The notes under the pieces were generated by a model, which ran no database searches, had not been told where the DNA came from, and worked only from the letters and a program-made list of their open reading frames with translations. From Lentisphaerota bacterium (lineage in GTDB: Bacteria; Verrucomicrobiota; Kiritimatiellia; PWTM01), in contig VGWF01000008.1 of the NCBI GenBank assembly GCA_016873715.1, positions 1 to 61,135 of the forward strand: a stretch of 61,135 nucleotides of DNA. The letters run 5' to 3'. The position numbers and the translations under genes are program-made. Positions 1-61,135 of this stretch are shown here, in pieces; the first letter of the stretch is position 1, and each line of letters begins with the position of its first letter.

Positions 1-1
1 G

Positions 2-784
2 CCCGCGGCCCAGGTGCCCGTCCCGGCGTCCCCTGCGGACGAGGCCGCCTGCATCGAGGCCGCGCGCGGCGTCTTCGCCGCGCACGGCGGGCGCGTCGCG
101 GCGCTGATCGTCGAGCCGCTGTGCCAGGGCGCAGCCGGCATGAGGATGCACAGCCCCGCCTTCCTGCGCTCGCTCGCCGGCCTCTGTCGCGCGGAGGGCG
201 CGCTGCTCATCGCGGACGAGATCGCGACGGGCTTCGGGCGGACGGGCACCTGGTTCGCGTTCGAGCAGGCGGGCATCGCGCCGGACATCGTCTGCGTCGG
301 GAAGGCCCTGGCGGCCGGGTACCTCCCGATCAGCGCGGCGATCGTTCGCGACGGGATCCACTCGACCTTCGCCGACACGCCGGCGGACCGGACCTTCTAC
401 CACGGGCACACGTTCGCCGGGAACCCGATTGCGGCGGCCGCGGCGCTGGCGGCGATGGACGTCTACGAGGAGGAGGGCATTCCCGCGCGCGCCGCGGTGA
501 TCGGCGCGAAGCTCGCGGAGTGGATGGCGCCGCTCGCCCGCCTGCCGCAGGTGGCGGAGGTCCGCACGCTCGGCCTCATCGGCGCGGTCGAACTGCGGCC
601 GGACCCGCCGGGGACCGGCGGCGAGCCGCGGGCCCGGAGGGTCCGCCGCCGGCTGCACGAGCGCCGCATCCTGTCGCGCCCGCTCGGCGATGTCGTGTAC
701 CTGATGCCCCCGCTGGTCATCGCCGAGGATGCGCTGCGGGGGCTTGTCGAAGCCCTGCACGAAGCGGTCGTTGCGGCGGGATGA
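2..784 (+). CDS. bioA: Adenosylmethionine-8-amino-7-oxononanoate aminotransferase, C-terminal part
   Basis: Class III PLP aminotransferase converting KAPA to DAPA with SAM as amino donor in cytoplasmic biotin synthesis. The frame is open to the window edge, so the N-terminal part (about 170 residues of a usual ~430) is missing. Visible family motifs are EPLCQGAAGM, the cofactor segment ADEIATGFGRTG, the Schiff-base lysine in VGKALAAGYLP, and YHGHTFAGNPIA, followed by a C-terminal VVYLMPPLVI as in BioA. The HGHTF segment and YLMPPLVI favour BioA over ornithine or GABA aminotransferases. It ends 11 bp before the target duplication of the 395-bp element, so the downstream side of a possible bio operon is interrupted. 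Substrate is inferred from motifs only. Confidence 0.85.
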   Translation, partial: PAAQVPVPASPADEAACIEAARGVFAAHGGRVAALIVEPLCQGAAGMRMHSPAFLRSLAGLCRAEGALLIADEIATGFGRTGTWFAFEQAGIAPDIVCVGKALAAGYLPISAAIVRDGIHSTFADTPADRTFYHGHTFAGNPIAAAAALAAMDVYEEEGIPARAAVIGAKLAEWMAPLARLPQVAEVRTLGLIGAVELRPDPPGTGGEPRARRVRRRLHERRILSRPLGDVVYLMPPLVIAEDALRGLVEALHEAVVAAG

Positions 785-794
785 AGCCGGCTCG

Positions 795-1205
795 CCCTGA
801 AGCCAGGGCAGACGCATCTTCCTCGAGGGAGTGGCACCTTTCGGTCGGCGGGGCGCGGAGTGGCTGGTGGACGCAGGAGCCCTTGCGGTTGCGGGGGTGC
901 GACGCGCACCAGGCCGGCCGGATCGCGCGGGATCCCGCCCCGCCTGCGGCGTTGCCGAAGGGGGCGCGGACACGAGTCCAGCGCCCCCTTCGTCGCCTTG
1001 CATCCGGGGCGGTCTGCCGCGTTCCCGGCCGGGCCCCTCGCAGGCTCGGGGCCACCCGGTGCGCGCCGCGGCATCGCCTTCGCCTTGATTCAAGGATCGT
1101 TCGGCTGGGATCTCCCTTTCCCGGCGATGGAAGGGGAATCCGGAGGATCCCGAGCACACGGCTCGGTTTCGACAGGAACAAGATGCGTCTGCCCTGGCCC
1201 TGAAG
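795..1205. mobile_element. 395-bp non-autonomous element (MITE-like) with 18-bp TIRs and 8-bp target duplication
   Basis: Positions 803-820 (CCAGGGCAGACGCATCTT) are the exact reverse complement of 1180-1197. Immediately outside both ends is the octamer CCCTGAAG (795-802 and 1198-1205), a perfect target-site duplication. The 395 bp in between have no credible gene. Related copies occur in the opposite orientation at the right end of the window (about 60742-60877 and 60886 onward). This accounts for the 500-bp gene-free gap after bioA. The mobilising transposase is not in the window. Confidence 0.85.
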
Positions 1206-1215
1206 CCGGTCCGCA

Positions 1216-1244
1216 TTGACAAACGGTGCGGGACCCATTATCGG
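1216..1244 (+). promoter_or_regulatory. Promoter of the DUF2271 gene
   Basis: TTGACA (1216-1221), 17-bp spacer, TATCGG (1239-1244). The predicted leader of about 35 nt carries GGGAG before the ATG at 1286. It lies directly downstream of the inserted 395-bp element. Confidence 0.5.
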
Positions 1245-1285
1245 CACAGGGACACGGGAAGGCCGTGACCTACGGGAGACTGACG

Positions 1286-1792
1286 ATGACGCGGACGATC
1301 GGGCTGGCGGTTGCCGTGGCGGCGTGGACGGGCCTCTGCGGGGCGAGGGCGGCATCGACCGCCGGGACGATGGAATTCGAGACCAGGATCGAGGGCGAGA
1401 AGAAGGCGTTCGCGCCGAAGCACGTGGCCGCGGTCTGGATCGAGGACGCCCAGGGCGCGTTCGTCAAGACGCTCCTCGTGCGCGGGCTCAAGCAGAACAG
1501 GCGGCTCGAGGCGTGGAAAGCCGCGTCGGGCGGGACGATGGTCGACGGGGTCACGGGGCCGACGCTGACCGAATGGGGCAAGATCTCGGCGAAGTGGGAC
1601 GGCACCGACGCCGCGGGCAAGCCGGTCGCGGATGGCGGGGACAAGCTGCGCGCGGAATCGACCTGGTGGAACGGGGCGGGTCCGCAGATCGCCGGCATCG
1701 TCTTCGAGAAGGGGCCGAAGGCCTCGACGCCCGACGCTCCCGACGCGGGCGCGTTCCGGGACATCTTCGTCGGCTGGAAGCCCGCGCCCTGA
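1286..1792 (+). CDS. DUF2271 periplasmic protein
   Basis: Protein of 168 residues with a signal peptide (MTRTIGLAVAVAAWTGLCGARA). The mature part matches DUF2271: AVWIEDAQGAFVKTLLV, a VDGVTGPT segment, and a C-terminal FlgD-like WDGTDAAGKPVADGG turn found in secreted immunoglobulin-fold proteins. DUF2271 proteins are periplasmic and often sit near flavin-transfer or redox genes; the function is unknown. The ATG at 1286 was chosen because GGGAG lies 8 nt upstream and the signal peptide starts there; an upstream in-frame GTG would add an implausible charged leader. It is convergent with the pseudopilin gene. Confidence 0.7.
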   Translation: MTRTIGLAVAVAAWTGLCGARAASTAGTMEFETRIEGEKKAFAPKHVAAVWIEDAQGAFVKTLLVRGLKQNRRLEAWKAASGGTMVDGVTGPTLTEWGKISAKWDGTDAAGKPVADGGDKLRAESTWWNGAGPQIAGIVFEKGPKASTPDAPDAGAFRDIFVGWKPAP

Positions 1793-1828
1793 TCGGGGCC
1801 GCGCGGGATCGCGCGAGGCGGTTCCGCG

Positions 1829-2536
1829 TCACCAGTAGTAGGTGCCGATGGCGGCCGAGAAGGACCGTTTCAACTCGTCCTTCCCCCGGGTCACCACGCC
1901 GCCGTCACCGAGGCAGACCTTGGACACCTGCTCCTTGCCGACGCCGGCGTGGGGGAACAGCGTCCACTTGCCGGACGGCACGGTCATTCCGGTCGGTTCC
2001 GTCGAGGGGGCTTGGCAGATGTCCGCCAGCATTGCGACGCTGGTGCTGAGGTCCGCGCTGGAACTGACGATCGGCACCAGGAACTTGGTCACGTCGCCCT
2101 CCGGCGCGCCGAGGTACAGGTAACCGATGTTGAAGGGGCTCGCGCTGGCCTTGCTGCGGACCGGGTAGACCCACTTCTGGACGCCTCGGTCCCTGGGCTG
2201 CTGCCGGACCAGGGAGGGGCAGTACCACGTGGTCCCCTGGAGGTTCAGGCGCTCGACGAACATCGGGAGCCCGTTCGTCGGATTCGACACCAGCTGCGAC
2301 GGATTGACCGCATAGCCGGGCGGAAGCCGGCCCGAGTTGTCGTTGGCATACTGCAGGATGACCTTGAAGCACTCCGACATGTTGCTGCCGCACCGCGTCT
2401 GCCGGGCGCGTTCCATGGCCGGCCCGAGCATGGGAACCAGCATCGTCAGGAGGATCGCAATGATCGCGATGACCACCAGCATCTCGACCAAGGTGAACCC
2501 CCGACGAACCCCGGTACGGTCGGCGTCTTGCTTCAT
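1829..2536 (-). CDS. Prepilin-type N-terminal cleavage/methylation protein (type II pseudopilin, PulG-like)
   Basis: Protein of 235 residues. Residues about 10-35 are the class III signal RRGFTLVEMLVVIAIIAILL, with the G/F prepilin-peptidase cleavage site and conserved Glu+5. A long amphipathic helix (GPAMERARQTRCGSNMSECF) and a beta-rich C-terminal domain follow, ending GDGGVVTRGKDE. Such solitary pseudopilins are very numerous in Lentisphaerota, Kiritimatiellota and Planctomycetota and usually lie outside a full secretion operon, as here. After processing it is expected in the inner membrane or periplasm. The ATG at 2536 was preferred because it places the cleavage site 14 residues in; longer in-frame extensions are low-complexity. 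Confidence 0.85.
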   Translation of the reverse strand: MKQDADRTGVRRGFTLVEMLVVIAIIAILLTMLVPMLGPAMERARQTRCGSNMSECFKVILQYANDNSGRLPPGYAVNPSQLVSNPTNGLPMFVERLNLQGTTWYCPSLVRQQPRDRGVQKWVYPVRSKASASPFNIGYLYLGAPEGDVTKFLVPIVSSSADLSTSVAMLADICQAPSTEPTGMTVPSGKWTLFPHAGVGKEQVSKVCLGDGGVVTRGKDELKRSFSAAIGTYYW

Positions 2537-2670
2537 GGCGCAGATTCCCGCGGCGAGACCGGGCTTCCGGCCCGCGCCTGCACTTTCAAGATGCCACGAC
2601 TCCCCGGGGAAGTCACGCGGGAAGGAGGGGATCCGCCGGGCCGCGGGGTGCGATGGGGCAAGCATGGAGC

Positions 2671-2698
2671 TTGCCGTGAAGGTGCGGACGAGTAGTAT
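2671..2698 (+). promoter_or_regulatory. Leaderless-type promoter of the small membrane protein
   Basis: TTGCCG (2671-2676), 16-bp spacer, TAGTAT (2693-2698), then 6 nt to the ATG at 2705. There is no Shine-Dalgarno. The same geometry is seen at several other genes here. Confidence 0.55.
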
Positions 2699-2704
2699 GC
2701 ACCC

Positions 2705-2920
2705 ATGGAAATGCATCGGCGTCCCCACAGTCTGACGGCGTGGCTCTGGTGGCTCGCGGTTCTGATCGCGGCCGTCGGGGGCGGTGCGGCGTATCTGCTT
2801 CGCCTCAACGCCATGGATTCGGGGGCGGTGGGGTGGTCGAACCTGATCATCGCCATCACGGTGTCGCTGGCGGGGATCTGCATCATCTGCGCGACGTCCG
2901 GTTGGTGGCTGCGTCGCTGA
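2705..2920 (+). CDS. Small two-helix membrane protein
   Basis: Protein of 71 residues, not assignable to a named family. It has two hydrophobic segments, roughly residues 12-32 (LTAWLWWLAVLIAAVGGGAA) and 45-66 (NLIIAITVSLAGICIICATS), with a short linker and an RR C-terminus; both termini are predicted cytoplasmic. It is supported as a real gene by a well-formed promoter whose -10 ends 6 nt before the ATG, the geometry found at the neighbouring arsR. It is divergent from the pseudopilin gene. A function in the adjacent efflux cluster is possible but not shown. Confidence 0.5.
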   Translation: MEMHRRPHSLTAWLWWLAVLIAAVGGGAAYLLRLNAMDSGAVGWSNLIIAITVSLAGICIICATSGWWLRR

Positions 2921-2986
2921 GGTCGATCCGGCGGCGTTCTTCTCGGTTTCACGGGACAGAGGCCTCAAAAAAACAGGATCGCGATA

Positions 2987-3014
2987 TTGATATATCATGA
3001 TATCATGATATAGT
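2987..3014 (+). promoter_or_regulatory. Leaderless promoter of the arsR-efflux operon
   Basis: TTGATA (2987-2992), 16-bp spacer, TATAGT (3009-3014), then GATTCC and the ATG at 3021. There is no Shine-Dalgarno, and the predicted transcription start is at or next to the A of the start codon. The AT-rich block stands out in this high-GC sequence. Confidence 0.7.
2991..3012. promoter_or_regulatory. Perfect 22-bp palindromic operator (ArsR-family site)
   Basis: Positions 2991-3012 read identically on both strands, built from ATATCATGAT half-sites. The palindrome fills the promoter spacer and overlaps both hexamers, so a bound ArsR-type dimer would block RNA polymerase. Autoregulation by the adjacent ArsR protein is the obvious inference. 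Confidence 0.75.
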
Positions 3015-3020
3015 GATTCC

Positions 3021-3341
3021 ATGAACACCGATCGTACCCGCGGTTGCCCGGGAATTCCGTTGGAGGAGCTGGCGCGAGTGGCGCAGGTCCTCAAGCTGCT
3101 GGCGCATCCGCACCGTTTGAAGATCCTGGAGATTCTCCGGGCCCGGGACGGCGTGCCGGTTCACGAGGTGGCGGGGCTCGTCGGGCTGGCGCCTGCGGCG
3201 ACGTCGCAGCTGCTCAATCAAATGAGGCGTGTCGGGTTGGTGGGGGCGGAACGCGACCGGAGGGAGGTTCTCTACCGGATCGCGGACCCGCGTTCGGTCA
3301 GGGTCCTGGACTGCATCTGCAAGGGAGGAGCCGCAGCATGA
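3021..3341 (+). CDS. ArsR/SmtB-family transcriptional repressor
   Basis: Winged-helix regulator of 106 residues. The family core is clear: LKLLAHPHRLKILEIL (helix 1), EVAGLVGLAPAATSQLLNQMRR (recognition helix-turn-helix) and a wing DRREVLYRIADP. The classical ELCVCDL metal site is absent. Cysteines are at residue 9 and in a C-x-C pair near the C-terminus (Cys98, Cys100), so a thiol, persulfide or metal(loid) inducer is possible but unproven. The ATG at 3021 is favoured by the leaderless promoter; an internal GTG about 20 codons later, behind GGAGGAG, would give an 86-residue version. It overlaps the next gene by ATGA and probably represses the operon through the palindrome. Confidence 0.85.
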   Translation: MNTDRTRGCPGIPLEELARVAQVLKLLAHPHRLKILEILRARDGVPVHEVAGLVGLAPAATSQLLNQMRRVGLVGAERDRREVLYRIADPRSVRVLDCICKGGAAA

Positions 3342-4663
3342 AGACACGAGGAATCGTTCTTGCGGGCCTGACGGCCTGGTCGTCCGCCGCCCTCGCGGGC
3401 CCCTCGCTGGAGGAGTGCATCCGCGCGGCGCTCGAGACGAGTCCGCAGGCCGCCGCCGCGGAGATGCGGGCCGAGGCCGCCCGCGCCGCGATCCGGCAGG
3501 CCGAGTCGGCGGTCTGGCCCGTGGTGACGCTCTCGGGAAGCTACGCGCGGACGGACAACCCGCCGCAGGCGTTCATGATGTCCCTGAACCAGCGGGCGTT
3601 GAACATGCAGGACCCCGCGTTCGACCCGAACCATCCGGACGACACCGCCAACGCCCGCCTCGGCGTCGGGGCGAAGATGCGGCTGCTGGATTTCGGCCGG
3701 CGCGCGAACGACCGCCGCGCCGCGGTGTCGGCCGCCGGGGCCCGGTCGGAGATGCTGGCCGTCGTGAGGAACGACCTCGTCCACGAGGTGACGCGCGGCT
3801 TCTACACGGTTCTCCAGGCGCAGTCGTTCGTCGCGGTGCAGGAGGAGCAGGTCCGCTCGCTCGAGGAGAGCCTGCGCGTCGCGCGGGAGCGCATGGACAA
3901 GGGCGCCGCGGTGAGGAGCGACGTGCTGAGCCTCGAGGTCCGCCTCGCCCAGGCGCAGGAGGACCTGATCCGCGCCCGGAACGGCGTCGGCCTCGCGGTC
4001 GCGGCCCTCAACACCGCGATCGGCCGCGACCTCGTGCCGGAGTCGGGCCTGGATGCGAAGCCGCCGGAGACCGTGCCCGACCTTCCCCCGGCCCCCGTTG
4101 CCGGGGCGGCGAACCGCCACCCGTCGGTCCGCGCGGCGGACCTTGCGGTGGCCGCGCAACGCAGCGCGCTCGCGCGGGCGCGGGCCGACCGGCGTCCCAC
4201 CGTCAGCGCGTTCGGCGAGGTCGACTGGGACAGCGAGGACTTCTCGGACTCCGAGGACAGCTACTACGCCGGCCTGGTGGCCGAGTGGGACATCTTCGAC
4301 GGCTTCCGGCGCTCCGCCGCCATCCGGGAGGCCGGGGCGAACCTCGCCGCCGCCGAGGCGGATGCCCGTCGCGCCGCGGACGGGGTGAAGCTGGACCAGC
4401 GCCAAGCCTTCCTGCAGGCGCGCGAGGCGCGCGAGCGCTGGACCGTCACCGCGAAGAGCGTGGAGAGCGCCCAGGAGGCCCTCCGCATCACCAAGGCGCG
4501 CTACGAGCAGGGCGCCGCCGACATTCCGGAGCTGCTGAACGCGGAACTCGGGCTGGCGGCGATCCGCAGCCGGCGCGTGGCCGCGCTGTACGACTACCTG
4601 ACGGCCCTCTCGAACATCGGGCGGGCGAAGGGCGAGCTGGCGCCGGCGGGCGCGGCGGAGTGA
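3338..4663 (+). CDS. TolC-like outer-membrane efflux protein
   Basis: Protein of 441 residues with a signal peptide ending near SSAALA-GP and two homologous outer-membrane-efflux repeats: long Ala/Arg/Glu-rich alpha-helical hairpins with short strands (GVGAKMRLLDFGRR in the first half, GLVAEWDIFDGFRR in the second). The paired (L/I)(L/F)DFGRR and (I/F)FDGFRR strands are the usual TolC beta-barrel signature. It forms the trimeric exit duct of a tripartite pump with the two downstream products. GGGAGGAG lies 7 nt before the ATG, which overlaps the arsR stop (ATGA), so the two are translationally coupled. Confidence 0.88.
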   Translation: MKTRGIVLAGLTAWSSAALAGPSLEECIRAALETSPQAAAAEMRAEAARAAIRQAESAVWPVVTLSGSYARTDNPPQAFMMSLNQRALNMQDPAFDPNHPDDTANARLGVGAKMRLLDFGRRANDRRAAVSAAGARSEMLAVVRNDLVHEVTRGFYTVLQAQSFVAVQEEQVRSLEESLRVARERMDKGAAVRSDVLSLEVRLAQAQEDLIRARNGVGLAVAALNTAIGRDLVPESGLDAKPPETVPDLPPAPVAGAANRHPSVRAADLAVAAQRSALARARADRRPTVSAFGEVDWDSEDFSDSEDSYYAGLVAEWDIFDGFRRSAAIREAGANLAAAEADARRAADGVKLDQRQAFLQAREARERWTVTAKSVESAQEALRITKARYEQGAADIPELLNAELGLAAIRSRRVAALYDYLTALSNIGRAKGELAPAGAAE

Positions 4664-4688
4664 ACGGGGGGCGGGGGAGGAACGGAGC

Positions 4689-5732
4689 ATGAGCATGAAG
4701 AACGTCTTGAAGATGGCGTGGAAGCCGCTGGCCGGGGCCGTCGGCATGGCGGGGTTGATGGTCTACTCGTCGGGCGGCTGCACCGAAAAGGTGCCGCCGG
4801 GCACGGTGGCGGTCGAGCAGGGCGAGCCGGTGGCGCAGGGCGCCGCCACGATCGTCGTCCGCCGGGCCGCGATCGACTCGACCATCGAGGTCCCGGGCAC
4901 GGTGGAGTCCGAGACCCGGATCACGCTGAGCGCGAAGATCCCCGCGCACGTGAAGAGGGTGCTCGTGTCCGCCGGGACCGCGGTGAAGACCGGGCAGGAA
5001 CTCGTCCGGCTCGACGACCGAGAGATCGGCGAGCAGCTCGCGGCCGCCGAGGCGCAGCTCCGGATGGCCGAGGCCGAGTTCAACCGCACGAAGGGTCTCT
5101 TCGAGGCGAAGGCGGCGACCGAACAGCAGCGGCTTGCGGCGGAAACGGGGCGCGACGCGGCGAAGGCGCAGGTCGAGCGGGCGAGGGTCATGATGACCTA
5201 CGCGCGGATCGTCGCGCCGATCGACGGCGTCGTGACGGACCGCCGCGTGGAGGAGGGCGACCTCGCCTCGCCGGGGCAGGTGCTGCTGGCCGTCTACGAT
5301 CCCTCGCGCATGCGCCTGGAGGCGCCGGTGCCGATGCGCCTCGCCGGCTCGCTGTCGGCCGGGCTCGAGGTCGGCGTCACGCTGACCGATCCCGACCGCG
5401 CGCGGAGGGGGCGCATCACGGAGATCGTGTCGGAGATCGACCCCCAGAGCCGCACGCAGAAGGTGAAGGTCCTGCTGGAGGATCCCTCGGGCCTGCGGCC
5501 CGGCGCGTTCGGGCGGCTCGTGGCGCCGGCCGGGAAGGTCGAGGTGATCCGCGTGCCGGAGTCGTCGGTGATGCGAGTCGGACAGCTCGAGATGGTGCGC
5601 GTGGTCCGCGACGGCCGCGCGGTGCGCCGGCTCGTGAAGACCGGCGCCCATGCCGCAGGCCAGGTCGAGATCCTGTCGGGCCTCGACGATGGCGAAACGG
5701 TCCTCGCCGCGGTTGCGGGGCGGGAGGGCTAG
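4689..5732 (+). CDS. RND efflux periplasmic adaptor (membrane fusion) lipoprotein
   Basis: HlyD/AcrA-family adaptor of 347 residues. The N-terminus is a lipoprotein signal with lipobox SSGG-C (Cys31), anchoring it in the inner membrane. Next come the lipoyl half-motif (TVESETRITLSAKIPAHV), a coiled-coil hairpin (AAAEAQLRMAEAEFNRTK to RAR), the second lipoyl half (ARIVAPIDGVVTDRRVEEGD) and a beta-barrel with RTQKVKVLLEDP. It bridges the RND pump and the TolC-like duct. Start at ATG 4689 behind GGGGGAGGAACGGAGC. The gap to the RND gene is 3 nt. Confidence 0.88.
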   Translation: MSMKNVLKMAWKPLAGAVGMAGLMVYSSGGCTEKVPPGTVAVEQGEPVAQGAATIVVRRAAIDSTIEVPGTVESETRITLSAKIPAHVKRVLVSAGTAVKTGQELVRLDDREIGEQLAAAEAQLRMAEAEFNRTKGLFEAKAATEQQRLAAETGRDAAKAQVERARVMMTYARIVAPIDGVVTDRRVEEGDLASPGQVLLAVYDPSRMRLEAPVPMRLAGSLSAGLEVGVTLTDPDRARRGRITEIVSEIDPQSRTQKVKVLLEDPSGLRPGAFGRLVAPAGKVEVIRVPESSVMRVGQLEMVRVVRDGRAVRRLVKTGAHAAGQVEILSGLDDGETVLAAVAGREG

Positions 5733-5735
5733 GCC

Positions 5736-8700
5736 ATGGCGGAGCAAGGGGCGAAGTTCTCGGGCATCATCCGCAGCTTCCTGCAGGGGCAGCTCTCGGT
5801 CCTCCTGATCGTGATCAGCCTCGCCGCGGGGGCGGTCGCGCTGGTGATGACCCCGCGCGAGGAGGAGCCGCAGATCGTCGTGCCGCTGGCCGACGTGATG
5901 GTCTCGTATCCCGGCGGCAGCGCCGAGGAGGTCGAGCGCCGAGTGGCGTCGCGGCTCGAGCGGCTGCTCTACCAGATCGACGGCGTCGAGTACGTCTACT
6001 CGATGTCGCGACCGGGCCAGGCCGTCGTCACGGTCCGCTTCTACGTGGGCCAGGACCGCGAGGCGAGCCTGATCAAGCTCTACAACAAGATCTTCCAGAA
6101 CATCGACCGGACCACGCCCGGCATCGCCGGCTGGGTGGTCAAGCCGATCGAGATCGACGACGTGCCGATCGTGACGGCGGCGCTCTACAGCGACCGCTAC
6201 GGCACCCACGAGCTCTACCGCGTCGCCGAGGAGGTCGCCGGCAAGCTGCAGCACGTCCACAACAGCGCCCGCATCACGCTCCACGGCGGCGAGCCCCGCG
6301 CGGTGCGCGTGCTGCTGGATCCCGAGCGGCTCTCGGCGCACAACCTCTCGCCGCTGGAGATCGCCGGCGCGCTGAAGGTGTCGAACAGCCAGGCCGGCGC
6401 GGGCTCGCTGGCGCGCGGCAACCGCGAGATCGTCGTCGAGGTCGGTCCGTTCCTGCGCGACGCGGACGAGGTCCGCAACCTCATGGTCGGCGTCCACGGC
6501 GACCGCCCGGTCTACCTGCGCGATGTCGCCGAGGTGCTCGACGGGCCCGACGAGCCGGCCGTCTACTCGCGCATCGGCTTCGGCCCCGCCGACGCCGGCG
6601 CGGGCGGCGAGGGCGGGCGCGAGTACGGGGCCGTCACGGTCGCGGTCGCGAAGAAGAAGGGCAGCAACGCGGTCTGGGTGTCGCGCGACGTCGAGAGGAC
6701 CCTCGAGGATCTCCGCGGCACGATGATCCCCGACGATGTCCGCGTGCGCGTGACCCGCGACTACGGCGAGACCGCCAACGAGAAAGTCAACGACCTCGTC
6801 AAGTCGCTTGGCGAGGCCATCATCACCGTGATCGCGCTGATCGCGCTGGCGATGAACTGGCGCGTCGGCATCATCGTCGCGCTCGCGGTGCCCATCACCT
6901 ACGCCCTGACGCTGATGGTCAACCTGCTGGCCGGCTACACGATCAACCGCGTCACGCTCTTCGCGCTGATCCTGGCGCTGGGCCTGCTGGTCGACGATCC
7001 GATCGTCGCGGTCGAGAACATCTACCGCCACCTGCTGCGGCGGCGGCTCCCGCCGGACCAGGCCATCCAGAACGCGATGGGCGAGGTCATGCCGCCGGTG
7101 ATCCTGGCGACGCTCTCGGTGATCGTCGCGTTCCTGCCGATGTTCTTCATCACCGGCATGATGGGTCCCTACATGCGGCCGATGGCGCTCAACGTGCCGC
7201 TGGCGATGTTGAGCTCGCTGCTCGTCTCGTTCACCGTCACCCCGTGGATCTCGAAGAAGATGCTGGCGGGGAGGGGGCTCGGGGGCGCGCACGGCGGCGA
7301 GGATGACGACGTCTCGTCCACCGCGACCTACCGGGTCTACTCGCGGCTCATGCGCCCGTTCGTCCACAGCCGCTCGGCGTCGCGGTTCCTGCTGCTCGTC
7401 ATGGCGGTGCTTTTCGGAGCGGCCGTCTGGATGGCGCTGGCCGTCGTCCCGCTCAAGATGCTGCCGTTCGACAACAAGAACGAGTTCCAGGTGGTCGTCG
7501 ACATGCCCGAGAGCGCGACCCTGGAGGCGACCGACGCCGCCACGCGCGAGGTGGAGCAGTACCTGCGGACGGTCCCCGAGGTCCGCGACTTCACGACCGT
7601 CGTCGGCGGGGCGTCCCCGATGGATTTCAACGGGCTCGTCCGCCACTACTACCTGCGCCAGGGGCCGAACGTCGCGGATATCCGGGTCGGCCTGCTGCAC
7701 CGGTCGAAGCGCGAGATGGACAGCCACGCGCTGGTGCTGCGCCTGCGGAACGACTTCGCGGAGATCGCGAAGCGGACGGGCGCGAATCTCAAGCTCGTCG
7801 AGATGCCGCCGGGCCCGCCCGTGCTGGCCTCGCTGGTGGCGGAGATCTACGGGCGCGACGACACCCCCTACGCCGACCTCATCGCCGTGGCGCAGACCGT
7901 GAAGGCGCGCATGGCGGAGGAGCCGGGCGTGGTCGACGTCGACGACTGGGTCGAGGCCGACCAGCAGCGTCTCTTCTTCGAGGTCGACCGCGAGAAGGCC
8001 GCGCTCAACGGCGTCTCGACCGAGGTCGTCGCCCAGACGCTCCAGATCGCGCTCGGCGGCATGCCCGCGGGCGTGGTGCACCGGCCCGCGGAGCAGAACG
8101 AACTGCCGGTGGTGCTGCGGCTGCCGCGCGAGGCCCGGACGGACGTCGAGCGCCTGCGGTCCCTCGCGGTGAAGGGCCAGGCGGGCCGGCTCGTACAGAT
8201 CGGCGAGTTGGGCAGGTTCCGCGAGTCGCTGGCCGAGAAGACGATCTTCCACAAGAACCAGGAGCGCGTCGTCTACGTCAACGCCGAGGTCGCCGGCCGC
8301 GGTCCCGCGTACGCCGTTCTGGCGCTGCAGAAGCACTTCAAGGACAACCCGCCGCCCGCCGGCGTCACGATCGACTGGAAGGGCGAGGGCGAGTGGAAGA
8401 TCACGCTCGACGTGTTCCGCGACCTCGGCATGGCCTTCGCCGCCGCGCTGCTGGCGATCTACGTCCTGCTCGTCTACGAGACGAAGTCCTACATGCTGCC
8501 GCTCGTGGTGATGATGTCGATCCCGATGACGCTGATCGGCATCATGCCCGGCTTCAGCCTGCTCAACGCGATCGTGAACCAGCCGGTCGGGGGCTTCGCG
8601 AACCCCGTGTTCTTCACCGCGACGGCGATGATCGGCATGATCGCGCTCGCGGGCATCGTGGTCCGCAACGGGATCATCCTGATCGACTTCATCCGGACCA

Positions 8701-8969
8701 CCGTCGAGCGCGGCCGCCCGCTGCGCGAGGCGATCCTCGAGTCCGGCGCGGTGCGCCTGCGTCCGATCGTGCTGACGGCCGGCACGACGATGCTCGGCGC
8801 CTGGCCGATCACGCTGGACCCGATCTTCAGCGGACTGGCCTGGTCGCTGATCTTCGGGCTCTTCATCTCGACCGCGTTCACGCTGTTCGTGATCCCGGCC
8901 ACCTACAACCTTCTCTATGGCGGGAAGGCCGCCGCGCCGGCGCCCGAACCCGCGAAGGAGACGCCATGA
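5736..8969 (+). CDS. RND efflux pump permease (AcrB superfamily)
   Basis: Inner-membrane proton-driven pump of 1077 residues with two repeats of the RND fold, 12 predicted transmembrane helices and two large periplasmic loops. TM4 carries the proton-relay Asp pair in LLVDDPIVAVENI (Asp420, Asp421). The position usually occupied by Lys in TM10 of drug pumps (AcrB Lys940) appears as Arg in GIVVRNGIILID (Arg977). The MTPREEEPQI start is typical of unclassified RND pumps rather than CusA metal exporters. Substrate cannot be read from sequence. It lies in one transcription unit after arsR, the duct and the adaptor. Confidence 0.9.
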   Translation: MAEQGAKFSGIIRSFLQGQLSVLLIVISLAAGAVALVMTPREEEPQIVVPLADVMVSYPGGSAEEVERRVASRLERLLYQIDGVEYVYSMSRPGQAVVTVRFYVGQDREASLIKLYNKIFQNIDRTTPGIAGWVVKPIEIDDVPIVTAALYSDRYGTHELYRVAEEVAGKLQHVHNSARITLHGGEPRAVRVLLDPERLSAHNLSPLEIAGALKVSNSQAGAGSLARGNREIVVEVGPFLRDADEVRNLMVGVHGDRPVYLRDVAEVLDGPDEPAVYSRIGFGPADAGAGGEGGREYGAVTVAVAKKKGSNAVWVSRDVERTLEDLRGTMIPDDVRVRVTRDYGETANEKVNDLVKSLGEAIITVIALIALAMNWRVGIIVALAVPITYALTLMVNLLAGYTINRVTLFALILALGLLVDDPIVAVENIYRHLLRRRLPPDQAIQNAMGEVMPPVILATLSVIVAFLPMFFITGMMGPYMRPMALNVPLAMLSSLLVSFTVTPWISKKMLAGRGLGGAHGGEDDDVSSTATYRVYSRLMRPFVHSRSASRFLLLVMAVLFGAAVWMALAVVPLKMLPFDNKNEFQVVVDMPESATLEATDAATREVEQYLRTVPEVRDFTTVVGGASPMDFNGLVRHYYLRQGPNVADIRVGLLHRSKREMDSHALVLRLRNDFAEIAKRTGANLKLVEMPPGPPVLASLVAEIYGRDDTPYADLIAVAQTVKARMAEEPGVVDVDDWVEADQQRLFFEVDREKAALNGVSTEVVAQTLQIALGGMPAGVVHRPAEQNELPVVLRLPREARTDVERLRSLAVKGQAGRLVQIGELGRFRESLAEKTIFHKNQERVVYVNAEVAGRGPAYAVLALQKHFKDNPPPAGVTIDWKGEGEWKITLDVFRDLGMAFAAALLAIYVLLVYETKSYMLPLVVMMSIPMTLIGIMPGFSLLNAIVNQPVGGFANPVFFTATAMIGMIALAGIVVRNGIILIDFIRTTVERGRPLREAILESGAVRLRPIVLTAGTTMLGAWPITLDPIFSGLAWSLIFGLFISTAFTLFVIPATYNLLYGGKAAAPAPEPAKETP

Positions 8970-9112
8970 CGATGCCCGTCCTGGTCGCCCCCGAGGCCGC
9001 GAGACGGGTCGCGCGGCGCTCGGTCCGCGCCGGTTCCGGGTTCCGCAACGGGGGCCTGTGCGCCGGCGAAGGCGTCCGCGCCTTCCTGTGGCCGGGGGAG
9101 GAGAGGCTGTGA
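8966..9112 (+). CDS. Possible 48-residue protein coupled to the RND gene
   Basis: Short reading frame starting ATGA-overlapped with the RND stop, behind AAGGAG. The product is basic, with one Cys (GLCAGEG), no membrane segment and no recognised family. The coupling and ribosome site suggest that it is translated, but the sequence could also be a non-functional tail. Confidence 0.35.
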   Translation: MTMPVLVAPEAARRVARRSVRAGSGFRNGGLCAGEGVRAFLWPGEERL

Positions 9113-9140
9113 ACCGGAACGATCCCGTGGGAGGTGTGAG

Positions 9141-9317
9141 ATGACCCTGTCGATGTTGAGACCCGTCCTGGGCGCCGTCCTCGGCGCGGCGGTGGGGTTT
9201 GCCGTCTACAAGTTCGTGGGCTGCCGGACGGGGACCTGTCCCCTGACGGGCAACCCGTGGATCGCGATGATCTGGTGGGGCGTCATCGGCGTCATGGTCG
9301 CGACGTCGCCGCGATAA
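9141..9317 (+). CDS. DUF6132-like small membrane protein
   Basis: Protein of 58 residues with two hydrophobic helices flanking the signature GCRTGTCPLTGNP (Cys28, Cys33), typical of the small DUF6132 family, in which a GC-x-TG-x-CP(I/L)T loop joins two membrane segments. GGGAGG lies 8 nt upstream of the ATG. It sits with DUF302 and DUF2892 proteins, which also occur together in clusters linked to sulfur or thiol stress. The two loop cysteines could form a disulfide or bind a thiol or metal, which is inference. Confidence 0.7.
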   Translation: MTLSMLRPVLGAVLGAAVGFAVYKFVGCRTGTCPLTGNPWIAMIWWGVIGVMVATSPR

Positions 9318-9338
9318 CCGGGAGAGGGAGGGAAGACG

Positions 9339-9803
9339 ATGAGATCGTTTCTGATCGGACTGGTGACCGGGGCCCTGGCGGTGGCGGTGGTGGTCGTGGT
9401 GGCGGCGCCGGGCTTGATGCTTCGCGAGCAGGCGAGCCCCTTCGGGCTGAACGAAACCGTGGCCGCGATCACGAACAAGGTGGTCGCGGGAGGGTGGGTC
9501 GTCTCCTCCGTGATGCCGCTGGACGAGAGCGTGAAGAAGCACGGGGGCGATGCCGGGCGGCCGGTCCGCCTGATCAACATCTGCCAGGCGCGGCACGCGT
9601 CGGCGATCCTGCAGGACGACCGGGCGCGCGTCGCCTCGGTCCTGATGCCCTGCACGATCGCCGTCTACGAGACCGCCGGAGGCGTGAAGATCGGCTCGAT
9701 GAACGCGGGGCTGATGGGCCGCTTCTTCGGCGGCACGATCGCCCGCATCATGGCGGGCCCCGTCGCCTCCGAGCAGGCGGCCTTCCTGGACCTGTCCCGG
9801 TGA
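9339..9803 (+). CDS. DUF302 domain protein, membrane anchored
   Basis: Protein of 154 residues with an N-terminal signal anchor (residues 4-27, FLIGLVTGALAVAVVVVVAA) and a complete DUF302 domain: SPFGLNETVAAITNKVVAGG, then VRLINICQARHASAIL, then VASVLMPCTIAVYE and MNAGLMGRFFGGTIARIM. Two Cys residues (INICQ and MPCTI) are conserved family positions. DUF302 proteins of unknown biochemical role frequently accompany redox, sulfur or metal-stress genes. A strong GGGAGGGAAG site lies before the ATG. It is probably co-transcribed with the efflux genes. Confidence 0.85.
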   Translation: MRSFLIGLVTGALAVAVVVVVAAPGLMLREQASPFGLNETVAAITNKVVAGGWVVSSVMPLDESVKKHGGDAGRPVRLINICQARHASAILQDDRARVASVLMPCTIAVYETAGGVKIGSMNAGLMGRFFGGTIARIMAGPVASEQAAFLDLSR

Positions 9804-9876
9804 GCCCGCCGTGAGGCCTGAAAACCCGTCCGCTCCTGACATCTGAACCCTGGCACCAGAACCCCGTGGAGATCCC

Positions 9877-10068
9877 ATGTCCATCAACAACGGCGTCCGC
9901 GTCATGGCCGGCCTGTTCATCCTGGTGAGCCTGGTTCTGAGCCGGGTCCACAGTGAGTACTGGCTCCTGTTCACGGCCTTCGTGGGCCTGAACCTGGTCC
10001 AGTCGGCGTTCACGGGCTTCTGCCCTGCGACGAGGATCCTGAAGGCGATGGGTCTGAAGCCGGGCTGA
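9877..10068 (+). CDS. DUF2892 (YgaP-like transmembrane) protein
   Basis: Protein of 63 residues matching the DUF2892 membrane module: NNGVRVMAGLFILVSLVL as helix 1, then a second helix ending in TGFCPATRILKAMGL. The GFCP cysteine is the hallmark found in the C-terminal part of YgaP rhodaneses and in free-standing DUF2892 proteins. GGAG precedes the ATG. With the neighbouring DUF302 and DUF6132-like proteins it suggests a sulfur- or thiol-related function for the cluster. It is convergent with the split feoB. Confidence 0.8.
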   Translation: MSINNGVRVMAGLFILVSLVLSRVHSEYWLLFTAFVGLNLVQSAFTGFCPATRILKAMGLKPG

Positions 10069-10085
10069 GGCCGGCGGGGCTCGGG

Positions 10086-11528
10086 TCACGGCGGTCCGGA
10101 CGCGACGGCGCGCCAGACGATCGCGACCGCGCCGCAGAGGATCACGCCGAAGGCGACCGGCAGCAGCGTGGCGACGGCCGTCCACTTCGCGCTGCGGGTT
10201 TCCTTGTAGATCGTGTAGATCGTCGTCGAACAGGGGTTGTGGCAGAGGCTGAAGAGCATCAGGCACAGCCCGGTGAGCGGCGTCCAACCCGCGCCGCGCA
10301 GCAGCGTTCCCAGGGCCCCCTGGTCGTCGATCTCGAACATCACCCCGGCGCCCTGCTCGCCGACGCCGGTCGCGCCGGTGGCCAGCACCGTGAGCATCAG
10401 CACCGTGGGGATCACGATCTCGTTCGCCGGGATCGCGACGAGGTACGCGACGAGGATCACGCCGTTCAGGCCGAGGAACCACCCGACCGGGTCGAGGCCG
10501 TGGATCATGTGGCCGGCGATGGTGGCCTCGCCGATGCGGACGTTGCAGATGAGCCACAGGACCAGCCCCGCCGGGGCGGCGAAGACGATCGCGCGCCACA
10601 GCACGATCGCGGTCCGGTCGATGAGGGACGTGTAGAGCGTCCGCAGGATGTTCGGCGGCCGGTAGGGCGGCAGTTCGAGGCTGAACGTGGAGGTTTCGCC
10701 GCGCAGCACGGTGCGCGAGAGCATCCACGACGAGAGGAACATCAGCCCCACGCCGAGCAGGGCGACGCCGAGCACGGAGGTCGAGGCCACGAGGCCCGCC
10801 AGGGCCGGCGGCGCGAGGGAGCCGAGGAAGACGGTCGCGATCAGGATCTGCGTCGGCCACCGGCCGTTGCACAACGAGAAGTTGTTCGTCACGATCGCGA
10901 TGAGGCGTTCGCGGGGGGAGTCGATGACGCGGGTCGCGACGACGCCGGCCGCGTTGCAGCCCCAGCCCATGCTCATCGTGAGGGCCTGCTTGCCATGCGC
11001 GCCGACGCGGCGGAACCAGTGGTCGAGGTTGAACGCGACCCGCGGCAGGTAGCCGAAGTCCTCGAGGATCGTGAAGAGCGGGAAGAAGATCGCCATCGGG
11101 GGCAGCATCACGCTGACGACCCAGGCCGTGGTGAGGTAGAGGCCGTCGATGAGCGGGCCGGACAGCCACCCCGGCAGCGAGGCGGCCTCCGCCAGCGAGC
11201 GCAGCCAGGGATGGCCGTGCTCCACGAGCAACGAGGCAAGGAGGGCGGACGGCACGTTCGCGCCCTCGATGGTCAGCCAGAGCACGACCCCGAGCATCAG
11301 GACCATGGTCGGGTAGCCGGTCCAGCGGCTCGTCAGGAACCGGTCCAGCCGCCGTTCCCAGGCGAGCCGCGTCGAGGCGCCGGTCTTCGCGACGCGGCGC
11401 GCGGCGAGGCGTGCGGATTCGCCGTAGACGTTCTCGACCCACCGGTCGCGGAAGTCCTGGGGCAGATCCCAGCGCAGTTGCTCGGCGGCGCGCAGGAGGT
11501 CCTCGCGGGTCTGGGCGGGATCGTCCAT
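10086..11528 (-). CDS. feoB: FeoB permease (core/gate domains) encoded separately
   Basis: Membrane part of the ferrous-iron transporter FeoB as a stand-alone protein of 480 residues. After about 75 soluble residues come two nucleoside-recognition/Gate repeats. The first has GWGCNAAGVVATRVIDSPRE, the FeoB signature GCNxxAxxxTR. The second ends LCHNPCSTTIYTIYKETRS. About ten membrane helices are visible. The GTPase domain normally fused at the N-terminus is encoded by the preceding gene, ending 5 nt upstream, so the two are almost certainly co-translated and act as a complex in the inner membrane. Start ATG 11528 gives MDDPAQTRED. A natural split is more likely than a frameshift because each part has its own start and stop. 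Confidence 0.85.
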   Translation of the reverse strand: MDDPAQTREDLLRAAEQLRWDLPQDFRDRWVENVYGESARLAARRVAKTGASTRLAWERRLDRFLTSRWTGYPTMVLMLGVVLWLTIEGANVPSALLASLLVEHGHPWLRSLAEAASLPGWLSGPLIDGLYLTTAWVVSVMLPPMAIFFPLFTILEDFGYLPRVAFNLDHWFRRVGAHGKQALTMSMGWGCNAAGVVATRVIDSPRERLIAIVTNNFSLCNGRWPTQILIATVFLGSLAPPALAGLVASTSVLGVALLGVGLMFLSSWMLSRTVLRGETSTFSLELPPYRPPNILRTLYTSLIDRTAIVLWRAIVFAAPAGLVLWLICNVRIGEATIAGHMIHGLDPVGWFLGLNGVILVAYLVAIPANEIVIPTVLMLTVLATGATGVGEQGAGVMFEIDDQGALGTLLRGAGWTPLTGLCLMLFSLCHNPCSTTIYTIYKETRSAKWTAVATLLPVAFGVILCGAVAIVWRAVASGPP

Positions 11529-11533
11529 GGGCG

Positions 11534-12331
11534 TCAGCCGGCCCCCGTGGCGGCATGGTCGGCCGCCAGTTCGCCGAGGCTGCCGTCGCGCACGGCCTCG
11601 ATGACCTTCCGGTCGCCCTCGAGGAGCCGCAGGGCGATCCACTCGCGGTTGGGCACGCCGGGGAACGACCGCTCGATGGCGCGGTCGAGGCGCCGGACGG
11701 AGTCCGCGAGGCCGGGCACGTCGAACGCGAGCCGGCGCGGGCGGCCCGCGAAGGCGCCGGTTGCGACCGCGTGCATCTCGCGGAGGAGGTCGTCGATGCC
11801 CTCGCCCTGCCGCGCCGCGGTGGCGACGACGGGGATGCCGAGATCGCGCGAGAGGCCGCGGACGTCCACCTCGATGCCGTGCGCGCGGGCCTCGTCGATC
11901 AGGTTCACGCACAGCACGGCGCGGTCGGTGATCTGCATGACCTGCAGCGCGAGGTTGAGGTTGCGCTCGAGCCGGGCGGCGTCCACGACGATGACGGTGA
12001 CCGACGGCCGGCCGAAAAGGATGAAGTCGCGCGCGACCTCCTCGTCGGGCGTTGCCGAGAGAAGCGAGTAGGTTCCGGGCAGGTCGACGATCTTGTAGCG
12101 GGCGCCCGCGTAGACGAAGCCGCCCTCGGCGCGCGCGATCGTCTTCCCGGGCCAGTTGCCGGTGTGCTGCCGGAGGCCGGTCAGCAGGTTGAAGACGGTG
12201 GTCTTGCCGGTGTTGGGGTTGCCGGCGAGGGCGACGACGTGATCCGCGGCGCCCGTGGCGACGCCGAGCTTCTCAAGCCGCGCCTTCCCGAGGGGACAGC
12301 CCGCACAGGCCTCCGGGGCGTGCGCGCTCAT
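11534..12331 (-). CDS. feoB: FeoB small GTPase domain encoded separately
   Basis: Protein of 265 residues holding only the cytosolic G domain and helical GDI-like part of FeoB. G1 is GNPNTGKT (residues 37-44), G2 lies in GNWPGKTI, G3 is DLPGTYSL (83-90), G4 is NLID (143-146) and G5 is probably TAARQGEG. A short N-terminal CAGCPLGK with two Cys precedes the G domain, a feature of FeoB N-termini in several anaerobes. It overlaps the DtxR-FeoA stop by ATGA and is followed 5 nt later by the permease gene. Its role is nucleotide-controlled gating of Fe2+ uptake. Confidence 0.87.
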   Translation of the reverse strand: MSAHAPEACAGCPLGKARLEKLGVATGAADHVVALAGNPNTGKTTVFNLLTGLRQHTGNWPGKTIARAEGGFVYAGARYKIVDLPGTYSLLSATPDEEVARDFILFGRPSVTVIVVDAARLERNLNLALQVMQITDRAVLCVNLIDEARAHGIEVDVRGLSRDLGIPVVATAARQGEGIDDLLREMHAVATGAFAGRPRRLAFDVPGLADSVRRLDRAIERSFPGVPNREWIALRLLEGDRKVIEAVRDGSLGELAADHAATGAG

Positions 12332-13263
12332 GCGGCCTCCCCGGAGACGCGGCGGACGAGGATGCGGTCGGACTGTTCCCGTCGCAGCGCGATGGAGGCG
12401 CCGCGGATGCGGTAGGCGACGGGGTCGCCCGCGGGGCTGGCAAAGTCGATCTCGATCACGGTGCCCGGTACGACGCCGAGGTCCAGCAGGCGGCTCCGGG
12501 CGAGGCCCCGGATCAGCGGCGACATGCCCGCCACGGCGGCGCGCTCTCCGGGGGCGAGATCCGAGAGGCGGGTGATGGTCTCGTCGAACCGCTCGCCGGC
12601 GGCGAGGTCGTCGGCCGCGACCTGGCGAGCGGCGTCGCGCGGGAGATCGACGCTGCGGCCGTCGATCCGTACGCGGAAGGACGTTTCCCCGGCCTCTTCG
12701 ATGCGGAGGCGGACGTCGGGGGCGAAGCCGTCGCGGACGAGCCGCCGGTAGATCTCGGGGGGTTCGTCCTCGACGTGGACGATGCGTCCGGCCCATCCGG
12801 CGGGCCGTTCGGAGAGCGGTCGTCCGCGCCGGGGAGGGAGTTCGCCGCGGCGGGTCGGGATCGGGTCGCCGTGCGGGTCGTAGGGCGGGTGACCGAGTTC
12901 GTCGGCGATCGACTCGACCTGCTCCGGGGTCATCCGGTGCTCGGCGACGTGGGCGCGCGCATGCCATGCGGCCTCGCCGAGGCCGGTCCGCTGCGCGAGG
13001 TAGGCTTCGAAGAGACGGTGCGCCCGGAGCACCTGCAGGGCGTAGTCGCGTCCGTCGCCGGTCAGGCGGGGCGGATCGCCGTCGGGGGCCAGGAGGCCGG
13101 CCCCGCGAAGGGAGTGGAGCACGCCGTCGGTCGCCTCCCGGGTCAGGCCGAGGCCGCCGGCCAGCGCCGACGCGGACGAGGGGCGACCCTCCTGTTCATC
13201 CTCGATCAGGAGTTTGAGCGCGTCCTCGACGAGCACGCGGTCTTTGCCGGCGGGGCGTTCCAC
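12328..13263 (-). CDS. DtxR-family metalloregulator fused to a FeoA domain
   Basis: Protein of 311 residues. Residues 1-75 form a winged helix (SASALAGGLGLTREATDGVL). Residues 75-135 form the DtxR dimerisation and metal domain with HARAHVAEHRMTPEQVE and PHGDPIPTR, carrying the His/Glu ligands expected of iron- or manganese-responsive repressors. An SH3-like segment is followed by a second FeoA-type domain at 225-305 (RLSDLAPGERAAVAGM, then LLDLGVVPGTVIEID). It probably represses the downstream split feoB in iron-replete cells and may also assist FeoB. It starts at GTG 13263, directly behind a leaderless-type promoter. No classical DtxR box was found upstream. Confidence 0.85.
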   Translation of the reverse strand: MERPAGKDRVLVEDALKLLIEDEQEGRPSSASALAGGLGLTREATDGVLHSLRGAGLLAPDGDPPRLTGDGRDYALQVLRAHRLFEAYLAQRTGLGEAAWHARAHVAEHRMTPEQVESIADELGHPPYDPHGDPIPTRRGELPPRRGRPLSERPAGWAGRIVHVEDEPPEIYRRLVRDGFAPDVRLRIEEAGETSFRVRIDGRSVDLPRDAARQVAADDLAAGERFDETITRLSDLAPGERAAVAGMSPLIRGLARSRLLDLGVVPGTVIEIDFASPAGDPVAYRIRGASIALRREQSDRILVRRVSGEAA

Positions 13264-13269
13264 GCCGCC

Positions 13270-13297
13270 AGTGTATGCCGGGGCGCGGGAATCTCAA
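13270..13297 (-). promoter_or_regulatory. Leaderless promoter of the dtxR-feoA/feoB operon
   Basis: On the minus strand: TTGAGA (13297-13292), 16-bp spacer, TACACT (13275-13270), 6 nt, GTG start at 13263. The -35 hexamer contains the TGA stop of rsmB, so the promoter begins exactly where the upstream gene ends. No Shine-Dalgarno is present. Confidence 0.65.
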
Positions 13298-14574
13298 GCC
13301 GCGGGTGCGGTGAGAAGCGCGGCGTAGGCGCCGTCGGTCGAGGTCTCGGGCGGAAGGAGGAGCCGCTCGGTGAGCAACGCGAAGCCCGGGGTGCGGGCCA
13401 GGAAGGCCCCCACGGCGTTGCGGTTCTCCTCCCGCTCGAGGCTGCAGGTGCTGTAGACGACGCGTCCGCCGGGGCGCAGCAACGTCGCGGCGCGGTCGAG
13501 CAGCGCTGCCTGCACGCGGCCGAGCCGCTGGAGCCGCTGCGGGCTGAAGGCCCAGCGGGCGTCCGGGCGGCGACGGATGACGCCGGTGTTGGAGCAGGGG
13601 ACGTCGAGCAGGATGGCGTCAAAGGCGGTCGGGGCGTCCGGTCCGGCGGCGCGGAGGGCCGCGGCGTCCACGGTGGTCGCATCGGCGCGGACGACCCGGA
13701 CCCACGGCAGTCCGAGGCGCGCGAGGTTCTCGCGCAGGCGTGCGAGGCGGTCCTCGTGCGGATCGAGGGCGGTGAGGGCCCCGCGGCTGCCGAGGTGTTC
13801 GGCGAGGATCACGGCCTTGCCACCCGGCGCGGCGCAGGCGTCGAGAACGGCCTCGCCCGGCTGCGGGGCGAGGAGGTCCGGCGCGATCGTCGTCGAGGGA
13901 TCCTGCACGTAGAACCAGCCGTCGCCGAATCCCGGCAGGTCCGGCACCCGCACGCCGTGGCCGATGCGGAGGAAGCGGTCGGGCGCAAACGGGTGGGGCG
14001 TGGCCTCGATGCCCTTCGCGTGGAGCCGGTGGATGTACTCGGCGGCGGGCGGGGCGCCGGGGCGCATGCGAAGGCAGACGTCCGGCCTGTCGTTGTTCCA
14101 TTCGCACAGCCGGTGGGCGCGGGCCTGTCCGAACTCGCGCTCCCACCGTTCCAGGAGCCCGGCCGGGTGCGAGAGGCGGACCGCGGGCGCGGCTTGGCGG
14201 AGGCCGAGCTGCAGTTCGTCCCGTTCGCGCTGGGCGCGGCGGAGGACCGCGTTGACCATCCGCGCGGCCCAGCCGAGACCGAGCTGCCGCGCCGCCTCGA
14301 CCGTTTCGTGGACCGCCGCGAAGGCATCGACGCGGTCCATGAAGAGCAGTTGGTGCAGGCCGGCGTGCAGGACGGCGCGCACCGGCGGGGGCGGGGGCGT
14401 GGCGGTCAGCCGGCCGACGATCCACTCCAGCGTCGCGTGGCGTCGCACGGCGCCGTACACGAGTTCCATGACGAACGCGCGGTCGGTCTCCACGCGATCG
14501 AGCATCCGGTCGGGAAACGAGCCGTCCTCCATCCACCGTGCGAGGATGTCTGCCGCGACGGCGCGGGTGTTCAT
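13294..14574 (-). CDS. rsmB: 16S rRNA (cytosine-967-C5)-methyltransferase
   Basis: Protein of 426 residues. The N-terminal NusB-like RNA-binding domain (residues 1-140: RAVAADILARWMED, FVMELVYGAVRRHATLEW, VHETVEAARQLGLGWAARMV) is followed by the RsmB methyltransferase fold with SAM motif LDACAAPGGKA, the catalytic-site LDVPCSNTGVIRRRPD and the nucleophile in VYSTCSLEREEN. Length and domain order match RsmB rather than RsmF. No clear ribosome site precedes either possible ATG (14574 or 14592, six codons apart). It is transcribed divergently from the DedA gene. Confidence 0.88.
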   Translation of the reverse strand: MNTRAVAADILARWMEDGSFPDRMLDRVETDRAFVMELVYGAVRRHATLEWIVGRLTATPPPPPVRAVLHAGLHQLLFMDRVDAFAAVHETVEAARQLGLGWAARMVNAVLRRAQRERDELQLGLRQAAPAVRLSHPAGLLERWEREFGQARAHRLCEWNNDRPDVCLRMRPGAPPAAEYIHRLHAKGIEATPHPFAPDRFLRIGHGVRVPDLPGFGDGWFYVQDPSTTIAPDLLAPQPGEAVLDACAAPGGKAVILAEHLGSRGALTALDPHEDRLARLRENLARLGLPWVRVVRADATTVDAAALRAAGPDAPTAFDAILLDVPCSNTGVIRRRPDARWAFSPQRLQRLGRVQAALLDRAATLLRPGGRVVYSTCSLEREENRNAVGAFLARTPGFALLTERLLLPPETSTDGAYAALLTAPAA

Positions 14575-14609
14575 GGGGTTTTGGTCTTTCATCGCAACGC
14601 GAAGTCCGC

Positions 14610-14639
14610 ATAATAGCGCCCCTTCTCGCGGCGAATCAA
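14610..14639 (-). promoter_or_regulatory. rsmB promoter, overlapping a possible plus-strand -10
   Basis: On the minus strand: TTGATT (14639-14634), 18-bp spacer, TATTAT (14615-14610), about 17 nt to the ATG at 14592. The same AT-rich block reads CATAAT on the plus strand (14609-14614), a possible -10 for the DedA gene, so the divergent promoters would overlap. Confidence 0.5.
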
Positions 14640-14653
14640 ATCCGGGGTGTGGA

Positions 14654-15268
14654 ATGGAAGCCATCATCAACTGGGTCGTGGGCGTGGTCGACAAGCTGGG
14701 CTATACCGGCATCGTGCTCGGCATGTTCCTCGAGAGCTCGTGCTTCCCGTTCCCGAGCGAGGTCATCATGATCCCGGCTGGCTACCTCGCGCACGAGGGG
14801 AAGATGAACCTCTGGCTCGCGGTCGCCATGGGCATCATCGGGAGCTGGCTCGGCGCTCTGTTCAATTACTACCTTGCGCTCTGGCTCGGACGGCCGCTGC
14901 TCCTGAAATGGGGAAAGTACCTCTTCATCGACGAGCAGAAGTTCGAGAAGGGCGAGCGGTTCTTCCAGCGGCACGGCGAGATCGGGACGTTCACGGCGCG
15001 GCTGATCCCCGTCGTGCGGCAGTACATCTCGCTGCCGGCGGGACTGGTCCGCATGAACATGGCGAGGTTCCTGTTCTACACCGGCCTCGGGGCGGGGATC
15101 TGGGTCACCATCCTCGCGTGGATCGGCTACGTGGCCGGGCAGAACCAGGAGCTGATCCACAAGTACTCGCGCGAGGCGACGATCGCCGCGATCGCCGGCT
15201 GCGCGGTGTTGATCGCGGTGTACGTGTGGATCCACCGGCGGCGGAAGGCCCGGGAAGAGTCCCGGTAG
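14654..15268 (+). CDS. DedA-family membrane protein
   Basis: Protein of 204 residues of the DedA/SNARE-associated family (possible lipid scramblase or flippase-type integral membrane proteins). Motifs are [20 protein letters not shown] (the conserved E-x(7)-PSE segment), [50 protein letters not shown] and [17 protein letters not shown]. The F-x-x-R-x-(I/V)P-x-x-R core with its membrane-embedded Arg residues is complete. Four to five membrane helices and a basic C-terminal tail are visible. ATG 14654 is preceded by GGGGTG. A 16-nt gap separates it from trmFO, so the two are likely co-transcribed. Confidence 0.88.
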
Positions 15269-15284
15269 GGACCGCCCCACGGCC

Positions 15285-16664
15285 ATGGATGCCCCGTCCG
15301 ATGTGCCCGCGTCGCGGACGCCCGACCTGACGGTCCTCGGCGGCGGGCTGGCGGGGTCGGAGGCCGCCTGGCAGGCCGCGGAGCGTGGGCTCCGCGTGCG
15401 GCTGGTCGAGATGCGGCCCGTGCGCACCACCGGGGCGCACCGGACGGACCGGCTCGCGGAACTCGTATGCTCCAACTCGCTCGGCTCCGCCCTGCCCGAC
15501 CGCGCGCCGGGCATCCTGATGGCCGAACTCCGCCGCATGGACTCGCTGCTGCTGCGGTGCGCCTCCGACTGCGCCGTCGCCGCCGGCGGGGCGCTGGCGG
15601 TCGACCGCGACCGCTTTGCCGCGGCGGTGACCGCGGCGGTCGGGAGTCACCCCGGGATCGAACTCGTCCGTGGGGAGGCCGTGCGCATTCCGGAGGGTCC
15701 GTGCGTCGTGGCGACCGGCCCGCTCACGTCGCCCGCGCTGGCCGCGTCGCTTGCGGAACTGACCGGCGAGCGTCACCTCTACTTCTTCGACGCGATCGCA
15801 CCGGTCGTGGACGGCGACTCGATCGACCGCACGGTCGCCTTCCAGGCCTCGCGCTACGATCGCGGCGCGACGGAGGAGGGCGACTACATCAACTGTCCCT
15901 TCACGAGCGGGGAGTACGAGGCGTTCATCGACGCCCTGCTCGCGGCGGAGCGGATTCCGCTCAAGGGATTCGAGCAGGCCATCGACGGCGGCGTACGCGC
16001 GGGCGAGGGGACCTACTTCGAGGGCTGCCTGCCGATCGAGGTGCTGGCTTCGCGCGGCCGCGAGTCGCTGGCGTTCGGCCCCATGCGGCCCGTGGGCCTG
16101 CGCGATCCGCGCACCGGCCGCCGCCCGCACGCCGTGCTCCAACTGCGGCGCGAGGATGCGGCGGGGGAGCGCTACAACCTCGTCGGCTTCCAGACGAACC
16201 TGCGCCATGCCGAGCAGGACCGTGTCTTCCGGATGATCCCCGGCCTTGCGCGCGCCACGTTCGCGCGCCACGGCGAGATGCACCGCAACACGTTCGTCAA
16301 TGCGCCGCGCATCCTGGAGCCGACGCTGCAGATGCGGGCGCGGCCGGATGTCTTCCTGGCGGGGCAGCTCACCGGCGTCGAGGGCTACCTGGGCAATATC
16401 GCCACCGGCCTCATTGCGGGATGCAATGCCGCCCGCATCGCGAGCGGCGCGCCGCCGCTTGTCTGGCCGGCGGAGACGATGACCGGGGCGCTCGTCGCGG
16501 CCATCACCGGCGCGGACCCCGCGTACTTTCAGCCGGTGAAGGCCAGCCTCGGCATCCTGCCGCCGCTGGCCGATCCGCCCCGTGGAAAGCGCGAACGCGC
16601 CGCCGCGTACGCTGCACGGGCGGCCGCCGCGCTCGGAGCGCTCCTGGCCTCCGGCCCGGCCTGA
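15285..16664 (+). CDS. trmFO: tRNA (uracil-54-C5) methyltransferase, folate-dependent
   Basis: FAD- and methylenetetrahydrofolate-dependent enzyme making T54 in tRNA. The protein has 459 residues, close to the usual 435-450. The Rossmann FAD motif is [20 protein letters not shown] near residue 16. The conserved [11 protein letters not shown] holds the first catalytic Cys and [10 protein letters not shown] the second. [29 protein letters not shown] and [19 protein letters not shown] are further hallmarks. The N-terminus is extended by about 14 residues relative to most homologues. Start ATG 15285. The gene ends just before the repeat cluster at 16690. Confidence 0.93.
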
Positions 16665-16741
16665 GCCTGCCGGGGCCCGGGGGCGGGGGACAGGGGGGGG
16701 ACAGAGATGCATCGGCCGAGGGACAGGCGGCCGGGACAGGC

Positions 16742-16877
16742 GGGGACAGAGAAATTGACCAAGCGGGCAGGGACAGGACGCCGGTGCCGGTGCGTCCATC
16801 CGTTCGCTCTTATTCAACCGGTTCTATTCCATCATATTGCGCATGATGAATCCGGCCGATCGGAGTTCTCTGTCCCC
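16742..16877. mobile_element. 136-bp MITE-like element, copy 1, with 12-bp perfect inverted ends
   Basis: Begins GGGGACAGAGAA (16742-16753) and ends with its exact reverse complement TTCTCTGTCCCC (16866-16877). The AT-rich core around 16825-16850 contains an ATCAT/ATGAT inverted repeat. No gene inside. The same 12-mer occurs at 27297-27308, upstream of the RAYT transposase. Confidence 0.7.
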
Positions 16878-16993
16878 ACACGATCCGGGGACGGGGATAG
16901 GGGACAGAGATGCACCGGCCGGACAGAGATGCACCGGCCGGGGACTGGGGACAGAGATGCATCGGCCGGGACGTACCTGGGACTGGGACAGGC

Positions 16994-17129
16994 GGGGACA
17001 GGGACGTTGACCAGGCGTGCAGGGACAGGACGCCGGTGCCGGTGCGTCCATCCATTCGCTCTTATGCAACCGGATCTATTCCATAATATTGCGCATGATG
17101 AATCCGGCCGATCGGAGTTCTCTGTCCCC
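16994..17129. mobile_element. 136-bp MITE-like element, copy 2
   Basis: Same length as copy 1 and about 92% identical by eye. The left end has decayed to GGGGACAGGGAC; the right end TTCTCTGTCCCC (17118-17129) is intact. Identical flanks (GGGACAGGC on the left, ACACGATCC on the right) show that the duplicated unit extends slightly beyond the inverted ends, so local duplication is an alternative to a second insertion. Confidence 0.7.
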
Positions 17130-17146
17130 ACACGATCCCGCGCCGA

Positions 17147-17626
17147 TCAGAGTTCTCTGTCCCCTCGCGATCCCGGGTCGATCGGAGCTCTCTGTCCCCT
17201 CACGATCCCTTGCCGGACGTAGGGGCTGGGCGATTCCTTCTTCCGGTAGGCGGTGCCGTGGAACGAGGCGACGAGGTCGCCGGAATCATCCGTGACCTCG
17301 ACGAGGTAGTGGGCGAGCCGGCGGGTCTGCGACAGCAGGCGGGGACGGGCATGCAGGGTGCCCGACGGCACGGCCTTGTAGTTCGTGATCTGCGTCGCGA
17401 CGCCCAGCGAGAGCACGCCATCCGCGTTGGCGGCGGCGCCGAAGGCGATGTCGGCCAGAGCGAAGACCACGCCGCCGTGGGCGCAGTCGGCGCCGTTGAA
17501 ATGGCGCGAGTCGAGCGTCACGCGCGCGACGAGGCGGTCGCCGTCCTCGGCCTCGAGGCGGATGCCAAGGGTCCCCGCCAGCCGGTCCCGCGTCTGGAAG
17601 CTGCGGAGGTAGTCCGCGAAGCTCAC
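17147..17626 (-). CDS. PaaI-type hotdog thioesterase
   Basis: Protein of 159 residues. The hotdog fold is visible, with the catalytic block FNGADCAHGGVVFALADIAFG (HGG and Asp59, as in PaaI/YbgC-type acyl-CoA thioesterases), GVATQITNYKAV and a C-terminal VEVTDDSGDLVASFHGTAYR. It probably hydrolyses aryl- or acyl-CoA esters. It starts at GTG 17626, overlapping the ROK stop (GTGA), with GGAAGG upstream, so it is translationally coupled. The last ~26 residues after YRKKES are encoded by the right-end repeat fragments, so the native C-terminus seems to have been replaced or extended by repeat insertion. Confidence 0.82.
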   Translation of the reverse strand: MSFADYLRSFQTRDRLAGTLGIRLEAEDGDRLVARVTLDSRHFNGADCAHGGVVFALADIAFGAAANADGVLSLGVATQITNYKAVPSGTLHARPRLLSQTRRLAHYLVEVTDDSGDLVASFHGTAYRKKESPSPYVRQGIVRGQRAPIDPGSRGDREL

Positions 17627-18771
17627 GAGGCGGCCTTCCGTGCGGACCGGTTGTCGAGATCCGAGATCGCGATGCGGTCGAAGGCCATGAGCGCGGCGCC
17701 GTAGGCTGCGCCGGGGCCGGGCACGCGGGCGCCCTCGACGCGGATCTGCCGTTCGGCGTACCAGGGCTGGATCTGCTCGTTGACGCGGGCCTGGATGTGG
17801 GCGAGCAGGGCGCGGTTGTGCCAGTCCAGGGCCCCGCCGAGCACGACGCAATGGGGGTCCATGTAGCCCGCCAGCGTCGCCACGTAGGGCGCGAGGGCGT
17901 CGGCGACCGCCTCCAGCCGTTCGTTGAGCGCCCCGTCGGGAGCCTCGATCAGCCCGAGGTCGGACTCGGTGAGCGCCGGCGGAGGCGGCGGGCGGAGCCG
18001 TCCCCACAACTCGCCCGCGCCGCGATGGGCGCCGCGGTGGATCTGTCCATCGAGCACGATGGCCGATCCGAAATCGGTGAAGACGAAGCCGCCGTCCGAC
18101 GGGCGGTGGTTGATGTAGAGGAAGACGAAGTCTCCGGCAACGTCATCGCCCGGCTGGTTCATGTGCGCGGTGGCTTCCAGGCGGGCGTCGTTGTCGATCG
18201 ATGCGGGCGCCCCGAAGGCCGTCGCGAGCGACTCCGCGAGCGGGTGGTTGCGGATGCGGAAATGGTCGGAGTAGATCAGCACGCCGCGCTCGGCGTCCGT
18301 GATGCCCGGAACGGCGACCCCGATCCCGTGGAACCGGCCCGCCGGGCGCTGCGCATCGGCCAGCCAGCCGTCCGCGTGCGCCTTGAGTTGCGCGCCCACC
18401 TGGGAGATGTCGCGGCCGAGATTGAGCCGGGTCTCGCCGATCAGCCGGCCCGCCGCGTCGACCGCCACCATGCGCGCCCAATCGATGTTGATGCCGACGC
18501 CCAGCGTCCAGCCGACGTCGCCGCGGATCTCGAGCAGGATCTGGCGCTTGCCGACGCGACGGACCGGCGGCTCGATCCGGCCCACCTCCCGCACGAGCCG
18601 CCGATCGAGGAACTCGGACATGATCTTCGAAAGCGTCGACCGGTGCAGATCCGTCGAGTCCGAGATCTGCTGCCGCGACAACTGCCGGTGCCGGCGGAGC
18701 AGTTGGAACACCATCCTGCGGTTGTGCTCCCCCGTCAGCTTGAGCGTCGCCTTCTCGCTTCCAAAGGGCAT
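17623..18771 (-). CDS. ROK-family transcriptional repressor
   Basis: NagC/XylR-type protein of 382 residues. An N-terminal winged helix (residues 10-70: RMVFQLLRRHRQLSRQQISD, STLSKIMSEFLDRRLV) is followed by a ROK sugar-kinase-like domain (LGVGINIDWARMVAVD, GIGVAVPGITDAERG, IDNDARLEATAH, GELWG, YMDPHCVVLGGAL). The kinase DxGxT phosphate motif and the CxCGxxGC zinc motif are absent, so it is probably a pure sugar-sensing regulator without kinase activity. Start ATG 18771 lies behind GGAGG. It is divergent from a Gfo/Idh/MocA oxidoreductase it may control; palindromes in the intergenic region are candidate operators. Confidence 0.85.
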   Translation of the reverse strand: MPFGSEKATLKLTGEHNRRMVFQLLRRHRQLSRQQISDSTDLHRSTLSKIMSEFLDRRLVREVGRIEPPVRRVGKRQILLEIRGDVGWTLGVGINIDWARMVAVDAAGRLIGETRLNLGRDISQVGAQLKAHADGWLADAQRPAGRFHGIGVAVPGITDAERGVLIYSDHFRIRNHPLAESLATAFGAPASIDNDARLEATAHMNQPGDDVAGDFVFLYINHRPSDGGFVFTDFGSAIVLDGQIHRGAHRGAGELWGRLRPPPPPALTESDLGLIEAPDGALNERLEAVADALAPYVATLAGYMDPHCVVLGGALDWHNRALLAHIQARVNEQIQPWYAERQIRVEGARVPGPGAAYGAALMAFDRIAISDLDNRSARKAAS

Positions 18772-18791
18772 GGACGTTCCTCCGTCCGGCA

Positions 18792-18825
18792 ATGGTACGC
18801 GGGATGGAGGCATTTGCAAACAAAT
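18792..18825 (-). promoter_or_regulatory. ROK gene promoter with overlapping inverted repeat
   Basis: On the minus strand: TTGCAA (18819-18814), 16-bp spacer, TACCAT (18797-18792), then a leader with GGAGG. The inverted repeat ATTTG-CAAA-CAAAT (18812-18825) overlaps the -35 and is a candidate autoregulatory operator. Confidence 0.45.
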
Positions 18826-18880
18826 CGGCGGCGCCCAACCCGTACCCGTCGAGCGCCTTCGACAGCGTCTTCCGGGGTGT

Positions 18881-18904
18881 CGACAAACGGGCGCCTTTTT
18901 GTCG
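18881..18904. promoter_or_regulatory. Inverted repeat CGACAAA-N10-TTTGTCG, candidate operator
   Basis: Perfect 7-bp arms (18881-18887 and 18898-18904) with a 10-bp centre, in the 265-bp divergent region between the ROK repressor and the oxidoreductase. One-turn spacing of the arms suits a dimeric regulator. It could instead form a weak hairpin. Confidence 0.4.
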
Positions 18905-18998
18905 CGGACAGCGTTAGAGAGTCCGGTCGGGGCGAATCGGGGCAGGCCATGCCGCTCTCGATCACGGGGCGACGCGCATCGGGCGGCTCATCGGGCGC

Positions 18999-19028
18999 TT
19001 GCACCGCCGGTGGGCGCGGTGGTATGCT
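18999..19028 (+). promoter_or_regulatory. Near-leaderless promoter of the Gfo/Idh/MocA gene
   Basis: TTGCAC (18999-19004), 18-bp spacer, TATGCT (19023-19028), then 8 nt to the ATG at 19037. There is no Shine-Dalgarno. Confidence 0.6.
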
Positions 19029-19036
19029 GCCTCATC

Positions 19037-20515
19037 ATGCAGACTTCGAGTCACGCCGGGCTGCGGGCAGCGATCGGGCGCCGCGAGTTCCTTCATCGTT
19101 CCGCCGTCGCCGCCGGCGCGCTCTCCCTGCCGGCCTCCATCCGGGCGCAGGCGCCGGGCGCCAACTCCGACATCCGTCTCGCCGTCCTGGGTCTGAACAG
19201 CAAGGGCAACGCCCACATCAACGATTTCCGCAAGCTGCCGGGCGTGCGCATCGCGGCGGTGTGCGACCCGGACCGGTCGCTTCTGGCGCGCGAGCGCGAC
19301 GAGGCGAAGAAGCTCGGGCAGGACCTGGCGGTCTATACGGATCTCCGGAAGCTGTACGAGAGCTCCGACGTCGATGCGGTCTGCATCGCGACGCCGAACC
19401 ACTGGCACTCGCTGGCGGCGATCTGGGCATGCCAGGCGGGCAAGGATGTCTATGTGGAGAAGCCGGTCTCCCACAACATCTCGGAGGGGCGGCGGCTGGT
19501 CGAGGTCGCGGCGAAGACCGGCCGCATCGTGATGGCCGGGACGCAGAACCGGTCGAACGAGGGCATCCGCGCGGCCGTCGAGTATGTGCGTTCCGGGCAG
19601 CTCGGGAAGATCCGGGTCGTGCGCGGCTTCTGCTACAAGCGGCGGGCCTCGATCGGCAGGGTGGCCGGACCGCAGCCGGTCCCGCCGGAGATCGACTACG
19701 ACCTCTGGTGCGGCCCCGCCCCGAAGGGGCCGCTGATGCGCGCGAAGCTCCACTACGACTGGCATTGGGTCTGGGAAACGGGCAACGGCGACATCGGCAA
19801 CCAGGGCATCCACGAACTGGACCTGTGCCGCTGGTTCCTCGGCAACGTGCCGCCCGCCCCGCGCGTGATGTGCGCCGGAGGCCGCTACGGGTACGACGAC
19901 GACGCGACGACGCCGAACACGCAGATCGCGTTCTACGATTTCGCCGAGGCGCCGGTGGTCTTCGAGGTGCGCGGGCTGCCCGCGAAGTCCGGCATGGAGA
20001 CGATGGACCACTACCGCGGCGTGCGCGTGGGCATCGTCGTGGAGTGCGAGAAGGGCTACTACGCGGGCGGGCAGGGCGGCGGCTGGATCTACGACAACGA
20101 CGGCGGGAAGGTCCGGCAGTTCCCGGCCAGCGGCACCGGCGACCACGGCCTCCATTTCATCGAGGCCGTGCGCAGCCGCGACACGAAGACCATCACCGCG
20201 CCGATCGAGTGCGGTCACTTCTCGAGCGCCCTGCCGCACCTGGCCAACATCTCCTACCGGCTCGGCGCCGATCGTCGCCCCGGCGAGGTCCGCGAGTTGA
20301 TGCAGGGCCTCCCGGGCGCGCTCGATGCGTTCGATCGTTTCGGCGAGCACGCCGCCGCCAACGGGGTGGATCTCTCGAAGGACAAGGTCGTCCTCGGCCC
20401 CATGCTCGCGTTCGACGCGGCGAAGGAGACCTTCACCGGCGAGACCGGCGCGGCGGCGAATGCCTTCCTGTCCCGCGAGTACCGCGCGCCGTACGTTGTC
20501 CCCGCGAAGGCCTGA
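19037..20515 (+). CDS. Tat-exported Gfo/Idh/MocA-family oxidoreductase
   Basis: Protein of 492 residues. A twin-arginine signal (GRREFLHRSAVAAGALSLPA) directs it to the periplasm. The Rossmann domain shows LAVLGLNSKGN, AAVCDPDRSL, DAVCIATPNHWHSLAAIWA and the catalytic-lysine segment VYVEKPVSHN. The C-terminal alpha/beta domain contains GNGDIGNQGIHELDLCRW. Tat-exported Gfo/Idh/MocA proteins of this type are abundant in Planctomycetota, Lentisphaerota and Verrucomicrobiota and act on sugars or sugar derivatives with a pre-bound nicotinamide cofactor; the substrate here is unknown. It is transcribed divergently from a ROK repressor. Confidence 0.88.
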   Translation: MQTSSHAGLRAAIGRREFLHRSAVAAGALSLPASIRAQAPGANSDIRLAVLGLNSKGNAHINDFRKLPGVRIAAVCDPDRSLLARERDEAKKLGQDLAVYTDLRKLYESSDVDAVCIATPNHWHSLAAIWACQAGKDVYVEKPVSHNISEGRRLVEVAAKTGRIVMAGTQNRSNEGIRAAVEYVRSGQLGKIRVVRGFCYKRRASIGRVAGPQPVPPEIDYDLWCGPAPKGPLMRAKLHYDWHWVWETGNGDIGNQGIHELDLCRWFLGNVPPAPRVMCAGGRYGYDDDATTPNTQIAFYDFAEAPVVFEVRGLPAKSGMETMDHYRGVRVGIVVECEKGYYAGGQGGGWIYDNDGGKVRQFPASGTGDHGLHFIEAVRSRDTKTITAPIECGHFSSALPHLANISYRLGADRRPGEVRELMQGLPGALDAFDRFGEHAAANGVDLSKDKVVLGPMLAFDAAKETFTGETGAAANAFLSREYRAPYVVPAKA

Positions 20516-20518
20516 GGC

Positions 20519-21427
20519 TCAGAACCGGACGCTCGCCGCGAGGCCGATCATCGGCGCGGGGTCGATCCGGTCCGTTTCCAATCGTGCTCCGTCGCGGTCG
20601 TCCACCTGCACCCGCCCGGCGAACACCGCGCCCGCGAACAGGCTGACCTGGGCCGGTCCGAGACGGCGGTTCAGTCGGACCCAGGCCGGCATGCCGGTCC
20701 ATGCGCCGATGCCCTCCGGCGCCGGACCTGCGTCGGCCAGGCGGAACCGCTCGGTGCGATAGCACGCTCCGCCGCCCACCTCCCACGCCGATGCGAATCG
20801 CCACGCGAGTTCGAGACCCGCCGGGGTCGCGGGACCGAGCGGGGAGGGGTTGCCCAGGCGCAGGGCTTCGTCGATCTGCCAGCGGACCGCGACGAAGGGG
20901 AAGCCCCAGGCATCCTCCATCCCCGCGAACAGGGCGGCGCCGAGCCCGATCGTGAGGCCGGTCGTCGCGTCGGTCGTGTAGGACAGGATTCCGCCGACGA
21001 TCTGCGAGGAACCCGCCCGGGCGCCGTCTTCGCGCGCCCATCGCAGCGAGGGCGCCGCGCGCAGGTCCCCGCCGAGAGCCGGCATCGAGACGGGGACAGA
21101 CAGCGAGAGGATGGTCACGTCGCCCCACGGTTCGCCGCCGCCGAACGATGTGCCGTCGTCGAAGTCGAAGGCGATCCGGTCGACCTTGACCGCCAAGCCC
21201 GCCGCCGGCCAGCCTCCGGAGCGGAGGATCGCGACGGCCGCGAGGTCCTGCAGGCCGAGGCCCATCCGGCCGCCGCCGCGGAGCCGGCCGGGGAGGACCT
21301 CGAAGGCCCCGGCCGCGACGGCGACACCCACCGGCCCCGGGGAACCTCGTCCGGGAGCCGGGCGGTCCTGGGCCGTCGCCGCGAGGGCCGCCAGCGTCGC
21401 CGCGAGGATCGTCGAACGTGGGCCCAT
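20519..21427 (-). CDS. Predicted outer-membrane beta-barrel protein (DUF6268-like)
   Basis: Protein of 302 residues with a signal peptide (MGPRSTILAATLAALAATAQ). The rest is rich in alternating amphipathic strands with Gly and aromatic residues and ends in SVRF, the aromatic C-terminal signature of outer-membrane barrels. GFPFVAVRWQIDEALRLGNP and the GLELAWRF strand resemble the DUF6268 outer-membrane family; this family call is tentative. It is preceded by TTGCGA-16-TACCTT with only 10 nt to the ATG. It is convergent with the oxidoreductase, with 3 nt between the two stops. Function unknown. Confidence 0.6.
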   Translation of the reverse strand: MGPRSTILAATLAALAATAQDRPAPGRGSPGPVGVAVAAGAFEVLPGRLRGGGRMGLGLQDLAAVAILRSGGWPAAGLAVKVDRIAFDFDDGTSFGGGEPWGDVTILSLSVPVSMPALGGDLRAAPSLRWAREDGARAGSSQIVGGILSYTTDATTGLTIGLGAALFAGMEDAWGFPFVAVRWQIDEALRLGNPSPLGPATPAGLELAWRFASAWEVGGGACYRTERFRLADAGPAPEGIGAWTGMPAWVRLNRRLGPAQVSLFAGAVFAGRVQVDDRDGARLETDRIDPAPMIGLAASVRF

Positions 21428-21437
21428 GAGTGCCCGG

Positions 21438-21465
21438 AAGGTACCGTTCGGGGTCGTTTTCGCAA
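21438..21465 (-). promoter_or_regulatory. Near-leaderless promoter of the barrel-protein gene
   Basis: On the minus strand: TTGCGA (21465-21460), 16-bp spacer, TACCTT (21443-21438), 10 nt to the ATG at 21427. No ribosome site lies in between. Confidence 0.5.
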
Positions 21466-21561
21466 GCGGCTGCGGGCCGGCGGCCGGCTCGCGGTGTTCT
21501 TCCAAGGTCTGGAAGGCTGCCGCAGGCGGATGTCCAAGGATCGGACGCTGTCGGTGTGCGT

Positions 21562-24186
21562 TCAGCCGCCGGTCCCCGCGGGGGACGGGGCGGGTCCGCG
21601 GTGGCAGACGACGCGTTGCTCCATGGCGTCGGCGGTCAGCTGGACGACCTCGCCGGCGGGGACGGCATCGACAGCGTCGACGACGCGGATCATATCCTCC
21701 CAGCGCCCGGCGTCGGGGACGATCTCGATGAGGCGGTTGGGGCTCCGGAGGAAGAGGGCTTCGTCGAGGTGGTTCTGGCCCCGGTCGGGGAACAGGGCGA
21801 GGTAGAGCATGTCCATTTCGACGAGTTCGTTGAGGAAGTGCGTGCCGAGGGAGACGTCGGGGATCAGGTCCTTGCGCATCGTGACGATCTCGCAGATGAC
21901 GGCGGCGCGGCTGATGTCCGAGAAGGCGACCGGGATCCCGAGTTCCGGGCTGCTGGTGCCCCAGCGTCCGGGGCCGATCAGGAGGATCACGCCCGGCGGG
22001 GTGCGCGTCGCGGCGCGGTTGAGGCGTCCGAGGACGCGCGCCACCTCGTGGCGCTCGTGGAGGGGAAGGGCGCCGTAGAGGGACGGGACGATGTAGATGA
22101 AACGGTCGATGCGGGTGACCCGGCTGTGGCCGACGACCGCGCCGCGCGCCTCGATGATTCGTCGCTCCGGGGGGACGTCGACCGGCGGCGGGGTGATGTC
22201 GTCATGTCCGCGGACCTGCAGGGGGCGGCACTGGACGAGGTTGATGCGGTAGCTCTCGTCGGGGAGGAAATTGACCGTGAACTCGATGTCGACCGGGTGT
22301 TGGTAGGACTCCTGCAGCGTGGAGAGGATGGCGCGCATGTCGTCGACGAACGGCGTCCCGGAGAGAAGGCGCTCGAAGGTCAGGGCGCGGGCGCCGGGTT
22401 GGTCGGGTGAGGTGCAGCGGTCCTCGGAGACGAAGAGGTCCATCGGGAGGTCCGTTGCGTCGGGGACGACGTCCAGGAAGTGTCCGGAGAGGAGGCGGTT
22501 GGCCTCCAGGTCGATGTAGTCCATCTTGCGTTGGGCGGTTTCGCAGACTTCGTCGAAGTTGGACTCGGGCCGGCGCATCGGGGCGTTGAGGGCGACGAGC
22601 CGCGTGTAGTCGTCGTCGGAGCGGTTCACGGCGCGGGTGCCGAGGCCGAACACGAGGCGCACGACGCCCGCCTTCGGGTCGATGTCGGAGTTCCAGACGT
22701 AGGGGTTGTAGGAGAAGCCGACGCCGGCGACGGGCGGGTAGAAAGCCCGGCGGTACAGGGAGCCCGAGACGCGCATGACGAGCAGGGCCATCTGCTCGTC
22801 GCCCTCGAGCAGGCCGCGCTCGGCACGGTAGCGGAGGGCCTTCTCGCCCATGGAACTGGCGTACACGGTGCGGATCGCCGCAAGGAGGTCCTCCATGCGG
22901 CGTTCGCGGGGACCCTGGTTGGCGCAGAAGACGCTCTCGTACTTCCCGGCGAAGGCGTTGCCGAAGTTGTCCTCGAGAAGCGAGCTGGAGCGGACGATGA
23001 AGGGCGACTGCCCGTAGTAGTCGAGCACCTTGCCGAACTGCTCGACCAGGTACTCGGGGAAGGTGCCGGTCAGGATGCGGCGACGGGCCTGCTCCGCGCC
23101 CTCGAGGTAGGTCTCGGGGTCGCGTTGCTTCTGGCGCAGCCACCAGATGCCGTTCCGGACGAGGTAGGTGCAGAACACGTCGGATCCGACATAGAACGAA
23201 TCGTGCGCCTCGAGGAGCCCTGCAAGGCGCGGACCGGAGTTCCGGAGCATGGCGCGGGCGAGCAGCATGCCGACGGCCTTGCCGCCGATGAGGCCGGTGC
23301 CGACCATGCGCTCGCGGATCTCGAGGAAGTCGTCGAGCCGCAGATGGCGGCGGACGAACGGCTGCAGGCGCTCGTCGCGCGAGACGACCATGCGCGAGAG
23401 GCGGTCGAAGATCTCGGCCGCTCGCTGGGGGGGGACGCGCCCGTCGCGGATCGCGTCGCGCTCGGCGTGGGCCTCGAGGAAGGCCCGGTGCCAGGGGCCG
23501 ATGAGCCGGTCCGTGTGGAGCCCCGGCGTCCGGCCGGTGGTGAGGATCTCCGAGATCATCGCGCTCGACGTTACGAGGCGGACGTCGTCGCGATCCCACG
23601 CGTGCAGCATGTTCATCGTCGACGAGTAGCGGTGCTGCACCTTGACGGGGCGGATGTAGTGGCGGCCGTCATGTCGGAGCACCTCGAGGAACAACTGCGT
23701 CGTGTCGAGGATCGGCTTGACGGCGTGGGCCGAGTGGTGGCCTCGAAAGAGGGCGAAGTAGGTGATGGTCTCCAGGTCGTAAAGGTAGGGACAGGTAAGC
23801 ATGAAGAAGTTGCCGAGCATCTGGTCCGAGTACCAGTCGGCGGCGAGTTCGGAGAGGCAGTCGAAGACGTAGTGGGCGCCCCGACCGGCGCGCCGGATGA
23901 CATCGTGAATCTTGTCTAGGAACGGCTCGAAGCCCTCCTCCGGCTGGAATTCGTGGATCTCGACACCCTCGGAGGGCTGGAGCAGCGGGGGGTGGCTGGC
24001 GAACCGGAAGTAGATCATCCGGTGTCCGTTCCGACGGGCGGCATCGACGTAGGGCCGGACGAGCTCTGCGTAGTCCTCGATCGCCTCGATCTCCCACACG
24101 ATGTTGTCGCCGGCGTTGATTCCCTTCAGAACATGGTCCAGCGACCGGATCCCCGTCGAAAGGCGCGTATCGATCGTTTCCATCAT
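21562..24186 (-). CDS. PEP/pyruvate-binding (PPDK N-terminal) protein with degenerate KaiC-like N-terminus
   Basis: Protein of 874 residues. Residues 1-230 look like a RecA/KaiC fold (RLSTGIRSLDHVLKGINAG, then YVFDCLSELAADW as a Walker-B-like strand), but the P-loop GxxGxGK(T/S) is missing. Residues ~280-680 are a PEP-synthase/PPDK N-terminal ATP-grasp domain: GLIGGKAVGMLLARAML, PFIVRSSSLLEDNFGNAFAG, YESVFCANQG, IDIEFTVNF-type strands and NLVQCRPLQ. The mobile phospho-histidine domain and PEP-utilising barrel are absent, so it cannot be a complete PEP synthase. A conserved C-terminal region (GVILLIGPGRWGTSSPELG) follows. ATG 24186 follows GGGAGG at 8 nt. Role unknown; ATP-dependent phosphotransfer is inferred. 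Confidence 0.75.
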   Translation of the reverse strand: MMETIDTRLSTGIRSLDHVLKGINAGDNIVWEIEAIEDYAELVRPYVDAARRNGHRMIYFRFASHPPLLQPSEGVEIHEFQPEEGFEPFLDKIHDVIRRAGRGAHYVFDCLSELAADWYSDQMLGNFFMLTCPYLYDLETITYFALFRGHHSAHAVKPILDTTQLFLEVLRHDGRHYIRPVKVQHRYSSTMNMLHAWDRDDVRLVTSSAMISEILTTGRTPGLHTDRLIGPWHRAFLEAHAERDAIRDGRVPPQRAAEIFDRLSRMVVSRDERLQPFVRRHLRLDDFLEIRERMVGTGLIGGKAVGMLLARAMLRNSGPRLAGLLEAHDSFYVGSDVFCTYLVRNGIWWLRQKQRDPETYLEGAEQARRRILTGTFPEYLVEQFGKVLDYYGQSPFIVRSSSLLEDNFGNAFAGKYESVFCANQGPRERRMEDLLAAIRTVYASSMGEKALRYRAERGLLEGDEQMALLVMRVSGSLYRRAFYPPVAGVGFSYNPYVWNSDIDPKAGVVRLVFGLGTRAVNRSDDDYTRLVALNAPMRRPESNFDEVCETAQRKMDYIDLEANRLLSGHFLDVVPDATDLPMDLFVSEDRCTSPDQPGARALTFERLLSGTPFVDDMRAILSTLQESYQHPVDIEFTVNFLPDESYRINLVQCRPLQVRGHDDITPPPVDVPPERRIIEARGAVVGHSRVTRIDRFIYIVPSLYGALPLHERHEVARVLGRLNRAATRTPPGVILLIGPGRWGTSSPELGIPVAFSDISRAAVICEIVTMRKDLIPDVSLGTHFLNELVEMDMLYLALFPDRGQNHLDEALFLRSPNRLIEIVPDAGRWEDMIRVVDAVDAVPAGEVVQLTADAMEQRVVCHRGPAPSPAGTGG

Positions 24187-24323
24187 TTCGAGATCCTCCC
24201 GTGCGCCGGACGAACCGGACACATCGCGTTCGCCGTCTTTGATACAGGTTCCGGCCCTCGTGCGAAAGCCGGGAGTTCAGCGCGACCGCGGCAGGAAGGG
24301 GGACGGTCCGGGGGCGGGGTTCC

Positions 24324-25394
24324 TCAGGGGCCGTGAACGTTGATGATCACCGGAAGGTCGATTCTCGGCTGGCTGGTCGATGATGTTCCGAAGGAGATGA
24401 GGCCGCTCACGGTCCGTTCCGGCACGCGAGACAGGGTCGCGGTCAGTTCGTGGCGTGCGCCGCCGTCCGACGAGGTCAGGTCGAGATGGATGCCGTCCAC
24501 GGTGCTCGTTGGATTCCGGATCGCGAGGCCGCCTCCCGATGCCGGGACGATGGCCACCCGCCGGGCGGGGGGCGCGTCAGCCCGATCCGTCCCGCCCGGG
24601 TCCGGACGTCGTACGTTCCAGTACAGGGCCTCGGGGGTCACGCTGACCTCCCCGAGAATCCGGCCGTACAGGTAGATGTCCCTGATGTGGCCGTCCCCTC
24701 CGCCGGGCGCGAGGACGTGAACCTGCTCGTGGAAGCGACGCGGGGCGCCGTCCCGCTGGACCGCTACGAAGATCCTCCCGGTGGAATCATTGGCGCCGGG
24801 GCCGGGCTCCATCCAGGCCGTGATCCAGGGCCGGGTGGTCTTGAAGACCAGGGGGGACAGGGGCCGCCCGTCCGTGCGACGGATGGCGGTGCAGAGGCTC
24901 GTGGCCGAGAGGCCCCAGGGGAGGACCGGGGCCAGGGTCCCCGGGGCGATCTCGTGGAGCGGCGCGTAGTCGGCCTTGACCGTCAGCCGGGACGTGGGCG
25001 ACCGGGGATCGTTGGAACGGACCAGGATGTACCGTTTCACCGCCGACGCGGACTCGCCCAGGTGAAGCGTGAACGCCAGTTGGGCGACCTCGCCCGGCTG
25101 CAGGCAATTCCGTTTCAGGCCGGACCAAGTGCATCCGCAGGTCGATTCCAGGGGATCGATCCGAAGGGCGGCGGCTCCGTCGTTCGTCACCGTGAACACC
25201 CCGGCGACGCGGTCCGACCACGAGATGCGGCCGAAATCCCACGCCATCCTGTCGAACCGGATACGCGGCGACTCCTGGGCGGAGGCGATCAGCGGCAGCC
25301 CCAGGCAGGTTCGTGCGAGGACTCGGATCGCACGCGCGAGGGCCGGGGTCGACCTCAATCCACATGACAGGGAACAGCCCGGAACAGCGTTCAT
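24324..25394 (-). CDS. DUF1573 secreted protein
   Basis: Protein of 356 residues with an N-terminal export signal ending near LGLPLIASAQ. The first third is a DUF1573 immunoglobulin-like module: IRFDRMAWDFGRISWSDRVA, FTVTNDGAAALRID and ESTCGCTWSGL, containing the hallmark CGCT. A second beta domain follows (DIYLYGRILGEVSVTPEALYWNV) and a third near the C-terminus (SGLISFGTSS). DUF1573 proteins are periplasmic or surface proteins of unknown function, common in Planctomycetota and Bacteroidota. ATG 25394 follows AGGGAG at 8-9 nt. It lies 84 nt downstream of the split vWA pair on the same strand. Confidence 0.75.
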   Translation of the reverse strand: MNAVPGCSLSCGLRSTPALARAIRVLARTCLGLPLIASAQESPRIRFDRMAWDFGRISWSDRVAGVFTVTNDGAAALRIDPLESTCGCTWSGLKRNCLQPGEVAQLAFTLHLGESASAVKRYILVRSNDPRSPTSRLTVKADYAPLHEIAPGTLAPVLPWGLSATSLCTAIRRTDGRPLSPLVFKTTRPWITAWMEPGPGANDSTGRIFVAVQRDGAPRRFHEQVHVLAPGGGDGHIRDIYLYGRILGEVSVTPEALYWNVRRPDPGGTDRADAPPARRVAIVPASGGGLAIRNPTSTVDGIHLDLTSSDGGARHELTATLSRVPERTVSGLISFGTSSTSQPRIDLPVIINVHGP

Positions 25395-25478
25395 CTGTGC
25401 GGCTCCCTGGCACATCACCCGGACGACCATGGTCTGCCCGCGCAAGTCGCGAGGATCCGGCGCCGGTGCCGGGAGGGT

Positions 25479-26054
25479 CTAGTCGAGGACTTCGACGGTG
25501 TCGCTCGTGGCCTCCGGCGGGACTTTCTCGCCGAGGAAGAGGCGGAACTGGTATTCGCCCGGCCGTTCCGGCGCGGCAACGTCGTACACCCGCTTGGTCA
25601 GGTTGTTCAGGAAGGTGTACGAAATGTAGGCGTCGTCCGCGGCGTCCACCGGGAAGAAGCCTATCCAGGCCTGTTTGGACGCGTTCGGGATCTCGGAGTG
25701 CATGCAGACGATTCGCTCACCCGGCTCGACCACGGGCGTCTCCAGCACGATCTCCGCGCGGGTGGGCGACCGCGTGGAGGCAAGGTCCACCGCCTCCTTC
25801 ATCGCGAGGTCCAACTCCTTCTCGTCGCGCCCCGCCACCAGCATCCGCCCCTTGGCCCCCCGTTCCTCCACCGCCTTGACCATGTTCTGAAGCATGGTCA
25901 GGGCTGTCGTGTTCGTGCCCAGGTCATACCCGATCGTGACGAGGTCGATCTTCCCGTCGCCGGACGCCTCGTCCTGCGGATCGGCGCCCGGGACCGCCGG
26001 GGAAACCAGCAGACACGATGCGAGAATCGCCAGCCCAACCCGTGGTCTGTTCAT
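25479..26054 (-). CDS. Secreted protein carrying the C-terminal part of a split von Willebrand A domain
   Basis: Protein of 191 residues with its own signal peptide (MNRPRVGLAILASCLLVSPA, cleavage near VPGA). Residues 34-92 (KIDLVTIGYDLGTNTTALTM, then MVKAVEERGAKGRMLVAGRD, KELDLAMKEAV) match the last strand and helices of vWA domains of the Ca-activated-chloride-channel type, where this segment directly follows SDGEETC-x-GDP. In this genome that preceding segment ends the upstream protein. Residues 100-191 form an all-beta domain (EIVLETPVVEPGERIVCMHS to EYQFRLFLGEKVP). It overlaps the upstream gene by ATGA. Probably the two periplasmic products assemble; this is inference. Confidence 0.65.
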   Translation of the reverse strand: MNRPRVGLAILASCLLVSPAVPGADPQDEASGDGKIDLVTIGYDLGTNTTALTMLQNMVKAVEERGAKGRMLVAGRDEKELDLAMKEAVDLASTRSPTRAEIVLETPVVEPGERIVCMHSEIPNASKQAWIGFFPVDAADDAYISYTFLNNLTKRVYDVAAPERPGEYQFRLFLGEKVPPEATSDTVEVLD

Positions 26055-27142
26055 GGATTCAGCCCCCTCGCCGCGGCGGTCGGATCCCCCTTGCAGGTCT
26101 CCTCCCCGTCGGACAGGACGATCAGCGTTCGATGGGCCCCGCGGCCCTTCTTCCGGATGAAGTCGCCGGCGAAGGCCGTCGCCTCGGCAAGATTGGTGTC
26201 GCCACCCGGCTGGATCTTCCCGATGGCGGATGCAAGCGCCGTCTTGCTGGCCGCATCGACCACCGCGAACTCCGACACGACCGTGATGCCCCCGCTGCAG
26301 TTGTGAAACGTGATGACCGCGACCTCGGTGCCGGCGTCGAGACGCTGGATCTGGCTGATCGCCGTGCTCTTGGCCTTCTCGATCTTGTTGTCATCCCGCA
26401 TGCTGCCGGAGGCGTCGATCAGGAACACGATGGATGCGAGATTCCTGTCGCCCCCGGAGCCTTCCATGACGTAGATGAACTTCATCTTTGCGTTTCCGCG
26501 GATGCTCCGGACGGCCTCGTCGATCTTCCCCTCCAGCAGCAGATGGCCGATCGAGATGGTCTCGTCGCGATCCGTGACGTGAACGTAGAGGTGTTTCGGG
26601 GAGAACATGACATCCGCATTCAGGACCAGCCGCCATCGATCCAACTCGGTGGGACGAAGGGCCACACCGCCGTTCTTGGCCCCGGGATCCCACATGCAGC
26701 CCGTCCACAGAACCGCTTTGAGGCGGGGTGGCTTGCCGTTCCGGTTGAAGTGCTTCCAGAAGTTCTGGAAGGGGATGCGATCCTGTCCGTCGCCGAACGT
26801 ATACCGGCTGCCATGGCAGTTGAAGATCAGCACGTCGCCGTCCTGGAGAGATCGGATGCCCTCCAGGGCGCGGTCGTGCCCCACGAAGGTATCGCCAGCC
26901 GGGATGCGGTCCTTGAGCTGCGGCGGGAGGGTGGCCTGGTCCAGTTGCTTTCCTGTCTTCTTGTCCTGGGAGAAGATCTCCACCGCAATCACGCGCGCGC
27001 TGGCCGGGACGGCGCTCGTGACGAGGAGGAGGACTCCGGCGGCGAGACAGCGAGATACGGTTCGGGGTCTGGCACCGGGATGCCGCACGCTGGACGCCGC
27101 GGAGATGGGATAGATGGGATTGCCCTGATGGTGCAGTTTCAT
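26051..27142 (-). CDS. Secreted caspase-like / von Willebrand A protein, N-terminal partner of a split vWA domain
   Basis: Protein of 363 residues. An export signal has its hydrophobic core at residues 32-48. Residues 50-225 resemble a caspase/CHAT fold, with a His-Gly motif in DVLIFNCHGSRYTFG (His110) and a Cys in KAVLWTGCMWDPG (Cys149), the usual dyad order. Residues 236-363 are a vWA domain with full MIDAS: DASGS (Asp243, Ser245, Ser247), Thr316 in PGGDTNL and Asp345 in LSDGEE. The chain stops at GDPTAAARGLNP, before the last strand and helix of vWA; these are in the next gene (ATGA overlap). Protease activity is only suggested by the dyad. Confidence 0.72.
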   Translation of the reverse strand: MKLHHQGNPIYPISAASSVRHPGARPRTVSRCLAAGVLLLVTSAVPASARVIAVEIFSQDKKTGKQLDQATLPPQLKDRIPAGDTFVGHDRALEGIRSLQDGDVLIFNCHGSRYTFGDGQDRIPFQNFWKHFNRNGKPPRLKAVLWTGCMWDPGAKNGGVALRPTELDRWRLVLNADVMFSPKHLYVHVTDRDETISIGHLLLEGKIDEAVRSIRGNAKMKFIYVMEGSGGDRNLASIVFLIDASGSMRDDNKIEKAKSTAISQIQRLDAGTEVAVITFHNCSGGITVVSEFAVVDAASKTALASAIGKIQPGGDTNLAEATAFAGDFIRKKGRGAHRTLIVLSDGEETCKGDPTAAARGLNP

Positions 27143-27230
27143 CGATCGAATCGTGCCACGTCATGTGCCGGATGACAAGACAAGGAAACACTCGCCGGAG
27201 TTGTGGGCTGAAAGCCGCGGGTCGGGTGGT

Positions 27231-27336
27231 GGGGACAGAGACGAGGTCGGGCGGGCGTGGGGACGGGCGGGCGGGGCGGCCGTGGGGCGGGCGTGGGGAC
27301 AGAGAAGAAAGTTGGAACAACTTCCGGAATTTTGTC
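27231..27336. repeat. GGGGACAGAG repeats and hairpin upstream of the RAYT gene
   Basis: GGGGACAGAG at 27231-27240 and 27297-27306, the second extending to GGGGACAGAGAA (27297-27308), identical to the end of the 136-bp elements at 16742. A hairpin AAGTTG-GAA-CAACTT (27309-27323) follows directly. Probable recognition and folding sequences of the neighbouring RAYT. Confidence 0.65.
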
Positions 27337-27395
27337 GTCGCGGCTTCTTCTCATGGATGGCGGGGCTTGGGGTCCCGCGGGGAGGAGACCTGGCG

Positions 27396-28358
27396 ATGCG
27401 ACATGCGCGACTGAAGCCGGACTGGCAGGACAGCTGGCACCACTGTTACAACCACGCCGTCGGGACGGCGGACGACCGGCCCTTTGGCCGGGCCGAGAAG
27501 GAGGGGTTTGTCCGCATCCTGATGCGGGTGGCCGAGTTCTACGCCGTGAGGGTCGTTGCCTACCAAGTCATGTCCAACCACTGGCACCTTCTCGTGCGGG
27601 CGCCCCGGGAGATGCTCTCGGAGGCGGAGACGATCGAGAGGTACAAGGCGTTTCACCGGGGCCGGCGCAACCTGATGCCGGGGAGCCGGCTCTGCAGGCA
27701 GTGGCAGGAGCGGTTGCGGGACGTGAGTTGGTGCATGCGGCATCTCCAGCAGCTCTACACGGTGTGGTTCAACAGGTCGCGGCGGGTGCGGAGGAAGGGG
27801 CCGTTGTGGGCGGGGCGGTTCAAGAACACGGTTCTCGAGACGGGGACGGCGCTGTGGGCGTGCTGGGCCTACATCGAGCGCAACCCGGTCCGGGCGAAGA
27901 TGGTGAGCGATCCTGGAGAGTACCGGTTCTGTTCGTACGGGGTATGGGTGCAGACGGGGCGCCATCCGTTTGAGGAGGCCCTGGTGGAGGTGCTGCGCCC
28001 GGCGTTGCCGGAGCGGCTCATGGCCCTGGATCCGACGGCGCTGCGGAGGGAGCTTCGGTTGGAGTTCGAGCGGCTGGCGGCGGAGGATCTGGCGCGGGCG
28101 CAGACGGCCGCGGGACATGAGCCGGCGCAGGCGAAGAGCGCCGGCCCGGAGATCGCCTTCACGCTCTCGGCGCGCCGGCGGGTGCGGCACTGGGTGGATG
28201 GCCTGGTGATCGGCTCCGAGTTGTTCATCCGGGACATCATGAGGAGGGTTCGCACCGGCGAGGAGGTCGCCCGCCACCGGATGGCTCGAACCACTCCTCC
28301 CGCTGGCACCCCCGCCGAGATCTGCTGCTGGAACCGACTGCGCGCCGCACGGGAGTAA
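27396..28358 (+). CDS. REP-associated tyrosine transposase (RAYT, IS200-like Y1 family)
   Basis: HUH single-strand transposase of 320 residues. The Y1 core is complete: N-terminal DSWHHCYNHAV, the metal-binding HUH motif in VMSNHWHLLV (His62, His64), RKGPLWAGRFKNTVLE and the nucleophile Tyr159 in AYIERNPVRAKMV. An ~80-residue C-terminal extension ends with a basic helix-turn-helix-like segment. RAYTs are usually single-copy, domesticated enzymes that process REP hairpins. Flanking inverted GGGGACAG / CTGTCCCC words fit this. ATG 27396 follows GGGGAGGAG; upstream in-frame codons run into the repeat and were rejected. Confidence 0.88.
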   Translation: MRHARLKPDWQDSWHHCYNHAVGTADDRPFGRAEKEGFVRILMRVAEFYAVRVVAYQVMSNHWHLLVRAPREMLSEAETIERYKAFHRGRRNLMPGSRLCRQWQERLRDVSWCMRHLQQLYTVWFNRSRRVRRKGPLWAGRFKNTVLETGTALWACWAYIERNPVRAKMVSDPGEYRFCSYGVWVQTGRHPFEEALVEVLRPALPERLMALDPTALRRELRLEFERLAAEDLARAQTAAGHEPAQAKSAGPEIAFTLSARRRVRHWVDGLVIGSELFIRDIMRRVRTGEEVARHRMARTTPPAGTPAEICCWNRLRAARE

Positions 28359-28679
28359 GCGGCACCCGGACGAGCCAGCTGCAAAGACATCCGCGGCCGC
28401 CAGGCCCCGGCGGCCTCGCCTCCGTTGCGGGGTCATGGACAACTCCACGCTGCCGACCCCCGCGCTTTGCCATCAAGCACAGGTCATCCGGCCCACGGGA
28501 TGCGCAAGAACCCCTCGATCAGCGCCCGGCGGCATCCGCGGTTGCGGGTGCCGGTTGCGGGTGTCTGTCCCCGGAGAGTAGAGTGGAGAGTGGTGTCTGT
28601 CCCCCGCAGACGCCAGGAGTCACGGCAGGTGTCTGTCCCTCGCGGTCAGCGGTTGCGGGTGTCTGTCCCCCGCAGTTGT
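28359..28679. repeat. Gene-free stretch with four GGTGTCTGTCCC repeats
   Basis: The 321 bp between RAYT and the next gene hold GGTGTCTGTCCCC at 28560-28572, 28592-28604 and 28658-28670, and a variant ending CCCT at 28628-28640. Two copies are preceded by GGTTGCGG. These words are in inverted orientation to the GGGGACAG words upstream of RAYT, so the transposase gene is bracketed by inverted repeats. Nothing else is recognised in 28359-28550. Confidence 0.7.
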
Positions 28680-29255
28680 CTAGCGCGGGACGGCGCCCGA
28701 GGAGTAGTCGCGGACCTGCTTTCGGCCCTCCTCGGCGGCCTCGATGAGGGACTCGAGTTCCTTTTCGTTCCGTGCCGCCGTTTCAAGCTGGCGCGACGAA
28801 GCATTGACCTGAACCACCTTGCCGGCGACCAGTGCGCGGAAGATGTAGCCCTCGTACTTGCTGCCGGTTTCCGTCTTGGAGTAGTAGCTCTCCGTCTTGG
28901 AGGACTGCAGTTCCTTCGACGTGATGGTCATGTTCGTGTGCGCCGCCTTCGCCAGCGCAAGCGTCTGTGTCCCCCCGTCGTAGCTCCACTTCAGGTTCCC
29001 ATTCGCCGTCTTGGCAATGAAGTAGTACTCGAGATCGAAGGTCACCGGCTGCTGGTTCATGTTCTTGACGGTGACCGCCAAGTCCACCGTGCGCGCATAG
29101 TCCTTGTCGGCCATGTAGTAGCCCTGGTACCGCGTCGAGGCGCCCTTGCTCGTTGCCTGGCGCTTCACGTCGATGTAGATGTTCGCCGTCTGAGCCAAGG
29201 CCACGCTCGCCGAGCAGAGAAGCCCGATCCACACCGCCATTCTCGCTGCGTTCAT
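28680..29255 (-). CDS. Secreted protein of unknown function
   Basis: Protein of 191 residues with a clear signal peptide (MNAARMAVWIGLLCSASVALA, cleavage before QTANIY). The mature part begins with an all-beta domain (IYIDVKRQATSKG, RTVDLAVTVKNMNQQPVTFD, EYYFIAKTANG), resembling immunoglobulin-like modules. It ends in a charged helix (QLETAARNEKELESLIEAAE). I do not recognise the family. ATG 29255 follows GGAGG at 7 nt; the promoter TTGCGC-18-TAGACT lies about 50 bp upstream. It is divergent from lemA. Confidence 0.65.
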   Translation of the reverse strand: MNAARMAVWIGLLCSASVALAQTANIYIDVKRQATSKGASTRYQGYYMADKDYARTVDLAVTVKNMNQQPVTFDLEYYFIAKTANGNLKWSYDGGTQTLALAKAAHTNMTITSKELQSSKTESYYSKTETGSKYEGYIFRALVAGKVVQVNASSRQLETAARNEKELESLIEAAEEGRKQVRDYSSGAVPR

Positions 29256-29307
29256 CGCCCTGCCTCCGAAGTGCGACCGCCGTTCATCCCGCGACCAGTC
29301 CAGCGGG

Positions 29308-29337
29308 AGTCTACGCCCATCCACCGCCGCGGCGCAA
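29308..29337 (-). promoter_or_regulatory. Promoter of the secreted unknown protein
   Basis: On the minus strand: TTGCGC (29337-29332), 18-bp spacer, TAGACT (29313-29308). The leader of about 45 nt contains GGAGG before the ATG at 29255, so this is a leadered promoter. Confidence 0.45.
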
Positions 29338-29497
29338 ACCGGACCGAGGCCCGTTCTGCGGCGGGGACGGGCACGATCCGGCGGGCGCGATCCGGCGCCA
29401 TCCACGCCTCGAGTCGATCCCGCGATTGCGCTTGCGGCCCCGGCGGCGTGTGGAATACTGGAGTCGCGCGATGGATCGCGCAGAGGAGACCGGAGCC

Positions 29498-30061
29498 ATG
29501 TCCAAGGGAATCATCATCCTGATCGCGGTGCTGGGGTTGCTGCTGGCCCTCGGCGGATGTGCCGTCCAGACGAAGAACAGCTTCGTGACGCTGGACGAAT
29601 CGGTCAACACCGCCTGGGCGAACATCGACACCGTGCTCCAGCGCCGGTACGACCTGATCCCGAACCTGGTGAACACCGTCAAGGGCTTCGCCGCGCAGGA
29701 GAAGTCCATCCTCGAAGAGGTCACCCGCCTCCGCAGCCAGTGGGGCCAGGCCCTCGGAACCGCGCAGAAGGTCGAAGTCGCCGGACAGATGGAAAGCGCC
29801 CTCGCACGGCTGCTGGTCGTGGCGGAGAAGTACCCGGATCTGAAGTCGAACCAGAACTTCCTCGCGCTGCAGGATGAACTCGCCGGCACGGAGAACCGGA
29901 TCTCGGTCGAGCGCCGCCGCTACAACGAGGCCGTGCAGTCCTACAACACCGCGATCCGCCGCCTCCCGGCCAGCCTCTGGGCCGGTCTCTTCGGCTTCGA
30001 GCGACGCAAGCCCTTCGAGGCGGTCTCGGGCGCGGCGCAGGCCCCCGAGGTCAAGTTCTAG
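29498..30061 (+). CDS. lemA: LemA-family lipoprotein
   Basis: Protein of 187 residues. The N-terminal hydrophobic segment IIILIAVLGLLLALGGC has a lipobox-like LGGC, so it is probably membrane-anchored by lipid. The LemA core follows: FVTLDESVNTAWANIDTVLQRRYDLIPNLV, VKGFAAQEKSILEEVTRLRS, EKYPDLKSNQNFLALQDELAGTENRI and RRRYNEAVQSYN, a four-helix bundle. Role unknown; often paired with TPM-domain or M48 genes, not seen here. ATG 29498 has a GGAG-type site; an in-frame ATG at 29471 lies 11 nt after a possible -10 (AATACT) and would add nine residues. Its TAG overlaps the TAG of the convergent peptidase gene (CTAG). Confidence 0.87.
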   Translation: MSKGIIILIAVLGLLLALGGCAVQTKNSFVTLDESVNTAWANIDTVLQRRYDLIPNLVNTVKGFAAQEKSILEEVTRLRSQWGQALGTAQKVEVAGQMESALARLLVVAEKYPDLKSNQNFLALQDELAGTENRISVERRRYNEAVQSYNTAIRRLPASLWAGLFGFERRKPFEAVSGAAQAPEVKF

Positions 30062-31233
30062 GCCCTCGTCATCAGGTCCAGCACGAGCCGGCACCCGGCG
30101 TGGTACTCGGCGAGGTCGACGAACTCGTCGACACTGTGCGCCCCGTGCTGCCCGCAGCCGAGCGTGACGGTGGGAATCCCCTTCTGCGTGAGCGGATTCG
30201 CATCCAACCCGCCGTTCATCCGCACCGTGACGGGCTTGAGCCCCTGATCGCGCGCGGCCCGGCAGGCAAAACGGACGGCCGGGTGGCCGTCGGGCAGGCG
30301 GAACGCGGCATAGTCGGCCTCGGTTCGGAAGTCCACCGCGCCCCGCTCGCCTCGGACGTTGCGCACGGACCGGGCGGCCGACTCGAAGGCGCGCCGGTAG
30401 GCGGCCGTGACGGTCGCGAGGAAGTCGGGGTCGTGACTCCGGCACTCGCCGCGGACGAAGACATGGTCGGTGACCTGGTTCGTCGCCTCGCCGCCGCGGA
30501 TGATGCCGACGTTGGCCGTGCCCGCGCGCCGTCCCTTCCGGATCGCGCCGAAGAACCCCTTGGAGGCGACCGTCTCGATCGCCCGCGCCGCCGCGAGCAT
30601 CGCCGAGACGCCATCCTCCGGGTGCATGCCGGCGTGGCTGGACCGTCCACGCACGTCCGCCTCCCAGCGGGTCGCCCCGATCGCCCCGGTGATGATCTGG
30701 TTCGGATCGCCCGAGTCCAGGTTGAACGCCATCGCCGGCCGGCCGAGATCCGCCGGCCGCACGGCCTTCGACCCGTAAAGGCCGATCTCCTCGGCGATCG
30801 GGAAGAAGAGCGTCAACGGCGGGTGCGGACGCCTCTCGCGCAGTACCACCTCGGCCGCCGCGACGATCGCGGCGACGGCGGTCCGGTTGTCGGCCCGCAC
30901 GGCGGTGCGGCCCTTCGCGACGATGCGATCGCCGCAGCGGACGGGCACGGCTCCGCGGCACAACGGAACGGTGTCCATGTGGCCGAGGAACATCCGGCGC
31001 GGCGCGGCGAACGTGCCCGGGATCCGTACGATCAGGTTCCCGACGGTGAACGTCCCCTTGAGGCGGCGATGGGCATCGTCATGGCGGATCCACGCCGGCT
31101 TGCAGCCGGCCGCGAGCAACCGGCGGCGGATCTCGTCGCACACCGGTCCCTCCTGCCCGCTCAGCGCCTCGATCCCGAGAAACGTCATCAGGTGGTCCAG
31201 CGCGCGGCTTTCGAATCCCATCGTACGGCTCAT
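30058..31233 (-). CDS. M20 family metallopeptidase (PepT-like)
   Basis: Protein of 391 residues. The two-zinc active site is intact: GHMDTVP (His85, Asp87), Asp115 in AVRADNRTAV, the Glu pair in PIAEEIGLYG (148-149), Asp173 in NLDSGDPN, and a C-terminal His in LGCGQHGAHSVDEFV. The dimerisation lid (SSHAGMHPEDGVSA) is present. Order and motifs resemble peptidase T / tripeptidase rather than ArgE. No signal peptide, so cytoplasmic. ATG 31233 follows GGGAG. It probably releases amino acids from tri- or dipeptides; substrate inferred. Confidence 0.82.
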   Translation of the reverse strand: MSRTMGFESRALDHLMTFLGIEALSGQEGPVCDEIRRRLLAAGCKPAWIRHDDAHRRLKGTFTVGNLIVRIPGTFAAPRRMFLGHMDTVPLCRGAVPVRCGDRIVAKGRTAVRADNRTAVAAIVAAAEVVLRERRPHPPLTLFFPIAEEIGLYGSKAVRPADLGRPAMAFNLDSGDPNQIITGAIGATRWEADVRGRSSHAGMHPEDGVSAMLAAARAIETVASKGFFGAIRKGRRAGTANVGIIRGGEATNQVTDHVFVRGECRSHDPDFLATVTAAYRRAFESAARSVRNVRGERGAVDFRTEADYAAFRLPDGHPAVRFACRAARDQGLKPVTVRMNGGLDANPLTQKGIPTVTLGCGQHGAHSVDEFVDLAEYHAGCRLVLDLMTRA

Positions 31234-31268
31234 GAACGTCTCCCGGCCGCCTTCCGCAGCCGTCGACA

Positions 31269-31303
31269 GTTTCACGTTTCAGGTTCCAAGTTTCAAGTTG
31301 GGC
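31269..31303. repeat. Heptanucleotide-period array (GTTTCAN)
   Basis: Five consecutive 7-mers: GTTTCAC, GTTTCAG, GTTCCAA, GTTTCAA, GTTGGGC, in the gap between the M20 peptidase gene and the PQQ-like gene. It shares the GTTnnnn phase with the array at 40134. Confidence 0.65.
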
Positions 31304-31347
31304 GCCCGGGATTGCGTCGCGCCGGGAAAACGGGCAGAAAGGCGCGC

Positions 31348-32652
31348 ATGAACCCACGCGCCGCCGTCCTTGTCCTGGCCGCAGCCCTCGCGTTCGACAC
31401 GCCCTCCCCCGCGGGCGACTGGCCGCAGTGGCGGGGGCCGTTCCACAACGGGACGTCCGACGAGACCGCCCTGCCGCAATCGTGGAGCGCGACGGAGGGC
31501 ATCGCCTGGACCACCCCGCTCGCGGGCTTGAGCGCATCGACCCCCGTCATCGCGGGCGGCTTCGTGTTCGCCTCGTCCGCCGAGACCAACGGAAGCCTCG
31601 TCCTGCACAGCCTCGATGCCCGCGACGGCTCGCACCGCTGGACGCGCACCCTCGGCAGGGGGGACCTCGTCATCGGCCGCAACAACCTCGCCTCGCCCTC
31701 CCCTGTGACCGACGGCCGCCGCGTCTTCGCGCTCTACGCGACCGGCGATCTCGCCGCGCTCGACACCGCCGGGAAGGTCCTGTGGACGCGCAACCTCGCG
31801 AAGGAGTCCGGAACTTTCGCCTACATGTGGATCTACGGCTCGAGCCCCCTGCTGCTCGACGGCCGCCTCTACGTCCAGGTCCTCCAGCGCAACCCGCCGA
31901 CCTACAAGCACGCCGTCGACGACCGCCCGGAACGCCAGTCGTTCCTGCTGTGCGTCGACCCCGACACCGGGCGCGATCTCTGGCGGCACGTGCGGGCGAC
32001 GCCGGCCGTCGAGGAGTCGATGGAATCCTACTCGACACCCGTCCCGCACGACGGCCCGGGCGGGCGCAGGATTCTCCTCGTCGGCGGCGATTGCGTGACC
32101 GCCCACCGCCCGGACACCGGCGAGGAACTCTGGCGCTGCTTCGGCCTCAATCCGAAGGCGCAGCGGTTCAACCGCATCGTGCCCTCCGTCGCCGCGCTTG
32201 ACGGCATGGTCTTCGCCTGCTGTCCGAAGAAAGGCCCCGTGCTGGGCATCCGCGACGGAGGCCGCGGCGATGTCAGCGCGACGCACCGTGCATGGAGCAT
32301 CGAGACGATCACGTCGGACGTCTGCACGCCGCTGCCGTACAGGGGGCGCCTTCACGTCGTCGACGGCGACCGGAAGGAGATCGGGTGTCTCGACCCGTCC
32401 TCCGGCGCGGAGATCTGGCACGGGAAGCTGCCGGTCACGAGCATCCTCCGGGCCTCGCCGACCGGCGCCGACGGGCGGATCTACTGCCTCAGCGAGAACG
32501 GCGAGGTCGTCGTGCTGGCCGCGGGCGACGAGTTCAAGGTGCTCTCCACCATGTCGCTCGGCGACGGCCCCTGCCGCGCCTCCATCGCGGTCGCCAGCGG
32601 CCGCCTCTACATCCGCACCGCGTCGAAGCTGGTCTGCGTCGGTGCAAAGTAG
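31348..32652 (+). CDS. PQQ-binding-like beta-propeller protein
   Basis: Secreted protein of 434 residues with a short signal (MNPRAAVLVLAAALAFDTPSPA). It opens with GDWPQWRGPFHNGTS, the signature of the large PQQ-like outer-membrane-protein-assembly (BamB-like) propeller family in Planctomycetota and Verrucomicrobiota. Blades recur as STPVIAGGFVFASS, SLDARDGSHRWTRTL, LAALDTAGKVLWTRNL, VDPDTGRDLWRH and LDPSSGAEIWHGKL. No dehydrogenase catalytic residues are evident, so a binding role is more likely than an enzyme. No good ribosome site lies at the ATG. It is next to sulfatases. Confidence 0.8.
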   Translation: MNPRAAVLVLAAALAFDTPSPAGDWPQWRGPFHNGTSDETALPQSWSATEGIAWTTPLAGLSASTPVIAGGFVFASSAETNGSLVLHSLDARDGSHRWTRTLGRGDLVIGRNNLASPSPVTDGRRVFALYATGDLAALDTAGKVLWTRNLAKESGTFAYMWIYGSSPLLLDGRLYVQVLQRNPPTYKHAVDDRPERQSFLLCVDPDTGRDLWRHVRATPAVEESMESYSTPVPHDGPGGRRILLVGGDCVTAHRPDTGEELWRCFGLNPKAQRFNRIVPSVAALDGMVFACCPKKGPVLGIRDGGRGDVSATHRAWSIETITSDVCTPLPYRGRLHVVDGDRKEIGCLDPSSGAEIWHGKLPVTSILRASPTGADGRIYCLSENGEVVVLAAGDEFKVLSTMSLGDGPCRASIAVASGRLYIRTASKLVCVGAK

Positions 32653-32659
32653 CCGGGCG

Positions 32660-34192
32660 TCAGGAGCCCGCCGGCAGCGGGTAGTCCGGCTTCGCGCTCG
32701 CGTCGGGGCCGAACTGCTGGTGGAACCACGTCTTGAACGGGTTCTCCGCCGGCTGGGGCGCGGTCTCGTTCTCCATGCCGGGCAGGACGCTCTCCCACCA
32801 CGCATCGTAGGCCTTCGACATCTTCGCGACGATGTCCGGATGCGCGGCGGAGACGTCCGTCGTCTCGCCCGGGTCGGCCTTGAGATCGAAGAGCTGCCAC
32901 TTCGGCGCGGCGACCGGAGCGGCCGAGGCAGCCTTCTTCGGCTTCGGCCGGTCGGGCGCCGAGACCAGCGTCCAGTGTTCGTGGCGCACGCTGCAGTTCG
33001 CCATCTTGAAACCCTTCGGATCGTCGCCGCGCGGCCACCGGCCGACATGCGTGAACAGGAACCGCTCCGCCCACGGGGCGGCCGGGTTCGCCAGCAGCGG
33101 CACGAGGCTGCGGCCGTCGAATCCGGCGGCGGTCGCCGCGGGAACCTCGGCCCCGGCCAGGGCGGCAAGCGTCGGGAAAAGGTCGATGTGCGCGGCGAGG
33201 CGGGCGCAGTCGGCCGGCTTCAGGGCCGCGGGCCAGTGCAGGAACAGCGGCACGCGCGTCCCGCCATTCCACGGCGAGCCCTTGTTTCCCCGCATCCCGG
33301 CGTTGTGGATCTGCGACCCGGCGGCGCTGCCGTTGTCGGTCATGAAGATGAACAGGGTCTCCCGCTCGACGCCGAGGTCCGCGAGTTTCGCGCGGAGGCG
33401 GCCGACGTTGTCGTCGATGTTCTCGATCATCCCGTAGAAGCCCTCGATGTTCTTCGGCACCTTGCCCTCGAAACGGGCGCGATGGGACTCGGGGGCGTGA
33501 TACGGCGAATGAGGCGCGTTCGGGGTGATGTAGGCGAAGAACGGCCCCTTCCCCTTGCGCGACTCGATCCACGAGGCCGCGCGCCCGAAGAACACGTCGG
33601 TGCAGAAGCCCTTCGTGCGGACGAACCGGCCGTTGTGCCGTATGACGGGATCGAAGTAGGTGTTGCCCGGGGCGTCGCCGCAGCTTCCGGGATAGGACTG
33701 CCCGATGCCACCGGCGCCGTGGATGAAGACCTCGTCGAACCCGCGCTTCTCCGGCTGATACGGGGCCTCGTCGCCGAGGTGCCATTTGCCGAAGATCCCG
33801 GTTGCATAGCCGGCGGCCTTCAGCGCCTGCGGCAGCGTGAACGCCTTCAGGCTCATGCGCTCGCGCTCGAGGATCGTATGGGTGATGCCGGAGCGGAACT
33901 CGTGCCGGCCGGTCATGATCGAACAACGCGTCGGCGCACAGGTGGGGCTGACGTGGAAGTCGGTGAACCGGAGACTCTCGCCGTGGAGCCGGTCCAGGTT
34001 CGGCGTCTTCAGGATCGGGTTGCCGTGACAGGCGAGGTCGCCGTAGCCCTGGTCGTCGGTCATGATCAGGACGATGTTCGGCCGCCGGCCGGCAAGGCCC
34101 TCCGCCGCCCGCGCGCCGCGCGGCGCCGCGCATGCGGCCGCCGCCATCCCAGCCGCCCGAAGGAAGTCCCGCCGCCCCATCGTGATCGTCAT
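32660..34192 (-). CDS. Tat-exported sulfatase
   Basis: Arylsulfatase-family hydrolase of 510 residues removing sulfate esters, probably from polysaccharides in the periplasm. A twin-arginine signal (GRRDFLRAAGMAAAACAA) is followed by the metal site IVLIMTDDQGYGDLACHG and the formylglycine motif CAPTR (Cys85), in the C-x-P-x-R form needing an FGE-type maturase, not present here. GKWHLGDEAPYQP, PNAPHSPY and FMTDNGS are further sulfatase blocks. ATG 34192 follows GGAGG at 8 nt. It lies 28 nt downstream of the second sulfatase on the same strand, so it is probably in one operon. Confidence 0.9.
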   Translation of the reverse strand: MTITMGRRDFLRAAGMAAAACAAPRGARAAEGLAGRRPNIVLIMTDDQGYGDLACHGNPILKTPNLDRLHGESLRFTDFHVSPTCAPTRCSIMTGRHEFRSGITHTILERERMSLKAFTLPQALKAAGYATGIFGKWHLGDEAPYQPEKRGFDEVFIHGAGGIGQSYPGSCGDAPGNTYFDPVIRHNGRFVRTKGFCTDVFFGRAASWIESRKGKGPFFAYITPNAPHSPYHAPESHRARFEGKVPKNIEGFYGMIENIDDNVGRLRAKLADLGVERETLFIFMTDNGSAAGSQIHNAGMRGNKGSPWNGGTRVPLFLHWPAALKPADCARLAAHIDLFPTLAALAGAEVPAATAAGFDGRSLVPLLANPAAPWAERFLFTHVGRWPRGDDPKGFKMANCSVRHEHWTLVSAPDRPKPKKAASAAPVAAPKWQLFDLKADPGETTDVSAAHPDIVAKMSKAYDAWWESVLPGMENETAPQPAENPFKTWFHQQFGPDASAKPDYPLPAGS

Positions 34193-34220
34193 GTCCGCGT
34201 CCTCCGTGTTCCGCGCGATC

Positions 34221-36242
34221 CTACGGTGCCTCGCCGCTGAAGACACGCACCGATTCGATGAGGCCGGTGAACCGCGGGAGCTTCGGGCTCTCGATCACCG
34301 GCGAACGCTCGTCGCCGCCGATCTGCATGCCGTCGTTCGGGTCGTCCGCGATGAAGGCCTTCAGTTTCGCGTGGCCGGCCGGCTTGCCGTCGACCGCGAG
34401 AAGGAGACGCCGGTCCGCCGTCATCGTCGCGCGCACCATGACCCAGCCGTCGCCGAGGGGCTCCTTTCCCTCGACCGACGACAGCTCGTTGTGCGAGGCG
34501 ACGGCGAAGACCGGCCGGCCGCCGGCGAGGTACAGGATGTAGCCGTTGGTCTTGCCGCCGCGCGCGAGGACGACGCCGTCCGGCGCGCCGGCCTTGAACG
34601 TCGCCTCGACCGTCCACGCCCCGCCGCTCGGATCGAGCGCGGGCGACTTGGGCACGTCGATGAACCCCTTCCCGTCGAACCGCCGCGCCTTGCGTCCGTC
34701 GCGCCCCTCCGCCGACGGCGCGCCCTGCGCGGCGCCGTGGCTGCCGGCGCCGGAGGCGTCGACAACCTTGCCGCCCTCGTCCTTGTCGAAGCGGTAGTCG
34801 AGGACCCACGCGTTCTTCCGGGCCGCGGAGGCCTTCCGTTCGCCGGCATCGCCGCCGGGCGGATCGGCGTAGTCGGGAACCTGGAACCCGATCGCCTTCT
34901 TCTGGGTCTCGTACTCGGCCTCGAGCCTCTTCCTCAGCTCCGCGTGCGCGGGGTCGGCGAAGAGGTTGTTCAGCTCGTAGGGGTCGGCGGCGAGGTCGAA
35001 CATCTCGGTCCACTCGTCGTGGCCGGGGTAGCGGATCAGTTTGGCGGTCTCGGTGCGGACCGCGGTGGTCATCGGGGCCTGGAAGCCGCGTTCGAAGAAG
35101 TAGCAGTAGAACCACGCCTTCCGCCAGTCGGCGGGGACCTCCCCGGCGAGCAGCGGACGCCAGCTCCTCCCGTGCATCGGCGGGGCCTTGTCGACGCCGG
35201 CGAGGTCGAGCCAGGTCGGGGCCATGTCGATGTTCAGCACCATCGCGTCGACCGTACGCCCCGCCGCCACGGCGCGCGGGTAGCGGACGAGCAGCGGGAT
35301 GCGCAGGCTCTCCTCGTACGCGGTGCGCTTATCGCCCAGGCCGTGTTCGCCGAGGTAGTAGCCGTTGTCCCCGGCGAACACGAGCACGGTGTCCTGCGCG
35401 AGGCCGAGGTCGTCGAGGGCCTTCAGGATGCGGCCGACGTTGTCGTCGATCCCGGCGATGCATTTGAGGTAGCCGGTGTTCGTCTTGACGGCCGGCGCCT
35501 CGCCGGGCTTGAGTTTCGCGGCATCGACGCCGCCCCGGTACACTGCCGTCTTCCCGAGGTTCGGGACCGCCCGCGCGCTTTCGCCGTCGTAGTCCTTCTC
35601 CCGATTCGGCGGCGGCGTGAAGGGGCCGTGCGTCGCCTTGAAGCCCACCATCATCGCGAAGGGACGGTCCCGGTTCTTCTTCATGAAGTCGATCGCGTAG
35701 CCGGCGGACGCCTCGTCGACGTAACCGGCGGTCTTCGTCTCGACGCCGTCGACGAAGAACTTGCAGTCGAAGTAGACGCCCTGGCCGATGAAGCTCGCCG
35801 CGAAGTCGAAGTTCGGCCGCTCGACCTGGCTCCCCATGTGCCACTTCCCGATGTAGGCGGTCCGGTAGCCGGCCTTGCGGAGCCCGGTCGACCACGTCGC
35901 GTTCTCCGCGGAGAACGGCGTGTGGTTGTTCACGATGCCGTTGGCGTGGCCGTAGGTGCCGGTCAGGAACGTCGCGCGGCTCGGCGCACAGAGCGAGTTC
36001 ACGACGAAGGCGTTCCGGAACCGCACGCCCTCGGCGGCGATCCGGTCGAGGTTCGGCGTCTTCAGGAACGGGAAGCGCGCCCGGTCACCCTGCTCCCGCT
36101 GGACGACGCCCATCATGTCCCACCGCTGGTCATCGGTGACGATCAGGATGAAGTTCGGCTTCCGCGGCGCCTCCGCGGCCGGGGCGCCCCCCGCCGCCAG
36201 AGCCGCGATCCCCGCCGTCGCCAGGATTGTCCGTGCGTTCAT
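34221..36242 (-). CDS. Sulfatase with C-terminal LamG-type domain
   Basis: Protein of 673 residues. A signal peptide (MNARTILATAGIAALAAGGA) is followed by a type I sulfatase domain to about residue 450, with FILIVTDDQRWDMMG, formylglycine motif CAPSR (Cys85), GKWHMGSQ, GDNGYYLGEHGLGDKRTAYE and a C-terminal FDLAADPYELNN. A concanavalin-like LamG domain occupies residues 475-673 (WVLDYRFDKDEGGKVVDASG, RFDGKGFIDVPKSPALDPSG, RFTGLIESVRVFSG) and probably binds carbohydrate. Sulfatase-LamG fusions are typical of PVC bacteria degrading sulfated glycans. It is first in the sulfatase pair; the region upstream is the 87-bp repeat array. Confidence 0.9.
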   Translation of the reverse strand: MNARTILATAGIAALAAGGAPAAEAPRKPNFILIVTDDQRWDMMGVVQREQGDRARFPFLKTPNLDRIAAEGVRFRNAFVVNSLCAPSRATFLTGTYGHANGIVNNHTPFSAENATWSTGLRKAGYRTAYIGKWHMGSQVERPNFDFAASFIGQGVYFDCKFFVDGVETKTAGYVDEASAGYAIDFMKKNRDRPFAMMVGFKATHGPFTPPPNREKDYDGESARAVPNLGKTAVYRGGVDAAKLKPGEAPAVKTNTGYLKCIAGIDDNVGRILKALDDLGLAQDTVLVFAGDNGYYLGEHGLGDKRTAYEESLRIPLLVRYPRAVAAGRTVDAMVLNIDMAPTWLDLAGVDKAPPMHGRSWRPLLAGEVPADWRKAWFYCYFFERGFQAPMTTAVRTETAKLIRYPGHDEWTEMFDLAADPYELNNLFADPAHAELRKRLEAEYETQKKAIGFQVPDYADPPGGDAGERKASAARKNAWVLDYRFDKDEGGKVVDASGAGSHGAAQGAPSAEGRDGRKARRFDGKGFIDVPKSPALDPSGGAWTVEATFKAGAPDGVVLARGGKTNGYILYLAGGRPVFAVASHNELSSVEGKEPLGDGWVMVRATMTADRRLLLAVDGKPAGHAKLKAFIADDPNDGMQIGGDERSPVIESPKLPRFTGLIESVRVFSGEAP

Positions 36243-36329
36243 GTCCCCACCCTTCCCGTCCCGTCCGGGACCACTTGCAGGACGTTAGACGCGACGGCCG
36301 GGCGTCCTATTGTCCGGTCCACGCAGATC

Positions 36330-36930
36330 GGTCGCGCGGAGCGCGACCCTCCCCAAGCACGGACAGGTGGGAGGGCCGCACTCTGTGCGGCCGGGTGCGC
36401 GGTTGGCTTAATCAACGGTCGCGCGGAGCGCGACCCTCCCGGATCACGGACAGGAGGGAGGGCCGCACTCTGTGCGGCCGGGTGCGCGGTTGGCTTAATC
36501 AACGGTCGCGCAGAGCGCGACCCTCCCGGATCACGGACAGGTTGGAGGGCCGCACTCTGTGCGGCCGGGTGCACGGTTGGCGCAGCCAGCGGTCGCGCGG
36601 AGCGCGACCCTCCCCGATCACGGACAGGTGGGAGGGCCGCACTCTGTGCGGCCGGGTGCGCGGTTGGCTTAATCAACGGTCGCGCAGAGCGCGACCCTCC
36701 CCGGATCACGGACAGGAGGGAGGGCCGCACTCTGTGCGGCCGGGTGCGCGGTTGGCGCAACCAACGGTCGCGCGGAGCGCGACCCTCCCCAAGCACGGAC
36801 AGGTGGGAGGGCCGCACTCCGTGCGGCCGGGTGCACGGTTGGCGCAGCCAGCGGTCGCGCGGAGCGCGACCCTCCCCGATCACGGATTCGCACGCCACCG
36901 GGGGGAGGGCCGGACTTCGGCGGTTGCGCG
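36330..36930. repeat. Tandem array of six 87-88-bp hairpin units plus a decayed seventh
   Basis: Units start at 36330, 36417, 36504, 36591, 36678, 36766 and 36853. Each holds hairpin A (GGTCGCGC-GGA/AGA-GCGCGACC), a CTCCC...GGACAGG spacer, hairpin B (GGAGG then GGCCGCAC-TCT-GTGCGGCC) and a weaker third stem (GTTGGC...). On the minus strand hairpin A also has a GGAGGG foot and a CTCCG loop, so A and B form an inverted REP pair. Copies differ by compensatory changes. The array fills most of the 742-bp gap between sulfatase and aldo/keto reductase genes. No coding capacity. Confidence 0.9.
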
Positions 36931-36952
36931 GCGCCGGGGCCGGGCTTATCGT
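36924..36952 (+). promoter_or_regulatory. Promoter of the aldo/keto reductase gene
   Basis: TTGCGC (36924-36929), 17-bp spacer, TATCGT (36947-36952). The leader of about 25 nt contains GGGAGG before the ATG at 36985. It lies at the right edge of the 87-bp repeat array. Confidence 0.5.
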
Positions 36953-36984
36953 GCGGCACGCGCCGGCAGCGGCGGGAGGCGACC

Positions 36985-38001
36985 ATGAACCGACGGAGTT
37001 TTCTGCGGACGGCGGGCGGTGCGGCGGCGATGCTGGGGGCGCAACGCGTGCTCGCGGACGCCGCCGGGGCGACGGCGATGCCGAAGCGTCGGCTCGGACG
37101 GACCGGCTGGGACGTCTCGGTCGTCAGCTTCTCCGGCTTCGCGCTGAAGCACTACGACCAGCCGCGCTGCACCGAGGCCCTCCACCGCGCCTTCGACCGC
37201 GGCGTGAACTACTACGACGTCGCCCCCGCCTACGACAACGGCAACTGCGAGATCCGCATGGGCATCACCCTCCAGGGCGTCCCGCGCGACCGCTATTACC
37301 TTGCCTGCAAGACCAAGAAGCGCGACCGCGACGGCGCCCGGGAGGAACTGGAACGCTCGCTGGAGCGGCTCAAGACGGATCATTTCGATGTCTACCAGTT
37401 CCATCACCTCGTGAAGCCCGACGACATCGCCGCGATCCTCGCCCCCGGCGGCGCGATGGAGACCGTCCTGAAGGCGAAACAGGAGGGGAAGGTCCGCGCG
37501 ATCGGCTTCTCCGCCCACACCACGAAGGGCGCCCTCGCGGCGATGGAGGCCTTCCCGTTCGACACCGTCATGTTCCCCGTCAACTACGTCGAGTGGTTCA
37601 CCCGGGGTTTCGCGCGGGAGGTCGTGGACCTCGCACAGCGGCAGGGCGCGGCGGTGCTTTCGATCAAGACCCTCAACGCGGGCGCGTGGCCGCAGGGCGC
37701 CGAGCGCGTGCGGAAGTGGTGGTACCGGACGCTCGAGGATCACGACTCGATCGGAATGGCGCTGCGCTGGACGCTGTCGCTTCCCGGCCTCGTATCCTGC
37801 TTCCCTCCGTCGTGGCTCGACCTGCAGGAGCGCTCGATCGACGCCGCGCTCGCCCTCCGCCCCGCGGTCGATGCGGACGCCGCGCAACTGCGGGCGATGG
37901 CCGAGGGCTGCGGATCGATCTTCCAGCGCGAGGAGGCCCTCGTCGCGCACGGCCGCGATCCCGGCTTCTTCTACGCCGACGCGCCCCACGCGGTTGTCTG
38001 A
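36985..38001 (+). CDS. Tat-exported aldo/keto reductase
   Basis: Protein of 338 residues. The twin-arginine signal NRRSFLRTAGGAAAMLGAQ precedes a TIM-barrel aldo/keto reductase. The catalytic tetrad is visible: Asp78 and Tyr83 in YYDVAPAYDNG, Lys109 in LACKTKKRD and His140 in DVYQFHHL. KVRAIGFSAHT and the barrel end (LALRPAVDADAAQL) fit the YdhF/YghZ-like bacterial group. Tat export of an NADPH-type enzyme is unusual elsewhere but common in Planctomycetota and Lentisphaerota. GGGAGG precedes ATG 36985. Substrate unknown; a glycan-related aldehyde or keto sugar is plausible from the context. Confidence 0.85.
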   Translation: MNRRSFLRTAGGAAAMLGAQRVLADAAGATAMPKRRLGRTGWDVSVVSFSGFALKHYDQPRCTEALHRAFDRGVNYYDVAPAYDNGNCEIRMGITLQGVPRDRYYLACKTKKRDRDGAREELERSLERLKTDHFDVYQFHHLVKPDDIAAILAPGGAMETVLKAKQEGKVRAIGFSAHTTKGALAAMEAFPFDTVMFPVNYVEWFTRGFAREVVDLAQRQGAAVLSIKTLNAGAWPQGAERVRKWWYRTLEDHDSIGMALRWTLSLPGLVSCFPPSWLDLQERSIDAALALRPAVDADAAQLRAMAEGCGSIFQREEALVAHGRDPGFFYADAPHAVV

Positions 38002-38096
38002 TCCGGCACGGCGCGCCGGACGCTACGCCCGGCCGAGCGCCCGGCGAGCAACGGGCCCGCCGCGGACTCGGCGGCGAGGAAGGAACGGCGTTTCAT
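37971..38096 (-). pseudogene. Remnant of a Tat-exported protein gene (signal peptide only)
   Basis: An ATG at 38096 overlaps the stop of the upstream glycosidase-like gene (ATGA), as a real operon partner would. It encodes MKRRSFLAAESAAGPLLAG, a good twin-arginine signal, then runs on for only 22 more residues without a domain and stops at 37971, inside the convergent aldo/keto reductase 3' end. Best read as the 5' end of a deleted gene. A functional 41-residue peptide is less likely. Confidence 0.5.
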
Positions 38097-40051
38097 GGCG
38101 CGACCTCGAGGATCGTGACGGCCAGGGGCGGGAGGGAGAGGCGGCCGTCCCACGGGCCGGGCGCCGGTGCGGGACCCTGGACGACGCGCGCGATGCGCGA
38201 GACGCCGTCGATCTTCAGCCGCACATCCGCCGCCTCGCTCTCGTGCGCGTTGAGGCAGAGCGCGCAGACCTTCCCCCCGTGGCGGAACGTGCGCCACGCG
38301 ACCGTGTCCGGCGAGCCATCCGCGGCTGCGGCGGGCGCGGGCTCGTCCGAGAGCAGCACCGGGATGAACGCGCGGATCTCCGCGGCCATGGCGGTGACAT
38401 CGCGCCAGCGGGCCTCGAACGGATCGCGCGTTTCCGCGCGGCCCCCGGTGCCGGGGGGCTTGTCCAGGCGCCAGAGGTCGAACCACGAGTAGAAGATCAG
38501 GCCGTCCGCGCCGGCCGCGATGCACGACCACGCCATCGAGCGCATCTCGTCGAGCGTCGGCGCGCGCTGCCTCGCCCGCTCCTCCGGCGTCTTCTTGTAC
38601 GAGGCCCAGTTGAAGACCTGCGGCACCATCCAGACGGCGCGCGTGTCGAACGTGGCGCGGACGGACTTGCGGGCCCAGTCGAGCGCCTTTCGCGGCGGCG
38701 TGGCCGGGACCGGATACGGGTCGGTGCCGAGCACGTCGGCGGTCGGCAGGTAGGCGCGCAGGTCGTCGATCTGGTACAGCACCGACCACGTCGGCCGGCC
38801 CGGATCGAGCTCCTCCATCAGGCGCTGCCGCGCGGACAGCTCGTCGAGACGCTCCAGCGGGAACTCGTCGTTGATGTACCACGCGGCGATCGCGGGATGG
38901 TCGCGCAGCGCGCCGACGGACGTGCGCACCGCGGCGTCGGCCGCCTCGCGCGAGCGCAGGCCGCGGTGGCCCGCGTAGAGATCCTTGACGCTGTAGATCA
39001 CGCGCATCCCGTTCGAATGCGCGAGGTCGAGGCCGGCCCGGCCGATGTCGGCGTAGGGCATCAGGCAGTTGAACGGCGACTTCGCGTAGATCGCCATCTC
39101 GTCGGGCTTCACGGCGCCCCAGTACATGCCGAGCGGGAAGAAGGGCTCGCCGTCGAGGATCAGCCGGCCGCGCCCGTCGATGGTGGCCTTGCGCGGCGGC
39201 GGCGGACCGGCACGCACGGCGGCGAGGCGCGCCCGCGCTTCCGTTCCGCCGGCCCCGCGCGCCGAGACCTCGATCGTGAGCGCGCCGGCGGGCCAGGGCG
39301 TCGAGTCGATGTCGAACGCCGCCGAGTCGCCGTCGACCGAGCGCGGCGCGACGCTCGCGAGTTCGGTCCCCCTCCCGTCGAGCACGCGCAGCACCGGCGC
39401 GGCATCGGAAACCGCAACGCGGTGCGCGTCCAGCGCAAGCGAGACGTGCACGCGCGCCACGCCGCCGGTCAGGTGGTGGCGGTGGTGGTCGGTCGTCAGC
39501 GCGCCGATCAGCGGCGGGAACCAGGGGCGCACGACGACGTCGTCCCACCACGCGGTGCCGGTCATGCCGCGGCGGAGGTAGCAGCTGACGCTCATGCGCG
39601 CCGCGTTGGACGGGACGATCCCGGTCACGCCGCGCACGGTCCGCCAGCCGCCGCTGGTCCCCTGGAGCCCGGGGGGATAGCAGCCGCCGATGAACGTCCC
39701 CGCGGCGTCGGACCACTGGAGGCAGACGGTCGCGCCGCGCTCGTCCCCCGCGACTCCCTCCGTCCGCACGCGGGCCTCGATCTCGTACCGCGCGCCGGGC
39801 TCGAGCCGGATCGGCGCGGTGGCGAGGCGGTACTGCGCGGGGTCGGCGTTCCCGTAGCGAAGGCAGGCCGCGCCGGAATGCGGAGCGTTCGTGTCGATGA
39901 CGTAGCCCGCCGGCAGCCCCCACACGAGGGGCTTTCCGTTTGCCGCGGCCTCCTCGAAGCCGGGGTTGTTGACGAGGTTCGTTCCGCCCCCGCAGGCCGC
40001 GCCTGCCGCGATCCAGCTCGCAAACCGCATCCACGTCGCCCGAGTACGCAT
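38093..40051 (-). CDS. Secreted glycoside-hydrolase-like TIM-barrel protein
   Basis: Protein of 652 residues. The export signal has a lipobox-like AAGAAC (Cys20), so it may be a lipoprotein. Residues 25-165 resemble a carbohydrate-binding CBM4/9-type jelly roll (NLVNNPGFEEAAANGKPLVW, WWDDVVVRP). A strand-rich linker is followed at ~270-570 by a TIM barrel of the GH42/GH5-like type: FFPLGMYWGAVKPDE, AIAAWYINDEFPLERLDE (candidate acid Glu), TADVLGTDPYPV and GADGLIFYSWFDLW. A C-terminal beta domain closes it. Substrate unknown. ATG 40051 lies 9 nt after GGGGGG; an ATG three codons upstream is possible. Its stop overlaps the Tat remnant. Confidence 0.7.
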   Translation of the reverse strand: MRTRATWMRFASWIAAGAACGGGTNLVNNPGFEEAAANGKPLVWGLPAGYVIDTNAPHSGAACLRYGNADPAQYRLATAPIRLEPGARYEIEARVRTEGVAGDERGATVCLQWSDAAGTFIGGCYPPGLQGTSGGWRTVRGVTGIVPSNAARMSVSCYLRRGMTGTAWWDDVVVRPWFPPLIGALTTDHHRHHLTGGVARVHVSLALDAHRVAVSDAAPVLRVLDGRGTELASVAPRSVDGDSAAFDIDSTPWPAGALTIEVSARGAGGTEARARLAAVRAGPPPPRKATIDGRGRLILDGEPFFPLGMYWGAVKPDEMAIYAKSPFNCLMPYADIGRAGLDLAHSNGMRVIYSVKDLYAGHRGLRSREAADAAVRTSVGALRDHPAIAAWYINDEFPLERLDELSARQRLMEELDPGRPTWSVLYQIDDLRAYLPTADVLGTDPYPVPATPPRKALDWARKSVRATFDTRAVWMVPQVFNWASYKKTPEERARQRAPTLDEMRSMAWSCIAAGADGLIFYSWFDLWRLDKPPGTGGRAETRDPFEARWRDVTAMAAEIRAFIPVLLSDEPAPAAAADGSPDTVAWRTFRHGGKVCALCLNAHESEAADVRLKIDGVSRIARVVQGPAPAPGPWDGRLSLPPLAVTILEVAP

Positions 40052-40133
40052 GGTTTCCATCCCCCCACGGAATCCCGGCTTTCTGTCACGATCGGACCTC
40101 CCGCGCAAGCCGCGCCGTGCCAGGCCATCCGCC

Positions 40134-40175
40134 GTTCGATGTCCGGCGTTGGATGTTCGGTGTTCGGCGTTCGTC
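40134..40175. repeat. Heptanucleotide-period array (GTTCGGN)
   Basis: Six consecutive 7-mers in strict phase: GTTCGAT, GTCCGGC, GTTGGAT, GTTCGGT, GTTCGGC, GTTCGTC, immediately upstream of the -35 of the lyase-like gene. Confidence 0.75.
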
Positions 40176-40182
40176 CGCCGCC

Positions 40183-40212
40183 TTGTCCCCGTGGCGTGCA
40201 CGGGCGTAATCT
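40183..40212 (+). promoter_or_regulatory. Promoter of the lyase-like gene
   Basis: TTGTCC (40183-40188), 18-bp spacer, TAATCT (40207-40212). The leader of about 28 nt has GGAGA before the ATG at 40247. The heptad array ends 7 bp upstream of the -35. Confidence 0.45.
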
Positions 40213-40246
40213 CCGCGCGGGCCCGGCCGGCCCGTGGAGACACGCC

Positions 40247-41179
40247 ATGCGACGGATGACGACTTCGATCCTGGTCCCCGGCCTCGGCGCCCTCGCGCTC
40301 GCCGCCGGTGCCGCCCCCGAGGATGAGTTCGCCCCGCGGCTCGCGACCGCGGAGACCCGCGCCGATGCCGCCGTTCTCGCCGCGCTGGAGAAGCCCGGGG
40401 AGGTCTTCTTCCGCGACGGCTTCGAATCGCCCGAATCGCTGAAGAACTACTTCGAAATCCGCGGTCTCAAGGAGGGCCATGCCGCGCTCGTGCGCGACCC
40501 GGCCCTCGCGGCCTCTGGCGAGGGGGCGATCCGGTTCACCGCGCCGGCGCGCGGCGGGGAATCGTCCGGCGCCGGCGCCAGTTTCTGGTTCGGGCCCGAG
40601 GGGCGCGACCGGGTGTATTTCCGGCGGTATATCCGCTTCGCCGCCGACTACGACCAGGGCAACCTCAACCACACCGGCGGCGGCCTGTCCGGCGTCACCG
40701 GCGCGGACCGCTGGCGCGCGATGGGCGCGGCCGGCATCCGGCCGAAGGGCGACGACCACTTCAGCTGCCGGTTCGAGCCGTGGCGCGACTGGGGCCGCCT
40801 GCCCTCCCCGGGCTACCTGTTTCTCTACACGTACTGGATGGACATGAAGCGCGACCGCGACGGCCACTTCTGGGGCAACATGCTCGAGCCGGCCGCGGAC
40901 GGACGGATCGTCCCGCCGCGCGACCGGTGGGTCTGCCTCGAGCAGATGATCCGCGTCAACTCGCCCGGGCAACCCGACGGCGAGGCCGCCGCGTGGGTCG
41001 ACGGCAAGCTCTACCTCCATTACCGCGGCATCCGCTGGCGGTCCGATGCGTCGGTGAAGCTCAAGCGCGTCGAAATCGGCGTCTACATCCACCAGGCCCG
41101 CCGCGACAACACCGTCTGGTACGACGATGTCGTCCTCTCCACCGGCTACATCGGCCCGCGCCCGTCCGCGCCCCGATAA
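40247..41179 (+). CDS. Secreted jelly-roll protein, polysaccharide-lyase-like (PL14/heparin-lyase I type)
   Basis: Protein of 310 residues with a signal peptide (MTTSILVPGLGALALAAGAA). The mature part is a concanavalin-like beta-jelly roll: VFFRDGFESPESLKNYFEIR, the double-aromatic DRVYFRRYIRFAADYDQG, GYLFLYTYWMDM, and a C-terminal KRVEIGVYIHQARRDNTVWYDDVVL. The last strand with WYDDVV is typical of PL14-like and heparin-lyase-I-like proteins of Planctomycetota. Catalytic residues could not be assigned with confidence, so binding rather than lyase function is possible. Next to sulfatases and a glycosidase-like protein. Confidence 0.6.
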   Translation: MRRMTTSILVPGLGALALAAGAAPEDEFAPRLATAETRADAAVLAALEKPGEVFFRDGFESPESLKNYFEIRGLKEGHAALVRDPALAASGEGAIRFTAPARGGESSGAGASFWFGPEGRDRVYFRRYIRFAADYDQGNLNHTGGGLSGVTGADRWRAMGAAGIRPKGDDHFSCRFEPWRDWGRLPSPGYLFLYTYWMDMKRDRDGHFWGNMLEPAADGRIVPPRDRWVCLEQMIRVNSPGQPDGEAAAWVDGKLYLHYRGIRWRSDASVKLKRVEIGVYIHQARRDNTVWYDDVVLSTGYIGPRPSAPR

Positions 41180-41304
41180 ACCCGCCCCGTCCGTCGGACA
41201 GGCAGTCCTGGACGCGCCGCATGGACAGGAGTGCCCGCGCCGCACCCGGCCATCGGCCCCGCGCGGGAGATCCGGAACGAACGACGCTTCGAGGATCGCC
41301 ACAC

Positions 41305-41328
41305 GGCGCCGACGGAGCGGCGCCCTCC
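41305..41328 (-). repeat. Single GGAGGG-footed REP hairpin
   Basis: On the minus strand: GGAGG, stem GGCGCCG, loop CTCCGT, stem CGGCGCC. Same design as the hairpins at 36330, 44460, 47790 and 57657, with a different stem sequence. Confidence 0.65.
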
Positions 41329-41406
41329 AGGCCCGTCCTCTCGCATCTCCAGGGAATGGGATCGCGAGGATCGGGGACGCGCCCTGTGCGCCCGCCCGAT
41401 CCGTGG

Positions 41407-41412
41407 CATAGT
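41407..41412 (+). promoter_or_regulatory. -10 element of the Nudix operon
   Basis: CATAGT ending 6 nt before the ATG at 41419, matching the spacing of the leaderless promoters here. No convincing -35 was found; AGGGAC between the two could also act as a weak ribosome site. Confidence 0.4.
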
Positions 41413-41418
41413 AGGGAC

Positions 41419-41970
41419 ATGGACGACACGCCCCTGCGCGACGCCGGTGACGAGGTCTTCGACGTGGTCGACGAACGCGGCCGGCCGGTCGGCCGGGCGC
41501 TGCGGCGCGAATGCCACGCCAATCCCGCGCTGATCCACCCGGCGGTTCATGTCTTCGTCTTCAACCGCGCGGGCGAGCTCTTCCTGCAACAGCGCTCGAT
41601 GCGCAAGGACATCCAGCCCGGCCGGTGGGACACCTCCGTCGGCGGCCACCTGCATCCGGGCGAGGACCCCGTCGAAGGCGCCCGGCGCGAGATGCGCGAG
41701 GAGCTGGGCATCGAGGCCCCGCTGGCGTTCTCTCACGAGTACGTGTGGCGCTCGCCGCGCGAGACCGAGTACGTGAGGTCCTTCGTTGCGCGCTTCGAAG
41801 GCCCCTTCCGGCTCGATCCGGAGGAGGTCGCGGACGGCCGCTTCTGGTCCTTCGACGAGATCGCCGCCTCGGTCGGCCGCGGCCTCTTCACCCCCAACTT
41901 CGAGCACGAACTGGACTGGCTCCGGAGGATGGCGCCGGAGTTCCTGATAGTGAAGGGCGGAGAGCAATGA
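41419..41970 (+). CDS. Nudix hydrolase (isopentenyl-diphosphate-isomerase-like subgroup)
   Basis: Protein of 183 residues. It begins EVFDVVDERGRPVGRALRRECH, then IHPAVHVFVFNRAGELFLQQRS, as in the YfcD/IPP-isomerase-like Nudix group. The Nudix box is complete: G-HLHPG-E-DPVEGAR-REMREELGI, binding Mg2+ through the Glu residues. It hydrolyses a nucleoside diphosphate derivative or similar; substrate unknown. It overlaps the next gene by ATGA. The N-terminal choice rests on a -10 six nucleotides upstream. Confidence 0.85.
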   Translation: MDDTPLRDAGDEVFDVVDERGRPVGRALRRECHANPALIHPAVHVFVFNRAGELFLQQRSMRKDIQPGRWDTSVGGHLHPGEDPVEGARREMREELGIEAPLAFSHEYVWRSPRETEYVRSFVARFEGPFRLDPEEVADGRFWSFDEIAASVGRGLFTPNFEHELDWLRRMAPEFLIVKGGEQ

Positions 41971-42857
41971 AGGTGGCTCTTACGGGATCCGGCGGGCTGA
42001 TCGGATCGGCGATCTCGGCCGACCTGGCGGCGGCGGGGCACGCGATCGTTCGAATGGTGCGCGGGACGCCGCGGGAGGGTGAGGTGCGGTGGGATCCGGG
42101 GGCGCCGTGCGACCTCTCGGCGCTCGACGGCGTCGACGCGGTGATCCATCTGGCGGGCGAGAACGTCGGCGCGGGACGGTGGACGCCCGCCCGCAGGATC
42201 GCGATCCGCGCGAGCCGCGTCGACGGCACGCGCAACCTGGTGGCCAGCCTCCTGCGGATGAGGCGGCCGCCGCGCGTGCTGCTCGCGGCCTCGGCGATCG
42301 GCTGGTACGGCGATCGCGGCGATGCCCCGGTGGACGAATCCGCGCCGGCGGGGGATTCGTTCTTCGGCCGCCTCGTGGCGGACTGGGAGGCGGAACTGGC
42401 GCCCGCGCGCGCGGCGGGGATTCGGACCGTGGCGATGCGTTTCGGCGTCGTGCTTGCGCGCGGCGGGGGCGCGCTGGCGAGGATGCTGCCGCCGTTCCGG
42501 CTCGGCCTCGGCGGCCCGCTCGGATCGGGCCGGCAGGTGATGAGTTGGATTGCGCTCGACGACGTGGTGGCCGCCGTCCGGTTCCTCCTCGCCGCGGACA
42601 ACGTTGCCGGGCCGGTCAATCTCACCGCGCCCGCCGCCGTGACGAATCGCGAGTTCGCCGCGACGCTCGGTCGCGTGCTGCGCCGGCCCGCGGTCCTTCC
42701 CGCGCCCGCCTTCGCGCTGCGCCTGCTGCTCGGCCGCGAAATGGCCGACGAACTGCTGCTCTCCGGCGCCCGCGTCGTCCCCGCCCGTCTGCTCGCCGCG
42801 GGGTTCCGTTTCGCGCACCCGGATCCCGAGCCGGCCCTGCGCCGGATGCTCCTCTGA
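41967..42857 (+). CDS. TIGR01777 family NAD(P)-binding epimerase (YfcH/SDR39U1-like)
   Basis: Extended short-chain-dehydrogenase-like protein of 296 residues. The glycine motif is MKVALTGSGGLIGSAISADL. HLAGENVGAGRWTPARRIAIRASRVDGTRNLV and LLAASAIGWYGDRGDAPVDE are exact family hallmarks. RFGVVLARGGGALARMLPPFRLGLGGPLGSG and the C-terminal DUF1731 domain (ELLLSGARVVPARLLAAGFRF) follow. The canonical Y-x-x-x-K is not obvious. Cytoplasmic, unknown substrate. ATGA-coupled to the Nudix gene. Confidence 0.9.
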   Translation: MKVALTGSGGLIGSAISADLAAAGHAIVRMVRGTPREGEVRWDPGAPCDLSALDGVDAVIHLAGENVGAGRWTPARRIAIRASRVDGTRNLVASLLRMRRPPRVLLAASAIGWYGDRGDAPVDESAPAGDSFFGRLVADWEAELAPARAAGIRTVAMRFGVVLARGGGALARMLPPFRLGLGGPLGSGRQVMSWIALDDVVAAVRFLLAADNVAGPVNLTAPAAVTNREFAATLGRVLRRPAVLPAPAFALRLLLGREMADELLLSGARVVPARLLAAGFRFAHPDPEPALRRMLL

Positions 42858-42882
42858 GCCCCTGCCTACGGACGTCACGGAT

Positions 42883-42903
42883 GGAGGACGGGGCCCTGCC
42901 CCG
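42883..42903 (+). repeat. Possible decayed REP hairpin
   Basis: GGAGGA followed by CGGGGC-CCT-GCCCCG, between two convergent genes. It has the layout of the other hairpins but with foot and loop changes; it might instead act as a terminator stem. Confidence 0.35.
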
Positions 42904-42990
42904 AAGCGGAAACGCCCGGGCTTCCTCCGATCGCCTTCCGATTCCGCCCCGCGCGTCCCCGTCGTTGCCTTGCATTCACCGCAACGATCG

Positions 42991-44274
42991 CTACGACGAA
43001 TTTGAGGTGGCGCGGCGGGCGAGGACGGCGTCGAAGACGTCCGCGAGTCGGCGGGTGAGGGTGCGGCGTTCGAACTCCGGGCAGGGGCGCGGGCGGTCGG
43101 GCAGGCGGCCGGCGCGCCAGGCGTCGTGCAGCGCGGTGAGCGCGGCGACGATTTCGTCGGGACGGGCGGCGACGGTGGACCGGTCGGCGGCGTGGCGCGT
43201 GACGATCCCCATGACCTCGTGGTCGCGGGGCCCGGCGGCGAGGATCGGGTTGCCGCTGACCATGTAGTCGAAGACCTTCGACGGATGGCTGTAGCGGTGC
43301 AGGTCGCCGCCGTTGACCAGCAGCAGCAGCGCCTGCTGCGTGCCGAGCATGCGGCGCACCTCCGCGGCGGGAACGGGGTCGGAGATCTCCAGGCTCTCCG
43401 GCGGCAGCAGCGCACGGAGCCGCTCGCGGACCGGCGTCGGCACGGTGCCGACCATGCGCAGCGTGAAGGATGCGGCGCGCGCCGGATCCTCGTTCACCCA
43501 CCGCGCGATCGCCTCGAGGACGGAGTCGTCGAGCCCGTCGGTGTAGACGGTTCCGTAGTGCGCGAGCACGAATCGCGGGGACGGCTCGATCGCCGCGGCG
43601 CCGGACCACGCCCCGCCCTCGTAGCCGTTGTGGACGGTGACGATGCGGTCGCGGCCGAACCCCGTCTTGCCCGCGAAGAGCGCCTGCTGGCTCTCGATGG
43701 CGCAGGTGACGCGGTCCGCCGTCCGCAGCACGTCGAGTTCCATGGCCCGGTTGAGCGCGATCGCCGGCGGCGAGCGCCAGACGCGGTTGTAGGCGTGGCA
43801 CTCGAGCCACGGGTCGCGGAAGTCGGCGACCCACGGGATGCCGAAGCGACGCTTCAGGTCGCGGGCGATGAGATGCACGGTGTAGGGCGGCGCGGAGGAG
43901 AAGAGGAGGTCCGGCCGTTCCCGCTCGATCTGCGCGGCCGCCGCGCGCACCGCCGGGCCGCGCCAGCCGATGCGCGAGTCGGGGATGAAGAGGTTCAGCC
44001 GGACCATCTCGAGAAGGCCCGAGCGGGCGTCGCCCGTGACCGACGGCGCCGCCTTCGAGGGCTTGCGCGCGAGCCACGAGGCCGGGTCGAAGCGGTTGCC
44101 GACGCGGACGACCGGGCACGGCGCTTCCGCGGGCTCCGGGACCGCGATCTCCGGCGCCAGCACCGTCGGCGCGTAGCCGAACTCCGGCAGATGCCGGCAG
44201 AAGCCCGCGACCCGCTGCACGCCCGCCCCCACCACCGGCGGCCAGTAGTAGGTGATGACCAGTACCCGCTTCAC
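42991..44274 (-). CDS. GT-B glycosyltransferase (GT4-like)
   Basis: Protein of 427 residues: N-terminal VLVITYYWPPVVGAGVQRVA, as in WcaI/GT4-type enzymes, then PDLLFSSAPPYTVHLIARDL, PWVADFRDPWLE and a C-terminal nucleotide-sugar domain FVLAHYGTVY, KVFDYMVSGNPILAAG. It probably adds a sugar during surface-polysaccharide synthesis in the cytoplasm. The start was set at GTG 44274 because the promoter -10 (44287-44282) overlaps the upstream in-frame ATG at 44283, so an mRNA could not include it. Divergent from the DUF354 gene. Confidence 0.82.
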   Translation of the reverse strand: MKRVLVITYYWPPVVGAGVQRVAGFCRHLPEFGYAPTVLAPEIAVPEPAEAPCPVVRVGNRFDPASWLARKPSKAAPSVTGDARSGLLEMVRLNLFIPDSRIGWRGPAVRAAAAQIERERPDLLFSSAPPYTVHLIARDLKRRFGIPWVADFRDPWLECHAYNRVWRSPPAIALNRAMELDVLRTADRVTCAIESQQALFAGKTGFGRDRIVTVHNGYEGGAWSGAAAIEPSPRFVLAHYGTVYTDGLDDSVLEAIARWVNEDPARAASFTLRMVGTVPTPVRERLRALLPPESLEISDPVPAAEVRRMLGTQQALLLLVNGGDLHRYSHPSKVFDYMVSGNPILAAGPRDHEVMGIVTRHAADRSTVAARPDEIVAALTALHDAWRAGRLPDRPRPCPEFERRTLTRRLADVFDAVLARRATSNSS

Positions 44275-44281
44275 GCGCCCC

Positions 44282-44310
44282 ATAGTGTCGCCCCGGGGCG
44301 CGGATGGCAA
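44282..44310 (-). promoter_or_regulatory. Leaderless promoter of the GT4-like gene
   Basis: On the minus strand: TTGCCA (44310-44305), 17-bp spacer, CACTAT (44287-44282), 7 nt, GTG start at 44274. Confidence 0.55.
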
Positions 44311-44459
44311 CGTCGCTTCGGCGAGGGGGCCCCGAATCCCCGTCCAAGCCGGAAGCCCACGAACGAGACCGGCGCGAGACGCGCACGGCTGCGGCCGCGA
44401 CCCCGCGCCGCTTCGCGTCGAGTGACAGGCGGAGCCGCCCGCGCGAAGACGCTGCGGCG

Positions 44460-44528
44460 GGCCGGGGCGCGGCCCTCCAGCCCTGCCTGCGAGGGAACGG
44501 GCCTGGAGGGCGCCGCTCCGTCGGCGCC
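44460..44528. repeat. Inverted pair of REP hairpins in a 367-bp intergenic region
   Basis: Left hairpin 44460-44478: minus-strand GGAGG, stem GGCCG / CGGCC. Right hairpin 44505-44528: GGAGG, stem GGCGCCG, loop CTCCGT, stem CGGCGCC. The divergent arrangement resembles a BIME. It lies between the divergent glycosyltransferase and DUF354 promoters; the rest of 44311-44605 shows nothing recognisable. Confidence 0.65.
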
Positions 44529-44605
44529 GCGCGGGAGACTCCCGACGCATCGCCGATTCCCGGCGGCTCAAGTTCAGGCGCGGATCGGAGGCGCGCACTC
44601 CGGGC

Positions 44606-44634
44606 TAGACAGCCCCGGGGGCGTTCTCTACCGT
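44606..44634 (+). promoter_or_regulatory. Leaderless promoter of the DUF354 gene
   Basis: TAGACA (44606-44611), 17-bp spacer, TACCGT (44629-44634), 7 nt to the ATG at 44642, so transcription should begin at or one base before the start codon. Confidence 0.6.
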
Positions 44635-44641
44635 CTGGCGG

Positions 44642-45691
44642 ATGCGAATTCTCGTCGAGGTCCTCCACCCGGCCCATGTGCACGTTTTCCGCTGCGCGAT
44701 CGGCGAATGGCGCGCGCGCGGCGACGAGGTCCGCGTGCTCAGCCGCGAGAAGGAGTGCGCCAACGCGCTGCTCGACGCCTACCGCATCCCCTACACGTCG
44801 ATCAGCCGCCTGCCGGACCGCAAGTCGGGGCTGGCGGCGGAACTGCCCCTGCGGATCTGGCGGATGTGGCGCGAGTGCCGCCGGTTCCGGCCGGACATCC
44901 TCACCGGCATCATGGGCGTCACGATCGCGCCGGTCGGCCGGCTGATCGGCAGGCCCGCGGTGGTCTTCTACGACACCGAGAACGCGAAGACGACCAACCG
45001 GGTCGTCTACCCGATCGCTCACTCGGTCTGCACGCCGACCTGCTACCAGGCGCCGGTGAACGGCCGCCACGTGACCTACCCCGGCTATCACGAACTGGCC
45101 TATCTCCACCCGAACCGCTTCACGCCCGACCCGGCGGTGCCGCGGCGGTACGGCGTCGACCCGGACAAGCCCTTCTTCCTGCTGCGGCTCGTCTCGTGGC
45201 AGGCCTCGCACGACGTCGGCGAGAAGGGCCTCGAGTCGGACGCCGTGAAGGCGATGCTGGCCCGCCTCGAGCCGCTCGGACGGGTCCTGATCTCGAGCGA
45301 GAAGCCGCTGCCGCCGCACCTCGAACCCCACCGCTTCGCCTGCCCGCCGGAGGTCATCCACCACTTCCTCGCGTTCGCGCACCTCGTGATCGGCGAGAGC
45401 GCGACGATGGCGAGCGAGGCCGCGGTGCTCGGCACGCCGGCCTTCTACATCAGCGACACCGGCCGCGGCTACACCGACGAGGAGGAGGCCCGCTACGGGC
45501 TCGTCTTCAACTTCAAGCGGCACGAGAGGGACCGGATCTTCTCCACGCTGGACGGCCTCCTCGCCCGCCCCGCCCTCCGCGCCTCGTTCGCGGAGAACCA
45601 CCGGCGCCTGCTCGCCGAGAAGATCGACGTCACGGCGTGGATGGTCGACTACCTCGACTCCGTCGTGCGGGACACCCGGCGCGCGCCATGA
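44642..45691 (+). CDS. DUF354 family glycosyltransferase-like protein
   Basis: Protein of 349 residues matching DUF354: MRILVEVLHPAHVHVFRCAI, DEVRVLSREKECANALLDAY, YPGYHELAYLHPNRFTPDP, FFLLRLVSWQASHDVGEKG and VIGESATMASEAAVLGTPAFYI. The fold is GT-B-like (related to UDP-GlcNAc 2-epimerase and MurG), and members occur in surface-polysaccharide or archaeal cell-wall clusters. It is ATGA-coupled to the next membrane protein gene. Sugar specificity unknown. Confidence 0.85.
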   Translation: MRILVEVLHPAHVHVFRCAIGEWRARGDEVRVLSREKECANALLDAYRIPYTSISRLPDRKSGLAAELPLRIWRMWRECRRFRPDILTGIMGVTIAPVGRLIGRPAVVFYDTENAKTTNRVVYPIAHSVCTPTCYQAPVNGRHVTYPGYHELAYLHPNRFTPDPAVPRRYGVDPDKPFFLLRLVSWQASHDVGEKGLESDAVKAMLARLEPLGRVLISSEKPLPPHLEPHRFACPPEVIHHFLAFAHLVIGESATMASEAAVLGTPAFYISDTGRGYTDEEEARYGLVFNFKRHERDRIFSTLDGLLARPALRASFAENHRRLLAEKIDVTAWMVDYLDSVVRDTRRAP

Positions 45692-47772
45692 TCTCCCCGT
45701 TCGCGGATGGATTGGCCGTCGGACTGAAGCTGCTCCTCCCCGGCGTGGCCTGGGCTTGGCTCCTGTCCGCGGCGTGGACCGGCGAGCCGAATGCGTGGAA
45801 GCGGCGCGTCGGCGCGGGCGCGGCGGCCGGGGCGCTGGGGCTGATGCTCGTCTCGCTCCTGACGATGGCGCTCGGTCTCGCGGGCGTCTTCACGCCGGCG
45901 GTCGAGACGGTCGCGCGGGCCGCGCTCGTCGCCGCCGGCCTCGCCGCGGGCGCGTGGGTCCACCGCGGACGACTGGCGTCGTTACTCGCCGACGCGGTGC
46001 CCGTGTCCCTGCTGTTCCTCGCCGGCATCGTGACGATCCTCGCGCTGCCGAACCGCGGCGAGTGGATCGCCGGGGGTTGGGATCCCGGCGTCTACATGAA
46101 CGAGGCCGCCGCGCTGTCGCGGACGGGCACGTTCCGGCCGCCGGACCCGCTCTTCCACGAGTCGCTGACCGCGGACGAGCGCGCGGTCTTCCTGCGCCGG
46201 GGCCTGGCGGGCATCGAGCGGTTCCCGGGCGTCGTGACGGACCCGGCCCGCGGCGCGTTCGCGTTCGAGTTCTTCCGCCTGACGCCGTCCTTCTTCGCGG
46301 CGGTCCACCGCTCCGGCGGCCTGGCCGCGATGGCGCGCGCCAACACGATCGCCGGGATGGTCCTTCTCGCCGTCTTCTTCGCGATGGTCTGGACCCGCCT
46401 GCGCCTGTCCCACGCGGTCTTCGCCACGCTGCTGCTCGCCGCGCAGCCGATCTGGATCTACCACCTGCAGTTCCCGACGACCGAGATGCTCCATCTCCTC
46501 CTGCTGTGCGCGTGCCTGGGATTCGCGACGGCGGACCCGCGCGACGGCGGCGCGACGGCGGCGGCGGCGCTCGCCGCCTTCGCCGCGGTGACGAACCGCA
46601 TGAGCGACCTTCCGTTCTTCGGCTTCCTCGTCCTCTGCCACGCGCTCGGAACCGCCGCGGAGGACGACCGCCGGCCGCTGGAGCGGCGCCACCTGGCGCT
46701 GCTGGCCGCCGCCGCCGCGGGCGGGATCGTGAACTCGGTCTTCGCCCCGGGCTCGATCGTGGGCTGGCAGGACGCCTCCGTCATCCTGGCCCTCGCCGCG
46801 GCGGCGGCCGCGGCGGCGCTCGCGGCGGACCTTCTCGCGGCGCGGCCGGCCGTGCGCGCGCGCCTCGCCGGGCTGTCGCCGCGAGCGCTGGACATCCTCG
46901 CGGTCGTCGTCCTGGCCGCCGTCGCCGTCTCCTGGATCGCACGCGACGCCGTCACGGGGCCCAAGGACCTCGACAACCTTCAACGGCTGCTTCCGTTCAC
47001 GGGCGTGCTGCCGATGCTGGCCGCCGCCGCCGGGCTCGCCGCCGCCCTCCTTGCGCGCCCGCGGATGAGGCCGGCCGCGTTGTTCCCGCTCCTGCTCTTC
47101 CTCTTCGCCGTGGCGTGGATGCTGGTGCTGCGCAAGTCGATCGTCGACCTCTACCCGTGGGCGACGCGCCGCTACGTGCCCTACCTGGCGCCCTTCGTCG
47201 CGATCGCGGCGGGTCACCTGCTGACGCTGCTGTGGCACGCCCCGCGGGGCCGGACGGCCGCGCGCGGCGCGGCGGTCCTCGTGGCCGCCGCGTTGCTGGC
47301 CGAACCCGCGCAGGCCGCGCGGCGCGCGTGGACCTACACGCAGTACAACGGCCTCGGTGCGGCGATCGCGGTCGTCGCCGACCGCGTCGGTCCGCGCGAC
47401 GCCGTCATCGCCGACCATCCCCTGTGGGGCACGCCGCTGGCGCTGATCCACGGACGCAACGTGCTCGGCGGACAAGCCGACGGTTCGGGCCGCGACAACG
47501 GCGCCGCGATCGCGGTGATCCTGCCGGACCTCACGCGCCGCCTCGCCGCGGAGGGCCGGCGGGTGCTGTGCCTGACCTCCACGGCGCGCGGGCTCGACGT
47601 CTTTCCCTTCGCCGGCGCCGCCGAGGCGACCCTCGCCTGGGAGGCGCCACCGTTCGAATTCCAGGTGATGGCGCAGCACGCCGCGGCGAAGCAATTCGTA
47701 CTCCAGACGCGCAGCGCGAGGTTCCGGCTCTACGAACTCGCCCCGCCGCGGGCCGGCGGCGCCACCCCGTAG
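45688..47772 (+). CDS. Polytopic membrane glycosyltransferase-like protein (GT-C type)
   Basis: Protein of 694 residues with about 12 hydrophobic segments. After TM2-3 it has GEWIAGGWDPGVYMNEAAAL; the acidic loop after the early helices is typical of GT-C enzymes (ArnT/PMT-like) that use lipid-linked sugars. Further helices include LLLAAQPIWIYHLQFPTTEM. The C-terminal 200 residues form a soluble domain (AVIADHPLWGTPLALIHGRN). It probably transfers sugar on the outer face of the inner membrane. No family-level name can be given. Coupled to DUF354 by ATGA. Confidence 0.65.
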   Translation: MISPFADGLAVGLKLLLPGVAWAWLLSAAWTGEPNAWKRRVGAGAAAGALGLMLVSLLTMALGLAGVFTPAVETVARAALVAAGLAAGAWVHRGRLASLLADAVPVSLLFLAGIVTILALPNRGEWIAGGWDPGVYMNEAAALSRTGTFRPPDPLFHESLTADERAVFLRRGLAGIERFPGVVTDPARGAFAFEFFRLTPSFFAAVHRSGGLAAMARANTIAGMVLLAVFFAMVWTRLRLSHAVFATLLLAAQPIWIYHLQFPTTEMLHLLLLCACLGFATADPRDGGATAAAALAAFAAVTNRMSDLPFFGFLVLCHALGTAAEDDRRPLERRHLALLAAAAAGGIVNSVFAPGSIVGWQDASVILALAAAAAAAALAADLLAARPAVRARLAGLSPRALDILAVVVLAAVAVSWIARDAVTGPKDLDNLQRLLPFTGVLPMLAAAAGLAAALLARPRMRPAALFPLLLFLFAVAWMLVLRKSIVDLYPWATRRYVPYLAPFVAIAAGHLLTLLWHAPRGRTAARGAAVLVAAALLAEPAQAARRAWTYTQYNGLGAAIAVVADRVGPRDAVIADHPLWGTPLALIHGRNVLGGQADGSGRDNGAAIAVILPDLTRRLAAEGRRVLCLTSTARGLDVFPFAGAAEATLAWEAPPFEFQVMAQHAAAKQFVLQTRSARFRLYELAPPRAGGATP

Positions 47773-47789
47773 ACCCGCCCCGGAAGCGT

Positions 47790-47853
47790 GGCGCCGACGG
47801 AGCGGCGCCCTCCATCGCATCCGGTTCTGGAGGGGCACGCTCCGTCGTGCCCC
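47790..47853. repeat. Inverted pair of REP hairpins between convergent genes
   Basis: Left 47790-47813: minus-strand GGAGG, stem GGCGCCG, loop CTCCGT. Right 47829-47853: GGA, stem GGGGCACG, loop CTCCGT, stem CGTGCCCC. The loops are identical and the stems completely different. Confidence 0.7.
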
Positions 47854-47864
47854 GGGCGGCGTCC

Positions 47865-47881
47865 GCGGCCGCAGCGGCCGC
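47865..47881. terminator. Perfect GC-rich hairpin between convergent genes
   Basis: GCGGCCGC (47865-47872), one A, GCGGCCGC (47874-47881), ending 8 bp before the stop of the minus-strand gene. There is no U-tract on either strand, so terminator function is tentative. Confidence 0.35.
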
Positions 47882-47889
47882 TTCCGGGA

Positions 47890-50688
47890 TCACTCCGGTC
47901 CGATTTCGATCCGGTCCAGGAGCAGGCCGAGCTCGCGCGAGTCGGCGGCGCCGAGGTCGCGGGCGGGGCTCCAGGTCGGCACCTCGACCCCGAGCCGGTT
48001 CCAGTCGTCCGCGAGGATCTGCCCGGACGCAAGCCGGACGCGGTACTCCCACACGGGGCCGCCGGGGACGACGGTGACGCGGTCCGGCGGCACGGCCTCG
48101 CCGTTCACCGTGAACCGCGGCACGAGATCCTTCATGTCCTTCCGGAGCGGCAGCGCGAACCACCGGGCGGTGACGTCCGTCTCCGCCCGCGGAAGCCGGG
48201 TGCGCACCTCGGCCCGTGCGCCGGTCCATCGCGCCGTGGCGGATCCGGAGCGCTCCGGTCCGAAGAAGCCCTCGCCGACGCTCGGCGCGTCCTCCCCGGC
48301 GCCGAGGTCGACCGTCACCGGGTAGACATCGACGGGCGGAAGGCTCGCGACGCGGACCTCGTAGATCTTCACGAACCCGTAGCGCCCGCCGATCTCGTAC
48401 CACAGCGGCACGCTGTTCTGGGCCGGGTAGGAGGGCAGCGAGGTCGTGAGCGTCAGCGGAACCATCCGGAGCTTCCCCTCGCCGCGGCCAAGGCTGACGG
48501 CGAGCGCGGCGGCGGTCCGCTCGGGCGGCAGGCGGATCGAGGCGCGGCCGGACGCGGTTTCCGCGGTCATCGTGTTGAAACTCCCGCGCCAGTAGCTGCT
48601 CTGCTGGATGAACTCGACCCGCAGGAAGGCGAAGACGTCGCGATCGGGGCCGGCGTAGTTGGGCAGGAACAGCGTGCCGCGGTCGTAGAGCAGGCACGAG
48701 TCCGACGGGAGGCTGGCGTTCGGGTAGAGCTGTCCGCAGGTGAGATTCCACGCGAAGTGCGCCCCGGCCATGCCGAAGTTCACGCGCAGGGGGTCGCCGG
48801 GCTTCACGACGAGGGCGAACGGGGCGGGCGGCAGCGGGCGGTCCGACTCCAGCTCGAGGCGCGCGGGGCCGCCGTTCGTGCCGGGGAGCTCGACGAACTG
48901 CACGCCGTTGGTCAGCGGCGCGGCGGGGCCGTCCGGTCCGCAGCGAAGGGTGGCCTGGGTGCGGCCGGGGTAGTCCCAGATGCGCCGCATGTCGAGCATC
49001 AGCATCGCGGGACCCGGGACGCCACGGTCGACGTCGAGCGTCCGGCGATTCTCCTTCCACGGGCCGACCTTGTGCAGCCAGCCGCCGATCGGCCGGCCGT
49101 ACCGCTCGAACGGAACGGGCAGGGAGTCGAGCGAGACGACCGGGGTCAGTTCCAGCCAGTTCCGCCCGAGGGCGAAGACGGGGTCGTCGACGTAGTAGTT
49201 GCCCCCCGCGAACCGCTCGAGCGAGCGGGCGCCCTGCTCGCGGAGCCGGTCGTCGACCGGGATCCGCCGTTCGGGATCGGGGCGGATCGCGTTGAACTCC
49301 ACGCCGTATTCGAAGCTGGGCAGGTCGAGAATCCACGCGAGGTAGAAGGCGACGTGGCGCTCGCCCATGATGAAGGCGGGGCGGTCGAGGTGCGGGAGGA
49401 TGTGCTCCCGGATCCTTGCCAGGTGCCAGACCTTGGTGCGGTCGTCGCCCCGGATGGCGAGCGGCAGCAGGACCGTGGCGAGAACCACCGCCATCGCGGC
49501 GGGGGCGACATGGCGCCACGCGCCGACGAGGGGCGGGCGCAGGCGCCGGATCACGGCCTCCGCGACGTCGACAAGACCCGCGAGGCCGTAGGCCGCGATC
49601 GGGATGGCGAAGAGCTCGGCCGCGAGCGTGTAGCGCGGCTTGTAGTAGCGGTAGAAGCAGTAGAAGAGCAGGTTGAGCAGGAAGGCCGGGGCGTAGAGGC
49701 CGAGGATGAGATCGTTCCGGCGGCGCACCGCGCGCACCACGCCGGCGGCCAGCAGCAGGAGCCCGAGCGGCCCGTACTGGAGGTACAGCTTCCGGAACGT
49801 CGTCGCCGCGGTGTGGCGGAAGTGGAAGCGGCTCATGCCGGGGATCGGGATGTCCCACTTCTTCGCAGGGGCAAGCTGCTCGATTTCCTGCCGCTTGGCG
49901 ATCGCGACCACCTTCTCCGCGGCATAGGACGGCACCAGCACGCTTCCGGAGTGGGCGCGGTTCTGCATCATCATCGGGGCAACACCCCCGAGAAACCCCG
50001 CGGCGAGGAGCGCCCCGATTCCCGCGCGCGGCCGCCGCTCGATCCACATCCGCGCCAGGACCCACAGCCCGACCGGGACCACCATCAGCACGATCGTCTC
50101 GCGGGTGCTCGACGCCAGGCCGAGACACAGCCCGGCCCCCGCCGCGGTCCAGGCCGCGGCGCGGCGCCCCCACCCGGCCGCCAGCAGGACCACCGCGCCG
50201 AGCATCAGCGAGAACGCGAGGGGTTCGCGGAAGGGGTTGATCAGCTCGACCAGCAGCCCGCCGCGCGTGACGAGCAGGACGACGGCGGTCGCCAGCCCGG
50301 CGATCCGCGCCGCGTGGAGGCCGGCGGACGCATCGCGGCGGACGGCGAGGAAGCCGGTCGCCGCGGACAGGATGACCAGCAGGAGAACGAACGGGAGGTT
50401 GGAGAGGAAGACCCAGTCGCGGCCCAGGGCCCGCATCAGGTAGTAGAGAACCACCGGGTACACCGGCGCCCGGTCCGTCGCCGGATGCCCCTGGGCCCAC
50501 CCGAGCGCCATCCCGACGAAGCCGACGGGGTCGGAGTAGGCCTTCGCGAAGTGGGTCCGCAGCATGTAGAAGACGACAACCGCCAGGAGGAGGGCCCCCA
50601 TCGCGATCCACCAGCCGCGGCCGGGCGCGCGCGGCGCATCGCCGTCCGCCGGCCGTCCGTCCGCTCCGTTCTCGTCGACAGGCTTCAC
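47890..50688 (-). CDS. Large polytopic membrane protein with C-terminal periplasmic domains
   Basis: Protein of 932 residues, last gene of a five-gene operon. Residues 30-430 hold about 10 helices (WWIAMGALLLAVVVFYML, FVLLLVILSAATGFLAV) with the GT-C-like loop HPATDRAPVYPVVLYYLMRA and SSTRETIVLM. Residues 430-560 include ERHVAFYLAWILDLPSFEYG. The last ~370 residues are beta-rich periplasmic modules. It is probably a mannosyltransferase-like enzyme for surface polysaccharide. It starts at GTG 50688, overlapping the upstream stop (GTGA); the reading frame continues far upstream but only as a shadow of the previous gene. Confidence 0.65.
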   Translation of the reverse strand: MKPVDENGADGRPADGDAPRAPGRGWWIAMGALLLAVVVFYMLRTHFAKAYSDPVGFVGMALGWAQGHPATDRAPVYPVVLYYLMRALGRDWVFLSNLPFVLLLVILSAATGFLAVRRDASAGLHAARIAGLATAVVLLVTRGGLLVELINPFREPLAFSLMLGAVVLLAAGWGRRAAAWTAAGAGLCLGLASSTRETIVLMVVPVGLWVLARMWIERRPRAGIGALLAAGFLGGVAPMMMQNRAHSGSVLVPSYAAEKVVAIAKRQEIEQLAPAKKWDIPIPGMSRFHFRHTAATTFRKLYLQYGPLGLLLLAAGVVRAVRRRNDLILGLYAPAFLLNLLFYCFYRYYKPRYTLAAELFAIPIAAYGLAGLVDVAEAVIRRLRPPLVGAWRHVAPAAMAVVLATVLLPLAIRGDDRTKVWHLARIREHILPHLDRPAFIMGERHVAFYLAWILDLPSFEYGVEFNAIRPDPERRIPVDDRLREQGARSLERFAGGNYYVDDPVFALGRNWLELTPVVSLDSLPVPFERYGRPIGGWLHKVGPWKENRRTLDVDRGVPGPAMLMLDMRRIWDYPGRTQATLRCGPDGPAAPLTNGVQFVELPGTNGGPARLELESDRPLPPAPFALVVKPGDPLRVNFGMAGAHFAWNLTCGQLYPNASLPSDSCLLYDRGTLFLPNYAGPDRDVFAFLRVEFIQQSSYWRGSFNTMTAETASGRASIRLPPERTAAALAVSLGRGEGKLRMVPLTLTTSLPSYPAQNSVPLWYEIGGRYGFVKIYEVRVASLPPVDVYPVTVDLGAGEDAPSVGEGFFGPERSGSATARWTGARAEVRTRLPRAETDVTARWFALPLRKDMKDLVPRFTVNGEAVPPDRVTVVPGGPVWEYRVRLASGQILADDWNRLGVEVPTWSPARDLGAADSRELGLLLDRIEIGPE

Positions 50689-52412
50689 CGGGTTCCCCGC
50701 GTTTCGAGTTCGAATCCCGCCGCTGCGCCCCGTGCCGGATCGCGGAACCGGATGCCGGGGCGCGGCTCGAGCGGATAGTACATCGGCCGGCGCGAGGGTT
50801 CGAACCATCCGGCGCGCGGCAGATGCCCGCGCAGGGTGAGCGCCGCGCCCGCCTTGTCGTCGTAGCGGATGAGCGGGATCTCCGGCGGGAGCAGCCAGTA
50901 GACGCGCCGCGCGGCCGGCGCCTCGCGCGCGAGCCAGGCGTCGACCCGCCGCTCGCTCGCGGTCAGCGCCGTCCGGCCGAGCACGAGCGCGGGGACGGCG
51001 ACCAGCAGCGCCGCCAGAAGCGCCGCGGACCGCGCCGCCGCGCGCGGCAGGGCCGGCCCCGCCCACGCGCCCGCCAGCGCCGCGGCGAGAACGCCCGCCG
51101 GCGTTGCGAGATAGCCCCACCCGAAGCGCGGCACCGGCGCCAGGGCGACGACGTAGGCGATGCCCGCGAGGCCCGCCGCCAGCGCCCACGCGCCGCCCTC
51201 CGGAAGCCGGCGGCGGCGGATCGCAAGGACCGCGGCCGACGCCAGCGCCGTCAGGAGGAGCGCAAAGCCCGCCACGTTCGAGAGGTCGGCCCGCAGCCAC
51301 CAGCCCAGCCACCGGCCCGAGAGATAGCGGACGCCCGCCATCCCCTCCGGAACCGTCCCCTGGTGCCAGATCGCGGAGTTGCGGATGCCCTCGGCGATCC
51401 GCCGCGTCGTCTCCGGGTCCGACCACGGCAGATCGAGGCTGAACGACGACGGGTACAACGGGCAGCCCGTCGCGAGCGTCATCCCCGCCATCCACGGCAC
51501 CGCCGTGCACGCGCCGCATACGAGCGCCCGCCCCCACGCGCCCGGGCCGGGGCGGCGCGTCAGCCAGTGCACGCCGGCCACCGCCAGCAGCGGCATCGCG
51601 CTGACCTTGCCCAGCACCGCCCCGGCGGCCAGAAGCAAGGGGATGAGCGCCGCGTCCGCCGCGCGCGGACGCGACAGCACGAGCAGCGACCACGCGCAGA
51701 CGACCGAGAGCACCACGGCCGGAAGGTCCGGCGAGACCGACGCCGGCACCTTCAGCGCCAGCGGCATCGCCAGCGCGAGCGGCAGCGCAACGACGGCAAG
51801 GACATCCGCCGGCCGCCCGCGGCGCTGCAGCAGCCGCGCAAGGGCGATCCCGAGGTGCAGCAGCGCGAGGGCCAGGACCAGCGCGTTCGGCAGCGCGCCC
51901 GCCCGCGCCTCCATCCAGCCGTGGTTGACGATCGCCGCGAACGCGAGCGGGGCCGACAGCACGCCGAAGCCCGTTTCGATCAGCCCCAGCCCGGGCACGA
52001 TGCCCGTGTCGGAGAGCCACTGGACCATGTCGTGCTGGTAGCCGAGAGAATCGCGGTTGTTGATGATCCCCGCGCAGATCCCCGCCGCCGCCGCGAGCAG
52101 CAGCGCCGCGGCGGCCCACGCGGCGCGCGGCGCGCCGCCGAGCAGCCGCCGCGTCTCCGCCCTCACGCGGGCCGATCCGAGGAAGGCGGCGCCCGCGACG
52201 ATGTACGCCGCGAAGGCCGGCGGCGCGAGCGGAACGGACAGGGAGGCCGCCAGCAGAGCCGTCCACCCCGCCAGCAGGCCGAGCCAGGCGGCGAGCAGGA
52301 GCCGGTCGCCCCGCCGGTCCGCCGCGTCGCCGGCGAAGGCCAGCAGCAGCGCGACACCCGGCGGCAGGCTGGCCGCCAGCAGAACCACCACGAGGACCGC
52401 CATCGCGATCAT
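50685..52412 (-). CDS. Polytopic membrane protein, GT-C or polymerase-like
   Basis: Protein of 575 residues with about 12 membrane helices (AVLVVVLLAASLPPGVALLL, AAWAAAALLLAAAAGICAGI and others). After the early helices comes IINNRDSLGYQHDMVQWLSD, an acidic, substrate-loop-like segment. A short C-terminal soluble tail contains PPEIPLIRYDDKAGAALTL. It resembles hydrophobic glycosyltransferases or Wzy-type polymerases but has no diagnostic motif. ATG 52412 overlaps the preceding stop (ATGA) and its own stop overlaps the next start (GTGA). Confidence 0.6.
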   Translation of the reverse strand: MIAMAVLVVVLLAASLPPGVALLLAFAGDAADRRGDRLLLAAWLGLLAGWTALLAASLSVPLAPPAFAAYIVAGAAFLGSARVRAETRRLLGGAPRAAWAAAALLLAAAAGICAGIINNRDSLGYQHDMVQWLSDTGIVPGLGLIETGFGVLSAPLAFAAIVNHGWMEARAGALPNALVLALALLHLGIALARLLQRRGRPADVLAVVALPLALAMPLALKVPASVSPDLPAVVLSVVCAWSLLVLSRPRAADAALIPLLLAAGAVLGKVSAMPLLAVAGVHWLTRRPGPGAWGRALVCGACTAVPWMAGMTLATGCPLYPSSFSLDLPWSDPETTRRIAEGIRNSAIWHQGTVPEGMAGVRYLSGRWLGWWLRADLSNVAGFALLLTALASAAVLAIRRRRLPEGGAWALAAGLAGIAYVVALAPVPRFGWGYLATPAGVLAAALAGAWAGPALPRAAARSAALLAALLVAVPALVLGRTALTASERRVDAWLAREAPAARRVYWLLPPEIPLIRYDDKAGAALTLRGHLPRAGWFEPSRRPMYYPLEPRPGIRFRDPARGAAAGFELETRGTR

Positions 52413-53350
52413 GCGCCCTCCCCGCCGCGAAGCATGGCCCGGGCCGCCGCGACCACCGCCGGCACGGCGGGATCGAAGCCCTCCGCGTCCAGCACGCGCA
52501 CGCTCGTGCGCAGCGGATTCCACGCCCGCTCGTACTTCTCGCGGCTCGTCAGGCCCATGCCGTAGGTGCGGCGGTCGGTCCAGACCAGGTGCGGCGCGCC
52601 GCAAAGCGAGGCCAGGTGCATCGGGCCCGACGACGGGCCGACGACAAGCCGCGCCGCGGCCATCAGGTCCATCACCGCGCCGAGCGGGCGGTCGCGGAAG
52701 TCCGCGATCCCGGGCAGGTCGAGCGTGTCCGCCGCCAGCCCGACCGCCCCGACGCGCAGGCCCGCCGCGGACAGCGCGGCGAGAAGCTCCGTCCACTTCG
52801 CGGCCGACCAGTTCCGCCCCGGCACCGCCTCGCGGCCGCGCGCGTGGACCAGCACGTCGACCCGCCCCGCCGCCCGCGCCGGATCGCCGAGGCGGACGAA
52901 CGCCTGCGCCTCCTCCGGGACGTGGGCCAGCGGCCGAAGGTGGTCGGCCCCCGGCGGAACGGCGTCGAGGACGCGCCGCAGCTCCTCCGGATTGCGGACG
53001 TCGAACGCGACGTGCGCGTTGGCCTGCCCGCGGATCGCGTGCGGAACGAACCCGTCGGCGACGCCCTCGTAGAGCGCGCGGCTCGATTCGCGGGCGCAGA
53101 CGACGATGCGCCCGTAGCGCGGCCGCAGCGCGCGGAGGAGGCCCTGCCAGTTCATCAGCTCCCAGCCGAACTCGCCGACCCACGGCCCCGCGAACAGCAG
53201 CGGACGCGGCGCGCCCCCCGACCGCAGGAACGGCGGACGCCGCGCCCACGCGAGCCGGGCCGCCCGCGCGCTGGTGAAGAGGATCCGGCGGGGGGCTCCC
53301 CCCGCCGACCAGACCGGCGGCCATCCGGCGATGCCGGGGAGAACGGTCAT
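52409..53350 (-). CDS. GT9-like glycosyltransferase
   Basis: Protein of 313 residues. Motifs: PLLFAGPWVGEFGWELMNWQ, VVCARESSRALYEGV, VLVHARGREAVPGRNWSAAKWTEL and the GT9-type donor/acceptor block AARLVVGPSSGPMHLASLCGAPHLVWTD, similar to heptosyltransferase D-SGPMHLA. It probably adds a sugar to a lipid-linked oligosaccharide in the cytoplasm. The N-terminal ~25 residues (ARAARLAWARRPPFLRSGG) are basic and may be a membrane-associating helix. ATGA-overlapped on both sides. Confidence 0.75.
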   Translation of the reverse strand: MTVLPGIAGWPPVWSAGGAPRRILFTSARAARLAWARRPPFLRSGGAPRPLLFAGPWVGEFGWELMNWQGLLRALRPRYGRIVVCARESSRALYEGVADGFVPHAIRGQANAHVAFDVRNPEELRRVLDAVPPGADHLRPLAHVPEEAQAFVRLGDPARAAGRVDVLVHARGREAVPGRNWSAAKWTELLAALSAAGLRVGAVGLAADTLDLPGIADFRDRPLGAVMDLMAAARLVVGPSSGPMHLASLCGAPHLVWTDRRTYGMGLTSREKYERAWNPLRTSVRVLDAEGFDPAVPAVVAAARAMLRGGEGA

Positions 53351-54048
53351 GCCCTGCGGAGGATGAAGATGAACTGGTAGGTTCGGCGAAGCGGAAGGAT
53401 CAGCCACTTCAGCTTCGAGAGGATCGCGCGCACCCACCGCACCGGGTTGGGCGACGCGAAGATCCGCGCCCGGTGGAGGAACCACCACCGGTCCTGGAGG
53501 ATCGCCGCCGGCTCGAGCCCGCAGTCGCGGAAGAACGCCGTCCACTCCTCCATCGACAGCAGCCGCTCGTTGATGTCCTGCTGCTCGGTCCCCTTGGTCT
53601 TCGAGAACGTCCAGTAGAGGAAGTTGACGTTCGGCACGACGATGCAGAAGCGGGCGACCGCCTTCGCGACGCGCACCATCTCCATCATGCCCTTCTTCAT
53701 GTCGATGAAATGCTCGAGCGCGCCGAGGCAGAAGACGACATCGAACGTACCCGGCTCGAACGGCAGCCGCTCGCCGCTGGTGAGGCGGATGTCAGCCTTC
53801 GGCTCCGCCGTGCGCGCGAGGCGGACGGCCTCCCCGGAGATGTCCACGCCGCTCGCATCGAGCCCGCGTGCCACCGCCGCCTTCAGCAGGAACCCGGTGC
53901 CGCAGCCGACGTCCAGCATCCGCCCCCCCGGCCGCACGCCGGTGACGTCGAGGAAGTGCGGGCACGCCTCGGGCGGACGCCACGCGCCCAGCCCCCGCTC
54001 GCGGTGGCGCCGGTCGTAGTAGTCGCGGATGTCGGCTTCTGTCGTCAT
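53347..54048 (-). CDS. Class I SAM-dependent methyltransferase
   Basis: Protein of 233 residues of the UbiE/Methyltransf_11 type. Motif I is MLDVGCGTGFLLKAAVARGL, with the acidic post-I residue in ASGVDISGEAVRLA; LPFEPGTFDVVFCLGALEHF is the motif II-III region. A C-terminal hydrophobic basic tail (LKWLILPLRRTYQFIFILRR) suggests membrane association. Within a polysaccharide operon it could methylate a sugar or chain terminus, which is inference. Separated by 3 nt from the upstream gene and ATGA-coupled to the GT9-like gene. Confidence 0.82.
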   Translation of the reverse strand: MTTEADIRDYYDRRHRERGLGAWRPPEACPHFLDVTGVRPGGRMLDVGCGTGFLLKAAVARGLDASGVDISGEAVRLARTAEPKADIRLTSGERLPFEPGTFDVVFCLGALEHFIDMKKGMMEMVRVAKAVARFCIVVPNVNFLYWTFSKTKGTEQQDINERLLSMEEWTAFFRDCGLEPAAILQDRWWFLHRARIFASPNPVRWVRAILSKLKWLILPLRRTYQFIFILRRA

Positions 54049-54051
54049 GCG

Positions 54052-55356
54052 TCACAACCCGGCCAGGGCCCGGCCCAGAACGTCCTTGTAGCACTTCACC
54101 CCGAGCGGATCCGAAAACTCCCTCAGTTTCTGCGAATAGGCCATGAAGGGCTCCCGGTCGCCGTCGAGGACCTGCGCGAGCCGCCGTTCCAGTTCGTCCG
54201 GGCTCCCCACGATGTTCGGAAATCCCGGCAGCAGGATATAGCGCAGGTGCTCGTTCCTCAAGGCCAGCGCAAGATCCTGGTGCTTCGGGAACCGGCTCGG
54301 GTAGTTGAAGTTCATCTGCAGGATCGGCGTGTCGGTGAACGCGGCCTCGAGGCCGATCGTCGACCCGAAGTTGATGAAGCACGCCGCCTGCTGGATCTGG
54401 ACGACCCGCTCGCGGACGACCGCATCCGTGATCAGCACCCGCCCCTCCTCGACCGTCCCGAAGTCGAGCATCTCGATCCCCTTCACCCCGCGCAGCGGCG
54501 CGTAGGCCTCGATCGTCTTCCGGAACGGATAGGGCCGCACGCAGAGCTTCATCCCCGGGCGGATCCGGTCCAGGACCTTCCGGATCTCGAGGATCAGCGC
54601 GACCTCCTGCTGCAGGCGGTAGTCCGTCCCCGCCGCGCAGGCGTAGAGCACGAAGGGCTCGGGCGGGGCGGGAATCGCATGGAAGTCCGTCTCGAAGATG
54701 TAGTCGAACTGCGCGGGGCCGACGACCTCGATCCGCTCCTCCGGCACGCCGTGCCAGCGGTGGACATCGTCGCGATTGGACTCGTTCCACACGAGGTAGC
54801 GGTGGGCGTCGGTGAGAAACTCGTTGTCCTTCATCGGGTTGTCCCAACTGTAGATCCAGTTGACGAGTTTCAACCCCGCGCGCTTCGCCTCGAAGAGGAT
54901 CCGCTTGTCCATCACCGCGACCGGCATGTAGACGAGGATGTCGAAGTCCTTGAGCAGGTCCGTGTGGTACGCCGAGTTCCGGTAGAGCCAGCGGAACACA
55001 TCGGTGTAGCTGTAGAGCCCGAGGCCCGCCGCATGGGCGAGGCGGCGCAGCAGGAGCACCGCGCGCATCGGCAGCGACGCCTCGCGGAACTGGACCTCCT
55101 TGCGCTGCTGCACGAGCTTCGTCTGCAGCTCGCGCGCGAAGAAGATCGCGGCGGCGGCGACCGGCCCGCGCGAAAGCGGGATCCGCGGGATCAGCCGCAC
55201 CGGGAGGTCGTCCCCCAGCGCCTTGACCGTCATCGGGTCGTGCGTGACCACCTCGAGGCGGAGGGTCCGGCGCAGGAAGAGGAGGATCTCCTTCTTCTCG
55301 TGCCGCCATCCGTCGTCGACGAGAAACAGGAAGCGCTTGGTTGAGGATTCACCCAT
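54052..55356 (-). CDS. Predicted GT-B-type transferase of a surface-polysaccharide operon
   Basis: Protein of 434 residues, first gene of the five-gene operon. FLFLVDDGWRHEKKEILLFL starts the N-terminal Rossmann-like half. The second half has VVGPAQFDYIFETDF, FVLYACAAGTDYRLQQEVAL and ACFINFGSTIGLEAAFTDTPILQMNF, the pattern of CDP-glycerol/capsule-type GT-B transferases in which a serine-rich loop with Glu follows the last strand. I do not recognise an exact family. The promoter TTGTCC-17-TAGCTT lies 10 nt before ATG 55356. Confidence 0.65.
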   Translation of the reverse strand: MGESSTKRFLFLVDDGWRHEKKEILLFLRRTLRLEVVTHDPMTVKALGDDLPVRLIPRIPLSRGPVAAAAIFFARELQTKLVQQRKEVQFREASLPMRAVLLLRRLAHAAGLGLYSYTDVFRWLYRNSAYHTDLLKDFDILVYMPVAVMDKRILFEAKRAGLKLVNWIYSWDNPMKDNEFLTDAHRYLVWNESNRDDVHRWHGVPEERIEVVGPAQFDYIFETDFHAIPAPPEPFVLYACAAGTDYRLQQEVALILEIRKVLDRIRPGMKLCVRPYPFRKTIEAYAPLRGVKGIEMLDFGTVEEGRVLITDAVVRERVVQIQQAACFINFGSTIGLEAAFTDTPILQMNFNYPSRFPKHQDLALALRNEHLRYILLPGFPNIVGSPDELERRLAQVLDGDREPFMAYSQKLREFSDPLGVKCYKDVLGRALAGL

Positions 55357-55366
55357 GGAGCCGGAC

Positions 55367-55395
55367 AAGCTATCATGCGCGTGCCCATGGGACAA
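55367..55395 (-). promoter_or_regulatory. Promoter of the polysaccharide operon, overlapping a divergent -10
   Basis: On the minus strand: TTGTCC (55395-55390), 17-bp spacer, TAGCTT (55372-55367), 10 nt to the ATG at 55356. On the plus strand TATCAT (55371-55376) is the likely -10 of the HD gene, so the two -10 boxes share bases 55371-55372 and polymerases would compete. Confidence 0.55.
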
Positions 55396-55971
55396 GATGC
55401 GACAGATCCCGCCGGCTGGGCCCTCGCGCTGCGGGCGGCCGACTACGCCGCGCGCGCCCTCCGCGCCGACCGGCGGCGCGGCGACGAGACGTCGCCCTAC
55501 ATGAACCACGTCCTCGAGGTCGCCGCCCTCCTGGCCGAAGCCACCGGCGGCCGCGACCCGCTCCTCGTCACCGCCGCCCTCCTGCACGACCTGCCCGCGC
55601 GCACGCAGATCCCCCGGGAGACCCTCGAGCACGAGTTCGGCCGCGAGGCGGCCGGCGTCGTCTACGAGGCCCACATGGTCCGCGGCGGCGACCGCGAGGA
55701 GCGGCGGCGCGACGAGATCGACCGAGCCCCCGGCATGTCCCCGCGCGCCCGCCAGCTCAAGCTCGCCGACAAGACCTCCAGCGTCCGCGGCCTGCAGACC
55801 GCTCCGCCGCCCGGCTGGGGCCCCGCCGAGGCGCTCCACTATCTTGACTGGGCCGACGCCGTCGCCGCCGGCTGCGCGGGCGTCAACCCCGCGCTCGACC
55901 GCCTCTACGCCGGTGCCTCCGACGCCTGCCGCGCCCATTGGAGCCGCCCCGATGTTCCCCGCAACGGCTGA
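55387..55971 (+). CDS. HD-domain phosphohydrolase (MESH1/RelA-SpoT hydrolase-like)
   Basis: Protein of 194 residues with YMNHVLEVAALLAEATGG (His41), LLVTAALLHDLPART (His67-Asp68) and RQLKLADKTSSVRGL, the order of metal ligands in SpoT/MESH1-type HD hydrolases. It could hydrolyse (p)ppGpp or a related nucleotide; no synthetase domain is present. Start ATG 55387 was chosen over ATG 55375 because 55375 lies within the TATCAT -10 box. It overlaps the kinase gene by 20 nt. Confidence 0.75.
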   Translation: MGQDATDPAGWALALRAADYAARALRADRRRGDETSPYMNHVLEVAALLAEATGGRDPLLVTAALLHDLPARTQIPRETLEHEFGREAAGVVYEAHMVRGGDREERRRDEIDRAPGMSPRARQLKLADKTSSVRGLQTAPPPGWGPAEALHYLDWADAVAAGCAGVNPALDRLYAGASDACRAHWSRPDVPRNG

Positions 55972-57031
55972 GGAAACCGCCGGCCTCGCCCGCGCCCTCG
56001 AGCGCGAGTATCCCGGCCTCGCCCCGGTCACCGCCATCGAGCCGATGCGCGTCGCCCTGGTCTCCAGCCTCATCTTCAGGGTCGAGGCCGGCGGCGGCGC
56101 CTACTGCGCCAAGCTCCCCGGCTACACGCGGCGGATCGGCCAGACCGACGAGGACCTCCGCGCCGAGTGGACCCTCGTGCTCGAAGCCCAGGCCCGCCTT
56201 CTCGCCCTCGGCGTCCCCGTCGAGGACCTCCTCCGCACCCGCTCCGGCGACCCCGTCTTCGAACACCGCGGCCGGCTCTGCCGCGTCGTGCGGTTCGTCC
56301 CCAGCCGTCCGTTCTCCGGCAGCGACGCCGACCTCCGCGACGCCGGCCGCGCCCTCGGCGCCTTCCACGCCGCCGGCCGCGTCCTGCTCGCCTCCGACCC
56401 CGCCCTCGCCGCCGGAATCCGGCATCGACTCGTCCGCGACATGCCCCTCGCCGGTTCGCTCGCCGCCTGGCCGGACCTGCGCGCCGGGCTGCTCCGCCTC
56501 GATCCCGCCGCCCTCCCCGACAAGGCCCGCGAGGTCGCCGCCGAGCTGGCCGAAATCCGCGACAGCCTCGACACGCGCATCGCCCCCCTCTGCCGCCGGG
56601 CGGAGGCGCGGCTGCGCGACATGCCCGCCGGGCCCGAGGGGCTCGGTCACTTCGACTACCACCCCGCCAACGTGCTCTTCCGCGACGCGGCGCCGCCCCT
56701 CGTCCTCGACCTCGAACAGATCGCCGTCGGCCCCCTGGCCAAGTGCGCCGCGCTCGGCGCCACCCGTTTCGCCATGGCCGCCCGCGATGCGGACCCGTCG
56801 CGCGACGAACGCGCCGCCGCCGCCGCGTTCGTCCGCGGATGGATCGAGACCTTCCCCGACGGCGCCCCCGCCGTCGCGCAGATCCCCGACTGGATCCTCC
56901 TCTACGAACTCGAGAAGACCCTCCGCATCCTCCGCCGCACCCTCGCCGGCGATGTCGTCCCCCCGATGGTCCGCAAGATCGTCACCCACCACCTCCCCCT
57001 CGGCGAACGCGCCGGGAGCTTCAGGATCTGA
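55952..57031 (+). CDS. Aminoglycoside-phosphotransferase-family kinase (APH fold)
   Basis: Protein of 359 residues with the protein-kinase-like APH fold: Lys54 in GGAYCAKLPGYT as ATP-binding lysine, catalytic loop GLGHFDYHPANVLF (His233, Asp235, Asn240) and metal Asp253 in LVLDLEQIAVG. The family phosphorylates small molecules such as choline, homoserine, sugars or aminoglycosides; there is no evidence for antibiotic resistance here. It overlaps the HD gene by 20 nt, so it is co-translated. Substrate unknown, possibly linked to the neighbouring polysaccharide genes. Confidence 0.8.
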   Translation: MFPATAEETAGLARALEREYPGLAPVTAIEPMRVALVSSLIFRVEAGGGAYCAKLPGYTRRIGQTDEDLRAEWTLVLEAQARLLALGVPVEDLLRTRSGDPVFEHRGRLCRVVRFVPSRPFSGSDADLRDAGRALGAFHAAGRVLLASDPALAAGIRHRLVRDMPLAGSLAAWPDLRAGLLRLDPAALPDKAREVAAELAEIRDSLDTRIAPLCRRAEARLRDMPAGPEGLGHFDYHPANVLFRDAAPPLVLDLEQIAVGPLAKCAALGATRFAMAARDADPSRDERAAAAAFVRGWIETFPDGAPAVAQIPDWILLYELEKTLRILRRTLAGDVVPPMVRKIVTHHLPLGERAGSFRI

Positions 57032-57047
57032 GACCGGAGATGACGGC

Positions 57048-57650
57048 ATGAACGTGAGGACCCGGTTCGGGATGGCGGTGCTCCTGGCGGCGGCCGTCGC
57101 GGGGGCCGGTTGCCCGCGGCGCGCGCCGCCGCAGGTGACGGACGCGGAGCGCGCGCTCTTTCCCCGCGCGGCCGATCTCGCGCAGGCCTTCGACCTGCGG
57201 ATCGCGGCGCCGGAGTCGAACGAGACGTTCACGATCGACCGGTCGTGGGACGGCTCGTTCGACGTCGACTACGAGTACGATGGCAGCGACGCGGTCGAAT
57301 CGAACGACGCCCTCTACGTGCAGGGTTCGCTCTCGATCCAGCCGTCGCTGCGCGACGCCCGCATGGTGCAGGGCGCGGTGAAGCTCGGCCTGGGCATCGG
57401 GAACCGGCTGAACGACCTGAAGACGCGGGCGGTCCCGGGGTTCTCCTTCGGCGAGGCGTCGGAACTGGGCGTGATCGTGTCCGGCGGCGTCGACGTCGGC
57501 AACTTCATGATCGTCCGCGACGGGCGCCGCGTCTACACGCTGATCCTGAGCGGCGTCTGCGTGACCAACGCCGCCGACTGGAACGGTCTCATGCGGCCCT
57601 GGCTCGACCGGTTCGCCGCCTATCGCGATCCCGCGGCGCGGACGAAATGA
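57048..57650 (+). CDS. Putative lipoprotein of unknown function
   Basis: Protein of 200 residues with a lipoprotein signal (MNVRTRFGMAVLLAAAVAGA, then GC at the lipobox AGAG-C). The mature domain is beta-rich: FTIDRSWDGSFDVDYEYDG, ALYVQGSLSIQPS, FSFGEASELGVIVSGGVDVG and VYTLILSGVCVTNAADWNG. No family recognised. It begins 16 nt after the kinase gene, so the three genes form one unit. A GACGG before ATG 57048 is only a weak ribosome site. The stop is followed 6 bp later by a REP hairpin. Confidence 0.65.
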   Translation: MNVRTRFGMAVLLAAAVAGAGCPRRAPPQVTDAERALFPRAADLAQAFDLRIAAPESNETFTIDRSWDGSFDVDYEYDGSDAVESNDALYVQGSLSIQPSLRDARMVQGAVKLGLGIGNRLNDLKTRAVPGFSFGEASELGVIVSGGVDVGNFMIVRDGRRVYTLILSGVCVTNAADWNGLMRPWLDRFAAYRDPAARTK

Positions 57651-57656
57651 ACCGGC

Positions 57657-57713
57657 GGCGCCGACCCTGCTTCGCGGGAACGCTTCGCAGGACAGGCGGA
57701 GCGGCGTCCTCCA
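57657..57713 (-). repeat. REP hairpin with an insertion in its loop
   Basis: GGAGG foot (minus strand), stem CGCCG / CGGCGCC and CTCCG loop as in the other hairpins, but the loop carries an extra ~33 bp that itself has CCTGC/GCAGG arms. Confidence 0.5.
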
Positions 57714-57734
57714 GGAATCCGGATGCAACGCCCC

Positions 57735-57804
57735 GGATCGCGGATGCCGGTCGTTGGTCCTCGGATACCGGCCCTCGGATCTCGTCTCCCGACTCCCGTC
57801 CCCC
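57735..57804. repeat. Heptanucleotide-period array (GGATNNC)
   Basis: GG (or G) recurs exactly every 7 bp at 57735, 57742, 57749, 57756, 57763, 57770, 57777, 57784, 57791 and 57798: GGATCGC, GGATGCC, GGTCGTT, GGTCCTC, GGATACC, GGCCCTC, GGATCTC and weaker units. It lies in the gap before the three-haem gene. Confidence 0.75.
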
Positions 57805-57852
57805 CTCCGGTCCGGGCCCCGCTCCGGGCTCGCGCGGCGGGCGCGGCCCCGT

Positions 57853-57858
57853 TAGAAT
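57853..57858 (+). promoter_or_regulatory. -10 element of the three-haem protein gene
   Basis: TAGAAT ending 7 nt before the ATG at 57866, again the leaderless spacing. No TTGnnn is found at 16-18 bp upstream, so a regulator-dependent promoter is possible. Confidence 0.45.
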
Positions 57859-57865
57859 CGCGCGC

Positions 57866-60800
57866 ATGGTGTTCCGGGCGCTCAGTCTCCTGGTCCTGGC
57901 CGCCGCGGCGGCGTCCGCCGGCGACGTGACCGGCAACCTCGCGCCCCTCGCGACCGTCACCGCCACCTCCGAGTACAGCGCGCAGTACGCCGCGGCGCGC
58001 GTGGCGGACGGTGTCATCCCGGCCCGCGGCGCGCGCAACGACGCCGGCGGCGCCTGGTGCGTCAACGGCGCGAGCCATCGCGGGGGGGCGGAACTGGTCT
58101 TCGCGTGGCCGGAGCCGCAGACCGTCGCGGAGATCGTCTACTACGGCCGCACCGGCTGGCTGCCGGACGAGAACTGGCGCTCGTGCCGCGTCTTTGCCGA
58201 CGACGCCACGAACGCCGTCGCCGACGCGGAGCTCAAGCCCGGCCACGGGCCGCAGCGCATCCCCCTGGCCGCCCCCGCAACCGCGCGCCGCCTGCGGCTG
58301 GTCTTCCGCGGCTCCTACGGCGGCCCGAACCCGGGCGCGTCGGAAATCCGGATCTTCGGCGCCCCGGCGCCGGACGCCCTCCTCGGCCGCTTCGAACCCT
58401 GCGAGCCGGACGGCAACCCGCCGCGCCCGCCGCCGGTCCCGCTCTCCGACGCGCTGGCGCAGAAGCTGCGCGGCGGCGCGCTCGGTTTCCGCGAGCTGGT
58501 CGCGGCCCGGCGCCACGCCGTGAAGCCGAGCCACGTCTACACCTACCACCAGGAGGGCCTGACGCCGGGCGGCGGACTGTACGTCGTCGCGCCGGGCGCC
58601 CCGGACGCCGCGATGCGCGAGCTGGTCGCCTCGCCGGAGGGCATCATCCTCGACATCGATCTCTCGTTCGACGGCCGCGAGGTGCTGTTCAGCTGGAAGC
58701 GGACGATGGAGGAGCCGTTCCAGCTCTTCGTCGTCGGGATCGACGGCACGGGCCTGCGGCGCATCACGGACCACGACTCGAACAACTTCAACGCGTCGTG
58801 GCTGCCCGGCGGCGACATCGTGTTCCTGTCCGACCGCAAGCCGGCCTACGCCTACTGCTGGGTCACCTCGACGCCGATCCTCTACCGCTGCGACCGCGAC
58901 GGCGGCGGGCTGACGCGGCTCTCCGCGAACTACCTCAACGACTTCACGCCGTCGGTCATGGCCGACGGCCGCATCCTCTACAGCCGCTGGGAGTACGTCG
59001 ACCGGCCGGCGATCCCGATCCAGAGCCTCTGGTCAATCCGTCCCGACGGCACGGGACTCGCGGGCGTGTTCGGCAACCGCGTGCTGAGCCCCGCGACGTT
59101 CATGGAGGCGTTCGACGTCCCCGGCGCGGCGGGGCGGATCCTCTGCGTGATGACCGCGCACAACGGTCCCTGCCGCGGCGCGCTGGGCCTGATTGACCCC
59201 GCTCGCGGCGCGAACGCCCAGGAGGCGATCCGGAACCTGACGCCCGAGGTCGACATCGGCCGCGTCGGCGAGGGCAGCGGGAACCAGGTGCGGGGGCCGT
59301 ACGAGAGCCCCTACCCGCTCGACGCGGAGCATTTCCTCTGCTCGAACGGCGGCACGATCGAGCTGCGCGACTTCGCGGGGACCGGCCGCGCGGTGGTGCG
59401 GGCGCCGGACGGCGGCCCCGGCTGGTTCCAGGCCCGGCCGGTGCGTCCGCGGCCCGCGCCGCCGGCCGTTGCGCGGCCCGCGCCCGCGGAGGCCCCGGAG
59501 GGATGGGCGACGCTGCTGGTGCAGGACGTCTACGCGGGCCTCGAGCCGGCCGTCGCGCGCGGCGAGATCGCCGAGATCGCGGTCGTGCAGGAGGTCGAGA
59601 AGAGCCGCCGGGCCGACGTGAACCGCCGCGCCTTCGGCTTCCAGTTCCCCGTCGTGTCGTGCGGCGCGACCTACGCGCCGAAGAAGGTCTGGGGCTTCGC
59701 GCGCGTCGAGGCCGACGGCTCCGCCCACTTCCGCGCGCCGGCGGGGCTGCCCGTCTACTTCATGGCCCTCGACCGCCACGGCCGCGCCCTGCAGCGGATG
59801 CGGACCTTCACGCACCTGATGCCCGGCGAGTCGCAGAGCTGCATCGGCTGCCACGCCGACCGCAACGCGGCGACGCACCCGCCGGCCGGCTCGAGCCTTC
59901 CGCTCGCCGCGCGGCGCACCGCGGAGCCCCTCCGCGAGCCGGAGTGGGGCCTGCGCGGCTTCGACTACGCCTCGATCGTGCAGCCGGTGCTCGACCGCCA
60001 CTGCGCCGGCTGCCACGGCCCGGTTGCGCGCGCCGGCGGCCTGGACCTCTCGGCCGACCGGACCGACTTCTTCTGCGTCTCCTACGAGCACCTCGCCCGG
60101 AAGGGCACCGGCGCCGAGCGATGGGAGGTCGGCGGGCACGCCCCGCGCTCCATGGGCGCCAGCCGCTACACGAGCTGGATCCCGACCTACAACGGCATGG
60201 AGTCGGACATCCTCGAGATCGCGCCGCGCCGCTGGGGCTCGCCCGCGAGCCGGCTCGCCGACCTCATGCTCGCGGGCCACCCGGACGACGGCGGCCGACC
60301 GCGTGTCGCGCTCGCCGAGACGGACCGGCGGCGGATCCTCGCGTGGATCGACCTCAACGTGCCCTACTACGGCACCTCCGAGTCGCGCCACCCCGACCTC
60401 CCCGGATGCCGGCGCGTGGTCCCGGAACGGCTCGACGCCGTTCTCGCCGACGTCGCCGCGCGGCGCTGCACCCCGTGCCACGAGGGCGGACGGATCCCGC
60501 GCGAGTTCTTCACGCGCATCACGAACCCGGAGAACAACGCGTTTCTGCTCGCCCCCCTCGCGCGCGCCGCCGGCGGAGCCGAGACCTGCGGACGCGCCGT
60601 CTTCGCGACGCGCGACGATCCCGACTACCGCGCCATCCTCGACACCTTCGGGCCGGTCGCCGACCTTCTCGCGCGCGAGCCGCGCGAGGACCTGCCCGCC
60701 CCGCCCAGCCTGTCGTCCTCGCGGGACCGGCGGTGGGACGCGAAACGACCCTCGAATCAAGGCCAGGGCGCTGCCGCGTCGCGCCCCCGCAACCGCAAGG

Positions 60801-61135
60801 GCTCCGGCGTCCACCCGCGACTCCGCTCCGCCGACCGGACGGCGCCGCGCCCCGCGAGGAAGATGCGTCGGCCCTGCTCGCCCACCCAGGGCAGACGCAT
60901 CTTGTTCCTGTCGAAACCGAGCCGTGTGCGCGGGACCCTCAGGATTCCCCTTCCATCGCCGGGAAAGGGAGATCCCAGCCGAACGATCCTTGAATCAAGG
61001 CGAAGGCGATGCCGCGGCGCGCACCGGGTGGCCCCGAACCCGCGAGGGGCCCGGCCGGGAACGCGCATCGTGCCGAAGGCTGGCGTGCCACGCCGGAGCC
61101 CCGCCCTGCGGGGCGAAGGCGGGACTCGTGTCCGC
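57866..61135 (+). CDS. Secreted discoidin / HZS-alpha-like / triheme cytochrome c protein, 3' end not reached
   Basis: At least 1090 residues, open to the window end. Signal peptide (LSLLVLAAAAASAG); residues 20-155 resemble an F5/8 type C (discoidin) domain (NLAPLATVTATSEYSAQYAA). Residues ~210-470 match the hydrazine-synthase alpha-subunit middle domain (ILDIDLSFDGREVLFSWKRT, ILYSRWEYVDRP, TAHNGPCRGALGL, with TolB/PD40-like repeats). Three CxxCH haem sites: Cys659-His663, Cys713-His717, Cys868-His872. Such proteins are frequent in Planctomycetota and Lentisphaerota without anammox. Native sequence probably ends near 60740 (AREPREDLPAPPS); what follows is 395-bp-element sequence read in frame. 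Confidence 0.78.
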   Translation, partial: MVFRALSLLVLAAAAASAGDVTGNLAPLATVTATSEYSAQYAAARVADGVIPARGARNDAGGAWCVNGASHRGGAELVFAWPEPQTVAEIVYYGRTGWLPDENWRSCRVFADDATNAVADAELKPGHGPQRIPLAAPATARRLRLVFRGSYGGPNPGASEIRIFGAPAPDALLGRFEPCEPDGNPPRPPPVPLSDALAQKLRGGALGFRELVAARRHAVKPSHVYTYHQEGLTPGGGLYVVAPGAPDAAMRELVASPEGIILDIDLSFDGREVLFSWKRTMEEPFQLFVVGIDGTGLRRITDHDSNNFNASWLPGGDIVFLSDRKPAYAYCWVTSTPILYRCDRDGGGLTRLSANYLNDFTPSVMADGRILYSRWEYVDRPAIPIQSLWSIRPDGTGLAGVFGNRVLSPATFMEAFDVPGAAGRILCVMTAHNGPCRGALGLIDPARGANAQEAIRNLTPEVDIGRVGEGSGNQVRGPYESPYPLDAEHFLCSNGGTIELRDFAGTGRAVVRAPDGGPGWFQARPVRPRPAPPAVARPAPAEAPEGWATLLVQDVYAGLEPAVARGEIAEIAVVQEVEKSRRADVNRRAFGFQFPVVSCGATYAPKKVWGFARVEADGSAHFRAPAGLPVYFMALDRHGRALQRMRTFTHLMPGESQSCIGCHADRNAATHPPAGSSLPLAARRTAEPLREPEWGLRGFDYASIVQPVLDRHCAGCHGPVARAGGLDLSADRTDFFCVSYEHLARKGTGAERWEVGGHAPRSMGASRYTSWIPTYNGMESDILEIAPRRWGSPASRLADLMLAGHPDDGGRPRVALAETDRRRILAWIDLNVPYYGTSESRHPDLPGCRRVVPERLDAVLADVAARRCTPCHEGGRIPREFFTRITNPENNAFLLAPLARAAGGAETCGRAVFATRDDPDYRAILDTFGPVADLLAREPREDLPAPPSLSSSRDRRWDAKRPSNQGQGAAASRPRNRKGSGVHPRLRSADRTAPRPARKMRRPCSPTQGRRILFLSKPSRVRGTLRIPLPSPGKGDPSRTILESRRRRCRGAHRVAPNPRGARPGTRIVPKAGVPRRSPALRGEGGTRVR
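60742..60877 (-). mobile_element. Truncated copy of the 395-bp element family
   Basis: Read on the minus strand from 60877: an imperfect terminal repeat (GCAGGGCCGACGCATCTT), then sequence matching 821-905 of the complete copy, then a jump to a variant of its 1085-1105 segment (CTTGATTCGAGGGTCG). It ends inside the reading frame of the three-haem protein. Confidence 0.65.
60886..61135 (-). mobile_element. Second right-end copy of the 395-bp element, cut by the window edge
   Basis: Begins with the exact terminal repeat CCAGGGCAGACGCATCTT (60886-60903) and continues as the reverse complement of 1179 back to about 966 of the complete copy, with only scattered differences up to ~61064. Its other end should lie near 61280. 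It is separated from the truncated copy by 8 bp (60878-60885), the size of the family's target duplication. Confidence 0.8.

Follow-up and report, generated by a model that had tools for sequence, protein, structure and literature searches.

A von Willebrand A domain divided between two overlapping genes with predicted export signals in the Kiritimatiellia

Introduction

Can a single von Willebrand A (VWA) domain be encoded by two genes, each of which carries an export signal of its own? Few folds for adhesion and metal binding are as widespread as the VWA domain. The question is raised by two adjacent genes on contig VGWF01000008.1 of a Lentisphaerota bacterium (assembly GCA_016873715.1, class Kiritimatiellia), of which a stretch of 61,135 nucleotides, called the window in the following, was analysed. 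Here, we ask whether the two gene products contain the halves of one domain, whether the arrangement is an accident of this genome, and how the halves might act together.

Two genes for one VWA domain

The upstream gene (26051-27142, minus strand) encodes a protein of 363 amino acids, P1, with a predicted signal peptide, a domain containing HG and GC motifs and a VWA part reaching from strand 1 to helix 5. The downstream gene (25479-26054, minus strand) encodes P2, 191 amino acids long, with a predicted signal peptide, a VWA part from strand 5 to helix 7 and an Ig-like domain. Both open reading frames are present, and the stop codon of the first overlaps with the start codon of the second in the sequence ATGA (26054-26051, minus strand). 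A Shine-Dalgarno-like GAGGGGG (26063-26069, minus strand) is found 8 nt 5' of the P2 ATG, within the P1 reading frame. P1 ends in VLSDGEETCKGDPTAAARGLNP directly before its stop codon and P2 starts with MNRPRVGLAILASCLLVSPAVPGADPQDEASGDG followed by KIDLVTIGYDLG. On the same strand, 33 bp downstream of P2, lies a gene for a secreted DUF1573/HYDIN-like Ig protein (24324-25445, minus strand), possibly part of the same operon; such a gene was not seen beside the pair in the two related genomes described below. A gene for a Y1_Tnp (IS200-like) transposase (27153-28358, plus strand) is oriented divergently from P1 close to the P1 start.

Does P2 really contain what P1 lacks? The VWA half of P1 (residues 236-363; 26054-26437, minus strand), delimited by profile match and structure model, reaches 54.8 bits with the Pfam VWA profile (PF00092; curated cut-off 23.8) and covers only positions 2-125 of the 174 profile positions, so that neither chain contains a complete VWA domain and the rest resides on P2. 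When P1 was joined to residues 34-95 of P2, the match extended to position 151 (155 and 159 for the joined proteins of the two relatives), with a gain of 11.0 bits for the window and of 17.5 and 10.2 bits for the relatives; the membership score of the joined window sequence in PF00092 is 69.3 bits. A second profile was built from 23 unsplit VWA domains of related genomes that had been picked by the P1 half only and was thus blind to the second half. With this profile the gain of the joined sequence over P1 was 11.5 bits for the window and 18.5 and 15.2 bits for the relatives. Shuffled second halves matched the joined score in 0, 0 and 1 of 500 cases for the three genomes, and unrelated real fragments in none of 3000 for each genome. 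The break lies where helix 5 ends, and the junction shows no sizeable gap as compared to unsplit proteins, as exemplified by AVRDLKATGIKFVMHVVGFGV, which aligns with AARGLNP followed by GKIDLVTIGYDL in an unsplit protein. Predicted secondary structure gives the full VWA order when both chains are read together, strands 1-4 with their helices in P1 and then strand-helix-strand-helix in P2. The P2 segment is homologous to the missing part of the VWA domain. The preliminary description of the locus had proposed one VWA domain spread over two ATGA-overlapping genes: the reading frames, their overlap and the profile scores of the joined halves confirm this, and the score gains with their controls and the junction alignment show that its central claim, that P2 resumes the domain where P1 stops, was right.

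All MIDAS residues are found in P1, as had also been noted earlier: D243, S245 and S247 in the D-x-S-x-S arrangement, T316 and D345. They are invariant in the three genomes and form a predicted divalent metal site. In the structure model of P1 the VWA strands comprise residues 232-243, 272-279, 286-294 and 335-343 and the helices residues 246-267, 297-308, 318-332 and 354-361, and a structure search matched the model to solved VWA domains, for example CLCA1, with TM scores of 0.62-0.63 by target. Downstream of its signal peptide P2 continues with KIDLVTIGYDLG, the strand-helix-strand-helix unit (residues 34-95; 25770-25955, minus strand) and the Ig-like domain (residues 103-191; 25482-25748, minus strand), which also follows unsplit VWA domains at two other loci (L031, L032). 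Confidence in the P2 model is low (mean pLDDT 54.5), the boundaries of its predicted elements (strands 38-43 and 69-74, helices 49-64 and 78-91) being indicative only, and the structure search with it gave mainly Ig-like folds and not a VWA half. Comparison of P2 with the sequences of solved structures yielded chance-level matches only.

Predicted export signals

Judged from sequence and hydropathy, the first 49 residues of P1 (26996-27142, minus strand) comprise an N-terminal extension and a signal peptide with a hydrophobic core at about residues 32-42 and a likely cleavage site between VPASA and RV. The first 33 residues of P2 (25956-26054, minus strand) appear to form a signal peptide and linker. 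Between the three genomes the N-terminal segments of P2 do not share a single invariant column, yet all are strongly hydrophobic, as signal peptides usually are. The hydrophobic N-termini thus suggest that both P1 and P2 are exported from the cytoplasm. A lipobox-like LASC occurs at P2 residues 11-14 in the window (26013-26024, minus strand) and is absent in both relatives. The signal peptides of P1 and P2 resemble each other vaguely in the window but not in one of the relatives (L040); an origin of the split by tandem duplication, with each copy losing the opposite part, was considered.

Recurrence in related genomes

Is the split peculiar to this contig? Two further genomes of the class have the split in the same position; their families differ from each other and from that of the window, which gives 3 split pairs in 346 genomes of the class. 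One of them, Lentisphaerae bacterium GWF2_57_35 (G189; L030/L041), was found by searching the genomes of the phylum. Here P1 ends in ELTDGMETCNGDPVKAAGNINN before the stop codon, and P2 has a hydrophobic segment followed by KRQLVVVGYDL. The start of this P2 is uncertain, as the longest open reading frame shares 59 bases with P1 and another ATG is located further on, just past the P1 stop; the N-terminus is hydrophobic under either start. The other (G397; L035/L040) came from the full search of all 346 genomes of the class. Its P1 ends in FLSDGEETCNGKPADSVRRLNP, its P2 starts with MKTKFMMMLPILAFAIAAPCFSQQ and continues with NKIDVIVIGYDI; the genes again overlap in ATGA, and a Shine-Dalgarno-like GAGGAGG lies 8 nt upstream of the P2 start, the same place as in the window.

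Pairwise identities between the three genomes are 64, 46 and 49% for the VWA half of P1 and 48, 31 and 40% for that of P2, which is the less conserved half. For both halves pN is below pS, with pS near saturation. The neighbours of the pair differ among the three genomes, indicating that P1 and P2 stay together as a unit. In GWF2_57_35 the pair is situated among genes for CsgG/LpoB-like lipoproteins (L041:1158-9407), and a gene resembling one of these neighbours (L041:1756-3105) also follows the VWA/Ig protein of L036. Searches of plasmids and viral contigs gave no relatives.

A search for unsplit close relatives, together with signs of decay of the genes in the window, gave neither. The unsplit protein nearest to the pair, 656 amino acids long (L036:1486-3456, minus strand), has a VWA domain of this subfamily on a single chain, in which the region from strand 3 to strand 5, including two MIDAS residues, is missing (joined as ELAVIAF followed by SDIEASPEAQ); either a deletion in frame or a collapse during assembly could account for this gap. 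A search of the class with a profile of the C-terminal half returned, besides the three split pairs, L036 and matches to the Ig-like domain only (L031, L032, L039). Since in L031 and L032 the Ig-like domain follows a complete VWA domain in one chain, it is plausible that the ancestral protein combined both domains in a single chain.

The split is real and conserved and not an accident. The check for the same split in related genomes, suggested in the preliminary description, thus turned out positive, and its view of a natural split instead of a simple frameshift is strongly supported by the recurrence and by the signal-peptide-like start of the second gene in all three genomes, which bears out, at the level of sequence, the proposed signal peptide of P2.

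How might the two halves act together?

We consider it likely that the pair is a conserved two-gene cassette in which one VWA protein is made as two separately exported chains that rejoin outside the cytoplasm. The ATGA overlap and the Shine-Dalgarno-like site inside the P1 gene probably couple the translation of P2 to the termination of P1, which would provide similar amounts of both proteins. Each chain would then be exported by its own signal peptide. In the VWA sheet the strands are ordered 3-2-1-4-5-6, so that P1 would form a four-stranded sheet with an exposed strand 4, with which strands 5 and 6 of P2 would pair. It could be imagined that outside the cytoplasm strand 5, helix 6, strand 6 and helix 7 of P2 dock onto this edge, completing the six-stranded sheet and linking the HG/GC domain of P1 to the Ig-like domain of P2. 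The MIDAS half might be stable or competent only in the presence of P2, a control by assembly. Strand 4 (TLIVLS, TLIFLS, GVIELT) and strand 5 (IDLVTIG, IDVIVIG, QLVVVG) are hydrophobic in all three genomes, as would be predicted for strands that continue to pack against one another in a buried position. Considering the fold, reassembly of the two halves, also proposed in the preliminary description, is plausible, which leaves the interpretation given there supported in part.

This explanation is supported by the same split in three genomes of three families, the scoring of the P2 segments as the missing VWA part, the full VWA order of the predicted elements of both chains, the match of the P1 model to solved VWA domains, the continued conservation of both halves (pN below near-saturated pS), the preservation of hydrophobicity and not sequence in the signal peptides, and sister proteins that have a VWA domain followed by the same Ig-like domain in one chain. 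The weak P2 model with its Ig-like matches in place of a VWA half, the lower conservation of the P2 half and the number of only three examples count against it. In an alternative, which we regard as unlikely overall, the halves never rejoin: P1 would be a stable truncated VWA protein, and P2 would be secreted as a small Ig-like protein in which the VWA-derived piece is kept for some other role, for example dimerization. It would account for the halves being separate exported chains, for the lower conservation of the P2 half as compared to the P1 half and for the retention of the C-terminal half without the VWA middle in L036, but in all three genomes the P2 segment still fits those positions of the VWA profile that P1 lacks, and the two genes are kept together in otherwise different neighbourhoods. 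Considerably less probable is that the halves do reassemble with the P2 signal uncleaved or lipidated, whereby P2 would anchor the assembled VWA domain and P1 to the membrane; hydrophobic N-termini could serve as anchors and the L-A-S-C at residues 11-14 of the window P2 resembles a lipobox, which is however missing in L040 and L041, and small-residue cleavage sites follow the hydrophobic stretch.

Could the two frames instead give rise to one chain? If ribosomes shifted frame in a programmed manner or bypassed the stop codon, the hydrophobic stretch would become an insert within the VWA domain; the overlapping reading frames and their continuous coding capacity would be compatible with this. 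Relative to P1, P2 is read in frame -1 in the window and in L040 but in frame +1 in L041, which makes programmed frameshifting less likely. In two of the genomes a Shine-Dalgarno-like site precedes a separate start codon of P2, and the insert resembles a signal peptide in all three, leaving this explanation very improbable. Even less credit can be given to an error of sequencing or assembly, or to a pseudogene in decay. The window does belong to a draft genome of 289 contigs, but the arrangement is shared by three separate assemblies whose VWA halves are 31-64% identical, the reading frames being intact and pN lower than pS. A simple frameshift, a pseudogene and an assembly error are ruled out by the occurrence of the same split in three families.

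What could such an assembly control? The N-terminal domain of P1 (residues 50-230; 26453-26995, minus strand), an alpha/beta domain according to model and sequence, was found in only 3 of the 346 genomes of the class. It contains His110-Gly111 and Gly148-Cys149, each following a predicted strand, and both motifs are readable in the sequences of L040 and L041 as well, the GC motif of L041 being out of register in the automatic alignment. Clan CD cysteine peptidases of the caspase, CHAT and gingipain type similarly carry a His-Gly and an Ala/Gly-Cys dyad after consecutive strands; in contrast to these, the P1 domain has no significant match among Pfam, NCBIfam or PDB sequences. A clan CD peptidase-like nature, with fold and activity both putative, is therefore a lead only. 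That the halves must join outside the cytoplasm for a working MIDAS and that this assembly switches the attached peptidase-like domain is a tentative idea that we hold to be rather doubtful.

Comparison with known systems

Secreted bacterial proteins with a VWA and a C-terminal Ig-like domain such as L031 and L032 share fold, partner domain and domain order with the pair. They consist of one chain, whereas in P1/P2 the VWA domain is interrupted after helix 5, before strand 5, and a second predicted signal peptide is present. In chaperone-usher pili the Ig fold of a subunit is completed by a strand of the chaperone or of the neighbouring subunit. This resembles the proposed arrangement in that a secreted fold is completed by strands of another chain, but in P1/P2 it is half of an alpha/beta VWA domain that is provided, and by a dedicated overlapping gene. 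The alpha2-delta subunits of voltage-gated calcium channels differ from P1/P2, as a single precursor is cut after synthesis and outside the VWA domain and the parts are disulfide-linked. Like P1/P2 in the proposed arrangement, they are VWA/MIDAS proteins that end up as two extracytoplasmic polypeptides (PMC5043047). A search of full-text literature, few of it subscription papers, found no precedent of a split VWA domain, in agreement with the earlier statement that the arrangement is not known from described systems; P1/P2 thus represent a VWA protein in an arrangement that was not found described, absence from such a search not being proof. If the proposed explanation is true, this natural and conserved break, placed after strand 4 and before strand 5 and with a predicted export signal on either part, would show that completion of a VWA fold in trans is possible outside the cytoplasm. 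Designers of two-part sensors would thereby be given a naturally occurring place at which to divide the domain. The P1/P2 pair is a rare, testable two-gene cassette from a poorly studied group of bacteria.
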